Below, one piece after another: positions 1 through 46,023 of a DNA stretch of 46,023 nt (position 1 is its first letter; every line of letters begins with the position of its first letter). The stretch covers positions 1-46,023 of the forward strand of contig JAKSMQ010000011.1 of assembly GCA_024400565.1 (NCBI GenBank). Direction: 5' to 3'. The position numbers and the translations under genes were made by a program. Under the pieces are notes generated by a model, which saw nothing but the letters and a program-made list of their open reading frames with translations, was not told where the DNA came from and searched no databases. This stretch comes from Bacteroidales bacterium (lineage in GTDB: Bacteria; Bacteroidota; Bacteroidia; Bacteroidales; P3).

Positions 1-27
1 TCTTATTACTACGAACAGGAGGACTAA
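1..27 (+). CDS. 3' end of upstream gene (possibly hsdM), partial
   Basis: The first 27 bases read as eight codons (SYYYEQED) followed by TAA. The gene starts outside the window. Because hsdS follows on the same strand, the natural candidate is hsdM, the methyltransferase subunit of the type I system, but eight residues are too few to identify it. The frame itself is only weakly supported. If this is hsdM, the 146 bases before hsdS form an unusually long junction holding the 11-bp repeat array. Confidence 0.3.
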   Translation, partial: SYYYEQED

Positions 28-31
28 CGCC

Positions 32-157
32 ATGAAACATACCTATAGCACCCCCTCGACCCCTTGCAGCCCTCTTCCTGGTTTCGGCGATCCTTCGGTG
101 ATCCTTCGACGATCCTTCGGTGAAAGTTCGCTGGCAAACCATTCCACAAACCAATAA
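32..157 (+). CDS. possible 41-aa small ORF spanning the 11-bp repeat array
   Basis: An ATG four bases after the upstream stop opens a 41-codon frame ending in TAA, 16 bases before hsdS. The peptide is rich in Ser, Pro and Thr, and its middle is encoded by the 11-bp repeats, so it reads through all three repeat frames. I recognise no family. It may simply be an open frame across a repeat-bearing spacer, and coding is not established. Confidence 0.2.
   Translation: MKHTYSTPSTPCSPLPGFGDPSVILRRSFGESSLANHSTNQ
83..130. repeat. 11-bp tandem array TTCGRYGATCC, about 4 units
   Basis: Units begin at 83, 94, 105 and 116, each starting TTCG and spaced exactly 11 bases. They are TTCGGCGATCC, TTCGGTGATCC, TTCGACGATCC and TTCGGTGAAAG, followed by a trailing TTCG. 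The array sits in the spacer directly upstream of hsdS. Its sequence differs from the 11-bp repeats at 14678 and 35421, although the period is the same. Confidence 0.75.
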
Positions 158-173
158 CCCTTGAGACAACACC

Positions 174-1457
174 ATGCAAAGATACGACTCATACAAAGAC
201 AGCGGCATTCAATGGCTGGGAGAAATTCCGAGCCATTGGGAGGTTCTGCCTGGAAGAGTTTTATTTCAAGAGAATAAAACTAGAAATGATGGCGGAAATA
301 GAAACATCTTATCTCTTAGTTATGGTAAGATTATTGTCAAGAAAGACACAAATGAAGGTTTAGTTCCTGAAGAATATACGAGTTACCAGATAATCAAACC
401 TGGATATATTATTGTAAGATGCACCGACTTACAGAACGACAAAGTAAGTTTAAGAACAGCCGTTTCTGATTTAGAAGGAATCATTACAGGAGCATACTTG
501 GGGCTTGTTCCCTATAAAAAAGCAAACCCTCGTTTTTTTCACTACTTGTTGAGGACATGGGATAATTGCAAAGAAATATATAGATATGGTTCTGGACTTA
601 GGCAATCGCTAAGTTGGCTTGATTTCAAATATTTACTACTGCCTGTACCTTCCTTAGAAGAGCAGCAAACCATAGCATCCTATCTTGACACAGCCACAGC
701 CAAAATAGACGAAGCCATTGCCCAACAGCAAAAGATGATTGATTTATTAAACGAACGCAAACAAATCATCATCAACAACGCCGTCACCAAAGGCCTCAAC
801 CCCAACGCCAAAATGAAACCCTCTGGCATCGACTGGATCGGCAACATCCCCGAACACTGGGAGGTGAGCAAATTAAAACATCATTCTTTTAAAATTGGCG
901 ATGGGCTGCATGGGACTCCTGTTTATAGTGAGTATGGCAATGCATATTTTATCAATGGCAATAATTTGAGAAACGAAACAATCTCTATTAATGACTCGAC
1001 AATGAAAGTAAGTGACTCAGAATACCAAAAACACTATGTCCCTCTAGGTGATAATGCACTATTGATTTCTATCAACGGATCTATTGGTCACACTTCATTT
1101 TATAATAATGAAAAAATCGTATTGAGCAAAAGTGCAGGATATATAGACCTTCATCCGAGTGCATGTAAACAATACATACGTTATTATTTAATGTCTACAC
1201 CGGTTCTTCATTTTTTCAGAAGGCAACTGACGGGTTCTACTATAGGGAACCTATCACTAGAAACTTTACGAAATACATATTTCACGTGTCCTCCAATAAC
1301 AGAACAAGAAGTGATATCGTCCTATTTAAATAGGGAAACTGCAAGAATAGAGAAGGCAATTGATTCGATACAACGTCAAATTTCAACGCTCCAAGAACGC
1401 AAACAAATCATCATCAACGACGTAGTAACAGGAAAAGTAAAAGTTTGTAATCAGTGA
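174..1457 (+). CDS. hsdS: Type I restriction-modification specificity subunit HsdS
   Basis: HsdS is the DNA-recognition subunit of a type I restriction-modification enzyme. It joins the HsdM methylase and the HsdR translocase/nuclease and decides which bipartite site is bound. The 427-residue protein shows the usual two-fold layout. Target-recognition domain 1 covers about 12-158, and a conserved helix covers about 160-210 with an ERKQIIINNAVTKG motif. Domain 2 starts at about 214 with GIDWIGNIPEHWEV, which mirrors GIQWLGEIPSHWEV at 11-24. A second helix closes the protein at 376-424 with ERKQIIINDVVTGK. The start MQRYDSYKDSGIQWLGEIP is typical of the family. The two recognition domains are AT-rich, while the connecting helix is GC-richer, which suggests domain exchange. 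The matching hsdR is 6.4 kb downstream. Identification is secure; the DNA target cannot be predicted. Confidence 0.95.
   Translation: MQRYDSYKDSGIQWLGEIPSHWEVLPGRVLFQENKTRNDGGNRNILSLSYGKIIVKKDTNEGLVPEEYTSYQIIKPGYIIVRCTDLQNDKVSLRTAVSDLEGIITGAYLGLVPYKKANPRFFHYLLRTWDNCKEIYRYGSGLRQSLSWLDFKYLLLPVPSLEEQQTIASYLDTATAKIDEAIAQQQKMIDLLNERKQIIINNAVTKGLNPNAKMKPSGIDWIGNIPEHWEVSKLKHHSFKIGDGLHGTPVYSEYGNAYFINGNNLRNETISINDSTMKVSDSEYQKHYVPLGDNALLISINGSIGHTSFYNNEKIVLSKSAGYIDLHPSACKQYIRYYLMSTPVLHFFRRQLTGSTIGNLSLETLRNTYFTCPPITEQEVISSYLNRETARIEKAIDSIQRQISTLQERKQIIINDVVTGKVKVCNQ
753..776. repeat. 24-bp direct repeat inside hsdS, copy 1
   Basis: These 24 bases, which begin GAACGCAAACAAATC and encode ERKQIIIN, are repeated exactly at 1395-1418. 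The copies lie 642 bases apart, a multiple of three, so recombination between them would stay in frame and remove or swap recognition domain 2. Such seams are known routes for hsdS shuffling; use of this one is inference. Confidence 0.85.
1395..1418. repeat. 24-bp direct repeat inside hsdS, copy 2
   Basis: This is an exact copy of 753-776, located in the second conserved helix of hsdS. See the first copy for spacing and possible role. Confidence 0.85.
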
Positions 1458-1481
1458 TAATTATTTGAAAGGCTATATACA

Positions 1482-4400
1482 ATGAATATGCGAAAAAAAA
1501 TAATTGTAATAAAATATCTGGGGTGGCTTTTGATGGTGGCATTGTTATCCATGGTCGCCATTGCATTATTTGTTAAGGTGAAAATATGGATAATAATATC
1601 GTCCATAATTACAGCTTTACTAGGATGCGTTTTCTTATTTTTGCGATTCTGCTACAGAATAAATGGCTGGTTTAAATCTCAGTACGAAAAGATATACAAA
1701 GCCTTTTGGAAAAGATGTCGCGATGTTTGCGAGAAATGGATGGTAAGAGCAGAATCAAAGAATTCCTACAAGGATGAGATCGAATTGCTGAGCCCAAAGA
1801 CACATGAGAAATCTCGATATGTTGAAATCTTAAAATCAGCTGTTGACAATCCAAATGTAAAAAACATCGCAATTTCGGGTCCTTATGGATCTGGGAAAAG
1901 TACGATAATTGCTTCCTTTGAGAATATCTTCCCCAAATACAAATGTCTAAACCTATCTTTAGCTGCTTTCGCTGAAGAATGTCAAGGACAACAAACAGAA
2001 GACAAGGAGCAGAAGTCGGGAGTAGACGAAAAGGAAAACAATGAAGATCAAGGATCAGAAGACAAGGATCAGAAGTCGGGAGTAGACGAAAAGGAAAACA
2101 ATGAAGATCAAGGACAAGGATCAGAAGACAATGCACTGTATCCAAATTCAAGCCCCAAGGGAAATCATAGTCAGTCTGAAAATGAGAGTAGTCATGTGAA
2201 ATCTAATACAATTTCCATGGCAGAACTGGAATATAGTCTTGTACAACAGTTCTTTTACCATGTGAAAGCTAGCAAGATTCCCGAATCTCGTTTCGGAAGA
2301 ATTCATCGATGGAATAAATGCCACAAACTACTTTGGTCTATTTTTGCATTTTTTTATTTTCTAATTGTTGTTCTTTGTTTCTGTAAAAATTTGTGTGATG
2401 ATACACCCATACTATCATTAATACCCAATGATGTTGACTGGAATAAAGCATATTATATCGCATTTATTATATCTTCATTTTTTATTCTGTATTGTGTTGT
2501 TGGATTAATTCACAGAATCAAGAGTGCAAATGTAAAAGTAATGGATTATGAGATGTCTTTCAACAAAGACGAAAAAATATCCGTATTTAATCATTATTTG
2601 GACGAATTAGTGTATCTTTTTCAGACAACGGGATATGAAATAGTTGTGCTGGAGGATTTAGACAGATTTCGGAATACAAGCATTTTCACAAAACTGAGAG
2701 AGTTAAACCAGTTACTAAATCAGGCACAAGATATCAATCGCCGTATTGTATTCATATATGCTCTTAGAGACGACATTTTCCAAGATTCCAAAGAACGAAC
2801 AAAATTCTTTGACTATATTATTCCGATAATCCCATATGTTAATGTATCAAATTCTGCAGCTCACTTTGTTGAGTGCTTCCGCCCATATTTAGGAAATGGG
2901 ACTACAGATCTTCATAAATCGTTTATTTTTGATATCGCTCCCTTTGTATGTGATTTACGTACGATTAAAGCTATCGCTTCAGACTTCAGAACTAACATAA
3001 ATCAACTAAATGACAATCTATACAAAGACAATCTATTAGCTTTGATACTATACAAGAATCTTTATCCTAAAAATTTTGATAAAGTGTATGAAGGCAGTGG
3101 TCCACTGAAGGAGATATTTAACAATAGAAGTTTGTTTCTGAAAAGACTAAAACAGGAAAGAGAGACAGAAATAAAAGAAAAAACAGAAGAAATAAAAATC
3201 CTTGAGAAAGAATATCTTGACTCAAAGGGAGAACTTAATATGATTGTTGTAGGTGCTCTGGCTAGATGCATACCACAAGAGTCTTATTTAGTAAATGGCT
3301 CAAACTATTCAGTCGATTTCCCATCCATTGAAGACGACAATGAAATATCAGAAATCTTAGCAGGGCATTTTAAATATATTAGAATGCACACATACCAGCC
3401 TCATCAGATTACAAATTCCAGAATTCTTGAAATGCTACCAACTGGATTTGATTATAAAAAACGTTTAGATTTGATTGAACGCAAAAAAAACTCTCAAATT
3501 CGGATTTTAAAGAATCAAATTGATGAACTAAGAAAAACACAAAATGAACTTGAGGGATTATCATTCAAAGAAATGGTAGCAGAATACTCTGAATTATTAA
3601 ATGAAATAGTTGAAACCCCAGAGAATAATTTGTTGAAATTCCTTGTAAGCAGAGGGTATATCGATGAACAATATCAATACTACTTTACAGTATTCAAAGA
3701 AGGTATTTTATCTTCTAATGACCATGAATATGTGATGGCTGTCAAAAATATAGGCATTTTGGATGAAGATCAAATTGGACGAGTGCTTGACAACCCTAAA
3801 TCTGTATTGTCATACTTAGTAGATAAGTCAGATTATAAAAGTGACATGATATTGAATTCTATGCTTGTTCATGAAATAATTGAGAACACAACTGATGACA
3901 AGCTGGATTGGATACTCGAAAAAATCAAACAAGGGGAAACAATCTGCCTTGATTTTATAAATCGGTATCCATATCCAGATGATGGATTAATTCTGTACGT
4001 CTCTGAGCAATATCCTAACCTTTGGGTAGACTTTATTTCTAATCCACTCTTTTCTAATGAATCCAAACTAATCCTCTTTGAAAGGATTATTAAACATGCT
4101 TTAACATCTAGCATTGAGGCCCTGAATGTGGATGATGAATTGACTATGTATTTAGAAGACTATGGATACCCACACGATGTGACAAAAGATAAAGCAAAGA
4201 GAATAATTGAGAAACTGAAACCAAAATTTAGAAGATTAATCGATGACAGTAACGACGAGAACTATTTGGATTATTCATTTCAGAATGGTTACTATGAACT
4301 AAACAAAGAAAACATCAGGCTTATTCTAAAGAAGTATGGCAACTTAAATTTAGAAAAATATGATTCTGCCATTTATTCTGCAGTGGTTGATTCTAGAATT

Positions 4401-5492
4401 GAGATACTCATTAATAGAGTTGAAGGTGATATTGAGAACTTTGTGAAATATTTAGTTCTATCGAAAGATAACACCGAGGAGCATGAGATGCCATTTGTTT
4501 TGTTATTGAACAATGAATCAATCTCAATTGAGTCAAAGCAGAATCTAATATTGCATAATAGAACTGAAATTAATTCTATTGATCAAATTGAAGATTCACA
4601 CTTGATGAATCTACTATATGAACAAGGGAAAGTGACTCCATCTTGGAAAAATATCAAGCATTATTTTGTGAAGAACGAAATTGAAGAAATTGATGATAGA
4701 ATCCGTATATTTATTAACCAAAATGATGAAGTTATTGCTGGTGAAATAATGGATAACACTAGTCCCGATAATGAAGATATCAATTTGATAAAAATGATTC
4801 TTGATTGTCCTACGATAAATGATTATTTATGGAGAAACATCTTAAACATCCCTCAATATGATGATTGTTGGGCGAACAGTCCTGAATCTTTAAGAGAAGA
4901 ACAAGTCCAGCTACTTATTGAAAAGAAGAGAATAAAATTCGATGTTGGAACGATGAAACAAATCTTATCTGCTTATGACGGTGGAATAAGAGACGTATTA
5001 TTTGAGCAATATCATTCCGAGATAATTAATGCAATAGATGAATTTGAATTCTCTGCCGACGAACTGATAGCCTTTGCTGAGAAAGAGGTTTTCAAGGATG
5101 ATAAAGATGTCTTATATGGGCAAATTCAGAAAGACGATATAGTAAACGAACGAATTGCAAATAAATATCTTGAATTTTCAATCTCGACAGGATATACATA
5201 TCCTTTCGATGTTTTTAAGCAGGCTCTTTGCGTCTCAAAAGATCTATCACTAAAGATCAAGTCTACTGCGGAATATTTTAATAGAGGTTTCACACCAAGA
5301 GATATAGACGGTTTCTTTGAAGAACTTGGAGAACCATTTGTAAAATTAAACAATACTGGACAATATGTCATTTTTGATAACAGCGAGATTTCTCCGCTAC
5401 TTACTTCATTAAAGAATCGTGGGTTTGTTGGGAAAGAAATGCCTATCAAGGCTGGTATCAAGGTTAAGGTAAAGAACAGAAACAAATTATGA
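1482..5492 (+). CDS. YobI/KAP-like membrane-anchored P-loop NTPase (1336 aa)
   Basis: This is a large predicted membrane NTPase. Two hydrophobic helices lie at about 12-31 and 35-56. The segment LLSPK...NIAISGPYGSGKST (102-141) is typical of the YobI-type P-loop domain, with Walker A at 133-141. Walker B is at about 386-395 (EIVVLEDLDR), followed by a sensor-like strand FIYALRDDIF at 424-433. Between Walker A and B lie an acidic tandem repeat (173-211) and two more membrane helices (about 285-302 and 323-344), an arrangement known from KAP NTPases. Two predicted coiled coils follow (about 550-585 and 656-695), then about 600 acidic, probably helical residues that I do not recognise. The gene begins 24 bases after hsdS and its stop overlaps the next ATG. 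I infer a defence or sensing role from its place inside the restriction locus; the biochemical function is unknown. It is AT-rich compared with the housekeeping genes. Confidence 0.8.
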   Translation: MNMRKKIIVIKYLGWLLMVALLSMVAIALFVKVKIWIIISSIITALLGCVFLFLRFCYRINGWFKSQYEKIYKAFWKRCRDVCEKWMVRAESKNSYKDEIELLSPKTHEKSRYVEILKSAVDNPNVKNIAISGPYGSGKSTIIASFENIFPKYKCLNLSLAAFAEECQGQQTEDKEQKSGVDEKENNEDQGSEDKDQKSGVDEKENNEDQGQGSEDNALYPNSSPKGNHSQSENESSHVKSNTISMAELEYSLVQQFFYHVKASKIPESRFGRIHRWNKCHKLLWSIFAFFYFLIVVLCFCKNLCDDTPILSLIPNDVDWNKAYYIAFIISSFFILYCVVGLIHRIKSANVKVMDYEMSFNKDEKISVFNHYLDELVYLFQTTGYEIVVLEDLDRFRNTSIFTKLRELNQLLNQAQDINRRIVFIYALRDDIFQDSKERTKFFDYIIPIIPYVNVSNSAAHFVECFRPYLGNGTTDLHKSFIFDIAPFVCDLRTIKAIASDFRTNINQLNDNLYKDNLLALILYKNLYPKNFDKVYEGSGPLKEIFNNRSLFLKRLKQERETEIKEKTEEIKILEKEYLDSKGELNMIVVGALARCIPQESYLVNGSNYSVDFPSIEDDNEISEILAGHFKYIRMHTYQPHQITNSRILEMLPTGFDYKKRLDLIERKKNSQIRILKNQIDELRKTQNELEGLSFKEMVAEYSELLNEIVETPENNLLKFLVSRGYIDEQYQYYFTVFKEGILSSNDHEYVMAVKNIGILDEDQIGRVLDNPKSVLSYLVDKSDYKSDMILNSMLVHEIIENTTDDKLDWILEKIKQGETICLDFINRYPYPDDGLILYVSEQYPNLWVDFISNPLFSNESKLILFERIIKHALTSSIEALNVDDELTMYLEDYGYPHDVTKDKAKRIIEKLKPKFRRLIDDSNDENYLDYSFQNGYYELNKENIRLILKKYGNLNLEKYDSAIYSAVVDSRIEILINRVEGDIENFVKYLVLSKDNTEEHEMPFVLLLNNESISIESKQNLILHNRTEINSIDQIEDSHLMNLLYEQGKVTPSWKNIKHYFVKNEIEEIDDRIRIFINQNDEVIAGEIMDNTSPDNEDINLIKMILDCPTINDYLWRNILNIPQYDDCWANSPESLREEQVQLLIEKKRIKFDVGTMKQILSAYDGGIRDVLFEQYHSEIINAIDEFEFSADELIAFAEKEVFKDDKDVLYGQIQKDDIVNERIANKYLEFSISTGYTYPFDVFKQALCVSKDLSLKIKSTAEYFNRGFTPRDIDGFFEELGEPFVKLNNTGQYVIFDNSEISPLLTSLKNRGFVGKEMPIKAGIKVKVKNRNKL
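1996..2114. repeat. 60-bp in-frame tandem repeat in the NTPase gene
   Basis: A 60-base unit (20 residues, containing QKSGVDEKENNEDQG) occurs at 1996-2055 and again, nearly identical, at 2056-2114. A truncated third copy follows near 2115. The repeat lies between Walker A and the second membrane pair. A length change of one unit would keep the frame but alter an acidic linker. Confidence 0.85.
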
Positions 5493-5647
5493 TACTGAGA
5501 ACCTACAATATGAATTCGGTAGTGCATTCTAATGATTATGGAATTGTGTACGCACGCGTTCACCATTTTAACAATCGTAACATCTCTTACGTTTTCTACT
5601 CATTGTCAAATAACAGTTCACCAATAGAAACCTTAAAACTCAAATAA
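5489..5647 (+). CDS. 52-aa small ORF coupled to the NTPase and AbiH genes
   Basis: The ATG at 5489 overlaps the stop of the NTPase gene as ATGA. The frame runs 52 codons to TAA at 5645-5647, two bases before the ATG of the AbiH gene. Both junctions are typical of translational coupling, so the frame fills exactly what would otherwise be a 157-base gap in a tight operon. The peptide begins MILRTYNMNSVVHSNDYG and is rich in Asn, Ser, Tyr and Val. It has no signal peptide, membrane helix or cysteine motif that I can see. I recognise no family. It could be a small partner, inhibitor or antidote for a neighbouring toxin-like protein, or a degraded remnant of a larger gene. A second in-frame ATG at 5510 would give 45 residues. 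Confidence 0.5.
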   Translation: MILRTYNMNSVVHSNDYGIVYARVHHFNNRNISYVFYSLSNNSSPIETLKLK

Positions 5648-5649
5648 TC

Positions 5650-6765
5650 ATGAACAGACTAGTAATCATAGGCAACGGCTTCGATTTAGCCCACCACCTA
5701 CATACCAGCTACAAGGACTTTATTGATTGGTATTGGGAACAACGAATTCTTGAATTGGGTAGTGTCTATTCAAAACTTTCGGAAGATAAGCTCTGCAGAC
5801 TAATTAATATGCGAGACCAATGGAATGTATTTGCTTTCTTTCAGAGCTATTTCCATGGTAAAGACCTGTTGAAAATCAAAGATATGATTGAAGAGTGCAC
5901 AGGGGACTTCACAGTTAATAAATTCACATTGTTCGACCGCATCACAAAAAATATTGAAACCAAAGGTTGGACTGACATCGAAAGCGATTACTATGAATTA
6001 TTGATAGAGAATACTAACGATATTGAACAATGCCAAAATCTAAATAACCAACTAGACTTCACTAGAGAGAAATTAGCGGAATATCTGGGCTCGATAGAAC
6101 AGCCCCAAGCGATTGATGCTATAAAACTAGTATTAAATGAACCTGTTTTCATAGACGATGTATCAACTATTGAAATCAATAGAGGGAATGAGCGATTAAA
6201 AAGTATTCCGGAAGAAGAATTTATCGTGATGGATAAAAACACGGATCCAACATACGATTTTGTTGAACAGACGATGCTACTAAGTTTCAATTATACACCC
6301 ACAGCAGAGATGTATCTGGACGAAACCACGCATATCAACTACATTCATGGCTCACTAGACAAACCCAAGGAAATGATTTTCGGTTATGGCGATGAGATGG
6401 ACAAGGACTTCAAAGATCTTGAAAACCGCAACGAGAACGCACTATTGGAAAATTCGAAATCAATCAAATATCTGGAAACAAGTCATTATCGAGACCTGTT
6501 GAGTTTTATTGAGGGCGGCCCATTCCAAGTCTATATCATGGGGCATTCTTGCGGCAACTCCGACCGCACCTTGCTCAACACCATCTTCGAGCACCAAAAC
6601 TGCATCTCCATCAAGCCCTTCTGCTACATCAACGAAAAAGGCGAAGACAACTACTCCGAGCTGACCCGCAACATCTACCGCAACTTCACCGACAAGAAGC
6701 TCTTCCGCGACCGAGTGGTCAACAAAGAACGCTGCACCACCTTGGACGGAAACCCCTTAATATAA
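5650..6765 (+). CDS. AbiH-family abortive infection protein
   Basis: The 371-residue protein matches the AbiH family, first described in Lactococcus as a phage abortive-infection factor. The N-terminus MNRLVIIGNGFDLAHHLHTSYKDF carries the diagnostic GNGFD motif. Later blocks also fit: LLSFNYTPTAEMY (about 216-228), NYIHGSLDKP and FGYGDE (about 232-253), and YIMGHSCGNSDRTLL (about 297-311). The biochemical activity of the family is not settled. The start lies two bases after the small ORF, implying coupling. Codon use changes sharply near base 6510: the upstream part is AT-rich, while the last 80 codons strongly prefer C at the third position. That suggests a recombination join inside the gene. 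Placement between hsdS and hsdR supports a phage-defence role. Confidence 0.85.
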   Translation: MNRLVIIGNGFDLAHHLHTSYKDFIDWYWEQRILELGSVYSKLSEDKLCRLINMRDQWNVFAFFQSYFHGKDLLKIKDMIEECTGDFTVNKFTLFDRITKNIETKGWTDIESDYYELLIENTNDIEQCQNLNNQLDFTREKLAEYLGSIEQPQAIDAIKLVLNEPVFIDDVSTIEINRGNERLKSIPEEEFIVMDKNTDPTYDFVEQTMLLSFNYTPTAEMYLDETTHINYIHGSLDKPKEMIFGYGDEMDKDFKDLENRNENALLENSKSIKYLETSHYRDLLSFIEGGPFQVYIMGHSCGNSDRTLLNTIFEHQNCISIKPFCYINEKGEDNYSELTRNIYRNFTDKKLFRDRVVNKERCTTLDGNPLI

Positions 6766-6840
6766 AATAATTAATAAGCTGAAGCAAATAAAAGAGCGAT
6801 TTTGCCGTTATTACTATTGATAGCACTATAAAAAGCAATT

Positions 6841-7857
6841 ATGTACCAACCGCCATTCAACATATCAACCGAGGCAATCAATCTGATTGCAGAGATTTCT
6901 GCCCTGATAGAGCGTTACGCCATACGCCTAGAGCAAGAAGATGGTCTGCGTCTGCGCAAAGCGAACAGAATCAAGACCATTCATAGTTCTTTGGCCATCG
7001 AGGGCAACAAACTGTCGGAAAGCCAAGTGAGCGACATTATTGAGGGCAAGCATGTGGTGGCACCTATTCGAGAAATACAAGAGGTGAAGAATGCCATCAA
7101 AACATACGAGCTATACTCTCAACTGAATCCATTCAAGATCAAGGATTTGCTGAAGGCTCATGGGGTGATGATGGAGGCTTTGATTGATAATGCGGGGCGA
7201 TTTAGAAATACTGGTGTGGGTGTATTCAGCGAGAAAGGCTGCGAGCACATTGCACCCCCTGCCGACAGAGTGCCCATGCTGATGGCGGATCTCTTTGAAT
7301 GGCTCAAGAAAAGCAAAGACCATCTCCTTATCCGGTCCTGTGTGTTCCACTTCGAGTTTGAGTTTATCCACCCCTTTGCCGATGGCAATGGCCGAATGGG
7401 TCGGCTGTGGCAATCGCTGATATTAGGCCAGCTGCACCCTATCTTTGAATATTTGCCCATAGAAAACATGGTACATGCCAAGCAGCAAGACTATTATAAT
7501 GCCATTGGCGCAAGTAGCCGTGCCGGGCAGAGCGGTCCATTTATCGACTTCATGCTTAACGAGATACTCCATACGCTACAGCAGCACCAAGGCGCAGAAC
7601 TGGCTGATGTCGGCAGAAAAGGGAAAGAAAATGTCGGTACAAATGTCGGTACAAATGTCGGTACAAACGAGAGGAAGATTCTAACCCTCATTGCAAACAC
7701 CCCCAAAGCCACGGCACGGGAAATTGCCGACGCAATAGGCATCACACAACGCCAATGCGAAAGAATACTGGCAAAACTAAAACAAGAAGGCATTATCGCC
7801 AGAATAGGTGCCACAAAGAATGGCCACTGGGAGATAACTACAAATAGCAACGAATAA
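6841..7857 (+). CDS. Fic-family protein with winged-helix C-terminus
   Basis: Fic enzymes usually transfer AMP or another nucleotide part to a hydroxyl on a target protein. The 338-residue protein has the complete catalytic motif HPFADGNGRMGR (177-188), with catalytic His177 and metal-binding Asp181. An N-terminal inhibitory helix carries SLAIEG (50-55), fitting the class II pattern [S/T]xxxE[G/N], so the enzyme probably restrains itself through Glu54. An NVGT-repeat linker (264-276) leads to a C-terminal winged helix-turn-helix domain (about 277-338) that could bind DNA. The gene follows abiH by 75 bases and precedes hsdR by 14. Fic genes are common cargo of type I loci, where I infer an accessory defence or regulatory role. 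The target is unknown. Confidence 0.92.
   Translation: MYQPPFNISTEAINLIAEISALIERYAIRLEQEDGLRLRKANRIKTIHSSLAIEGNKLSESQVSDIIEGKHVVAPIREIQEVKNAIKTYELYSQLNPFKIKDLLKAHGVMMEALIDNAGRFRNTGVGVFSEKGCEHIAPPADRVPMLMADLFEWLKKSKDHLLIRSCVFHFEFEFIHPFADGNGRMGRLWQSLILGQLHPIFEYLPIENMVHAKQQDYYNAIGASSRAGQSGPFIDFMLNEILHTLQQHQGAELADVGRKGKENVGTNVGTNVGTNERKILTLIANTPKATAREIADAIGITQRQCERILAKLKQEGIIARIGATKNGHWEITTNSNE
7630..7665. repeat. 12-bp tandem repeat AATGTCGGTACA x3 in the fic gene
   Basis: Three exact 12-base units start at 7630, 7642 and 7654 and encode repeated NVGT between the Fic domain and the winged helix. Gain or loss of units keeps the frame and would change only linker length. Confidence 0.9.
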
Positions 7858-7871
7858 TCATCTACTGCATT

Positions 7872-10800
7872 ATGACCACATCCAGCACTAACGAGCAAGC
7901 ATTTGAACGACTGATAGAAAAAGCCTTGGTGGGCACTTCTGCCGAGGAGCGCAAGGCATCGGGACTTTGCGACATCGACATTCAGCAGCCGGAGGAAGGG
8001 CGATACTATTGGGGCAGCCCAAAGGACTTTGACAAGAAGGTGGCTCTGGACCAGCGCCGCTTGTGGTCGTTCCTGCATGCCACCCAACAGGAAGAGCTGG
8101 ACAGGTATGTGGGCAAGGACCTGAAGTGCGATGTGGAGAAGCAGATAGATGCCGACATCAAGGCCTTCGGCATCATACAGGTGCTGCGGAAAGGCATAGA
8201 GGTGAACAACATCAAACTCACGCTCTTCTACCCCAAGCCCTCAGCCGCCGATTCGGATATATCGCGGAAGCAGTATGCCGGCAACCAGTTCTCGGTCACC
8301 CGCCAGCAGACCTTCTCCCTCTCCAATCCCGGCTTGGAGATAGACATGGTGCTGTATGTCAACGGCATCCCGCTGTTCACCTTTGAACTGAAGAACCCTT
8401 GGACACACCAGACGGCCAGATACAACGGGCAGAAACAGTACAAATCGACCGAGCGCAACCCCAAAGAGCCGCTGCTCAGCTATGGTCGCTGCCTGGCCCA
8501 CTTCACGCTGGACAAAGACGAGGTGTTCTTTACCACCCGACTGAACCTGGAGAAGACTTTCTTCATGCCATTCAACAAAGGTCTTGCCAATGGACAGGGT
8601 GCAGGAAATCCCGTTAATATGGATGGCGGCTACAAGACCTCGTACCTATGGGAGCAAATTCTGCAGAAAGATACCGTGGCAGACATCATCATGAACTATG
8701 TCCTCTTTGATTATGATGAGACGAAGACTCAGAAGAAGGTTCCGCACATAATGAAGAATGCCAAGAAACTGATATTCCCACGCTTCCATCAACTCGATGT
8801 GGTGACCAAGCTGACTGCCGATGTAGCTGAGAAGGGTGTGGGCAAGACATATCTCATTGAACATTCTGCAGGTTCAGGCAAGTCGAACTCTCTTACCTGG
8901 CTGGCATACAAGCTCATCAAGGTGTGTCCAAAATCCATGGATGCAGTAAGAGCAAAAGCAGTAGATGAACCTCTCTATAACTCGGTTATCGTAGTAACCG
9001 ACCGCCGACTGCTGGACAAGCAGATTACCGACAACATCAGGGCCTTCGGACAGAGCGACAAGATTGTTGCCCATGCCGATTCGTCCAGAGATCTGAAGGA
9101 AGCCATAGAGACCAACAAGCGTATCATCATCACTACCATACAGAAGTTCCCCTTCATCTGCGATGCCATCAATGATGTGAGCGACCACAACTTCGCCATC
9201 ATCATCGACGAGGCCCACAGCTCGCAGTCGGGCATTGCCGCCGATAAGTTGAATGCCACTGTTCAGAAGGATGCAGACCAGGGTGGCGGTGACACAGACG
9301 AACTGCTGGCAAAGCTGATGAAAGACAGAAAGATGAGCAGCAACTGCTCGTACTTCGCCTTTACCGCTACCCCGAAGAAGGAGACACTGGAACGCTTTGG
9401 CACAGAGGATGCGGAAGGGAAGTTTCATCCCTTCCACCTCTACAGCATGAAACAGGCAATAGAGGAACAGTTTATCCTTGATGTGCTGACCAACTACACC
9501 ACCTACAAGAGTTATTACGAACTGACCAAGAGTATAGAGGACAACCCTGAGTACAACAACGACAGGGCACAGAAGCTATTGCGGCGAGCTGTGGAGCGCG
9601 ATCCCAAAACCATTGCAGCCAAGGCCGACGTGATGCTGACACATTTCGATGCCAAGATATATCGCAACCACAAGCTGAAAGGCAAGGCCAAGGCAATGGT
9701 GGTGACGAAGGACATAGAGTGTGCCATCTTGTACTATAAGGCATTAAGCAGACTGATAGAAGAAAAGAAGATGCCTTTCAAAATACTCATAGCATTCTCG
9801 GGCGAGAAACAGTTGTCGAGAGGAATGGCCATCTCCGCGGAATCTCATAGCAAGGAGTCTGAATCATCATATAGTATGGTGGCTGAACCTATTGGCTTGT
9901 ACGGCAGGACCTATACCGAGGCGGGACTTAACGGATTTCCAGAGACAAATACCGCAGAGAACTTTGACGGTGATGACTATCGCATACTCGTGGTGGCCAA
10001 CAAATATTTGACCGGTTTCGATCAGCCGAAGCTGTGTGCCATGTATATCGACAAACCATTGGATGGGGTGTTGGCAGTACAGGCGCTTTCTCGTCTCAAC
10101 CGTGCTGCTCCCGACCTGGGAAAGTTGTCGGAGGATCTGTTTATCCTGGACTTCTATAACACGAAAGAGGGTATTAAAGACGCATTTGATCCATTCTACA
10201 CGGCCACGACGCTCTCGGAAGCTACTGATGTGAACATTCTGCATCAACTCAAAAATACGTTGTTGTCTTTTGATGTGTTCGATATGGACGAAGTTAACGC
10301 TTTCATGGATCTCTACATTCACGGTGAAGATGCCGACAAGTGGGCTCCAATCCTTGATACCTGTGCAGAGCGCTTCAACAAAGAAATTGAATGGGATGAG
10401 AATGGTAAGGCAGACTTTAAGATGAAGTGTAAACAGTTTGTCAAGGTGTATTCTAAAGTGGCGGCCATCATGGAGTTTGAGATGGTTGATTGGGAGAAAC
10501 TATTTTGGTTCCTCCGTTATCTCATACCGAGTCTTCACATAGATAAGCCGGGCGTGACAGACATGAAGGACTTGCTTGATTCTGTTGATCTGAACACCTA
10601 TGGCTTGCGTCGAACTGCACTAAACGAGACAATTATACTAGACTCTGGAGAGACCGTTATTGACCCCAATAAGCCTGTGATGGTTAACGCGGGTGAAAGT
10701 GATGACGAGCCTACTGATTCGCTCGACCAAATCCTGAAGGAATTCAATGAGCGTTGGTTTAAGGGCTGGGAGGCTACGCCAGATGACCAGAAAGCAAAGA

Positions 10801-11036
10801 TTGTTGGTGTCGTAAAGGCTGTTGCTGATGATGAAGACTATCAGACACTAGTTGTGGGTAATCCTGATCAACAAGCGGTAGAGGAAGCTATGATTGGAAT
10901 AATAGACCGTATTATGAGAAAGCAACGTAAGGGCGATATGTCTCTCTATAAGCAGTACCAGCAGAACGAGGGCTTCAAACATAATTTTATCAGTATAATA
11001 GGTCGAATGCTTAGCGATTTAGAGTATGTCAGATGA
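7872..11036 (+). CDS. hsdR: Type I restriction enzyme R subunit HsdR
   Basis: HsdR is the ATP-driven DNA translocase and endonuclease that cuts unmodified DNA after HsdM/HsdS recognition. The 1054-residue protein looks complete. The N-terminal nuclease domain has a PD-(D/E)xK signature with Asp158 and Glu172-Leu-Lys174. The two helicase domains show Walker A AGSGKS (333-338), DEAH (446-449), FTATP (497-501) and a late VQALSRLNR motif. The C-terminal helical part probably contacts the methylase core. It begins 14 bases after fic and is the last gene of the locus, facing a bidirectional terminator. GC content is high through the N-terminal half and falls after about 9830, another mosaic sign. 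The cargo between hsdS and hsdR splits the usual hsdMSR order without obvious damage to either subunit. Confidence 0.97.
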   Translation: MTTSSTNEQAFERLIEKALVGTSAEERKASGLCDIDIQQPEEGRYYWGSPKDFDKKVALDQRRLWSFLHATQQEELDRYVGKDLKCDVEKQIDADIKAFGIIQVLRKGIEVNNIKLTLFYPKPSAADSDISRKQYAGNQFSVTRQQTFSLSNPGLEIDMVLYVNGIPLFTFELKNPWTHQTARYNGQKQYKSTERNPKEPLLSYGRCLAHFTLDKDEVFFTTRLNLEKTFFMPFNKGLANGQGAGNPVNMDGGYKTSYLWEQILQKDTVADIIMNYVLFDYDETKTQKKVPHIMKNAKKLIFPRFHQLDVVTKLTADVAEKGVGKTYLIEHSAGSGKSNSLTWLAYKLIKVCPKSMDAVRAKAVDEPLYNSVIVVTDRRLLDKQITDNIRAFGQSDKIVAHADSSRDLKEAIETNKRIIITTIQKFPFICDAINDVSDHNFAIIIDEAHSSQSGIAADKLNATVQKDADQGGGDTDELLAKLMKDRKMSSNCSYFAFTATPKKETLERFGTEDAEGKFHPFHLYSMKQAIEEQFILDVLTNYTTYKSYYELTKSIEDNPEYNNDRAQKLLRRAVERDPKTIAAKADVMLTHFDAKIYRNHKLKGKAKAMVVTKDIECAILYYKALSRLIEEKKMPFKILIAFSGEKQLSRGMAISAESHSKESESSYSMVAEPIGLYGRTYTEAGLNGFPETNTAENFDGDDYRILVVANKYLTGFDQPKLCAMYIDKPLDGVLAVQALSRLNRAAPDLGKLSEDLFILDFYNTKEGIKDAFDPFYTATTLSEATDVNILHQLKNTLLSFDVFDMDEVNAFMDLYIHGEDADKWAPILDTCAERFNKEIEWDENGKADFKMKCKQFVKVYSKVAAIMEFEMVDWEKLFWFLRYLIPSLHIDKPGVTDMKDLLDSVDLNTYGLRRTALNETIILDSGETVIDPNKPVMVNAGESDDEPTDSLDQILKEFNERWFKGWEATPDDQKAKIVGVVKAVADDEDYQTLVVGNPDQQAVEEAMIGIIDRIMRKQRKGDMSLYKQYQQNEGFKHNFISIIGRMLSDLEYVR

Positions 11037-11279
11037 GGTAACTTGTTCAATATCTGTATTGGGTGAAATGATGTCCTTATAGACCCTGTATATTGCGGCA
11101 GCTTCCTTTAGTTTGACTACATTTGCCCCTTATGGGATGCTATTAAGTAGCTGCTTTCGTTTTTCTTCTACTTTGGCGGCTTTTTGGCGAGCATTGTGAG
11201 CATTATTGATACTCTTCCTGCTGTAGTATTTTGAGAATAATGTTTTGGAAAAGGATTTTGTTGGGTTAAATTTTTTTTC
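11019..11279 (-). pseudogene. possible decayed ORF downstream of hsdR
   Basis: On the minus strand one frame reads like protein for about 85 codons. It includes SRKSINNAHNARQKAAKVEE, then a stop at 11130-11132, then VVKLKEAAAIYRVYKDI, ending within the last codons of hsdR. There is no start codon, and a stop lies immediately upstream at about 11277. The Lys/Ala/Glu-rich composition looks like a real helical protein, so this may be the remnant of a gene cut by insertion of the restriction locus. I cannot name a family. The evidence is composition only. Confidence 0.3.
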
Positions 11280-11318
11280 TTAGACTTTTTCTATTTGAAA
11301 TTTACTTGCTGGCGGAAG

Positions 11319-11366
11319 TAAAGTCGTAAATTATGCATGCAGATAACGCATAAAGTCGTAAATTAT
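11319..11366. repeat. 16-bp direct repeats TAAAGTCGTAAATTAT
   Basis: Exact copies lie at 11319-11334 and 11351-11366, 32 bases apart, about three helical turns. They could be recombinase arm sites, operator sites or a leftover of insertion. No integrase gene is nearby in the window. Confidence 0.8.
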
Positions 11367-11422
11367 CGTGTGGGACAGATATGGGACAAATATTATAAAG
11401 ATTACCGTATTAACTCTGAAAG

Positions 11423-11457
11423 AAAATAGGTGTAAGTTTTTGACTTACACCTATTTT
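11423..11457. terminator. bidirectional terminator between hsdR and dnaK
   Basis: A perfect 15-bp inverted repeat (11423-11437 and 11443-11457) surrounds a 5-base loop. It has A-rich and T-rich outer ends, so it can work on both strands for the convergent hsdR and dnaK transcripts. Confidence 0.9.
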
Positions 11458-11487
11458 TGGTATAATGTGCGGGTTTGATTCGGCTTG

Positions 11488-13413
11488 TTATTTAACCTCC
11501 TCGTAGTCAACGTCGGTTACGTTGTCGTCGCCGCCATTGTTGTTGCAGCTGCCGTTGCAGTCGCTGCCACAGTCACAACCGCCCTGGGCGCCGGGGTTGG
11601 CTCCTGCCTGCTGCTGAGCCTGGTACATATCCTGGCTTGCAGCCTGCCATGCGTTGTTGATCTTCTCCATAGCGGAGTCTATCTGACCAACGTTGCGGGC
11701 GCTATGAGCAGCCTTGAGCTCGGTGAGAGCGCTCTCGATAGCCTGTTTCTTCTCGGCGGGAATCTTGTCGCCGTAGTCTTTCAGGTTCTTCTCGCTTTGG
11801 AAGATCATGCCGTCGGCAGCATTAATCTTCTCAATCTCTTCCTTAGCCTTCTTGTCGGCGTCGGCGTTGGCTTCGGCTTCAGCCTTCATGCGTTTGATTT
11901 CTTCTTCGCTAAGACCGGAGGAAGCTTCGATGCGGATGTTCTGGCTCTTGCCGGTAGCTTTGTCGCAAGCACTTACGTTGATGATACCATTGGCATCGAT
12001 GTCGAAGGTTACTTCGATCTGGGGAACTCCACGGGGTGCTGGTGGAATGCCTGCAAGGTGGAAGCGGCCGATGGTCTTGTTGTCTTTTGCCATAGGACGT
12101 TCGCCCTGGAGTACGTGGATTTCTACTTCGCTCTGGTTGTCAGCAGCTGTGCTGAATACCTGGCTCTTCTTGGTAGGAATGGTGGTGTTGGCGTCGATGA
12201 GGCGGGTCATTACGTTGCCGAGGGTCTCGATACCGAGAGAAAGAGGAGTTACGTCGAGGAGAAGAACATCCTTTACTTCGCCGGTGAGAACGGCACCCTG
12301 GATAGCGGCTCCGATTGCTACTACCTCGTCGGGGTTAACGCCCTTGGAAGGAGCTTTGCCGAAGAACTTCTCGACAATCTGCTGGATAGCGGGGATACGG
12401 GTAGAACCGCCCACGAGGATAACCTCGTTGATGTCGCTGTTGGTAAGACCTGCGTCCTTCATGGCCTGACGGCAGGGTTCGAGGGTGGCCTGGATAAGGT
12501 TGTCGCAGAGCTGTTCGAACTTAGCACGGGTAAGGGTGCGTACAAGGTGCTGGGGAACGCCGTCTACAACGGTGATATAGGGGAGGTTAACTTCGGTCTG
12601 CTGGCTGCTGGAGAGCTCGATCTTGGCTTTCTCGGCTGCCTCTTTGAGACGCTGGAGGGCCATAGGATCCTTGCGGAGGTCGATGCCTTTTTCTGCCTTG
12701 AATTCGTCAGCAAGCCAGTTGATAATCTTCTGGTCGAAGTCGTCGCCGCCGAGGTGGGTGTCACCATTGGTGGAGAGTACTTCAAATACGCCGTCGCCAA
12801 GGTCGAGGATGGAGATATCGAAGGTACCGCCACCGAGGTCGAATACAGCAACCTTCATGTTGTGGTCTTTCTTGTCGAGACCATAAGCCAGAGCAGCTGC
12901 GGTAGGCTCGTTTACGATACGGCGTACGTTGAGACCTGCAATCTCTCCTGCCTCTTTGGTAGCCTGACGCTGGCTGTCGCTGAAGTATGCGGGCACGGTG
13001 ATGACAGCTTCGGTTACTTCCTGTCCGAGATAGTCTTCGGCGGTTTTCTTCATTTTCTGAAGAACGATAGCGGAGATTTCCTGGGGGGTGTAGAGACGGC
13101 CGTTGATGTCAACGCGGGGAGTGTTGTTGTCGCCGCGAACAACATTGTAGGGCATAGCCTCAATCTCTTTGGTTACGCGGTCATAGGTCTCGCCCATGAA
13201 ACGCTTGATGGAATAAATGGTGTTGTGAGGGTTGGTAATGGCCTGACGCTTGGCGGGGTCACCTACCTTGCGGTCTCCGCCTTCTACAAAACCTACGATG
13301 GAGGGGGTAGTGCGATGACCTTCGCTGTTAGCGATTACTACGGGTTCGTTGCCTTCGAGTACGGCAACACAGGAGTTGGTAGTTCCTAAGTCGATTCCGA
13401 TGATTTTTCCCAT
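11488..13413 (-). CDS. dnaK: Molecular chaperone DnaK (Hsp70)
   Basis: DnaK is the cytosolic Hsp70 chaperone that binds exposed hydrophobic peptides in an ATP cycle with DnaJ and GrpE. The 641-residue protein starts [18 protein letters not shown], the Hsp70 phosphate-binding loop. It carries the second phosphate loop [11 protein letters not shown] and the interdomain linker [13 protein letters not shown] before the substrate-binding and lid domains. The C-terminus ends in the usual acidic DVDYEEVK. Just before it lies an unusual Gly/Asn/Cys stretch, [11 protein letters not shown], with four cysteines. The gene stands alone, with no grpE or dnaJ beside it. A sigma-54-like promoter with a palindrome and tandem repeats lies upstream. 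Codon use is strongly biased, as expected for high expression. A 634-codon open frame on the opposite strand is a by-product of that bias. Confidence 0.99.
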
Positions 13414-13491
13414 GATATTATTTTTTTTTATTTTGTTTTCGGTTTAGAGCGATTTAGTTGTTTTGGGGCATCTGCTCTTTACTTATCATAG

Positions 13492-13507
13492 TTCAATATC
13501 CGTGCCA
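13492..13507 (-). promoter_or_regulatory. sigma-54-like -24/-12 promoter for dnaK
   Basis: Read on the minus strand, the sequence is TGGCACGGATATTGAA, close to the sigma-54 pattern TGGCAC-N5-TTGC[A/T] with one mismatch in the -12 part. It lies about 80 bases upstream of the dnaK start. A palindrome and two 10-bp repeats sit immediately upstream, where an activator could bind. No TAnnTTTG box competes with it. Assignment is by pattern only. Confidence 0.5.
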
Positions 13508-13510
13508 CGT

Positions 13511-13544
13511 CTGCCACATGGCAGAAAAACTGACAAAAACTGAC
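13511..13544 (-). promoter_or_regulatory. palindrome and 10-bp tandem repeats upstream of dnaK
   Basis: An inverted repeat CTGCCA-CA-TGGCAG (13511-13524) is followed by two exact copies of AAAAACTGAC (13525-13534 and 13535-13544), and then ATTGGCA. The cluster sits directly upstream of the candidate dnaK promoter and looks like regulator-binding DNA for a heat-shock gene. It could equally serve the divergent outer-membrane gene. Confidence 0.5.
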
Positions 13545-13641
13545 AAATTGGCATACTTTTGACTTATTGACATGACACACACAATATTTTTCTTTTCTTT
13601 CCGTTACTAATTTTATTATTGGATTTAATACATTATAATAT

Positions 13642-14592
13642 ATGAAAAAACTTTTACTTACTTTCTTCTTACTTGCATTAACCTCAGTTGGTTATTCGCA
13701 GGTTATCGATACTGTTGATCATAGTATCGAAGCCCAGCAGCTTATTGAAAAGCAGCAGAAAGAACAGCAACAGCTTCTCGAAAAACAGCAGAAGGAACAG
13801 GATAAGTTCCTCGAACAGCAGCAGAAAGAGGCTGCAGCTGCCGCCAAAGAACAGCAGAAAGCTGAAGAGGCTGCCGCAAAACAGCTCGCCAAGGAACAGA
13901 AAGAGGCTGAGAAGGCCGAAAAACGTGCCATCGCCGAGCAGAAACTTATTGAGAAACAGCAGAGAGAAGCCCGTCGTGCAGAACGTCGCGAACGCATAGG
14001 CCGCACCTGGAAGCGCTCGTTCGACCCCTTTGCTCAGTTGGGTTGTAACGCCATCTTCGGCGATGCTCCCGATCTCCGTTTCGGAACTCCTGCCGCTTTC
14101 GGTATGGGAATCCTGGTTCATTATCCCTTGGCCAAACATTGGGATCTGGACCTCGGTCTTAACTATCGTGCCTGTTTCTATCTCTTCAGCAATGGCGTGA
14201 ACTACGATGCAGCTGGCGATACCCTTATGCCTTCTGTTTCTGCTAACTATGTTCGCGAACGCGACCGTATCTTCACCCAGACCATTCAGCTTCCCATCCT
14301 CATGAGCTACGTAGGCGAAGAGGGTCAGCAGTTCTTTGCCGGCGTTAAGCTTGGCTACAATTTCATCAACAAGTTTGTCCACTCCAGCTGGGATGGTAGC
14401 GAATGGAATAAGGTTTCTACCGACCTCAAGAGCCGTTCGGTTGTAAATCGTTATCGTGTCGATCTTACCATCGGTACTATGGAACAATGGCTGGTTTTCG
14501 CTCATGGATTTGAACTCTATTACAATCTCGTTCCCACTTTTGTCGGTGGTGACAAGAAAATCCACGAGTTCGGTATAGGTATTCGTCTCTAA
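13642..14592 (+). CDS. outer-membrane beta-barrel protein with long periplasmic coiled coil
   Basis: The 316-residue protein begins with a clear signal peptide (MKKLLLTFFLLALTSVGYSQ). A Gln/Lys/Glu/Ala-rich coiled coil covers about 28-120, with repeated EKQQKEQ and KEQQKAEEAAAK. From about 125 to the C-terminus the sequence alternates aromatic and polar residues in beta-strand style and ends GIGIRL, as expected of a small outer-membrane barrel of the PorT/OMP-beta-barrel type. The coil would lie in the periplasm and could reach towards peptidoglycan. No enzymatic motif is visible. A terminator follows at 14613. It is transcribed divergently from dnaK, with 228 bases between. Family assignment is by overall architecture; the specific role is unknown. 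Confidence 0.75.
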   Translation: MKKLLLTFFLLALTSVGYSQVIDTVDHSIEAQQLIEKQQKEQQQLLEKQQKEQDKFLEQQQKEAAAAAKEQQKAEEAAAKQLAKEQKEAEKAEKRAIAEQKLIEKQQREARRAERRERIGRTWKRSFDPFAQLGCNAIFGDAPDLRFGTPAAFGMGILVHYPLAKHWDLDLGLNYRACFYLFSNGVNYDAAGDTLMPSVSANYVRERDRIFTQTIQLPILMSYVGEEGQQFFAGVKLGYNFINKFVHSSWDGSEWNKVSTDLKSRSVVNRYRVDLTIGTMEQWLVFAHGFELYYNLVPTFVGGDKKIHEFGIGIRL

Positions 14593-14612
14593 GATACTTA
14601 TAGATATAATTA

Positions 14613-14650
14613 CAAGGGGATGGCCTTCGAAAGACCATCTCCTTGCTTTT
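14613..14650 (+). terminator. terminator after the outer-membrane protein gene
   Basis: The arms CAAGGGGATGG (14613-14623) and CCATCTCCTTG (14635-14645) pair with one G-T wobble and are followed by CTTTT, giving a standard intrinsic terminator 20 bases after the stop codon. Confidence 0.85.
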
Positions 14651-14677
14651 GTCGAGAGGGAAATGTTTTGCCGGCAT

Positions 14678-14757
14678 ACAGACAGCACATAGGCAGCATA
14701 CAAACAGCACTTAGCCGGCACACAAACAGCACGAGAAACATTTTTTGTGCTGTCTGT
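14678..14757. repeat. 11-bp-period repeat element, copy A (ACARACAGCAY)
   Basis: Five contiguous 11-base units start at 14678, 14689, 14700, 14711 and 14722 (for example ACAGACAGCAC and ACAAACAGCAC). After a 14-base spacer ending in a T-run, one inverted unit GTGCTGTCTGT lies at 14747-14757. That unit is the perfect complement of the first one, so a hairpin can form. A longer relative is at 35421-35588. Confidence 0.85.
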
Positions 14758-14906
14758 GTGGAGAGAATATGTCGGGAAACAGGAAAGAGGAGTGACCGAA
14801 AAGAGAATTGAATGAGAAGAAAAAGTGTTGGACCAGGATGAGAAGGATGAATGGTAAAGGATGGATGATAATTCTTGTGTTGAAATAAAAATCAAAAATC
14901 TAATTT

Positions 14907-15130
14907 AGTCGGATTGGAATAATGTAATGGTATTTAAGTGAGTCGGATTATTGTTGAGAGATGGGTTTGGTTGATTTGTGTAGGTTTGTGTGAAAGTGTC
15001 TGTTTTATAGAGTGGTTATGATTGGGTATGTCTGTCTATGCAATTATAAATAGTATTAAATAATGATTATTTATGCTGTTGTTTGCAATAAAAGTTGTAT
15101 TTTTGCAACTTAATAATTCGAATCCGACTC
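14907..15130. promoter_or_regulatory. AGTCGGATT motif, two direct and one inverted copy
   Basis: AGTCGGATT occurs at 14907-14915 and 14941-14949. Its reverse complement is at 15121-15129, just after the promoter box. The second and third copies extend to a perfect 10-bp inverted pair (GAGTCGGATT). The spacing upstream of a polyamine-type gene resembles operator sites; no regulator is identified. Confidence 0.4.
15098..15105 (+). promoter_or_regulatory. Bacteroidetes -7 box TATTTTTG for the decarboxylase
   Basis: TATTTTTG fits TAnnTTTG, and lies 75 bases before the decarboxylase start. No good TTTG box is seen at the normal distance, so the promoter may be weak or activator-dependent. Confidence 0.5.
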
Positions 15131-15179
15131 GGTTGGATTGGGTAAAAAATAACAATGTAATTCAATAAAAATCGAAGCA

Positions 15180-16580
15180 ATGAAAAATAAGTACTACGAT
15201 TTGATTGATCAGACTTTCGAGTTTCCACAGGACGAATTTCGTACCGAAGACGGGGAGTTGATGTTTCACGATATTCCTCTGATGGAGATTATCAAACAGT
15301 ACGGTACGCCTCTCAAGATTACTTATCTGCCCAAGATAAGCAGTCAGATTCAGAAGGCAAAACGTATGTTTAATGTGGCTATAGCCAAAACTGACTATCG
15401 CGGTACTTATAACTATTGTTATTGTACCAAGAGCAGTCATTTCAGCTTCGTAATGGAAGAAGCGCTAAAGAATGATATCAATTTGGAGACCTCTTCGGCT
15501 TTCGATATCAATCTTATTCAGGAACTGTTTGAGGCCAATCTCATCACCAAGGACAAGTTTATTGTCTGCAACGGATACAAACGTCAGCAGTATATTGATA
15601 ATATTGCATCTATCTACAAAGACGGCTTCCACAATGTTGTTCCTGTCATGGATAATATGGAAGAGTTGCGTTCGCTTAGCGAAGCACTCGGCGATATTGA
15701 CGAACCCATGAAGATTGGTATCCGTATCGCATCGGAGGAGGAACCCAAGTTCGACTTCTATACTTCGCGTCTGGGTGTCCGCTACAATAACATACTCAGT
15801 TTCTACGAAGAGCAGATCAAGGAAAATTCCAAGTTCACGCTCAAGATGCTCCATTTCTTCATCAATACCGGCATCCGTGACACGGCTTACTACTGGAATG
15901 AGCTCTCCAAATGTGTGAATGTCTATTGTGATCTTAAGCGAATCTGTCCCGATCTTGACAGTCTCAATATAGGTGGAGGTTTTCCATGCAAGACCTCTCT
16001 TGCCAGCAATTACGACTATGAATACATGGCTGAGGAGATTCTGGCTCAGATAAAGAATATCTGTTCTAACCGCGAAGTTGAAGAACCTAATATCTTTACC
16101 GAATTCGGCAGTTTTACCGTAGGAGAGAGTGGCGCTACATTATATAGTATATTAGGACAGAAACAGCAGAACGACCGAGAGTCGTGGTATATGATTGATT
16201 CTTCTTTCATTACCACTCTTCCCGACACATGGGGTATCAACCAGCGTTTTATCATGCTGCCTATCAACCATTGGGATAGCGAATACCAGCGAGTGTTCCT
16301 GGGCGGTCTGACTTGCGATAGCGAGGACTACTACAATGCTGACTCTCACGCCAATGCCATCTTCCTGCCCAAGCTTCAGCCCGACGAGCCCCTCTATATA
16401 GGTTTCTTCCATACGGGTGCCTATCAGGAAAGTCTTGGCGGTTATGGCGGTATTCAGCATTGTCTGATTCCAGCTCCCAAACATATCATCATCGACAAGG
16501 ATGAAAATGGAGAATATACTACCAAGCTCTTCGCTAAAGAGCAGAGTCATAAGTCGATGCTTAAAATTCTCGGATACTAA
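15180..16580 (+). CDS. fold-III PLP decarboxylase, probable arginine decarboxylase
   Basis: This 466-residue enzyme belongs to the alanine-racemase-fold decarboxylases of ornithine, arginine, diaminopimelate and carboxynorspermidine. YCTKSSHF (81-88) places the PLP-binding lysine at Lys84. NIGGGFP (263-269) is the phosphate-binding glycine loop. TEFGSFTVGESG (307-318) replaces the usual EPGR block. CDSEDYY (379-385) supplies the catalytic cysteine, and GAYQE (413-417) closes the active site. Its length and N-terminus resemble the short arginine decarboxylases annotated in Flavobacteria rather than the 630-residue SpeA type, so I infer agmatine production for polyamine synthesis. Substrate cannot be proven from sequence. 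An FKBP lipoprotein gene follows after 19 bases and is probably cotranscribed. Confidence 0.8.
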   Translation: MKNKYYDLIDQTFEFPQDEFRTEDGELMFHDIPLMEIIKQYGTPLKITYLPKISSQIQKAKRMFNVAIAKTDYRGTYNYCYCTKSSHFSFVMEEALKNDINLETSSAFDINLIQELFEANLITKDKFIVCNGYKRQQYIDNIASIYKDGFHNVVPVMDNMEELRSLSEALGDIDEPMKIGIRIASEEEPKFDFYTSRLGVRYNNILSFYEEQIKENSKFTLKMLHFFINTGIRDTAYYWNELSKCVNVYCDLKRICPDLDSLNIGGGFPCKTSLASNYDYEYMAEEILAQIKNICSNREVEEPNIFTEFGSFTVGESGATLYSILGQKQQNDRESWYMIDSSFITTLPDTWGINQRFIMLPINHWDSEYQRVFLGGLTCDSEDYYNADSHANAIFLPKLQPDEPLYIGFFHTGAYQESLGGYGGIQHCLIPAPKHIIIDKDENGEYTTKLFAKEQSHKSMLKILGY

Positions 16581-16599
16581 ACAGTTTGATAATATAAAA

Positions 16600-17295
16600 A
16601 TGAAACATTCTATTTTGATATTGATTGCTGCGGCCATGATGTGCGTTTCTTGCAAATCTGGCGTTACTGTTCTTGAAAGCCAGCAGGATACCTTCAGTTG
16701 GGTGATGGGCGAATATCTGGCTCAGAATATTATCTCCAGCGGCATCCAGATTGACAAGGAAATGGTACTTCGTGCTGTAGAGGCTACTCTCAACAAGGAG
16801 AAACAGCCTATCTCGGACGAAACCTACGAGCAGGTACTCTACTATCTGCAAGGTAATATTGAAATGCAACAGCGTGAGCAGATGCAACAACAGCGTGGTG
16901 CTGCTCAAGAACGACAGGAACAGTATTTTACAAAACTGCTTCAGGAGAAGCCGAATCTGAAACGCCATAAGTCGGGCTTCTACTACGAAGAGTTGCGTCC
17001 AGGTAATGGCGTTAACGCCAAATTGGGTACAGTAGTCGTGTTTGACTATAGAGGTATCAACTGTTATACCAATCAGGTTTCTGATGCAACCTATAACAAT
17101 CGCGAGCCTGTAACTCACGTCGTAGGCAATCCTATGTTCCCTGGTTTGATTGAAGCATTCCAGCTGATGAACGAAGGATCGCAATATCGTTTCTATTTCC
17201 CCTTCGAGTGTGCTTTCGACGGCTCGGGAACAGCAAGTATTCCTGCCTTTACGCCTGTAATCTACGAGATTGAACTGAAGGAGATTAAGAAATAA
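16600..17295 (+). CDS. FKBP-type peptidyl-prolyl isomerase lipoprotein
   Basis: The protein is predicted to speed proline isomerisation during folding of envelope proteins. With the start at 16600 it has 231 residues, beginning MKHSILILIAAAMMCVSC, a lipoprotein signal with the lipid cysteine at 18. An open frame extends further upstream inside the decarboxylase gene, but would bury this signal, so the shorter start is preferred. Residues 24-120 form the helical FKBP N-terminal dimerisation region, rich in Gln. Residues about 124-229 are the FKBP fold, with GFYYEEL, VVVFDYRG, PGLIEAFQLMNEGSQYRFYFP and a final VIYEIELKEI strand. It follows the decarboxylase by 19 bases and ends before a terminator at 17311. 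The enzyme class is firm; its clients are unknown. Confidence 0.9.
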   Translation: MKHSILILIAAAMMCVSCKSGVTVLESQQDTFSWVMGEYLAQNIISSGIQIDKEMVLRAVEATLNKEKQPISDETYEQVLYYLQGNIEMQQREQMQQQRGAAQERQEQYFTKLLQEKPNLKRHKSGFYYEELRPGNGVNAKLGTVVVFDYRGINCYTNQVSDATYNNREPVTHVVGNPMFPGLIEAFQLMNEGSQYRFYFPFECAFDGSGTASIPAFTPVIYEIELKEIKK

Positions 17296-17310
17296 TATCC
17301 TATAATAAAT

Positions 17311-17345
17311 CAATTGCCCCATAAGTCTCCGTTATGGGGCAATTG
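17311..17345. terminator. terminator between the FKBP gene and the phosphoesterase gene
   Basis: A perfect 14-bp inverted repeat, CAATTGCCCCATAA (17311-17324) and its complement (17332-17345), encloses a 7-base loop. It lies between convergent genes. The flanking T-tracts are short. Confidence 0.8.
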
Positions 17346-17447
17346 ACAATATTTGTTGAGCGAATCTGTCTTTCCTGGGGGCTGTAGGTCTTATCCGTTG
17401 AATAGGATCTTTCTAGGAATGATATTCTTACTGGCGAATATTGACCT

Positions 17448-17954
17448 TTATTTGGTTTCTCTGGTTGGAGTTCGGGGATATTCCATTATTTCCAGGTCTT
17501 TAGGCGTTCCGTCTAAGACAAATCTTACTAGAGTGCTAACCTGATGAAATCCTATGTATCCGGCTGCTCCGGGATTGATATGCAGAAGGTTATAGTCGTG
17601 GTCGTAGATAACCTTAAGAATGTGGGAGTGGCCGCTAATGAAGATGTCGGGTCTTTCCTGTTGTATCAGAGTCCGGATTGAAGCCTGATAATGGCGGGGG
17701 TAGCCTCCGATATGGGTCATCAGTATTTTCAGACCCTCGCGGCTGAAGAGTTGAATGCGTGGTACTTCATAGCGGATATCCTGTCCGTCAATATTGCCGA
17801 AAACAGCAACTATGGGCTTGAATTCTCTCAACTTGTCGAGTACTCCCGGACCAATATCTCCCGCATGCCAGAGTTCGTCGCAATCTTTGAAAAAAGAATA
17901 TACCTGAGGAGGAATAGTCCCATGAGTATCGGAGAGAATGCCTATGCGCTTCAT
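17448..17954 (-). CDS. YfcE/MJ0936-type metallophosphoesterase
   Basis: This small calcineurin-like phosphodiesterase has 168 residues, the usual size for the YfcE/MJ0936 group. All metal-binding blocks are present: SDTHG (8-12), HAGDIG (30-35), GNID (53-56), THIGG (80-84) and GHSH (108-111). NPGAAG (127-132) closes the active-site side. Members hydrolyse phosphodiesters such as bis-pNPP in vitro, and their cellular substrates are mostly unknown. The gene stands alone on the minus strand, with a TATCTTTG promoter box at 18012-18019, which reads across the promoter of the divergent EamA gene. Confidence 0.93.
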   Translation of the reverse strand: MKRIGILSDTHGTIPPQVYSFFKDCDELWHAGDIGPGVLDKLREFKPIVAVFGNIDGQDIRYEVPRIQLFSREGLKILMTHIGGYPRHYQASIRTLIQQERPDIFISGHSHILKVIYDHDYNLLHINPGAAGYIGFHQVSTLVRFVLDGTPKDLEIMEYPRTPTRETK

Positions 17955-17983
17955 GTTTTTTTCGCTATGTGTTAATTAATTTG

Positions 17984-17991
17984 TACCTTTG
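17984..17991 (+). promoter_or_regulatory. -7 box TACCTTTG for the EamA transporter gene
   Basis: TACCTTTG matches TAnnTTTG, 84 bases before the GTG start of the transporter. It faces the opposite-strand box at 18012-18019, so the two transcripts would overlap at their 5' ends. The -33 element is weak. Confidence 0.55.
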
Positions 17992-18011
17992 CAATCTCGT
18001 ATTTGCATCTG

Positions 18012-18019
18012 CAAAGATA
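18012..18019 (-). promoter_or_regulatory. -7 box TATCTTTG for the phosphoesterase gene
   Basis: On the minus strand CAAAGATA reads TATCTTTG, fitting TAnnTTTG, 58 bases upstream of the phosphoesterase start. Transcription would begin near 18005 and cross the plus-strand box at 17984-17991. Confidence 0.55.
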
Positions 18020-18074
18020 CAAATAATTTGATAACTGCCATAAAAATAATTGATTTATTAATATAATTCGTCTA

Positions 18075-19007
18075 GTGAAAGATTTCCGAAAATCTAAATT
18101 TTTCTCCACCTTTGGCAGTCAGTTGGTATTGTTGCTGTCGGCTGCTTTCTGGGGCTCTTCTTTTATTTTTACGAAAGGATTGTTTGAGACAGAACAGCCT
18201 TATATTTCAACTATTATCATTGTGTCTCTTCGGCTGCTGATAGCCACGCTCACGTTTTTCCCGTTCCTGATAATAACCAAAAAGTTAGAGCCAATCCGCA
18301 AGGGTGATTGGCTGATGATGATGCTACTCTCGTTCTGGGAACCCTACCTGTATATGATACTCGAAACTTCGGGCGTAAGTTATGTGAGTGGAAGTCTGGC
18401 GTCAATCATTATTGCGACAATCCCATTGTGTGTGCCCTTTGGTATGGCTGTCGTATTCAAGGAAAAACTAAATCCGATGGCAATAGTCGGAGTCCTGCTT
18501 TCTCTGGTAGGAATTGTTGTGATGATGATAAACGAAGAGGGTGGGGGATTGCACGTCGAAGCAAATCCTATCGGAATTCTTTTCCTGGTTGGGGCTGTCT
18601 TTGTGGCTGTAGTCTATACTGTGGTCTTGGTTAAGGTTCTGGGACGCTATAAACCCTATACGATTACCGCCTATCAGAATCTGTTCGGGCTGATTTATTT
18701 CATTCCTATTGTGCTGGTTTTTGAACGTGAGTCGTTGCCTATGCTGAGTTGGAGTTGGGAAATGTGGGGTAGACTGGCCTTTCTTGGGGTGTTCTGTTCT
18801 ACAGTCTCGTATGTCTGCTTTAATATTGGTATCAAGTCAGTTGGAGCAACAGCGGCCTCAGTCTATAATAATCTGATTCCTGTCTTTACCCTGATACTTG
18901 CCGTTGCTATTGGACAGGAGTCTCTTACTATTACCAAGGTGGCAGGTATGGCTATCGTAATGCTGGGTCTGTTTCTGGCTCAGATTAAGAAAAAAACAGC
19001 CCAATAG
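18075..19007 (+). CDS. EamA/DMT-family membrane transporter
   Basis: The 310-residue protein is a drug/metabolite-superfamily transporter with two EamA halves and about ten hydrophobic helices. The first half begins LVLLLSAAFWGSSFIFTKG and ends around LVGIVVMMINEEGG. The second begins at about residue 168, with GILFLVGAVFVAVVYTVVLV, and ends GMAIVMLGLFLAQIKKK. The conserved helix carrying VGATAASVYNNLIPVFTLI is characteristic. Members export amino acids, nucleobases or other small metabolites; the substrate here cannot be told. The start is GTG at 18075. Single gene, divergent from the phosphoesterase. Confidence 0.93.
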   Translation: MKDFRKSKFFSTFGSQLVLLLSAAFWGSSFIFTKGLFETEQPYISTIIIVSLRLLIATLTFFPFLIITKKLEPIRKGDWLMMMLLSFWEPYLYMILETSGVSYVSGSLASIIIATIPLCVPFGMAVVFKEKLNPMAIVGVLLSLVGIVVMMINEEGGGLHVEANPIGILFLVGAVFVAVVYTVVLVKVLGRYKPYTITAYQNLFGLIYFIPIVLVFERESLPMLSWSWEMWGRLAFLGVFCSTVSYVCFNIGIKSVGATAASVYNNLIPVFTLILAVAIGQESLTITKVAGMAIVMLGLFLAQIKKKTAQ

Positions 19008-19105
19008 AGTCTTCCTTACAGACTGATTTGTTGAATAGATTGAAATCGGGGTGCTTTTTCATACATGGCGATACAATATTAATTATTATTATTCGTTATT
19101 AAAAT

Positions 19106-19999
19106 ATGAAAAAGACGAAGATTCTCATTTTAGCGGCTTTGGTTGCTTTGTTTTTTGCAGGATGCAAGCCTGAGCAATCCGAACCCGCATATATCACTAT
19201 AAATGCAGTAACCCTTGATCGTGGTAATGACGACAACTGGAACCACAAGGAGAGCGGATTCTTCTCCAATCTGATAGATGCTGTGTCTGTATCCTATTGG
19301 GTGAAAGGTGATAAGGCCTGGACAACGCTGGGAACATTCCAGCTGCCTTGCACAATTCCTGTGCTTCGGGAAGGAGAGATTGATACCATGCAGATTGAGC
19401 CCATTATCAAGCAGAATGGTATTGCATCAACCCGAATCTATTATCCCTACTATCGCTCAATAGGTCTTGGCAGACAGACTCTTGTGCCCGGTCAGGTATT
19501 GAATCTCGACACGCTTCATACTACTTTCAAATCCAGTAATACAGTCAAAGTGGCATGGGAAGAGTATTTTACACCTACTTCCAATATCCGTCTGGATTCT
19601 GTTGTTCGCCTTGTAACTCATCCCGATACGGTTCTGTCTGGCAATGGCTGTGGCGTAATTCGAGTCTCACCCGATCAGACTTCTGTGAATTTCTGGTCGG
19701 ACAGTCTTTTGGTTTTGAATAATCCATCGGCTTATGTGTATCTTGAAATGGACTATTGGACAGATTTTGAGCTTAGTGTGGGTTTCAATAATCCTGAACG
19801 GGTTGGTGGGGCCAATATTATCAATGCAGCCATGACGCTTTATCGCAACACTCATTGGCAGAAGATTTACATCAATCTTGGAAAATTGTGGCGTCAGTAT
19901 AACAACTATCCCTATATCCGACTCTATTTCACAGCTCTCAATGGTGAGAAACGGTCGGGTAATATTTATCTCGACAACATGAAGGTTGTTGTGATGTAG
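19106..19999 (+). CDS. hypothetical lipoprotein
   Basis: The 297-residue protein has a lipoprotein signal (MKKTKILILAALVALFFAGC, lipid cysteine at 20), so it should be anchored to a membrane, probably the outer one. The rest is rich in Tyr, Trp, Asn and Thr and looks mostly beta-stranded, with segments such as VYLEMDYWTDFELSVGF and a C-terminal NIYLDNMKVVVM. The last part resembles carbohydrate-binding jelly-roll strands, but I see no catalytic motif and do not recognise the family. It lies 57 bases upstream of the sugar transferase gene and may share its transcript, which would fit an envelope or polysaccharide role. Function unknown. Confidence 0.8.
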   Translation: MKKTKILILAALVALFFAGCKPEQSEPAYITINAVTLDRGNDDNWNHKESGFFSNLIDAVSVSYWVKGDKAWTTLGTFQLPCTIPVLREGEIDTMQIEPIIKQNGIASTRIYYPYYRSIGLGRQTLVPGQVLNLDTLHTTFKSSNTVKVAWEEYFTPTSNIRLDSVVRLVTHPDTVLSGNGCGVIRVSPDQTSVNFWSDSLLVLNNPSAYVYLEMDYWTDFELSVGFNNPERVGGANIINAAMTLYRNTHWQKIYINLGKLWRQYNNYPYIRLYFTALNGEKRSGNIYLDNMKVVVM

Positions 20000-20056
20000 T
20001 CTGTCAGAGTACGATTTTACATTTCTATTTACTTACCTATACTTCAATATCCTATA

Positions 20057-21478
20057 ATGAATAATAAGCGTCAGATATTCAAGTATGTGCTGTGTGATTT
20101 TCTGGCAGCTGTACTCGCATGGGGGGCGTTGTTTCTCATTCGCAAAACCTGGTTGGAAGCGACCTCTTTCAACGATGTGAATGAGGTGTTTAGTGATAAG
20201 AACTTCTGGGTAGGAATTATCGTTATTCCTATCTCGTGGATATGTCTTTATATCTTTCAGGGGGCATATAAGGATGTGTATCGTAAGTCGCGACTGAAGG
20301 AGCTCCAGCAGACGGCAGCAGCCTCATTGTTAGGCGTGATAGTTATCTTCTTTGCCCTTCTGCTCGACGACGAGCTGACCAGCTACCGCTATTATTATCT
20401 CTCTTTCTGCATCCTCCTGCTCATTCACTTCACATTGACTTATCTGGGCCGGCTCTGTATCACCACACACACGGCACATCTTATCCATACCCGCCAGATT
20501 GGCTATCCTACTTTGATGATAGGAAGCAGTCAGAAGGCATATCAGACCTATCTTGAACTTGAGAACCAAGAAGTATACTCGGGGAACAAGTTCGTGGGTT
20601 TTGTGAAGGTTAACAGCTCTGTCGATTCTCACCTAGAGTCAGTAATGCCTTGTCTTGGACATGTGACTGATGTGAATAGTCTGATAGAGAAATACCATAT
20701 TGAAGAGGTTCTGATAGCTGTTGAAGAGAAAGAAAAAGAACAGATTAACCAGATTATTCGCACAGTTGATTCCCGTTTTGCCGACGTGTTGATTAAGATT
20801 TCTCCCGAGCAGCGTGATATTATTTTCGGGTCTGTAAAGATTAACTCTATCTTCCATTCTCCTCTTATTACTATCAATCCCAGACTGATGGAGGAGTGGC
20901 AGTATAGTCTCAAGCGACTGCTCGATATCCTTGTGTCGCTTATAGCGATGTTGATTCTCTCGCCCGTTTATCTCATTACGGCAATCCTGGTAAAATGTTC
21001 TTCTCCAGGACCTATCTTCTATGCACAGGAACGTATCGGCTATCACGGTAAACCATTCAAGATGCACAAGTTCCGTTCGATGTATGTGGATGCCGAGAAG
21101 GCGGGTCCGGCACTATCGAAGGATAATGATCCTCGTATCACCCCCTTTGGCCGTTTCATGCGGAAGGTTCGTCTGGATGAGATTCCTCAGTTCTATAATG
21201 TCTTAAGAGGAACCATGTCTCTGGTCGGACCCAGGCCCGAGCGACAGTATTTTATCGACCAGATTGTGGAGCGTGCCCCCGAGTATCTGTTGTTGCAGAA
21301 GATAAAGCCTGGCATCACCTCGTGGGGACAGGTAAAGTACGGATATGCCGAGAATGTTGACGAGATGGTGGAGCGTCTTCGCTACGATCTTCTCTATCTG
21401 GAAAATATGTCTATCGCGACTGATGTTAAGATATTACTTTATACGGTAATAATTATCATAGAAGGCCGCGGTAAATAG
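20057..21478 (+). CDS. polyprenyl-phosphate sugar-phosphate transferase (WbaP/WcaJ type)
   Basis: This enzyme attaches the first sugar-phosphate to undecaprenyl phosphate at the inner membrane, starting synthesis of a surface polysaccharide. The 473-residue protein has four N-terminal hydrophobic helices (about 8-28, 50-68, 87-104, 111-130), a CoA-binding-like middle domain (about 150-250), a re-entrant helix (about 285-314) and the catalytic domain. Signature blocks are SSPGPIFYAQERIG (315-328), KFRSM (338-342), RKVRLDEIPQF (369-379), LVGPRPE (389-395) and PGITSWGQV (418-426). No other polysaccharide genes lie beside it, so it may prime O-antigen or glycan synthesis encoded elsewhere. In related Bacteroidetes such enzymes serve LPS that anchors type IX-secreted proteins. 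The nuclease lipoprotein gene follows after 17 bases. Confidence 0.95.
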   Translation: MNNKRQIFKYVLCDFLAAVLAWGALFLIRKTWLEATSFNDVNEVFSDKNFWVGIIVIPISWICLYIFQGAYKDVYRKSRLKELQQTAAASLLGVIVIFFALLLDDELTSYRYYYLSFCILLLIHFTLTYLGRLCITTHTAHLIHTRQIGYPTLMIGSSQKAYQTYLELENQEVYSGNKFVGFVKVNSSVDSHLESVMPCLGHVTDVNSLIEKYHIEEVLIAVEEKEKEQINQIIRTVDSRFADVLIKISPEQRDIIFGSVKINSIFHSPLITINPRLMEEWQYSLKRLLDILVSLIAMLILSPVYLITAILVKCSSPGPIFYAQERIGYHGKPFKMHKFRSMYVDAEKAGPALSKDNDPRITPFGRFMRKVRLDEIPQFYNVLRGTMSLVGPRPERQYFIDQIVERAPEYLLLQKIKPGITSWGQVKYGYAENVDEMVERLRYDLLYLENMSIATDVKILLYTVIIIIEGRGK

Positions 21479-21495
21479 ATTAAATAATCACTCCG

Positions 21496-22335
21496 ATGAA
21501 GAAATTATTCATTCTGATACTATTTCCATTCCTGCTGAGTATGAGTTGTGGTAGTGGAACTCCTTTTACTCAGGAATCCCCCCAACCTAGACAGGAAAAG
21601 GACAACCACTCCGATCGCTGGGAGGCTCGCGATCCTAAGGATCTTCCTTGGAGTCATCTGCTCCCCCGATATACTGACCCCAAGGCTGTGGTAGCTCACA
21701 AAGCCTATACATTGGAATATTCAGAAGAGCACGAACAGCCTCTTTGGGTAGCATATCTGCTCACCCGTGAGTATGTCAACGGAACCCAGCCCCGCACCAA
21801 TGATTTCCGTGAGGATACGGATATTGCAACCGTGTCGGCCCAGCTGGAGGATTACAGACGCTCGGGCTATTCCCGCGGACATCTCTGCCCCGCAGGCGAT
21901 ATGAAATGGGACTATCAGGCTATGAGTGAATCGTTCCTTTTGAGTAATATGTGTCCTCAGACCAATGCTTTCAACGATGGAGTGTGGAAGCGTATGGAGG
22001 AGCAGACCCGCAGATGGGCTCAGTACTACGATAGTCTTTATGTCGTAACGGGTCCTGTGCTTCAGCCAGGCTTGGCTACTATCGGCGAAAACAAAGTGAG
22101 TGTGCCCGACTATTACTACAAAATTGTATACGACCCCCGTCGCCAGGAAGCCATCTGTTTCTTAGTGGCTCAGGACGATGCAAAAGGTAAGGTATTGGAA
22201 GATTATATTACCACTATCGATGAAGTGGAGTCTTGCACAGGATTGGACTTCTTCCCCCAACTGCCCGATGAGATTGAAACAAAGATTGAGTCTCAATGCG
22301 ATAAGAAGAAATGGAAGTGGGGCAGAGAACGTTAA
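21496..22335 (+). CDS. DNA/RNA non-specific endonuclease lipoprotein (NUC family)
   Basis: The protein is a predicted secreted nuclease of the NucA/EndA beta-beta-alpha-metal family. The 279 residues begin with a lipoprotein signal (MKKLFILILFPFLLSMSC, lipid cysteine at 18). The catalytic block is YSRGHLCPAGDM (125-136), where family members usually have DRGH; His129 is the expected general base. It is followed by LLSNMCPQTNAFNDGVWKRME (about 148-168), whose Asn160 is the likely metal ligand, and VVTGPVL. Lipid anchoring suggests degradation of extracellular nucleic acids at the cell surface for nutrition. It lies 17 bases after the sugar transferase gene and 39 before the DUF2461 gene, so the three may be cotranscribed. 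Confidence 0.93.
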   Translation: MKKLFILILFPFLLSMSCGSGTPFTQESPQPRQEKDNHSDRWEARDPKDLPWSHLLPRYTDPKAVVAHKAYTLEYSEEHEQPLWVAYLLTREYVNGTQPRTNDFREDTDIATVSAQLEDYRRSGYSRGHLCPAGDMKWDYQAMSESFLLSNMCPQTNAFNDGVWKRMEEQTRRWAQYYDSLYVVTGPVLQPGLATIGENKVSVPDYYYKIVYDPRRQEAICFLVAQDDAKGKVLEDYITTIDEVESCTGLDFFPQLPDEIETKIESQCDKKKWKWGRER

Positions 22336-22374
22336 TCATTATTTCAAATAAAGAACCTTAATACGCTACCTCTT

Positions 22375-23058
22375 ATGCTGATCAAAGATACTATGCCGTT
22401 TGTTCGCGACCTGATGATGAACAACAATCGCGAGTGGTTCCAGGAGAACAAGCCCCGTTGGGAATCTGTCAAGAAGAGTTTTCTCGAATACACCCAGATC
22501 TGTATCGACGAGATGGTAAAGCTTGACCCCAGCCTGGGTACCCCCAAACCCAGTCAATGTATGTACAGAATCTATCGCGATGTCAGATTCTCCAACGACA
22601 AACGTCCCTATAAGGCTCATGTGTCGTTCTTTATAGCCACAGGCGGTGTGAAGCGGACTGGCGTTCCTGGTTATTATGTGCAGTTTGCACCCGAGGAGGA
22701 AGACGGCTGTTTTATGGGCGGCGGCATTTTTATGCCCGATGGACCCGCCTTGAGTGCTATCCGCCAGGAGATTTTTTACAATACCGAAGAGTTCCTTTCC
22801 ATCATTAATGACGAAGAATACAAGCGTTGGTTTCCCGGCGGTTTCTGGGACCCCTGGCCTTTGAAGTCAGCCCCCAAAGGCTACGACAAGAACTGGGAAC
22901 ATATCAAGCTTCTCAACCATCGTAATTATTGTTGTATGCACGAGGTCAAAGAAGATCTTGTAAACAGTAAGGACCTGGTAGACTATACCCTTGAGTGTTT
23001 CCGTGCTTCGCTCAAACTGAATCAGTTCATACAGAAAGCCATGTACGAACTGATTTAG
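22375..23058 (+). CDS. DUF2461 domain protein
   Basis: The 227-residue protein matches DUF2461 (TIGR02453 type). Diagnostic motifs are NREWFQENK (18-26) near the N-terminus and RIYRDVRFSNDKRPYK (65-80), followed by GYYVQFAP and GGGIFMPDGPALSAIRQEI. It has no signal peptide and should be cytosolic. Members occur widely in Bacteroidetes, actinobacteria and fungi. Their biochemical function is not established, and nothing in the neighbourhood settles it. It ends a four-gene plus-strand run beginning with the lipoprotein at 19106. Confidence 0.92.
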   Translation: MLIKDTMPFVRDLMMNNNREWFQENKPRWESVKKSFLEYTQICIDEMVKLDPSLGTPKPSQCMYRIYRDVRFSNDKRPYKAHVSFFIATGGVKRTGVPGYYVQFAPEEEDGCFMGGGIFMPDGPALSAIRQEIFYNTEEFLSIINDEEYKRWFPGGFWDPWPLKSAPKGYDKNWEHIKLLNHRNYCCMHEVKEDLVNSKDLVDYTLECFRASLKLNQFIQKAMYELI

Positions 23059-23117
23059 CCGATGGATGAAAATGTAAAATATTTTAAGGTTTTAACATTT
23101 ATGTCGTAACTTTTTTG

Positions 23118-23125
23118 TAATTTTG
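23118..23125 (+). promoter_or_regulatory. -7 box TAATTTTG for the MFS transporter gene
   Basis: TAATTTTG fits TAnnTTTG, 46 bases before the start codon of the transporter. The -33 element is only partly matched (TTTA about 20 bases upstream). Confidence 0.55.
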
Positions 23126-23171
23126 CATTTTCATTTGATAGAAGAAATAATAATTAAAATACTAATAAACA

Positions 23172-24605
23172 ATGACTGAAAAGATTTACAAATTCATCAA
23201 CGACAATCCTGTAGCTCGTTGGTCGGCGCTGATTCTCATCGCGCTGATGATGTTCTTCGGCTACATGTTCGTCGACGTAATGTCGCCCATTCAGGCTCTT
23301 GTAGAGGCTGAACGCGGTTGGGATCCCTCGGCCTTCGGTACCTATGCTGCAGGCGAGTACATCCTCAACGTATGCGGTTTCCTTATTCTTGCAGGTATTA
23401 TCCTCGACAAGATGGGTATCCGTTTTACCGGCACACTTTCTGCATCCTTGATGTTAGTAGGTGCTGTTATCAAATTTGTCGGTATCAGTGACTGGTTCCA
23501 GGGTACTGGCATGCACGAGTGGCTCGGCTCCTGGTGGGTTTCCATGCCTGCAAGTGCCAAGATGGCTGCTCTCGGTTTCATGATCTTCGGTTGCGGCTGC
23601 GAAATGGCCGGTATCACCGTAAGCCGTGCTATCGCTAAATGGTTCGAAGGCAAGGAAATGGCTCTCGCTATGGGTCTTGAGATGGCTATCGCCCGTGTTG
23701 GTGTATTCGCTATCTTCTCTATCTCCCCCTGGCTCGCAGCTAAGCTCGGTACCTCCGTATTCGGCAAGGAAACCATCGTGGCTCCCGTAGCTTTCTGCAC
23801 CGTTCTTCTCTGCATCGGTCTTATCTTCTTCCTCGTTTTCTGTGTTCTCGACAAGAAATTCGACAAACAGCTTGGCGAACAGTCTACTGGCGAATCTGAA
23901 GAAGAGTTCAAGATCAGCGACGTAGGAACTATCCTTACCAGCAAGACCTTCTGGATTGTAGCTCTCCTCTGCGTTCTTTACTACTCTGCTATCTTTCCCT
24001 TCCAGCGTTATGGTGCCAACATGCTCCAGTGCAACATCGGTGATATGACCGCTCAGCAGGCATCCAACATCTTCCGTTGGTTCCCCATTGGTGCAGCTGC
24101 AATTACTCCTTTCCTCGGTAACTTCCTCGACCGCAAGGGTAAAGGTGCTACCATGCTCATCTTCGGTGCCATGCTTCTCATCGTATGTCATCTTGTATTT
24201 GCCTTTGTACTTCCTGCTACCCACAGCAAGCTTATCGCTTACGTAACTATCGTAGTTCTCGGTATCTCCTTCGCTTTGGTTCCTGCAGCTCTCTGGCCCA
24301 GCGTTCCCAAGATTATGGATCCCCGCTACCTCGGTAGTGCTTACAGCTTGATTTTCTGGGTACAGAACGTAGGTCTCTGCTTCGTTCCTATGATTATCGG
24401 TAACGTACTCCAGAGCTCCAATGCCAACAACCCTGCTGTTATTCAGGCAAAGGCTGCTGGTGCAGAGTTCATCCCCTACGACTACACTACTCCTCTGATT
24501 ATCTTCGCTAGCTTTGGTGTTGCCGCTCTCCTCATTGCACTTTATCTCAAGGCAATGGACAAGAAGCAGAACCTCGGTCTCGAAGAGCCCAATATCAAGA
24601 AATAA
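23172..24605 (+). CDS. MFS transporter
   Basis: The 477-residue protein is a major-facilitator transporter with 12 hydrophobic helices and a central acidic loop (about 238-255, rich in Glu/Ser). The first helix pair is followed by LDKMGIRFTG (76-85), the MFS loop 2-3 motif, and the second half has the equivalent FLDRKGKGATM. The overall pattern (MSPIQALVEAERGW, GCEMAGITVSRAIAKWFEGKEMALAMG, SVPKIMDPRYLGSAYSL) resembles MFSD1-like/nitrate-permease-like carriers in Bacteroidetes. The substrate is unknown; dipeptides or organic acids are possible from relatives. Codon use is highly biased, suggesting strong expression. A terminator follows directly at 24631. Confidence 0.92.
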   Translation: MTEKIYKFINDNPVARWSALILIALMMFFGYMFVDVMSPIQALVEAERGWDPSAFGTYAAGEYILNVCGFLILAGIILDKMGIRFTGTLSASLMLVGAVIKFVGISDWFQGTGMHEWLGSWWVSMPASAKMAALGFMIFGCGCEMAGITVSRAIAKWFEGKEMALAMGLEMAIARVGVFAIFSISPWLAAKLGTSVFGKETIVAPVAFCTVLLCIGLIFFLVFCVLDKKFDKQLGEQSTGESEEEFKISDVGTILTSKTFWIVALLCVLYYSAIFPFQRYGANMLQCNIGDMTAQQASNIFRWFPIGAAAITPFLGNFLDRKGKGATMLIFGAMLLIVCHLVFAFVLPATHSKLIAYVTIVVLGISFALVPAALWPSVPKIMDPRYLGSAYSLIFWVQNVGLCFVPMIIGNVLQSSNANNPAVIQAKAAGAEFIPYDYTTPLIIFASFGVAALLIALYLKAMDKKQNLGLEEPNIKK

Positions 24606-24630
24606 ACAATATTTCTGATAATAGATATCG

Positions 24631-24659
24631 AAGAGTCCTTCGCTTGGCGAGGGACTCTT
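24631..24659 (+). terminator. terminator after the MFS transporter gene
   Basis: AAGAGTCCTTCGC pairs with GCGAGGGACTCTT (one G-T wobble), loop TTG, followed by TTCATTAT. It begins 26 bases after the stop codon. Confidence 0.85.
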
Positions 24660-24743
24660 TCATTATATATTAATGTGTACAAAGAGCTACTCAAGCCTCA
24701 TATCTGATGTCGTAAAAAGTGCCTCCATTGACTCCTTCAAAGA

Positions 24744-24843
24744 TAGCCTAAGCTAGTCGTAAAAATAACATAGGCTAACTGGTCACTTAGCCTATGCTAA
24801 GTAGCCATCTAGCTTAGGCTATTGCGGCAGTTAGCCTAAGCTA
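24744..24843. repeat. five alternating copies of TAGCCTAAGCTA
   Basis: The near-palindrome occurs as TAGCCTAAGCTA (24744-24755), TAGGCTA (24771-24777), TTAGCCTATGCTAA (24787-24800), TAGCTTAGGCTA (24810-24821) and TAGCCTAAGCTA (24832-24843). Orientation alternates, so several mutually exclusive hairpins can form. Confidence 0.85.
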
Positions 24844-24849
24844 TTTTTT
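24810..24849 (+). terminator. terminator-like hairpin closing the palindrome cluster
   Basis: The last two repeat copies (24810-24821 and 24832-24843) form a perfect 12-bp stem around a 10-base loop and are followed by six T residues. This is an intrinsic terminator for a transcript entering from the left, either MFS read-through or a small RNA. Confidence 0.75.
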
Positions 24850-24865
24850 GACCCACCTTTTCCCG

Positions 24866-24897
24866 TTTGTGAAATTGGATTATTTTTCGTATCTTTG
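24866..24897 (+). promoter_or_regulatory. Bacteroidetes promoter TTTG-N20-TATCTTTG
   Basis: TTTG at 24866-24869 and TATCTTTG at 24890-24897 are separated by 20 bases, an exact match to the phylum consensus. Transcription should begin near 24904, giving a leader of almost 190 bases for the lipoprotein gene. Confidence 0.85.
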
Positions 24898-25091
24898 CAA
24901 GTCAATAAGTAGATATTGATATCGTGTAATGATTTGATTTGCAGAAAGAAATTTCTCTTTTGTTGTTATTTGGCATCGACTTTTTTCTCTTTGCCGATAT
25001 CTGGTCACTTATTATGCCATTTAATATTTTGAAACAAACATCACGATATATTAACAGCACGTATCACCATCTATAATCTATCAACCCCAAT

Positions 25092-25766
25092 ATGAAACGA
25101 CACATTCTTTCTTTTTTATTTATCTTGTCTGCAATTGGTATAATCACGGGGTGCTCGACCCTCACAAAAAAAGATACTGAATATGCAGAATTTTGCTCTA
25201 ACGATCTTTCTACTTTCTTCCTCCGTGGACCAGTAATGTCTGTTGAGAGGTGGGATAAATTCTCAAACGAATATGTGAATGATCTAAGTTTTGATAAGAA
25301 TGGAAATCTTGTCCGTTTTGGCGATAGCTCGGCTTATGTAAATCGGGACGAACAGGGTAGGATAATAGCGCTATCCAATTATCTTCCTACTGAATATCTG
25401 ATGGATTCCCATTGGGATTATGTCTATTCCTACACGCCCGATGGTAATGTAGATATGTGTGAAGGAGGTGCTTATTGGTGCCAGATTGTCAGTATTTTCT
25501 CTGATCATGACAACAATGGTAATCCAATGAAGGAAACGGTTAGTATGGAAGACGATGAAGGGAATTCTAGTGTGGAAAATTATACGTATGAATATATTCA
25601 GTTTGATGACTTTGGTAATTGGACTGCGAGAAAGGTCGGTTCGCATACTTCGCGTAATTATGATCTTAATACTGGAGATCGAATTAAGGAATCAGATAAG
25701 ACAGATAATTTTATCGAACACCGAAGAATTACGTATTATACCCGAGATCAGTTTCTAAAGAAATAA
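25092..25766 (+). CDS. hypothetical lipoprotein with YD/RHS-like strands
   Basis: The 224-residue protein starts with a lipoprotein signal (MKRHILSFLFILSAIGIITGC, lipid cysteine near 21). The rest contains repeated beta-hairpin patterns such as DLSFDKNGNLVRFGDSSAYV, NRDEQGRIIALSNY, YSYTPDGNVDM and FDDFGNWTARKV. They resemble RHS/YD-type strands found in many Bacteroidetes lipoproteins. There is no catalytic motif. It is monocistronic, with its own strong promoter at 24866 and a terminator at 25834. Function unknown. Confidence 0.8.
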   Translation: MKRHILSFLFILSAIGIITGCSTLTKKDTEYAEFCSNDLSTFFLRGPVMSVERWDKFSNEYVNDLSFDKNGNLVRFGDSSAYVNRDEQGRIIALSNYLPTEYLMDSHWDYVYSYTPDGNVDMCEGGAYWCQIVSIFSDHDNNGNPMKETVSMEDDEGNSSVENYTYEYIQFDDFGNWTARKVGSHTSRNYDLNTGDRIKESDKTDNFIEHRRITYYTRDQFLKK

Positions 25767-25833
25767 CACTTCCTATTAGGTCTCTCGGACGAGGTAATTA
25801 GAGAAAGTATTCTGATTATAATTATTTTATAAA

Positions 25834-25866
25834 GAAAAAGGCACGAGTTAGTCTCGTGCCTTTTTC
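25834..25866. terminator. bidirectional terminator between lipoprotein and nfo
   Basis: A perfect 14-bp inverted repeat (25834-25847 and 25853-25866, core GGCACGAG) has A-rich and T-rich outer arms, serving the two convergent genes. Confidence 0.92.
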
Positions 25867-25885
25867 TTTATAGAATTGTGATGTC

Positions 25886-26722
25886 CTATAGGCTCTTTAG
25901 CCACTTAATCTCCTGGGCCCAGATGGTCGGGTCGGGAGTCTCTAGGATGATAGGCATATTGTCGAATCGCTCGTCGTGCATAAACTGCTCGAAGAACCAC
26001 TGGCCCAAACACCCTTTGCCGATACATTCGTGGCGGTCGACATGGCTTCCGACACCCTTCTTACTGTCGTTGAGATGGATGGCTTTCAGGTATTTGAAAC
26101 CGATCTCCTGCTCAAACTCGTCCATCGTGAACTGGTATCCCATCTCGTTGGTAAGGTTATAACCAGCGGCAAGGGTATGACACGTATCGATACACACACC
26201 CACTCGGTCCTTCTGGTCAATTCCCTGGATGATACGGGCTATCTGCGAGAACTTCCATCCCAAGTTAGATCCCTGGCCTGCGGTGTTCTCGATAACGGCA
26301 ATGACATCGCTGGTCTTACTGAGCGCGAGGTTCACCTCTTGGGCTATCTGGTCAAGACATTCCTCTTCTGAAACCTTGTTGAGATGTGATCCGGGGTGAA
26401 AGTTCAAGAGCCTGAGTCCCAATTGTTCGGCACGTTGCATTTCATCAAGAAATGCGGCACGGCTTTTCAGAAGGTTCTCTTCCTCGGGGTTGCCCAGGTT
26501 GATAAGGTAGCTATCGTGGGGCAGCACATGCTCGGGCCTGATACCCGACTGAGACAGAGCCTCTTTGAAGTCGGTAATATCCTTCTCTTCGAGAGGCTTG
26601 CTCGTCCACGAGCGTTGGTTGCGCGTGAAGAGTGCAAAGGCAGTCGCTCCGATACTCAAGGCATTGGCAACAGCGTTGACTGCTCCTCCTGAACTACTTA
26701 CATGGGCACCGATATATTTCAT
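25886..26722 (-). CDS. nfo: Deoxyribonuclease IV (AP endonuclease Nfo)
   Basis: Endonuclease IV cleaves DNA 5' of abasic sites in base-excision repair, using three zinc ions in a TIM barrel. The 278-residue protein is full length. It shows the family blocks MKYIGAHVSSSGG at the N-terminus (His7), FHPGSH (His109 region), VIENTAGQGSNLG, CIDTCHTLAAGYN, HLNDSKKGVGSHVDRHECIGKG and ILETPDP. These supply the zinc ligands. It is on the minus strand, downstream of pepE with a 103-base gap that contains a hairpin, so the two genes are probably transcribed separately. Confidence 0.98.
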   Translation of the reverse strand: MKYIGAHVSSSGGAVNAVANALSIGATAFALFTRNQRSWTSKPLEEKDITDFKEALSQSGIRPEHVLPHDSYLINLGNPEEENLLKSRAAFLDEMQRAEQLGLRLLNFHPGSHLNKVSEEECLDQIAQEVNLALSKTSDVIAVIENTAGQGSNLGWKFSQIARIIQGIDQKDRVGVCIDTCHTLAAGYNLTNEMGYQFTMDEFEQEIGFKYLKAIHLNDSKKGVGSHVDRHECIGKGCLGQWFFEQFMHDERFDNMPIILETPDPTIWAQEIKWLKSL

Positions 26723-26748
26723 AAGTGGAAAGTTTTAAGGTATAAATT

Positions 26749-26799
26749 ACTGGTCGGAGGAATCTCGGGCGAAAACCCTCAGTCTCTCTTCCGACCAGT
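26749..26799 (-). terminator. stem-loop between pepE and nfo
   Basis: ACTGGTCGGA (26749-26758) pairs with TCCGACCAGT (26790-26799) around a 31-base loop that can fold further. On the minus strand it lies directly after pepE, though a T-run is lacking, so it may terminate only partly. Confidence 0.5.
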
Positions 26800-26825
26800 T
26801 TTACTATTCCATTTCTCAGCTCTTA

Positions 26826-27569
26826 TTATTTCATTAAGAACATGATATCATCCTCAAGGGCGTACTCCTTGGTATTGGCGATATTGGATTTGAATACCTT
26901 CATCTTGTTGGGACGTCCGATAAGCTTGAGCTGACCCTTTTCGAGGCTGAGAGCAGTAGCTTCGCGGATACCGGCAACATACATATCGGGGTTAACCATA
27001 ATGTATTCCTTCAGGCGGTCGTCGCGGGTCTCTCCACCATGCTTGGGATCGAAGAAGTCGGTGTAGTGGGGGTTGATCTGGAAAGGAACGAGGTTCATGC
27101 AGTCAAAGCTCTCGGGGAATACGATAGGCATATCGTTGGTGGTGCAGAGGGTAGGGCCAGCTACGTTGCTACCTGCACTCCAGCCCATGTAGGGCATACC
27201 TGCCATAGCGCGTTCGGAGATAGCCTTCATCAGGCCCTGACGATGGAGTTCGCGTACAAGGTGGAAAGTATTGCCGCCGCCAACAGCTACACATTCAGCC
27301 TGTGCTACAGCCTGGATGGGGAACTCTTCGTGGTGGATACTGTAGAGTTCAACACCAAAGGTAGCGTAAACGGCCTTGACTTTAGCTTCGTATGCGTTGT
27401 AGGAAGCCTCAAGACCACCTTCTGCCAGACTGACACCTGCAAAGGGAACGAAGAGAACGCGTTTTACGTTGTGGCGTTGGCAGAAATCCTTAATCATATC
27501 GGTACACCAGCCGAGATAGTTCTCTCCGCGGTTGGTAGAATTGCTTATAAGAAGAAGATTACGTTTCAT
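26826..27569 (-). CDS. pepE: Dipeptidase E (alpha-aspartyl dipeptidase)
   Basis: PepE is a cytosolic serine peptidase of family S51 that splits dipeptides with N-terminal aspartate. The 247-residue protein starts MKRNLLLISNSTNRGENYL. It has the nucleophile elbow GWSAGSN (129-135) with Ser131, preceded by AVGGGNTFHLV (95-105). INPHYTDF (165-172) contains the likely catalytic His168, and GIREATAL lies nearer the end. This size and motif order are normal for the family. It reads away from gyrB, whose gene lies 56 bases upstream on the same strand. Confidence 0.96.
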   Translation of the reverse strand: MKRNLLLISNSTNRGENYLGWCTDMIKDFCQRHNVKRVLFVPFAGVSLAEGGLEASYNAYEAKVKAVYATFGVELYSIHHEEFPIQAVAQAECVAVGGGNTFHLVRELHRQGLMKAISERAMAGMPYMGWSAGSNVAGPTLCTTNDMPIVFPESFDCMNLVPFQINPHYTDFFDPKHGGETRDDRLKEYIMVNPDMYVAGIREATALSLEKGQLKLIGRPNKMKVFKSNIANTKEYALEDDIMFLMK

Positions 27570-27625
27570 AATATTTTGTGATTGTTACTGATTATAGTTA
27601 CGTTAATTAATCGAAGTGAGTTTGA

Positions 27626-29614
<1,989 letters not shown>

Positions 29615-29647
29615 TTATTATTGTATTCTATATTTAAAAAGAGAATG

Positions 29648-29679
29648 CAAAAATACGAAAAAATCTTCAAACGGGCAAG
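29648..29679 (-). promoter_or_regulatory. gyrB promoter CTTG-N20-TATTTTTG
   Basis: On the minus strand TATTTTTG (29648-29655) fits TAnnTTTG, with CTTG 20 bases upstream in place of TTTG. Transcription would begin near 29641, leaving a leader of about 40 bases. Confidence 0.65.
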
Positions 29680-29725
29680 CCCCTTGGGCTCCAGTTATCA
29701 ACTTTTTTTTAGATCGCGTCCGTAT

Positions 29726-29801
29726 GGGCTTTTTTAGCCCGTTTCGGGGCATTTGGCCATTTGGAGGATTTGTCTCCCCAAAAGAGAAATGCTCCAAATG
29801 G
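29726..29801. repeat. paired hairpins upstream of gyrB
   Basis: A 5-bp stem GGGCT-N5-AGCCC (29726-29740) is followed by a 10-bp perfect inverted repeat CCATTTGGAG...CTCCAAATGG (29757-29766 and 29792-29801). Fragments of the second arm (GGGGCATTTGG) recur nearby. They lie about 70-150 bases upstream of the gyrB promoter, and their role is unclear. Confidence 0.55.
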
Positions 29802-29921
29802 GGCTCTTTTGAAGCACAAAACAATTGAGTCTTGTGGATTATTTTACAAAATCAGGTCTTATTATTATCGAGTGTTAATGACCGATAAGTTATGATACTG
29901 CACCTTAAGGGGGGAATATCT

Positions 29922-29944
29922 GCGTCTCTCAACCTGTGAGACGC
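29922..29944 (-). terminator. weak terminator after the lipoprotein gene at 29992
   Basis: GCGTCTC (29922/23-29928) pairs with GAGACGC (29938-29944); outer GATAC/GTATC may extend the stem. It lacks a clear T-run on the minus strand. Confidence 0.4.
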
Positions 29945-29991
29945 GGTATCTTTTGTATATTTGGCTGTCGTTAGAGCGTGTTCTATTGCTG

Positions 29992-30486
29992 CTATTCGGC
30001 TTCCTTTTTAAAGGCTTCCTCGACGGGGACTCTCTTGAGCTCGCCAGGTTTGATGTCGCGTTGGGGGATGGGTTTTGATGCCCATTCTACTTCCTTGGGC
30101 ACCTGGATGGGCTGGTGAGCCTTCCATTTGCCATCTTCTTCGATTACTTTTAATTCGCCTTTCTGGGTCTGTATGGGAGTTGTTTTGGTGTATTTTACTA
30201 CAGCCGTCTTGCCTTCTTTCTTTATTTCGTCAATGGTAATTGTGGCTGGGGTGTTCTTCTTGCACGATTCAGCAAAAGCTGCATTTGTATCCATCTGGGG
30301 CTGGATTATTTCCTGCTCAAATTTAATCTTGGTTTCGAGGGTAAGCTGAGAGGCGTAGGGCTTGGCTTCTTCAAACTTGTAGTTGCCTTCGGCTGTGAGA
30401 TATCCAATAGCGGCCTCTTTAATTTGGTTGTTCGTACAGCCGAAAAAACAAATGGTAGCCAGGGATAGGAAAAACAGACGTTTCAT
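29992..30486 (-). CDS. hypothetical small lipoprotein, DUF4878-like
   Basis: The 164-residue protein has a lipoprotein signal (MKRLFFLSLATICFFGC, lipid cysteine at 17). Next is a domain beginning IKEAAIGYLTAEGNYKFEEAKPYAS, then alternating strands TITIDEIKKEGKTAVVKYTKTT and GELKVIEEDGKWKAHQPI. This order fits NTF2-like/DUF4878 lipoproteins, in which a helix is followed by a curved sheet ending in a W-containing strand. I see no catalytic residues. It lies downstream of another lipoprotein gene but behind a terminator at 30517. Function unknown. Confidence 0.75.
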   Translation of the reverse strand: MKRLFFLSLATICFFGCTNNQIKEAAIGYLTAEGNYKFEEAKPYASQLTLETKIKFEQEIIQPQMDTNAAFAESCKKNTPATITIDEIKKEGKTAVVKYTKTTPIQTQKGELKVIEEDGKWKAHQPIQVPKEVEWASKPIPQRDIKPGELKRVPVEEAFKKEAE

Positions 30487-30516
30487 AGATTTGATTTTTG
30501 TGTTGTGTGTTTATGT

Positions 30517-30549
30517 AAAGAAGCCCGAGGTTTATGGTCGGGCTTCTTT
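30517..30549. terminator. terminator between two lipoprotein genes
   Basis: A perfect 12-bp inverted repeat, AAAGAAGCCCGA (30517-30528) and TCGGGCTTCTTT (30538-30549), has a T-run on both strands. It terminates the minus-strand gene at 30574. Confidence 0.88.
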
Positions 30550-30573
30550 ATGTATACCATTATAGAAGATTGA

Positions 30574-30990
30574 TTATAATTTTCTTCCACCAACGGTAGG
30601 AGCAGCCTGGATTTTCTTTTCAGCCTGCTTTACATCCTGCTTGCCAGCGGTAGCGGTAAGGTTGGAGGTCTTAGTGGTAGATGCTTTAGGATCTGCAACA
30701 ACCTTAGCGGTGGTCTGCTTTGCAGCAGGCTTCTTGGTAGTAGCGGTAGCCTTCTTGCTATTGTCGGTAGCAGCCTCTTCTACAGCAGCGAGAGAGTCAG
30801 CAACGCGGATGCTGTCGGCGAGACGAGCGCTATCAGCAGCGGCGAGAGAGTCGGCCATACGGATGCTGTCAGCGATACGAGCGCTATCAGCAGCGTCGAT
30901 AGAATCTTGGTTTACCTCGGGGGTGTTGTTGCAAGCAACAAATGCCATTGCGAAAGTTGCGATAGCAGCTAAGCAAAATACTTTCTTCAT
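30574..30990 (-). CDS. low-complexity lipoprotein with ADSxR repeats
   Basis: The 138-residue protein starts MKKVFCLAAIATFAMAFVAC, a lipoprotein signal with the lipid cysteine at 20. Residues about 28-68 consist of repeated ADSARIADSIRMADSLAA-type units with an 18-residue period, predicted as a charged helix. The rest is rich in Lys, Thr and Ala with no fold visible, like cell-wall-spanning linkers. It is probably a short envelope protein whose tail crosses the periplasm. Its repeats lie in a 54-base DNA tandem repeat. No family is recognised. Confidence 0.7.
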   Translation of the reverse strand: MKKVFCLAAIATFAMAFVACNNTPEVNQDSIDAADSARIADSIRMADSLAAADSARLADSIRVADSLAAVEEAATDNSKKATATTKKPAAKQTTAKVVADPKASTTKTSNLTATAGKQDVKQAEKKIQAAPTVGGRKL

Positions 30991-31021
30991 TTCTTTTGTG
31001 TAATTGAAAATTAAGAGAAGA

Positions 31022-31051
31022 CTCTCTCGTCTTCAAATGGAGACGAAAGAG
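31022..31051 (-). terminator. terminator after the beta-repeat lipoprotein gene
   Basis: CTCTCTCGTCT (31022-31032) pairs with AGACGAAAGAG (31041-31051) with one mismatch around an 8-base loop, just downstream of the minus-strand gene at 31070. Confidence 0.7.
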
Positions 31052-31069
31052 CCTTTAATGTTTCAAATA

Positions 31070-31882
31070 TTAGAGCTTCTTAGCACCAGCTTTGATAGCT
31101 TTGCCAGTATACTCAACGAGGGTCTGGTTAACAGAGATGCTGAGGTTCTGAGTGGAAGCAGCGTCTGCTCCAACAGCGCCGAAATCAGCTATGTAAGCTT
31201 CGAGAGCGGAGAACATAACTGCGCTGATAGAAGCTACAAACTGCATGCTGGTAGCATCGTAGGAAGTTACGTTAACGGTAGCGGTTTTTGCCCACCAGTC
31301 ACCGTAAGTAGTGCCGTTGCCAGAGAGAGCGTACTCCTCGTAGTAGTCGAGAGTGTTGAGGTTGTCATAACCCATGGTGTTGTCATCGTAGGTAGCGCTG
31401 GTAGTACCAGGATTGAGGGTGGTACCGAAGAAGGCTACGATGGGGAAGGTCTGCTGGTCAGCATTGCTGAAAGCCATGAAGTAAGGCATATCCTGTACGT
31501 TGTAAGCCTCGGTGTAAGCGGAAGTCCAGCTGCTGTTACCGAAGGTTACATTAACACCTGCGGGAGCTGCAGAAGCCTCTGCGAAGTTAGCGGTGTAGGT
31601 AGCGTCACCAGCAACGATGATGGTGCGGGTAGCGGTCTTTACGTGGTCTTCTGCCCACTCGGTGAAAACGAAACCACTCTTAGGAGTAGCGGAGATGGTA
31701 ACCTCGGTACCTTCTTCGTATTTACCTTCACCAGTAACAGTACCCATAGCATTGTCATTAGCCTTTACGGTAATTTTGTGCATAGGTTTGCCATTGGGGC
31801 CAGTTGTCTCACCGCAAGAAGCGAGAGTCATCATGCCAGCAGCTACAGCTGCGATAGCGAAAAACTTAACGAATTTCTTCAT
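31070..31882 (-). CDS. lipoprotein with InlB-B-type bacterial repeat
   Basis: The 270-residue protein begins with a signal peptide MKKFVKFFAIAAVAAGMMTLASC, with the lipid cysteine at 23. A single InlB-B/Flg_new-type beta repeat covers about 36-102. It contains KITVKANDNAMGTVTGEGKY, EEGTEVTISATPKSGFVFTEW and TRTIIVAGDATYTANF. The remaining 160 residues are Asn/Thr/Tyr-rich, probably a beta sandwich, which I do not recognise. Such lipoproteins are usually exposed at the cell surface, and may bind proteins or glycans. It has a consensus promoter at 32002-32032 and stands alone. Codon use is biased, suggesting strong expression. Confidence 0.8.
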   Translation of the reverse strand: MKKFVKFFAIAAVAAGMMTLASCGETTGPNGKPMHKITVKANDNAMGTVTGEGKYEEGTEVTISATPKSGFVFTEWAEDHVKTATRTIIVAGDATYTANFAEASAAPAGVNVTFGNSSWTSAYTEAYNVQDMPYFMAFSNADQQTFPIVAFFGTTLNPGTTSATYDDNTMGYDNLNTLDYYEEYALSGNGTTYGDWWAKTATVNVTSYDATSMQFVASISAVMFSALEAYIADFGAVGADAASTQNLSISVNQTLVEYTGKAIKAGAKKL

Positions 31883-32001
31883 TTTAATAAGATTTTGTTT
31901 GGTTAATAAAAAATTGAATTATTTGATTCTATATGATAAATGCCTAATTTTAGGTTATTTGATGCTGTGTTTATTTAGTATAGCCTTTCTCTACAATATT
32001 G

Positions 32002-32032
32002 CAAAAGTACATCATTTTTTCATTCTAGCAAA
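32002..32032 (-). promoter_or_regulatory. promoter TTTG-N19-TACTTTTG for the beta-repeat lipoprotein
   Basis: Read on the minus strand, TACTTTTG (32002-32009) and TTTG (32029-32032) have a 19-base spacer, matching the phylum consensus. The start of transcription would be about 110 bases upstream of the gene. Confidence 0.8.
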
Positions 32033-32060
32033 AAAAAAATGCAGCATTTAATCTTTTTAA

Positions 32061-33212
32061 CTATTGGCTTTTGGTGTCCAACGCGTTGCGTATTCCGTTG
32101 CCCAGCAGCATAAATGCCAATACGATAAGCATAATGGCCAGGCCGGGAATGAAGGCAAGGTAGGCGTTGTCGAGAAGTATGTAGCCGTAGTTCTCCTTTA
32201 CCATACTTCCCCACGAGGGCATAGGGGGCTGTACTCCTATGCCGAGAAAACTGAGACCGGCTTCTAAAAGTATGGCGCTGGCAAAATTGGACGCCGTTAC
32301 CACAATAACGCTACCCATAATATTGGGCAGGATGTGTTTGAAGATGATACGGAATGTGCTGAATCCCAAGGCACGGGCCGCTTCGACATACTCCTTTTCC
32401 TTGATTGAGAATACCTGGCCGCGAACCACTCGGGCAATATCTACCCACATGGTCAGTCCTACGGCGATAAACACCTGCCAGAACCCCTTGCCCAAGGCAA
32501 ACGTGATTGCGATGACGAGCAATACGGTTGGTATGGACCACACTACGTTGATGAGCCACATTATCAGATTGTCGACACGACCTCCATAGTAGGCTGCATG
32601 TGCTCCGAGTGTGATGCCTATGAGAAGGGCTATGATGATAGCGATGAATCCTACAGAGAGACTTACTCGTGAGCCTATCATTATCTGACTCAGTACATCA
32701 CGTCCGTAACCATCCGTTCCGAAGATAAAGGTTCGGGTCTCAATCTTGACCACCTGGTCGTGGTGGAATCGTAGGATCTCGCCGTCGTTGGGAGTGGAGC
32801 CGGTAAAGGTTTCGACCTCAACGGAATCGCCTGCCTCCTTGTGGCTGAATATGGGGATGGCCATATAGGGAAGGGGTTCTCCGTTGATCATACGGGAAAG
32901 GAGTCCCGGCCGCTTGTAGTCTGCAGGCGTTGTTCCGGCCGAATCGGCTTCGGGTTTCTCTATACAAAGGAAAGTGGCCTTCGACATGGGCTGGAGGGTG
33001 GCCAGCTCGAGGTATTGCTGATTGCAGCAAGGCGTATGGTCGGGGGTGATAAGGTACCCCAGCAGGGCCATAAGGGTGAACAGACAGATAACCGCCAGAC
33101 TGGCTAGGGCCATCTTGTCCTTGCGAAACCGGCGCCACGACATCGCGGTAAGCGAGCCGCTACCGATGACATCGTTGGTTTTCTTTCTGTTGAAAAAGGA
33201 TAAGAAGGTCAT
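32061..33212 (-). CDS. OppC/DppC-type ABC transporter permease
   Basis: This is one of the two membrane subunits of a peptide/nickel-type ABC importer. The 383-residue protein has a first helix at about 37-55, then a large extracytoplasmic insertion (about 56-165). The typical FGTDGYGRDVLSQIMIGSRVSLSVG stretch comes next, ahead of five more helices. The EAA loop EYVEAARALGFSTFRIIFKHILP, which contacts the ATPase, is intact, as is LLEAGLSFLGIG. No partner permease, binding protein or ATPase gene is in this cluster, so the other subunits must be elsewhere. It lies 85 bases downstream of the DUF59 gene on the same strand. Substrate unknown. Confidence 0.93.
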   Translation of the reverse strand: MTFLSFFNRKKTNDVIGSGSLTAMSWRRFRKDKMALASLAVICLFTLMALLGYLITPDHTPCCNQQYLELATLQPMSKATFLCIEKPEADSAGTTPADYKRPGLLSRMINGEPLPYMAIPIFSHKEAGDSVEVETFTGSTPNDGEILRFHHDQVVKIETRTFIFGTDGYGRDVLSQIMIGSRVSLSVGFIAIIIALLIGITLGAHAAYYGGRVDNLIMWLINVVWSIPTVLLVIAITFALGKGFWQVFIAVGLTMWVDIARVVRGQVFSIKEKEYVEAARALGFSTFRIIFKHILPNIMGSVIVVTASNFASAILLEAGLSFLGIGVQPPMPSWGSMVKENYGYILLDNAYLAFIPGLAIMLIVLAFMLLGNGIRNALDTKSQ

Positions 33213-33297
33213 ATCTGTTGTAGATTTATCGGATGATAATGTCTGTTCCGGACGTGAAGGGGTGAACGTAAATGCTTTTTAATATGTCTATTACGGA

Positions 33298-33645
33298 CTA
33301 TTCTATGCCTAACTCAAGCTTGACTGCGTCGGTAAGGCGGCTGTAATCCCAAGGCGGGTCGAAAGTGATGTCGATGTCTACCTGGCCTACGCCTTCAATA
33401 TGGCGTAGAAAATCCTGTGCCTCATGCACCATATACTCGGCCTCGGGGCAGTCGGGGGCTGTGAGGGTCATGGTTACCTTAATGTTGAGTTTTTCGTCAA
33501 CATCAATATTGTAGATGAGTCCGAGGTCGTAGATGTTGACGGGAATCTCGGGGTCGTATACGTTGCGCAAGCAGTTGATTGCTTGTTCTTTGATTTCTTC
33601 TTGTGTTGGCATATCCTTGTGGAAAAGTTTGTTGAGCAGGTTCAT
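33298..33645 (-). CDS. DUF59/MIP18 iron-sulfur assembly factor (SufT-like)
   Basis: The 115-residue protein carries a DUF59 fold: YDPEIPVNIYDLGLIYNIDV (30-49) and LTAPDCPEAEYMV (61-73). Cys66 is the conserved cysteine proposed to act in cluster transfer, and FDPPWDYSRLTDAVKLELG follows at the C-terminus. Relatives (SufT, PaaD, MIP18) help mature iron-sulfur proteins. The gene lies six bases after sufE and is almost certainly cotranscribed with it, which supports the role. The rest of the SUF genes are not in the window. Confidence 0.92.
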   Translation of the reverse strand: MNLLNKLFHKDMPTQEEIKEQAINCLRNVYDPEIPVNIYDLGLIYNIDVDEKLNIKVTMTLTAPDCPEAEYMVHEAQDFLRHIEGVGQVDIDITFDPPWDYSRLTDAVKLELGIE

Positions 33646-33651
33646 TCAGGG

Positions 33652-34074
33652 CTATTTGTTGGTCATGGAAAAAGCAAGAGCATACATCTTCATCTGTTTC
33701 ACCATCGAGGTTAGACCGTTGGAACGGGTGGGGGAGAGATGCTCTTTGAGGCCTATCTGGTCGATAAAGGAGAGGTCTGAGGCAAGAATGTCCTGGGGTG
33801 TCTGGTTGTCGAGGGCGCGGATAAGGAGCGAGATGATTCCTTTGGTGATAACGGCGTCGCTGTCAGCACGGAAACGCAGACGGCCTTCCTCCTGCGAGCA
33901 GCTTAGCCACACGCGGCTCTGACATCCTTTGATAAGATTCTGCTCGGTTTTGTCTTTCTCTTCAATTGCGGGGCAGTCTTTGCCCAGCTCGATGAGGTAG
34001 CTGTATTTGTCGAGCCATTCTTCAAAGTTGGAGAACTCGTCGATGATGGCCTGTTCTATTTCGGGAATTGTCAT
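33652..34074 (-). CDS. sufE: SufE family cysteine desulfuration protein
   Basis: SufE accepts sulfur as persulfide from the desulfurase SufS and passes it to the SufBCD scaffold. The 140-residue protein contains the active-site loop IKGCQSRVWLSC (48-59), with Cys51 as the sulfur acceptor. It also has the downstream block FRADSDAVITKGIISLLI and the helix FIDQIGLKEHLSPTRSNGLTSMV. This is the normal length and layout. It stands between an LptF/G permease gene (37 bases upstream) and the DUF59 gene (six bases downstream). Confidence 0.97.
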   Translation of the reverse strand: MTIPEIEQAIIDEFSNFEEWLDKYSYLIELGKDCPAIEEKDKTEQNLIKGCQSRVWLSCSQEEGRLRFRADSDAVITKGIISLLIRALDNQTPQDILASDLSFIDQIGLKEHLSPTRSNGLTSMVKQMKMYALAFSMTNK

Positions 34075-34111
34075 GGTATGTATGAGGTTAATATAATTCT
34101 TTTTCTGTTGA

Positions 34112-35197
34112 TTACTTGGGTGCAGTCCTGATAAGATAAGCGGCTGATATGCCGAATATTATCTGGGGTAGCAATACGGCCAGGAAGGGCGGAAGATTGC
34201 CGTTGATGGCAAAGACGGTAGTTACCTTCATGAAGACGATAAAGGCAAAGGCTATGCTGATGCCTATGGCCAGATGCACGCCTATTCCTCCACGGGTCTT
34301 GCGCGACGAGATGGCTACTCCGATCATGGTCATTACTATGATAGCCAAGGGGTTGAGCAGTCGCTGATAGAGCTCGATCTGCGAGGTTATCAGGGCGCCC
34401 GATCCGCGTATGGCTTCTTTCTTTACATGTTCTAACAGCTTGGGCGTATTGAGCGACTGGATGTCAACTGAATATTGGGCAAAGTCCTCGGGCGTGAGCT
34501 CCAGGTCACGCTGTTCCTGAAAGATGTAGTCCAGCTTTTCGTTCTGTCCGTCTATAGTGCGGACGAAACAGTTGTTTACCATCCATTTGCTGCTCGTGCT
34601 GTCGTAGATGATGGTCTGGGCCGTGATGCGTTCTGTCAGTCGGCCGTCTTCGCCATAGGTGTCTTTTACAAAACGCATGGCCAGATTCTGCCGCACGTCG
34701 AAGCTTTCGGCATACACCTGCACGTCTTTCTTCATCTGGAAATGCACGTTGCTATAGTATGCACGTTTCATCGTCTTGATGTACTTGCCTTCAAACTCAG
34801 CCAGATACTGGTTGCTCCACGGAATGACGAAGTTTCCTAGTATCATCACTATTATGGCTACTATCAGGGCTCCGTGCATATAGGGTCTCAGCAGACGCTT
34901 GTAGCTGATTCCGCTGCCCAGAATGGCGATAATCTCGGTATTGCCAGCCAGTTTGGATGTAAAGAAGATGACGCTGATGAAGATAAACAGCGGACTGTAG
35001 AGGTTGACAAATCCGGGAATGAAGTTGAGGTAGTAGTTGAAGACAATCTCGTTGAACGGGGCATGATTGGAGAGAAAATCGTCAAGCTTCTCCGACACGT
35101 CGAAGGTAATGACGATGATGATGATGAGCACCATGGCCAGAAGAAAAGTCTTCAGGTATTTCTTCAGAATATAGCCGTCTATTAGTCTATAGTGCAT
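34112..35197 (-). CDS. LptF/LptG family permease
   Basis: LptF and LptG form the membrane part of the ABC machine that extracts LPS from the inner membrane. The 361-residue protein has three N-terminal helices (about 14-33, 55-80, 101-122), a periplasmic beta-jellyroll (about 130-270) and three C-terminal helices. The N-terminus LIDGYILKKYLKTFLLAM and IIAILGSGISYKRLLRPY fit the YjgP/YjgQ family. Sequence alone does not distinguish LptF from LptG here. It starts the minus-strand group permease-sufE-DUF59. Confidence 0.93.
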   Translation of the reverse strand: MHYRLIDGYILKKYLKTFLLAMVLIIIIVITFDVSEKLDDFLSNHAPFNEIVFNYYLNFIPGFVNLYSPLFIFISVIFFTSKLAGNTEIIAILGSGISYKRLLRPYMHGALIVAIIVMILGNFVIPWSNQYLAEFEGKYIKTMKRAYYSNVHFQMKKDVQVYAESFDVRQNLAMRFVKDTYGEDGRLTERITAQTIIYDSTSSKWMVNNCFVRTIDGQNEKLDYIFQEQRDLELTPEDFAQYSVDIQSLNTPKLLEHVKKEAIRGSGALITSQIELYQRLLNPLAIIVMTMIGVAISSRKTRGGIGVHLAIGISIAFAFIVFMKVTTVFAINGNLPPFLAVLLPQIIFGISAAYLIRTAPK

Positions 35198-35300
35198 CGT
35201 TCGATAGGGTCTTTCTCTCGTTTTTGAATAGAGACAATCGCGCTCAAGTCTAAATAATGAATTGTTTTCTATATTATTATGCGAGTGTTGCGATAGTCTT

Positions 35301-35308
35301 CAAAAGTA
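35301..35308 (-). promoter_or_regulatory. -7 box TACTTTTG upstream of the LptF/G permease
   Basis: Read on the minus strand the box fits TAnnTTTG, about 105 bases upstream of the start codon. No clear -33 TTTG is visible at the normal distance. Confidence 0.45.
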
Positions 35309-35420
35309 CAAATATACAAATATTTTCTGAAATGTAAACGAAAACTTTCTATTTCTTTGCTCTTGTTGCATTATGGCCTGTAAAAGAGACGATGTCAGGC
35401 GGGCCATATCGTGGCATTCT

Positions 35421-35588
35421 GTAGACAGCACACAGACAGCACACAAACAGCATACAGACAGCACACAAACAGCACACAAACAGCATACAGACAGCACACA
35501 GGCAGCACATAGGCAGCACATAGCGTCCTCGAAAATCAGAAATGGTACTGCTTGTGTGCTGTTTATGTGCTGTCTGTAAGCTGTCTGG
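35421..35588. repeat. 11-bp-period repeat element, copy B (9 direct, 3 inverted units)
   Basis: Nine contiguous 11-base units run from 35421 to 35519 with consensus ACARACAGCAY. After a 36-base spacer, three inverted units follow: GTGCTGTTTAT (35556), GTGCTGTCTGT (35567) and AAGCTGTCTGG (35578). Direct and inverted parts can pair into a long imperfect hairpin. A shorter element of the same design is at 14678-14757. Confidence 0.9.
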
Positions 35589-35819
35589 GACGAGGGTGGG
35601 GGACGAGAATCGTGGTCCTGAGACGGATGATTCTTCCGTGTGTTAAAATTGTTTGTTTATGCGGGTTCGTTTTCTTGTTTCAAATAGCTTCAGAATGTCG
35701 TCTGGGATGGGTGTTCTGCCGAAGATTTATCAACAGGCGGGTGTGAAAAATATTTTGTGCCGAAAGATTTGTTTTCTAATGAGTTAACACCATCTGTTAA
35801 AAGATTTGATAAAAAAGAT

Positions 35820-35850
35820 ATTGCTATTTCAAATAATTGTTGTATCTTTG
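35820..35850 (+). promoter_or_regulatory. tonB promoter ATTG-N19-TATCTTTG
   Basis: TATCTTTG at 35843-35850 is an exact -7 box, with ATTG at 35820-35823 giving 19-base spacing. Transcription should begin near 35857, about 57 bases before the start codon. Confidence 0.75.
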
Positions 35851-35913
35851 CTAATTGAAAGAGTGCATGTTTTGCGCCAGTAAAAGTTGAATAAATAATT
35901 AAAAATTAATAAT

Positions 35914-36606
35914 ATGGAAGCAAAGAAAACGCCTAAGGCTGACCTTGAAAAAAAGAAAGGATTGTTTCTTGAGATAGGTTTGGTGGTTATTCTTCTTGTA
36001 GTAATGTATGCTTTCAACAGAAAGACCTACGACCAGGAAGAACTTGTGGTTAATACCCGTACCGCTGAAGCTGAGCTCGAAGAAGAGATCCTCAACACCG
36101 AAGAGGACGTTCCTGAACCCGAACCCCCACAGGAGGTACCTGCTCCCGAGGTTGTAACCGAAATCGAAATCGTTGACAACGATAAGGTAATTGAGAATGA
36201 GGTAACATTCAATGCCGAAGATGACGGTTCTGCCATGCAGGAGTATCACGCACCTGTTGTAGAAGACAAGGACGAAGAGGTTAAGGAAGAAGAAATCTTC
36301 GTGTTCGTAGAGGAAACTCCTGAATTCCCCGGCGGCCTTGAGGAAATGTACAAGTATCTTCGCGAAAATATCGAATATCCCGATGCAGCACGTACTGCCG
36401 ACATTCAGGGTAAGGTATTCGTTAAGTTCGTTGTTGAGAAGAACGGCAAAATTACCAACGTAAAAGTATTACGTGACATCGGCGGTGGCTGCGGTCAGGA
36501 AGCTAAGCGCGTAGTAGAAAAGATGCCCCAGTGGAAACCTGGTAAGCAGCGTGGTCAGGCCGTACGTTGCGAATTCAACCTCCCCGTTGACTTCAAACTC
36601 AACTAA
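35914..36606 (+). CDS. tonB: TonB-family energy transducer
   Basis: TonB carries proton-motive energy from ExbB/ExbD across the periplasm to outer-membrane receptors. The 230-residue protein has a cytoplasmic N-terminus, one membrane helix (about 17-36), an acidic Pro/Glu-rich spacer (about 45-130) and a C-terminal TonB domain. That domain includes PGGLEEMYKYLRENIEYPDAA, QGKVFVKFVVEKNGKITNV and a final NLPVDFKLN. ExbB and ExbD genes are not beside it. The spacer is acidic rather than the usual Pro/Lys type, common in Bacteroidetes TonB paralogues. It has its own promoter and a terminator at 36631. Confidence 0.93.
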   Translation: MEAKKTPKADLEKKKGLFLEIGLVVILLVVMYAFNRKTYDQEELVVNTRTAEAELEEEILNTEEDVPEPEPPQEVPAPEVVTEIEIVDNDKVIENEVTFNAEDDGSAMQEYHAPVVEDKDEEVKEEEIFVFVEETPEFPGGLEEMYKYLRENIEYPDAARTADIQGKVFVKFVVEKNGKITNVKVLRDIGGGCGQEAKRVVEKMPQWKPGKQRGQAVRCEFNLPVDFKLN

Positions 36607-36630
36607 TTCCTTCACTAGGCTTATTACTTA

Positions 36631-36661
36631 AGAAAGCCGCCTTGACCCAGGGCGGCTTTCT
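36631..36661 (+). terminator. terminator after tonB
   Basis: A perfect 11-bp inverted repeat, AGAAAGCCGCC (36631-36641) and GGCGGCTTTCT (36651-36661), is followed by ATTTTC. It lies 24 bases after the stop codon. Confidence 0.9.
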
Positions 36662-36712
36662 ATTTTCTGAGCCCATATAATAATTATTATTCATTAATTA
36701 TTACATACAACT

Positions 36713-38644
36713 GTGATCTCTGTCAACAATCTCTCCGTTCAATTTACAGGTCAGAACCTTTTCGATAATGTTACGTTTAATATCGGCGACCGAGACCGCA
36801 TAGGCCTCGTAGGCAAGAATGGCGCCGGCAAAAGTACTCTCCTCAAGATTCTCTGCGGATGGCAGGAACCCGAAACGGGCGTAATAGTTGTCGCTTCCGG
36901 TCAGACGGTAGGCTATCTCCCTCAGGAAATGGTCCCCTCGGGCAGCAGAACCGTTATTGACGAGGCTCTTACGGCATTTGAAACCATCGATGCTCTCGAA
37001 CGTCAGCAGGCAGAATTGTCTATGCAGGTTTCGGAACGGACCGACTATGAGAGTGCTGATTATGAACGTCTGCTGACTCAGCTTCACGATGTTACAGAAC
37101 GTATCGCCGTCCTGGGTGGAGCCAGCCGTCAGGAACAGGCCGAGAAGATATTGCTGGGCTTGGGTTTTCATCATAGCGATTTCAAGCGTCCTATTACAGA
37201 GTTTAGCGGCGGCTGGCAGATGCGAGTAGAGTTGGCAAAGCTCTTGCTCAAGCGTCCCGATTTTCTGTTGCTTGACGAGCCTACCAATCACCTTGATATT
37301 GAGAGTATTCAATGGCTCGAATCGTTTCTTCAGAGTTATCCTGGAGCCGTCCTATTGGTAAGTCACGATCGAACCTTCCTTGATAATATTACCAATCGAA
37401 CCATAGAGATTACGGCAGGCCGCATTTATGACTATAAGGCCTCTTATAGCGAGTATGTTGTTCTGATGCAGGAACGTCGTGCCAGTCAGATGGCATCTCT
37501 TACCAATCAGCAACGGCAGGTTGCACAGATAGAGGCGTTTATCGAACGTTTCCGCTACAAGGCTACAAAATCCAAGCAGGTCCAGAGCCGAATCAAGATG
37601 CTAGAGAAGATGGATACAATTACTGTTGATGAAGTTTCCACAGAGAGTATTCATTTTCAGTTTCCTCCAGCGCCCCATAGCGGCAAGATTGTCGTTGAGG
37701 CAGAACATTTGGGAAAGGCTTATGGAGAGAAGCAGGTGTTTGACAATGTGGATCTTACAATCCTTAAAGGAAGCAAAGTTGCCTTTGTCGGACGAAATGG
37801 CGAGGGTAAGTCAACCTTGGCAAAGATTATTGTGGGCGATATTCACGACCAGACGGGATTGTGTAAAATCGGACATCAGGTTCAGATTGGATATTACGCC
37901 CAGAATCAGGCTGCTATGCTTGATGGGGAGAAGACAGTATTTCAGACAATCGACGATATTGCTCAAGGTGATATCCGTCCTAAGATCAGAAATATTCTTG
38001 GCAGTTTCCTCTTTGATTCTGACGATATTGACAAGAAGGTCAAGGTATTGTCGGGTGGAGAAAAGGCCCGTTTGGCATTAGCCAAACTTCTGCTTACGCC
38101 CAGCAATCTACTTGTGCTCGACGAGCCTACCAACCATCTGGATATGAACTCGAAAGACATCCTTAAGAATGCGCTCCTCCAGTATGATGGTACGCTTATT
38201 CTTGTAAGCCACGACCGAGACTTCCTTCAGGGACTTACAGATTCTTTATATGAGTTCCGCGATGGCGAGGTTCATGAATTTAAAGGCGATATCTTTGAGT
38301 TTCTTGAATACAGAAAGATAGAGAATCTCAAGGCTTTAGAGGTTGCTAAGAAACAGACTGCTTCATCTCAGCCCGTAGTTTCGCAGAATAAATTGAACTA
38401 TCAGCAAAGCAAGGAGCGTGAGCGTGAATTGAGGAAGTTGCGTTCGGTTGTCGAAAAGATTGAGAAAGAGATAGAATCGCTCGAAGAGGAGATTGCTTCA
38501 AAAGATGCCTTGTTGGCTTCAGGAAGTAGCGAAAGTACCAATCCTGAGTTTTATAAGAGCTATCAGCAACTGAAAGATACGCTCGAACAGAAAATGTCTG
38601 ATTGGGAAGAGGCGACTATTGCTGTTGAGGAATTTCTAAACTAG
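36713..38644 (+). CDS. ABC-F family ATPase
   Basis: ABC-F proteins are soluble twin-ATPases that act on the ribosome, rescuing stalled translation or protecting it from antibiotics. The 643-residue protein has two complete cassettes. The first has Walker A GKNGAGKST (34-42), signature FSGGWQMR (164-171) and LLLDEPTNHLD. The second has GRNGEGKST (360-368), LSGGEKAR and LVLDEPTNHLD. A linker rich in Arg/Lys/Gln (about 250-300) joins them, and a coiled-coil C-terminal extension (about 555-640) ends the protein. There are no membrane segments. The start is GTG at 36713. The layout is of the YdiF/Uup type; a specific resistance role cannot be claimed. The yraN gene follows after six bases. Confidence 0.95.
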   Translation: MISVNNLSVQFTGQNLFDNVTFNIGDRDRIGLVGKNGAGKSTLLKILCGWQEPETGVIVVASGQTVGYLPQEMVPSGSRTVIDEALTAFETIDALERQQAELSMQVSERTDYESADYERLLTQLHDVTERIAVLGGASRQEQAEKILLGLGFHHSDFKRPITEFSGGWQMRVELAKLLLKRPDFLLLDEPTNHLDIESIQWLESFLQSYPGAVLLVSHDRTFLDNITNRTIEITAGRIYDYKASYSEYVVLMQERRASQMASLTNQQRQVAQIEAFIERFRYKATKSKQVQSRIKMLEKMDTITVDEVSTESIHFQFPPAPHSGKIVVEAEHLGKAYGEKQVFDNVDLTILKGSKVAFVGRNGEGKSTLAKIIVGDIHDQTGLCKIGHQVQIGYYAQNQAAMLDGEKTVFQTIDDIAQGDIRPKIRNILGSFLFDSDDIDKKVKVLSGGEKARLALAKLLLTPSNLLVLDEPTNHLDMNSKDILKNALLQYDGTLILVSHDRDFLQGLTDSLYEFRDGEVHEFKGDIFEFLEYRKIENLKALEVAKKQTASSQPVVSQNKLNYQQSKERERELRKLRSVVEKIEKEIESLEEEIASKDALLASGSSESTNPEFYKSYQQLKDTLEQKMSDWEEATIAVEEFLN

Positions 38645-38650
38645 AAATGT

Positions 38651-39013
38651 ATGGCTCTTCACAACACAATGGGAAAAATCGGCGAGGAGATGGCTTGCCG
38701 GTATCTTAAGGAACAGGGATATGAGATTCTGGATGTCAATTGGAAAATGGGACATTGGGAGTTGGATATTATTGCCCGTAAAGATGGTTGGGTTGTGTTT
38801 GTAGAAGTTAAGACCCGCAAGAATAGTACTTTCGGAAATCCAGAAGATTTTGTCAACCGAAAGAAACAACTTCTATGCATAAAGGCCGCTAATGCCTATA
38901 TTATTCAGCACAATATAGAGGAAGAAGCCCGTTTTGATATCATAGGAGTTGTCTTGAATGAAACGGGCTATAAGATTGAGCATATCCCTAATGCATTCAA
39001 TTGCTTGGGATAG
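38651..39013 (+). CDS. yraN: YraN family (UPF0102) nuclease-like protein
   Basis: The 120-residue protein belongs to the UPF0102 family with a Holliday-junction-resolvase-like fold. The active-site-like set is visible: GEEMACRYLKEQGYEIL (11-27), then HWELDIIARKDGWVVFVEVKTRK, which gives the E-x-D...E-x-K pattern. NPEDFVNRKKQ and the closing ARFDIIGV complete it. The biochemical role is unproven, but related proteins are predicted to act on DNA. It follows the ABC-F gene by six bases and converges on the giant helicase with 15 bases between stops. Confidence 0.93.
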   Translation: MALHNTMGKIGEEMACRYLKEQGYEILDVNWKMGHWELDIIARKDGWVVFVEVKTRKNSTFGNPEDFVNRKKQLLCIKAANAYIIQHNIEEEARFDIIGVVLNETGYKIEHIPNAFNCLG

Positions 39014-39028
39014 AGGAGAGAATACTTT

Positions 39029-42000
39029 CTATTCCTTTTGCTTTAATACGATAATCGGAGTTTTTCCTTTGAGATAATCCTGAAGACTATCGTAAATGGG
39101 TTTCAGTTTGGGAGAATAGGGACATTGTCTCATAAACTCTTCGACAGTCTCTTTTGCAGGACTTTGAAAAAGCATCTCCTGATAGAATCTTTCGATATAG
39201 GCCTGATCTTGAACGAGGAATTCGCGTTTTGATATCTCAGTCAGTATGGCCTTTACTTCGGGCTGAAACGAAAGAAAATGCTCTCCCATAAACTGGCTAA
39301 GACAGAAGGCTATGTTTTCTCTTATCTTACGTGCCTTAGCAAGATCCTTGGAGTCCTGTTTCTTATGATAGATAAGTCGGTCCCATTCAAAATATAATCC
39401 TCTTACAGCATTAAACTGAACCTTTATATGAACATCGTATCCTTCGCATTCAAGCGTTTCGATGGCCAGTTTGACCAAAGGAGAAAATTCTTCAACAGGC
39501 ATTCCTGTCGGGCTGTCGCTCAATTCTTTGGGCGTTTCAATATGAATGTTGAATTGCTCAGGAATAGGAGGAACGGGAGGATGTGTTTCGTGAACCCAAT
39601 CTAATTGTGGCCAGTTTGCGTTGTCGTCTATTTCGGCTTGCGATTCAAGCTTTCCGATATCGCCAAGGGTGAGTTGGCTACGGGGAACGGTCATCATAGC
39701 ATCCTGTTTCGCAAACAATTCCATAATGCTTGTGAACTGTTGGCTTTGAGGGTCTAACGCCTCAGTCGCATAGTGGAAATGTCTTGTTTTACCTTTTTCG
39801 TTATATTGCGAACGTATGGGGCTGGCAATAAAGAAGGGACGGATAGGATCAAAACGTTTGTCTGTCTTGTAGAACGAAACATCCCCGTCTTCAATAGAGA
39901 TTAAATAGCGTATACCCTTGAATTTACTTGAACGAACGGGTAACAAGGAGAAGTTTACCCCCATACCGGTAATACTATAAGAAGTATTGGTATTATTGGC
40001 GTGTTTCAAAGCCTCCGTTATGGGCATCGAAACCTTATTAAGGACTTTGTTCAGTTTCTGTTTGTCATTGGTAAGGAGCAATCCGTGCATTATCTTTTTC
40101 TCTCCCTCTTCGTTCGGTTTGAGTGAGAATGTGATAAACCGTGGTTGCAATTCGCGGATGGCAGGATTGGCAAATGCCCCTAGAATATTGCCCGTAATAA
40201 TGGTACGTTCGATAATACGGTTATTGTATTTGGCAATCTCGTTGTTCCAATCGCCCTTGGTAAGATGTCTGTTGGGGAGTTGGGAGATTGAAATGAGCCG
40301 GTTGAAATTACTGTATTTCTTGTTATGAACAAGATTGATGACCAACTCTGTTCTGACGGCCGTAAGAGCAAAAACAAACTCGACCTTACTGGGAAGAAAT
40401 CTGTTTTTCATATCTTTTCCAAAACGAATATCAAGAAGTACGGCGCTTACCTTCTCGGGAGTCTCTTCTTCGTTAAGATAAGCCGCAATATTCTGAAAAC
40501 TGTCGCCTATCTCGCAGTTGAGTAATGCTCGTTGGAGGCGTCTCTTCTCGTCATCGATAGCTTCTGTCTGGTCACATAGACGTTTCAGGTTGCGTAGATA
40601 TTGTTTGCGGAAACTGCGAAGTTTTCGCATAGACATCATTACGATTCTTGCAGAAGAGAATTGTTTCTTATCGGGAGATTGTCCTTTCGAAGACTCCTGA
40701 TTGATGATTGCTTTGGCCTGGGCGATTATGGAATCTGTAATATCGTCCGTTGCCTTTGTTCTAGCCTTTCCCTTGGGCGAAGATTCTATTGCGATTTCTT
40801 TGACGTAGGAAGAAAGAAGGTTCTCGCATTTTGCTTCCCATTCCTTTCCGTTTTCTTCGCTTGCTATTGATAAAAGGTCGTGGCAGAGTTGCTTGTTATT
40901 GATATACTTGCAAAGTGCCGCAAAGGTGTTGTCCTTTAGAATTTCCTGCCGCTGGTCGCAACGAAGGGTAGTCTTTTTGTCAAGCTCGGAATAATAGGAC
41001 TGGATTTCTCTCTGGAGTTTATCGTTTTTCTTATAGGGAGAACCGAATACAATTCTGTTTTCCTGGACAATGTTGTTGACCTGATCGGCTGAATAGGGGA
41101 ATGTGATATGCTGGCAGAGGTAGGTTCCAAGATAGGAATTGCCTCCCAGGCGACTTTTACTCTTTGAGGATGTAAAGATTTCTTCTTTGACAAATTCGGC
41201 TTCAAAATCGCGGTATTCTCTTTCTAGATCCCATTGGTTTATTCTTCGCAACTCGCTCTCAAGCAGATTGTAACTGGTCATCATGTCGTCTACAATCTCT
41301 TGCTGGTCGCTCACGCTCAGCATGGCCATGCGGGCCATAATGATACTGGCTGTAATATTGCTCTTAATGCCCAATAATTCCTGAAGGTCAGGATGCTCCT
41401 TGAGATAGTCTTTGGCTATGATATTGCCGTATTTGTTGTCTATATCGATAAAGTCTGCCTGGTCCTTGTCCTGATCCTGAAAGGCGGCTGTATTGGCGCT
41501 AAGTGAACGCAATTTGCCTCGAAGCATCATATTGAGACGCTTTTCGGAAGGAATGGCCGTGATAACATATTCGTAAAGTGGAGGCAGACTGGAAATCTGA
41601 CCTGTACGGTTGATACGTCCTCGTTTCTGAAGGTCGATATTTACATCAAGATCGTTCTGGATAATCAGCATCTTGCGTTGGCGGACTTCTTCTTCTGGTA
41701 CTATCGCGGTAGAGACTGCATGTGCGCTGGCTCCTATTGCTCCACAGGCATTTATCAGAATGACATCGATAAGGTTGTTCTGAAAGTCGTTGTAGATATG
41801 ATTGGAATGGCGACGCTTGCGTGACACCAGTTTTGCATTTATGTAGTCGTCGTCGCCCTCGGGCGAAAGATATTCAATCTGATGCGCGCGCCCCGTACAT
41901 TCTTCAAAACGGATGTTTATCTTCTTTCTTGAATTGCGTGGCTTGAACTTCTCGACCGTAATAAGCTGGCGGATAACATCGATAGGCGACATCGGAAGAT

Positions 42001-43588
42001 GAAAAACCTCATTGGGAATACTCTCCTTTAATACGAGATATTGCTGTCTGATTTCCTTCTGGTGAGAACGTAACGCCTCCTCTGCATCCCCGTCGCCCTC
42101 AATGGGCATATCGAAAACAGCTGTTCCAAACGAGGATCCGCAGACTGTCTTCTCCAGTAGCCGGTAAAGTAAAGCGGAGAAATCGCCCCTAACCTGATTC
42201 TTGTCAACAATTTCGACATCGTTGAGAATACATTCCAGCGTGTCGCTCATTCCGATAACCACACTACGCCCTTCACGAACTTCCTCTACGGCTAGTCGGG
42301 CCACCTGTGTGGCCTTTAACGAGAGGAGCAATACCTTGTTAATGTAGAAGAGCTGTCTGCGGGCTGGATATTTGGTAAAGGGAATGTCGATATTGGCTGA
42401 TTTGGCATCGTTGAGGAGTTCGGCAACAGAATCGCTTAACTCAACTATGTCGCGGAAATACTCCATTACCTTGTCAAAGAGTATGGAGTGGACCTCTATA
42501 TCGTCATCAAGATAGGTGTAGGTAGGAATGGGAAGATTGGTGTTAGAATGCTCCCTGCGAACCATCTGTCCTTCAGCAGCCAGGCTGGCAGACACAAATT
42601 CCTGCATAGGTATACCCCCGTTATGAAGCGCCTCTCTGAGTGTCGATTCTGTAGCAAGAGCGCCAAGAGTGGTTCGGTTCATAAAGGTAAAGAAACTTTC
42701 GCTTCTTTTGGCAAATGTGGCAGAAAGGAAGATACATTGGGTGGCAGGCGTCTCCGACAGGAGTTTGTTGACGCATTCTGTAATAGTTGAAATCTTGCCG
42801 TTGCTTACGCTACTACTTCGGTGGGCTTCGTCAAAGATAAACAGCACCTTGTGTTTCTGACAAAGAGAAAGCAGAAATTGAAGACGGGTGTCGTCTCGAC
42901 TAGAGGTCTGGAGCTGGGAATAGGTAATCATCAGGTAGTCGTAGAATTCGCGTCGAATATCTCCGGCCTGATACATCAGATCCATCTGCGAGGCTGTCGG
43001 AGCCTTGTAAACCGTTTCGTATTGACTCTGATAATGAGACAAGACCTCGGTCTCCTTCTGCTCAATTTCATCCTCTTCCAGAGTCCATATTAGGTCCTCG
43101 GTCAGCTCTTTGTCTATCAGCCGGTCGAAATCGACCACACATACTCCTTTGTTTACCACCAGCGGGCGGGCATCGCCGATACCCAAAGCCTTGCAGTCGC
43201 GATACATATCGCTGAAGAGTGTGTATCGGTCGGTAAAGAATATGGGAAGATAACCTGCTTTGAGACCATAGCGGATCATGGCTGCAGCCTGACGTCCTTT
43301 CCCTATGCCCGTCTGATCGCCGATGATGACGGCCTGGGAGCGCATCTCTATATTGTATAAGGCTAAGGCAACTCCGTCAACCTGTTCGGCCGAAAGACTG
43401 GCTGACAGTTCGTCTTCTGTCATGTTGAGTCGTTTGGCTACATAGCCCGTAACATCGTTACAGAGGGCTTGGCGAAGATGTGATAAAGCTTTGTTGGTAT
43501 CGTTGACCAGTTGTTGGGGTATGGTAGTATCGAGAGAGGGTACTCCCGTCGAGGCGCTTTCGTATTTTGTCGATCCTTTCATGTTCAT
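39029..43588 (-). CDS. strawberry-notch-type helicase, 1519 aa
   Basis: This giant superfamily-2 helicase-like protein resembles the strawberry notch (SNO) family. The N-terminal NTPase has VIIGDQTGIGKGRQ (87-100), with GKG in place of the usual GKT/S, which is typical of SNO. The DEAH box is at 253-256 (IFDEAHRSS) and the FLSATFAKR motif at about 287-295. The C-terminal helicase half has VILINACGAIGASAHA (about 609-624) and QKRGRINRTGQ (654-664). About 850 further residues follow that I do not recognise, including charged helical regions. Bacterial relatives are usually found on phages, plasmids and conjugative elements, so its presence between yraN and a flavoprotein gene suggests acquisition. 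DNA remodelling or defence is inference. It has no partner nuclease or methylase beside it. Confidence 0.88.
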   Translation of the reverse strand: MNMKGSTKYESASTGVPSLDTTIPQQLVNDTNKALSHLRQALCNDVTGYVAKRLNMTEDELSASLSAEQVDGVALALYNIEMRSQAVIIGDQTGIGKGRQAAAMIRYGLKAGYLPIFFTDRYTLFSDMYRDCKALGIGDARPLVVNKGVCVVDFDRLIDKELTEDLIWTLEEDEIEQKETEVLSHYQSQYETVYKAPTASQMDLMYQAGDIRREFYDYLMITYSQLQTSSRDDTRLQFLLSLCQKHKVLFIFDEAHRSSSVSNGKISTITECVNKLLSETPATQCIFLSATFAKRSESFFTFMNRTTLGALATESTLREALHNGGIPMQEFVSASLAAEGQMVRREHSNTNLPIPTYTYLDDDIEVHSILFDKVMEYFRDIVELSDSVAELLNDAKSANIDIPFTKYPARRQLFYINKVLLLSLKATQVARLAVEEVREGRSVVIGMSDTLECILNDVEIVDKNQVRGDFSALLYRLLEKTVCGSSFGTAVFDMPIEGDGDAEEALRSHQKEIRQQYLVLKESIPNEVFHLPMSPIDVIRQLITVEKFKPRNSRKKINIRFEECTGRAHQIEYLSPEGDDDYINAKLVSRKRRHSNHIYNDFQNNLIDVILINACGAIGASAHAVSTAIVPEEEVRQRKMLIIQNDLDVNIDLQKRGRINRTGQISSLPPLYEYVITAIPSEKRLNMMLRGKLRSLSANTAAFQDQDKDQADFIDIDNKYGNIIAKDYLKEHPDLQELLGIKSNITASIIMARMAMLSVSDQQEIVDDMMTSYNLLESELRRINQWDLEREYRDFEAEFVKEEIFTSSKSKSRLGGNSYLGTYLCQHITFPYSADQVNNIVQENRIVFGSPYKKNDKLQREIQSYYSELDKKTTLRCDQRQEILKDNTFAALCKYINNKQLCHDLLSIASEENGKEWEAKCENLLSSYVKEIAIESSPKGKARTKATDDITDSIIAQAKAIINQESSKGQSPDKKQFSSARIVMMSMRKLRSFRKQYLRNLKRLCDQTEAIDDEKRRLQRALLNCEIGDSFQNIAAYLNEEETPEKVSAVLLDIRFGKDMKNRFLPSKVEFVFALTAVRTELVINLVHNKKYSNFNRLISISQLPNRHLTKGDWNNEIAKYNNRIIERTIITGNILGAFANPAIRELQPRFITFSLKPNEEGEKKIMHGLLLTNDKQKLNKVLNKVSMPITEALKHANNTNTSYSITGMGVNFSLLPVRSSKFKGIRYLISIEDGDVSFYKTDKRFDPIRPFFIASPIRSQYNEKGKTRHFHYATEALDPQSQQFTSIMELFAKQDAMMTVPRSQLTLGDIGKLESQAEIDDNANWPQLDWVHETHPPVPPIPEQFNIHIETPKELSDSPTGMPVEEFSPLVKLAIETLECEGYDVHIKVQFNAVRGLYFEWDRLIYHKKQDSKDLAKARKIRENIAFCLSQFMGEHFLSFQPEVKAILTEISKREFLVQDQAYIERFYQEMLFQSPAKETVEEFMRQCPYSPKLKPIYDSLQDYLKGKTPIIVLKQKE

Positions 43589-43633
43589 TTTTTTGATTCT
43601 AGTTGAGCGGTTTGGTTTAATATTCTTTCTTTG

Positions 43634-44875
43634 TTAGGGCTTTCCTGCGGCAACAGCCGTTGAGAATGCTATTTGAAGATTGTATCCTCCCGTGTCGGCA
43701 TCCAGGTCGAGAATCTCTCCGGCAAAGAAGAGTCCCGGCACGAGGCGCGATTCCATCGTCTTGGGATTCACCTCCTTCAGACTTACTCCTCCCTGTGTTA
43801 CGATGGCCTCCTCAAAACCTCGTGTGGCAGTAAGGGTAAAGGGGACTGCTTTCAGAAAGTTGAGCAGTTTCTTTCGGTCGGCAGCATTTATCTGGTTGAG
43901 ACGTTTGAATTTCTCTATCTTGGTACGTTGCAGACAAAGGTTGACCAGTTCGGTCGGCAGCCATAGGCGTAACGCATCGTGGAACAGACGGTTGCCGTTG
44001 GCATCGAGATCCTTGATAAGCCTCTTGTCGAGCTGTTCTCTTTCGATGGCAGGTTTAAGGTCGATCTCGGCCCTGAGTGGCTGTCCGCTATGGAGAAGGC
44101 GGCTGGAGAGTCGGCTGGCGGAGAGTACGATAGGACCTCCGATGCCGTTGTCGGTAAAGTTCATCTCTCCAAAGAATTCGCCTACTTTCTTTCCGTCGGG
44201 ATGAGTGATTCGGAGCGAGACATTCTTTAGGGTGAAGGTCTCCAACTCCTCGGGTATGGGCTCCTCGCAGACCAGTCCCACAAGCGACGGAACGGGTTCT
44301 ACGACCGTATGGCCTGCCTGAAGGGCGAGTGTGTATCCGTCGCCGGTACTTCCCGTAAGGGGATAGGATTTTCCTCCCGTAGCAACGATAACCTTGGGCG
44401 CTCGCAGTCTTGTTCCGTCGGCCAGCACAACGCCTCGACAAATGCCGTCTTCGTTGAGGATGAGTTCTTTGACAGATGTGTTTTTCTGGATCGTGATGCG
44501 CGGGCTGCGCTCGATTTCCTGTATCAGCGCCAGAAAGATGTCGAGCGATTTTCCGCTCTTGGGGAAGATGCGGCTGCCACGCTCTTCGACAAGGGGCACA
44601 CCATGTTCCTCAAAGAAGGTAATGAGGTCTTCGTTGAAAAATTGGGAGAAGCTGTTGCGCAGAAAACGGGAGTCGGATCCGATATGGGTCAAGAACTCCT
44701 TGAGAGGGGCCGTGTTGGTAAGATTGCATCGGCCTTTGCCTGTGATGCGCAATTTGCGGCCAGGCTGGTCCATCTTTTCGAGCAATAATACCTGTTGTCC
44801 GGCGTTGGCGGCCGTCAGGGCTGCCATCATTCCGGCAGCGCCGGCTCCTATGATTATGAGGTCGTTATCGTGCAA
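43634..44875 (-). CDS. HI0933/BaiN-like NAD(P)/FAD-dependent oxidoreductase
   Basis: The protein is a predicted flavoprotein of the HI0933 family. The Rossmann motif HDNDLIIIGAGAAGMMAAL is at the N-terminus, followed by LLEKMDQPGRKLRITGKGRCNLTN, characteristic of the family. VIVATGGKSYPLTGSTGDGY follows, and the C-terminal GLFFAGEILDLDADTGGYNLQIA closes the FAD site. I start at the TTG at 44875, because it places the Rossmann motif at the usual distance from the N-terminus and gives 413 residues. The frame stays open upstream for about 40 codons into the stress-protein gene, but there it reads as the out-of-phase shadow. The start overlaps the neighbour's end by 11 bases, suggesting coupling. 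Relatives include BaiN of bile-acid metabolism; the substrate here is unknown. Confidence 0.9.
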   Translation of the reverse strand: MHDNDLIIIGAGAAGMMAALTAANAGQQVLLLEKMDQPGRKLRITGKGRCNLTNTAPLKEFLTHIGSDSRFLRNSFSQFFNEDLITFFEEHGVPLVEERGSRIFPKSGKSLDIFLALIQEIERSPRITIQKNTSVKELILNEDGICRGVVLADGTRLRAPKVIVATGGKSYPLTGSTGDGYTLALQAGHTVVEPVPSLVGLVCEEPIPEELETFTLKNVSLRITHPDGKKVGEFFGEMNFTDNGIGGPIVLSASRLSSRLLHSGQPLRAEIDLKPAIEREQLDKRLIKDLDANGNRLFHDALRLWLPTELVNLCLQRTKIEKFKRLNQINAADRKKLLNFLKAVPFTLTATRGFEEAIVTQGGVSLKEVNPKTMESRLVPGLFFAGEILDLDADTGGYNLQIAFSTAVAAGKP

Positions 44876-45689
44876 TGCTTCCAATTTCTTTAGGTTGAAT
44901 ACAATATACGGGAATCTGGGCGTGATGTACCATCTGCTGGGCGTTGGTTCCCAGGAACAGGCGGGTGATGAGGCGTTGTTTCTCTGTGTTGACAACGACC
45001 ATATCTCCCTTTATCTCAGAGCAGTATTGAAGTACGGAATCTGTAAAGTTTTCGTAGCGGCGTCCGATGCAGGTGAAGGGAATACCTTCCTTTGCAAAGA
45101 ATTCCTCTACCTGCTTGAGGTATGACTTGAGTGTGCCCATGGAGTGGACATTCTCGATCAGACCCAATATATGAACTCTCGACCCGAATATCTTTGCCAT
45201 AGTGGCCGCATAGGGAACTTTCTGGCGCGAGTATGGATTGATTCGGAGCGGGAGCACAATGTTCTGGAGCGAACGGTTGAAGTCAAAACCCTCACGGATG
45301 GTCAGGGTAGGGCAGGGGGCTTCGAGCATGATGCGGCATGCCGTGCTGCCTCGCCAGTAGCGCTCGTAGCCTTTGGCTCCATTGGTACCAATTACAATCA
45401 TCGGCGAATTGAGTTTCTTGGCTTCTTCTCCCAAAACGTCTGCCACGGCACCGTATTTCACCTCGTAGGTGATAGTGCCATGCAATCGGGGAGCGTGTTC
45501 ATCGCATAGCGACTGCATCTTGTCGACGGCCAGGCGTTGGGTCTGGTCTTTCTCGTCCGACGATGATTTATCTTTTCTTACCCAGATGAGTTTGATGTTA
45601 GTACCCATCTTGTTGGCAATATCCACAGCCACGTCGAGGGCTACATAAGAGCCCTTTGAAAAATCCGTGCCTACGATGATCGATTTCAT
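44865..45689 (-). CDS. universal stress protein, tandem domains
   Basis: The 274-residue protein has two UspA domains, residues 1-135 and about 140-270. The first starts KSIIVGTDFSKGSYVALDVAV and keeps the ATP-binding signature G-x2-G-x9-G-S (GTNGAKGYERYWRGS, 101-115), so it is expected to bind ATP. The second (NIVLPLRINPYSRQKVPYA) has lost that signature, as often in tandem Usps. Such proteins support survival in stress or growth arrest, with no defined reaction. The downstream flavoprotein gene overlaps its end by 11 bases. No clear TAnnTTTG promoter is seen upstream in the window. Confidence 0.93.
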   Translation of the reverse strand: MKSIIVGTDFSKGSYVALDVAVDIANKMGTNIKLIWVRKDKSSSDEKDQTQRLAVDKMQSLCDEHAPRLHGTITYEVKYGAVADVLGEEAKKLNSPMIVIGTNGAKGYERYWRGSTACRIMLEAPCPTLTIREGFDFNRSLQNIVLPLRINPYSRQKVPYAATMAKIFGSRVHILGLIENVHSMGTLKSYLKQVEEFFAKEGIPFTCIGRRYENFTDSVLQYCSEIKGDMVVVNTEKQRLITRLFLGTNAQQMVHHAQIPVYCIQPKEIGSIAR

Positions 45690-46023
45690 GGTTATGTATT
45701 CAAAAGGTTAAATAAAGAATATCTTTATTTTTTATCAATATCTAATAACGTACCAGAATAAGTTTTATTACATCGGGAGAATAATTATTTTTTTTGTCTT
45801 GTATCCTTATGCCCTTCGACTAGCCTTGTTCGGATGTTATAAACTTTCATAATTATGTGTACTCCAATGTTTTCATAATAACATTTTTCGTTCTATTTTG
45901 CCTTTGAATCAAACGAAAAATAGTAAATAGTAATTGCATTTTTATCTGTCCAAAAAGTAATCATAGATGGCCTAAGTTCCAATAAGAAATGCAACTTTTG
46001 AGAAAGAAAAGCACGAGGAAAAA
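45690..46023. other. AT-rich end of the window, no gene recognised
   Basis: These 334 bases upstream of the stress-protein gene are AT-rich and contain no open frame with protein-like composition, RNA gene or clear promoter. The next gene presumably begins beyond the window. Confidence 0.6.

Follow-up and report, generated by a model that had tools for sequence, protein, structure and literature searches.

Contig C3 of a Bacteroidales bacterium opens with a stretch of 46,023 bases, referred to here as the window, that holds two genes of a type I restriction operon with further defence genes between them. Six open reading frames lie on the plus strand in the order hsdS, Tmn, ORF52, AbiH, Fic and hsdR. 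The preliminary description placed defence cargo between hsdS and hsdR, and Tmn, AbiH and Fic are present there; the common direction and the spacing that it gave, with a gap of 24 bases, an overlap of 4 and gaps of 2, 75 and 14 bases, agree exactly with the coordinates of the open reading frames. The 4-base overlap and the 2-base gap suggest translational coupling of Tmn, ORF52 and AbiH. The profile-based family assignments of the window genes lie far beyond chance level. A search of Rfam gave zero matches, and scans for promoters and terminators stayed at about chance level.

The locus is larger than the preliminary description stated, since its coordinates miss a 5' part, BroFic and hsdM, on contig C31. 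The first 55 bases of C31 are the reverse complement of window bases 1–55, and in the whole genome exact copies of this stretch occur at two places only, the start of C3 and the start of C31. Contigs that adjoin in an assembly graph would be expected to share their ends in this way, and C3 and C31 are presumably such neighbours. Combining the contigs gives the whole order hsdM, BroFic, hsdS, Tmn, ORF52, AbiH, Fic and hsdR.

Subunits and cargo of the operon

The combined contigs hold a complete set of type I genes, with hsdS and hsdR in the window and hsdM on the adjoining C31. The specificity gene hsdS (174–1457, plus strand) has two target-recognition stretches, both matching PF01420 (Methylase_S, 3.5e-20), and matches the PADLOC profile Specificity_I at 9.8e-112. 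The restriction subunit HsdR (7872–11036, plus strand; 1054 aa) combines HSDR_N (5e-13) and SWI2_SNF2 (7.6e-27) domains, with the motifs FELK at residue 171, GSGKS at 334 and DEAH at 446; it matches TIGR00348 at 5.2e-60 with 203.7 bits, which lies under the curated cut-off of 284.55. The methylase gene hsdM (C31: 1388–3694, minus strand) lies upstream of BroFic, contains HsdM_N (3.5e-23) and N6_Mtase (5e-51) domains and is the sole HsdM_N match in the genome. A second hsdR-hsdM-hsdS set lies on contig C42. In HsdM, HsdR, Tmn and the two Fic proteins every motif checked is intact, and from these motifs the Hsd set is predicted to be active in methylation and restriction.

Tmn (1482–5492, plus strand) encodes a YobI-like P-loop NTPase of 1336 aa that matches PF20693 (YobI-ATPase) above its cut-off at 7e-97 and the PADLOC Tmn profile at 5.7e-70. 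The Walker A motif lies at residue 133 and LEDLDRF at residue 390, and between them fall two hydrophobic segments, 283–301 and 325–343, an arrangement that places the protein in the Tmn family. Two more segments, 13–31 and 35–53, lie at the N terminus, as do two in the nearest relative (L123, 39% identical). By hydropathy these are predicted membrane segments, which bears out the membrane NTPase of the preliminary description. One loop carries a 60-bp in-frame tandem duplication (1996–2114, plus strand; 2.0 copies, 98%) and is longer in the window than in 10 aligned relatives (alignment A1). Searching the PDB with a Tmn profile returned short P-loop matches to interferon-inducible GTPases, and 628 plasmid records matched Tmn, all at less than 60% identity, 458 of them from Escherichia. 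The available part of one published account presents Tmn as a KAP-family NTPase with two transmembrane domains and an unexplored mechanism (PMC11846954). The window protein resembles the one described there in its YobI-ATPase domain, PADLOC match, Walker motifs and membrane segments, and differs from it, so far as that part goes, in the two extra N-terminal hydrophobic segments, in the repeat-bearing loop and in being encoded upstream of AbiH within a type I operon.

Between Tmn and AbiH lies ORF52 (5489–5647, plus strand), a putative gene of 52 aa that shares its first 4 bases with the end of Tmn, stop codon included. It matched nothing in Pfam, PADLOC or NCBIfam and has no relative among the open reading frames of the scanned loci, a set that does not include L214–L293.

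The AbiH protein (5650–6765, plus strand; 371 aa) belongs to PF14253, which it matches at 6.8e-31 (108.7 bits; cut-off 30.9); its PADLOC match is weaker (8.3e-12). In 28 aligned sequences (A2) the invariant positions G8–D12, N214–T216, H233, G234, G298, S300 and D305 form GNGFD, NYT, HG and G-S-D groups, and H233 is nearly, not fully, invariant in a second set of 20 (A3). The family resembles SIR2_2 enzymes weakly by profile: in one hhalign comparison an alignment of 49 AbiH sequences reached a probability of 83.7 (E 8e-6) against SIR2_2, where three control families scored 0.1, while the close AbiH clade alone reached only 16.6 and classical SIR2 gave 11.2. The aligned part covers the NYT, HG and G-S regions, and the N-terminal GNGFD falls outside it. 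When the AbiH profile was run against PDB sequences, no match emerged (best E 0.4). Relatives of AbiH were absent from the viral collection when it was searched with the single protein, and an alignment search of it returned 30 loci (L214–L243), 19 of them matched over most of their length; judging by these relatives, phages or prophages may carry AbiH as well. One plasmid matched AbiH. The idea that AbiH generally follows a small membrane protein was rejected, as upstream neighbours with a hydrophobic segment were found in 6 of 43 cases against 57 of 272 control pairs.

The available text of Makarova et al. (2012, PMC3506569) predicts AbiH to be an enzyme of the Sir2 superfamily and places such enzymes in type I loci; a second source, in the part available, lists its mode of action as unknown (PMC12322248). 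The window protein shares the family PF14253 with the Lactococcus AbiH of a 1996 report, as cited in that part of PMC12322248, and differs from it in its setting, beside Tmn within a type I operon. The weak SIR2_2 likeness and the predicted Sir2 membership make the effector role that the preliminary description gave to AbiH plausible.

Both flanks of this central part carry Fic genes with the HPFx[D/E]GNGRxxR core of Fic AMP transferases. The downstream one (6841–7857, plus strand; 338 aa) combines a Fic domain (1.2e-21; PADLOC SoFic 2.9e-44) with a C-terminal winged helix. Its core, HPFADGNGRMGR, lies at residue 177, and SLAIEG at residue 50 is a candidate inhibitory motif. The linker contains 3.2 copies of a 12-bp repeat (7629–7667). 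The DNA from Tmn to Fic matched 13 plasmid records, and the 10 listed match inside the Fic gene only. BroFic, which joins Bro-N (Pfam, 6.4e-07) to Fic (1.8e-11), occupies C31: 29–913 on the minus strand; its 3' end is window 1–27 on the plus strand, with the stop codon TAA at 25–27. Between hsdM and BroFic lies an open reading frame of 46 aa (C31: 1231–1371, minus strand) with a weak likeness (E 0.06) to just the first 22 positions of Fic_N, perhaps a remnant of earlier Fic cargo.

Base composition changes from gene to gene. GC is 0.379 in hsdS, 0.332 in Tmn, 0.407 in AbiH, 0.479 in Fic and 0.489 in hsdR, with 0.545 in the neighbouring dnaK, and these differences support a mosaic assembly. The 3' part of abiH (6550–6765) has a GC of about 0.53 and the rest of the gene 0.34–0.41; with such a shift it looks as if a recombination joint lay inside abiH near its 3' end. 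Elsewhere the window holds arrays of 11-bp tandem repeats at 83–130, 14670–14732 and 35423–35520. The latter two contain closely spaced GACAGCACACA-type copies on both strands, which could therefore form hairpins, and the window has 9 matches of this type against 0.49 expected; the array at 83–130 has a different repeat unit.

Tmn and AbiH in other genomes

Relatives of Tmn were collected from the same family (4 of 190 genomes, the bacterium's own included), from the same order (10 of 393 over the cut-off), from 84,980 species genomes (the best 80 of 443 kept) and from viral contigs (9 loci). Once three duplicate contigs (L141, L153, L178) had been taken out, the set comprised 98 loci, the window among them. 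Loci were labelled with home-made profiles over six-frame open reading frames, at thresholds that differ between counts; several label seeds were named by eye, and Pfam agreed for all 10 seeds or kin submitted. A type I locus was defined as HsdS plus HsdM or HsdR within 12 kb.

With the species genomes represented by their best 80 of 443, 15 of the 97 other Tmn loci lie in type I loci, in genera that we place, from the record titles, in Bacteroidota, Campylobacterota and Spirochaetota. Nine of the 97 have Tmn between hsd genes on the same strand (L126, L130, L136, L145, L149, L150, L151, L163 and L191). Many contigs are short, and the 61 loci, window excluded, with 5 kb on each side include 12 type I loci, 8 of them embedded; at looser thresholds some label is borne by 26 of 101 loci, a total that counts the duplicates and the window. 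L198, at a contig end, holds Tmn with a Schlafen-type gene, Fic and HsdR and was scored as unlabelled in the count of 97. A quick Tmn tree with long branches, which holds 95 of the 98 rows, requires no fewer than 12 changes to account for the 15 rows (the window's being one) that lie in type I loci; shuffled rows averaged 14.2 changes, and 21 of 500 shuffles were as low. Placement is scattered and mildly clustered, and part of it may therefore be inherited.

The preliminary description treated the NTPase, ORF52, AbiH and Fic as one module that might serve as a backup to restriction. That unit does not recur: the whole set is found in none of the 97 other Tmn loci and ORF52 in none of those scanned. 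AbiH accompanies Tmn in two of them (L012, L130) and Fic in two, or three with a looser threshold. What is found is largely the single exchange of genes at this position, an outcome that the description itself had named as speaking against a module. Seven of the nine other loci with Tmn embedded among hsd genes have neither AbiH nor Fic labelled, AbiH is embedded without Tmn in L083 and L084, and GC differs by gene. The swap is plain in L011 and L012, two loci of one genus whose Tmn proteins are 74% identical: downstream of Tmn lies a Schlafen AlbA_2 protein in L011 and, 24 bases on and on the same strand, AbiH in L012. The stretch of L011 that was scanned has no AbiH. In L130 one operon runs hsdM, hsdS, AbiH, an unknown gene, a Schlafen-type gene, Tmn, a GmrSD-type gene and hsdR. 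On the Tmn tree, the company of AbiH takes three separate changes.

These loci hold further genes. Directly upstream of Tmn, L011 encodes a 503-aa protein (12138–13649, minus strand) with a reverse transcriptase domain (RVT_1, 2.2e-10). The type I locus of L012 stands head to head with its Tmn-AbiH pair and has an AAA_13 protein (9043–11196, minus strand; 4e-54) between hsdM and hsdS.

AbiH was matched in 42 of the 393 genomes of the order, the bacterium's own included. The 52 other loci are the 55 listed places without the window's, with two split genes each counted once and fragments included; 10 of them lie in type I loci and two, L083 and L084, are embedded. These two, from one genus, read hsdM-Fic-hsdS-AbiH-hsdR with no Tmn, which is the order of the window minus Tmn and the last Fic; their Fic has a winged helix rather than Bro-N. 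In L110 (genome G460; 8466–12703, minus strand) AbiH directly abuts the end of a gene for a 1004-aa KAP_NTPase protein (PF07693 1.2e-34), a second kind of NTPase-AbiH neighbourhood.

Cargo is common in the type I operons of this order. A census took 60 of 138 listed hsdM places, the best per genome by E-value order, with the window's genome omitted; 58 kept the HsdM label and 33 formed complete M-S-R sets, L084 recurring as L350. In 27 of these 33, the span from the first to the last hsd gene holds some other open reading frame of 60 aa or more, and spurious frames may be among them. The same 33 contain AbiH once (L084 again), Fic twice, BroFic once, AlbA_2 five times, YhcG three times, RhuM twice and RloA once; Tmn is absent from all 58 loci that kept the HsdM label. 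As a control, housekeeping sirtuins lie in type I loci in 0 of 20 cases, one (L303) having HsdS nearby. One-sided Fisher tests against this control gave 0.030 for AbiH and 0.049 for Tmn, both barely below 0.05; the control covers just the order of the window, and the Tmn loci come from several phyla. By these values both genes seem favoured by type I loci. A mutual preference of Tmn and AbiH above the type I background is not shown, since AbiH occurs in 2 of 15 Tmn-bearing type I loci against 1 of 33 in the census (one-sided P 0.23, not significant).

Readings of the cargo

The probable reading is that of a complete type I operon whose hsdM-hsdS and hsdS-hsdR joints have been filled piecewise with exchangeable cargo, BroFic, Tmn, AbiH and Fic, working as largely independent layers. 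The Hsd enzyme would cut incoming unmethylated DNA, and the cargo, under shared transcription, would add those layers against phages that escape it. Tmn would act as a membrane-anchored NTPase defence with an unspecified trigger; AbiH, being SIR2-like, would once activated consume NAD or transfer from it and halt growth; the Fic proteins would modify host or phage proteins. Gene content, order, the intact motifs, the recurrence of Tmn and AbiH as cargo and the exchange of cargo genes are observed, whereas all the activities, the common transcript and the independence of the layers are deduced. The tight spacing around ORF52 speaks against this reading, as do the mild clustering of type I placement on the Tmn tree and the barely significant Fisher values. 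A further counterpoint comes by analogy from the closest studied case, TgvAB of Vibrio cholerae, encoded in a type I locus: in the part of that report available, tgvAB alone gives weaker protection than the full cluster against several phages (PMC11411939).

Tmn and AbiH could instead form a sensor-effector pair, in which Tmn detects infection and licenses AbiH as its SIR2-like partner, the type I placement being incidental. Other NTPase-SIR2 pairs exist, SIR2-HerA being one. In the window as in L012 the two genes are same-strand neighbours, they share the L130 operon, and the L110 AbiH abuts a different NTPase gene; as they stand together in two of the 97 other loci, a functional pairing is possible. 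It is nonetheless unlikely, for those two loci are the only ones among the 97, the AbiH company of Tmn takes three separate changes on the tree, in L130 two genes intervene and the order is reversed, the close Tmn of L011 has no AbiH in the stretch scanned, and the comparison with the type I background above is not significant. Less likely still is a combination of ideas, with Tmn sensing for AbiH and the pair brought into type I operons repeatedly and thereby coupled to restriction, as a layered defence against unmodified and restriction-resistant phages.

The position of the cargo inside the hsd cluster, like that of prrC, also recalls a guard, in which the Hsd complex silences the cargo and a phage anti-restriction protein releases it, as with PrrC and PrrI. 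Such logic has been proposed for toxins in immunity loci, with AbiH named among the Sir2-type components, in the available text of Makarova et al. (2012, PMC3506569). The window shares with the PrrC-PrrI system as presented there an extra effector within the hsd cluster and differs in that none of the six scanned window proteins is like PrrC. A guard would call for stable linkage of effector and hsd genes, and the linkage found is loose: 82 of the 97 other Tmn genes and 42 of the 52 other AbiH genes have no type I locus as scored, some on short contigs, and those copies therefore cannot depend on a linked Hsd complex. The window Fic, moreover, has a candidate inhibitory motif of its own, and HsdR nuclease activity was not needed for TgvAB protection (PMC11411939, in the part available). 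A guard that senses anti-restriction is thus unsupported here and has a low probability. The least probable account holds the clustering to be non-adaptive, the type I joints simply tolerating insertions within a defence island, with some cargo, ORF52 and the 46-aa frame, decaying and functionless in this genome. It would suit the missing relatives of ORF52 in the scanned loci, the weak Fic_N likeness of the 46-aa frame and the GC change near the 3' end of abiH; the large genes are open over their full length with the checked motifs intact, which argues against long decay, since that would not keep them.

Known cargo-loaded operons and significance

The reading as a mosaic of exchangeable cargo has precedents. 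In the RRDM island of the EPEC strain of E. coli, DarTG2 lies between hsdS and hsdR (PMC12255303, in the part available); the window resembles that island in having toxin-type defence genes at the hsdS-hsdR joint of a type I operon, but here the cargo is made up of Tmn, AbiH and Fic genes and fills the hsdM-hsdS joint as well. The type I operon of V. cholerae VPI-2 likewise has cargo within the hsd cluster, and the available part of its report offers complementary defence as the authors' suggestion and cites RloF of Campylobacter (PMC11411939). TgvAB, as presented there, is a modification-dependent restriction system of the GmrSD type; none of the scanned window proteins matched such a family, and the related locus L130, unlike the window, has a GmrSD-type gene. 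The exchange of toxins in restriction-modification loci, with Sir2 toxins in type I loci, is a general idea in the available text of PMC3506569. Because of these precedents, DarTG2, TgvAB and exchanged toxins, the window is a cargo-loaded type I operon of an already described kind. Within the open-licence literature no account of the Tmn-AbiH-Fic combination in a type I locus was found, and no single paper that treats AbiH, Tmn and restriction together.

What the window and its relatives add is that type I operons of several phyla repeatedly carry Tmn as a passenger, for which the open-licence literature gave no description. The loci L011 and L012, L083 and L084, L130, L136, L163 and L191 offer natural comparisons of cargo slots with and without each gene. 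Were Tmn to license AbiH, two poorly understood defence genes would gain a mechanism that can be tested.
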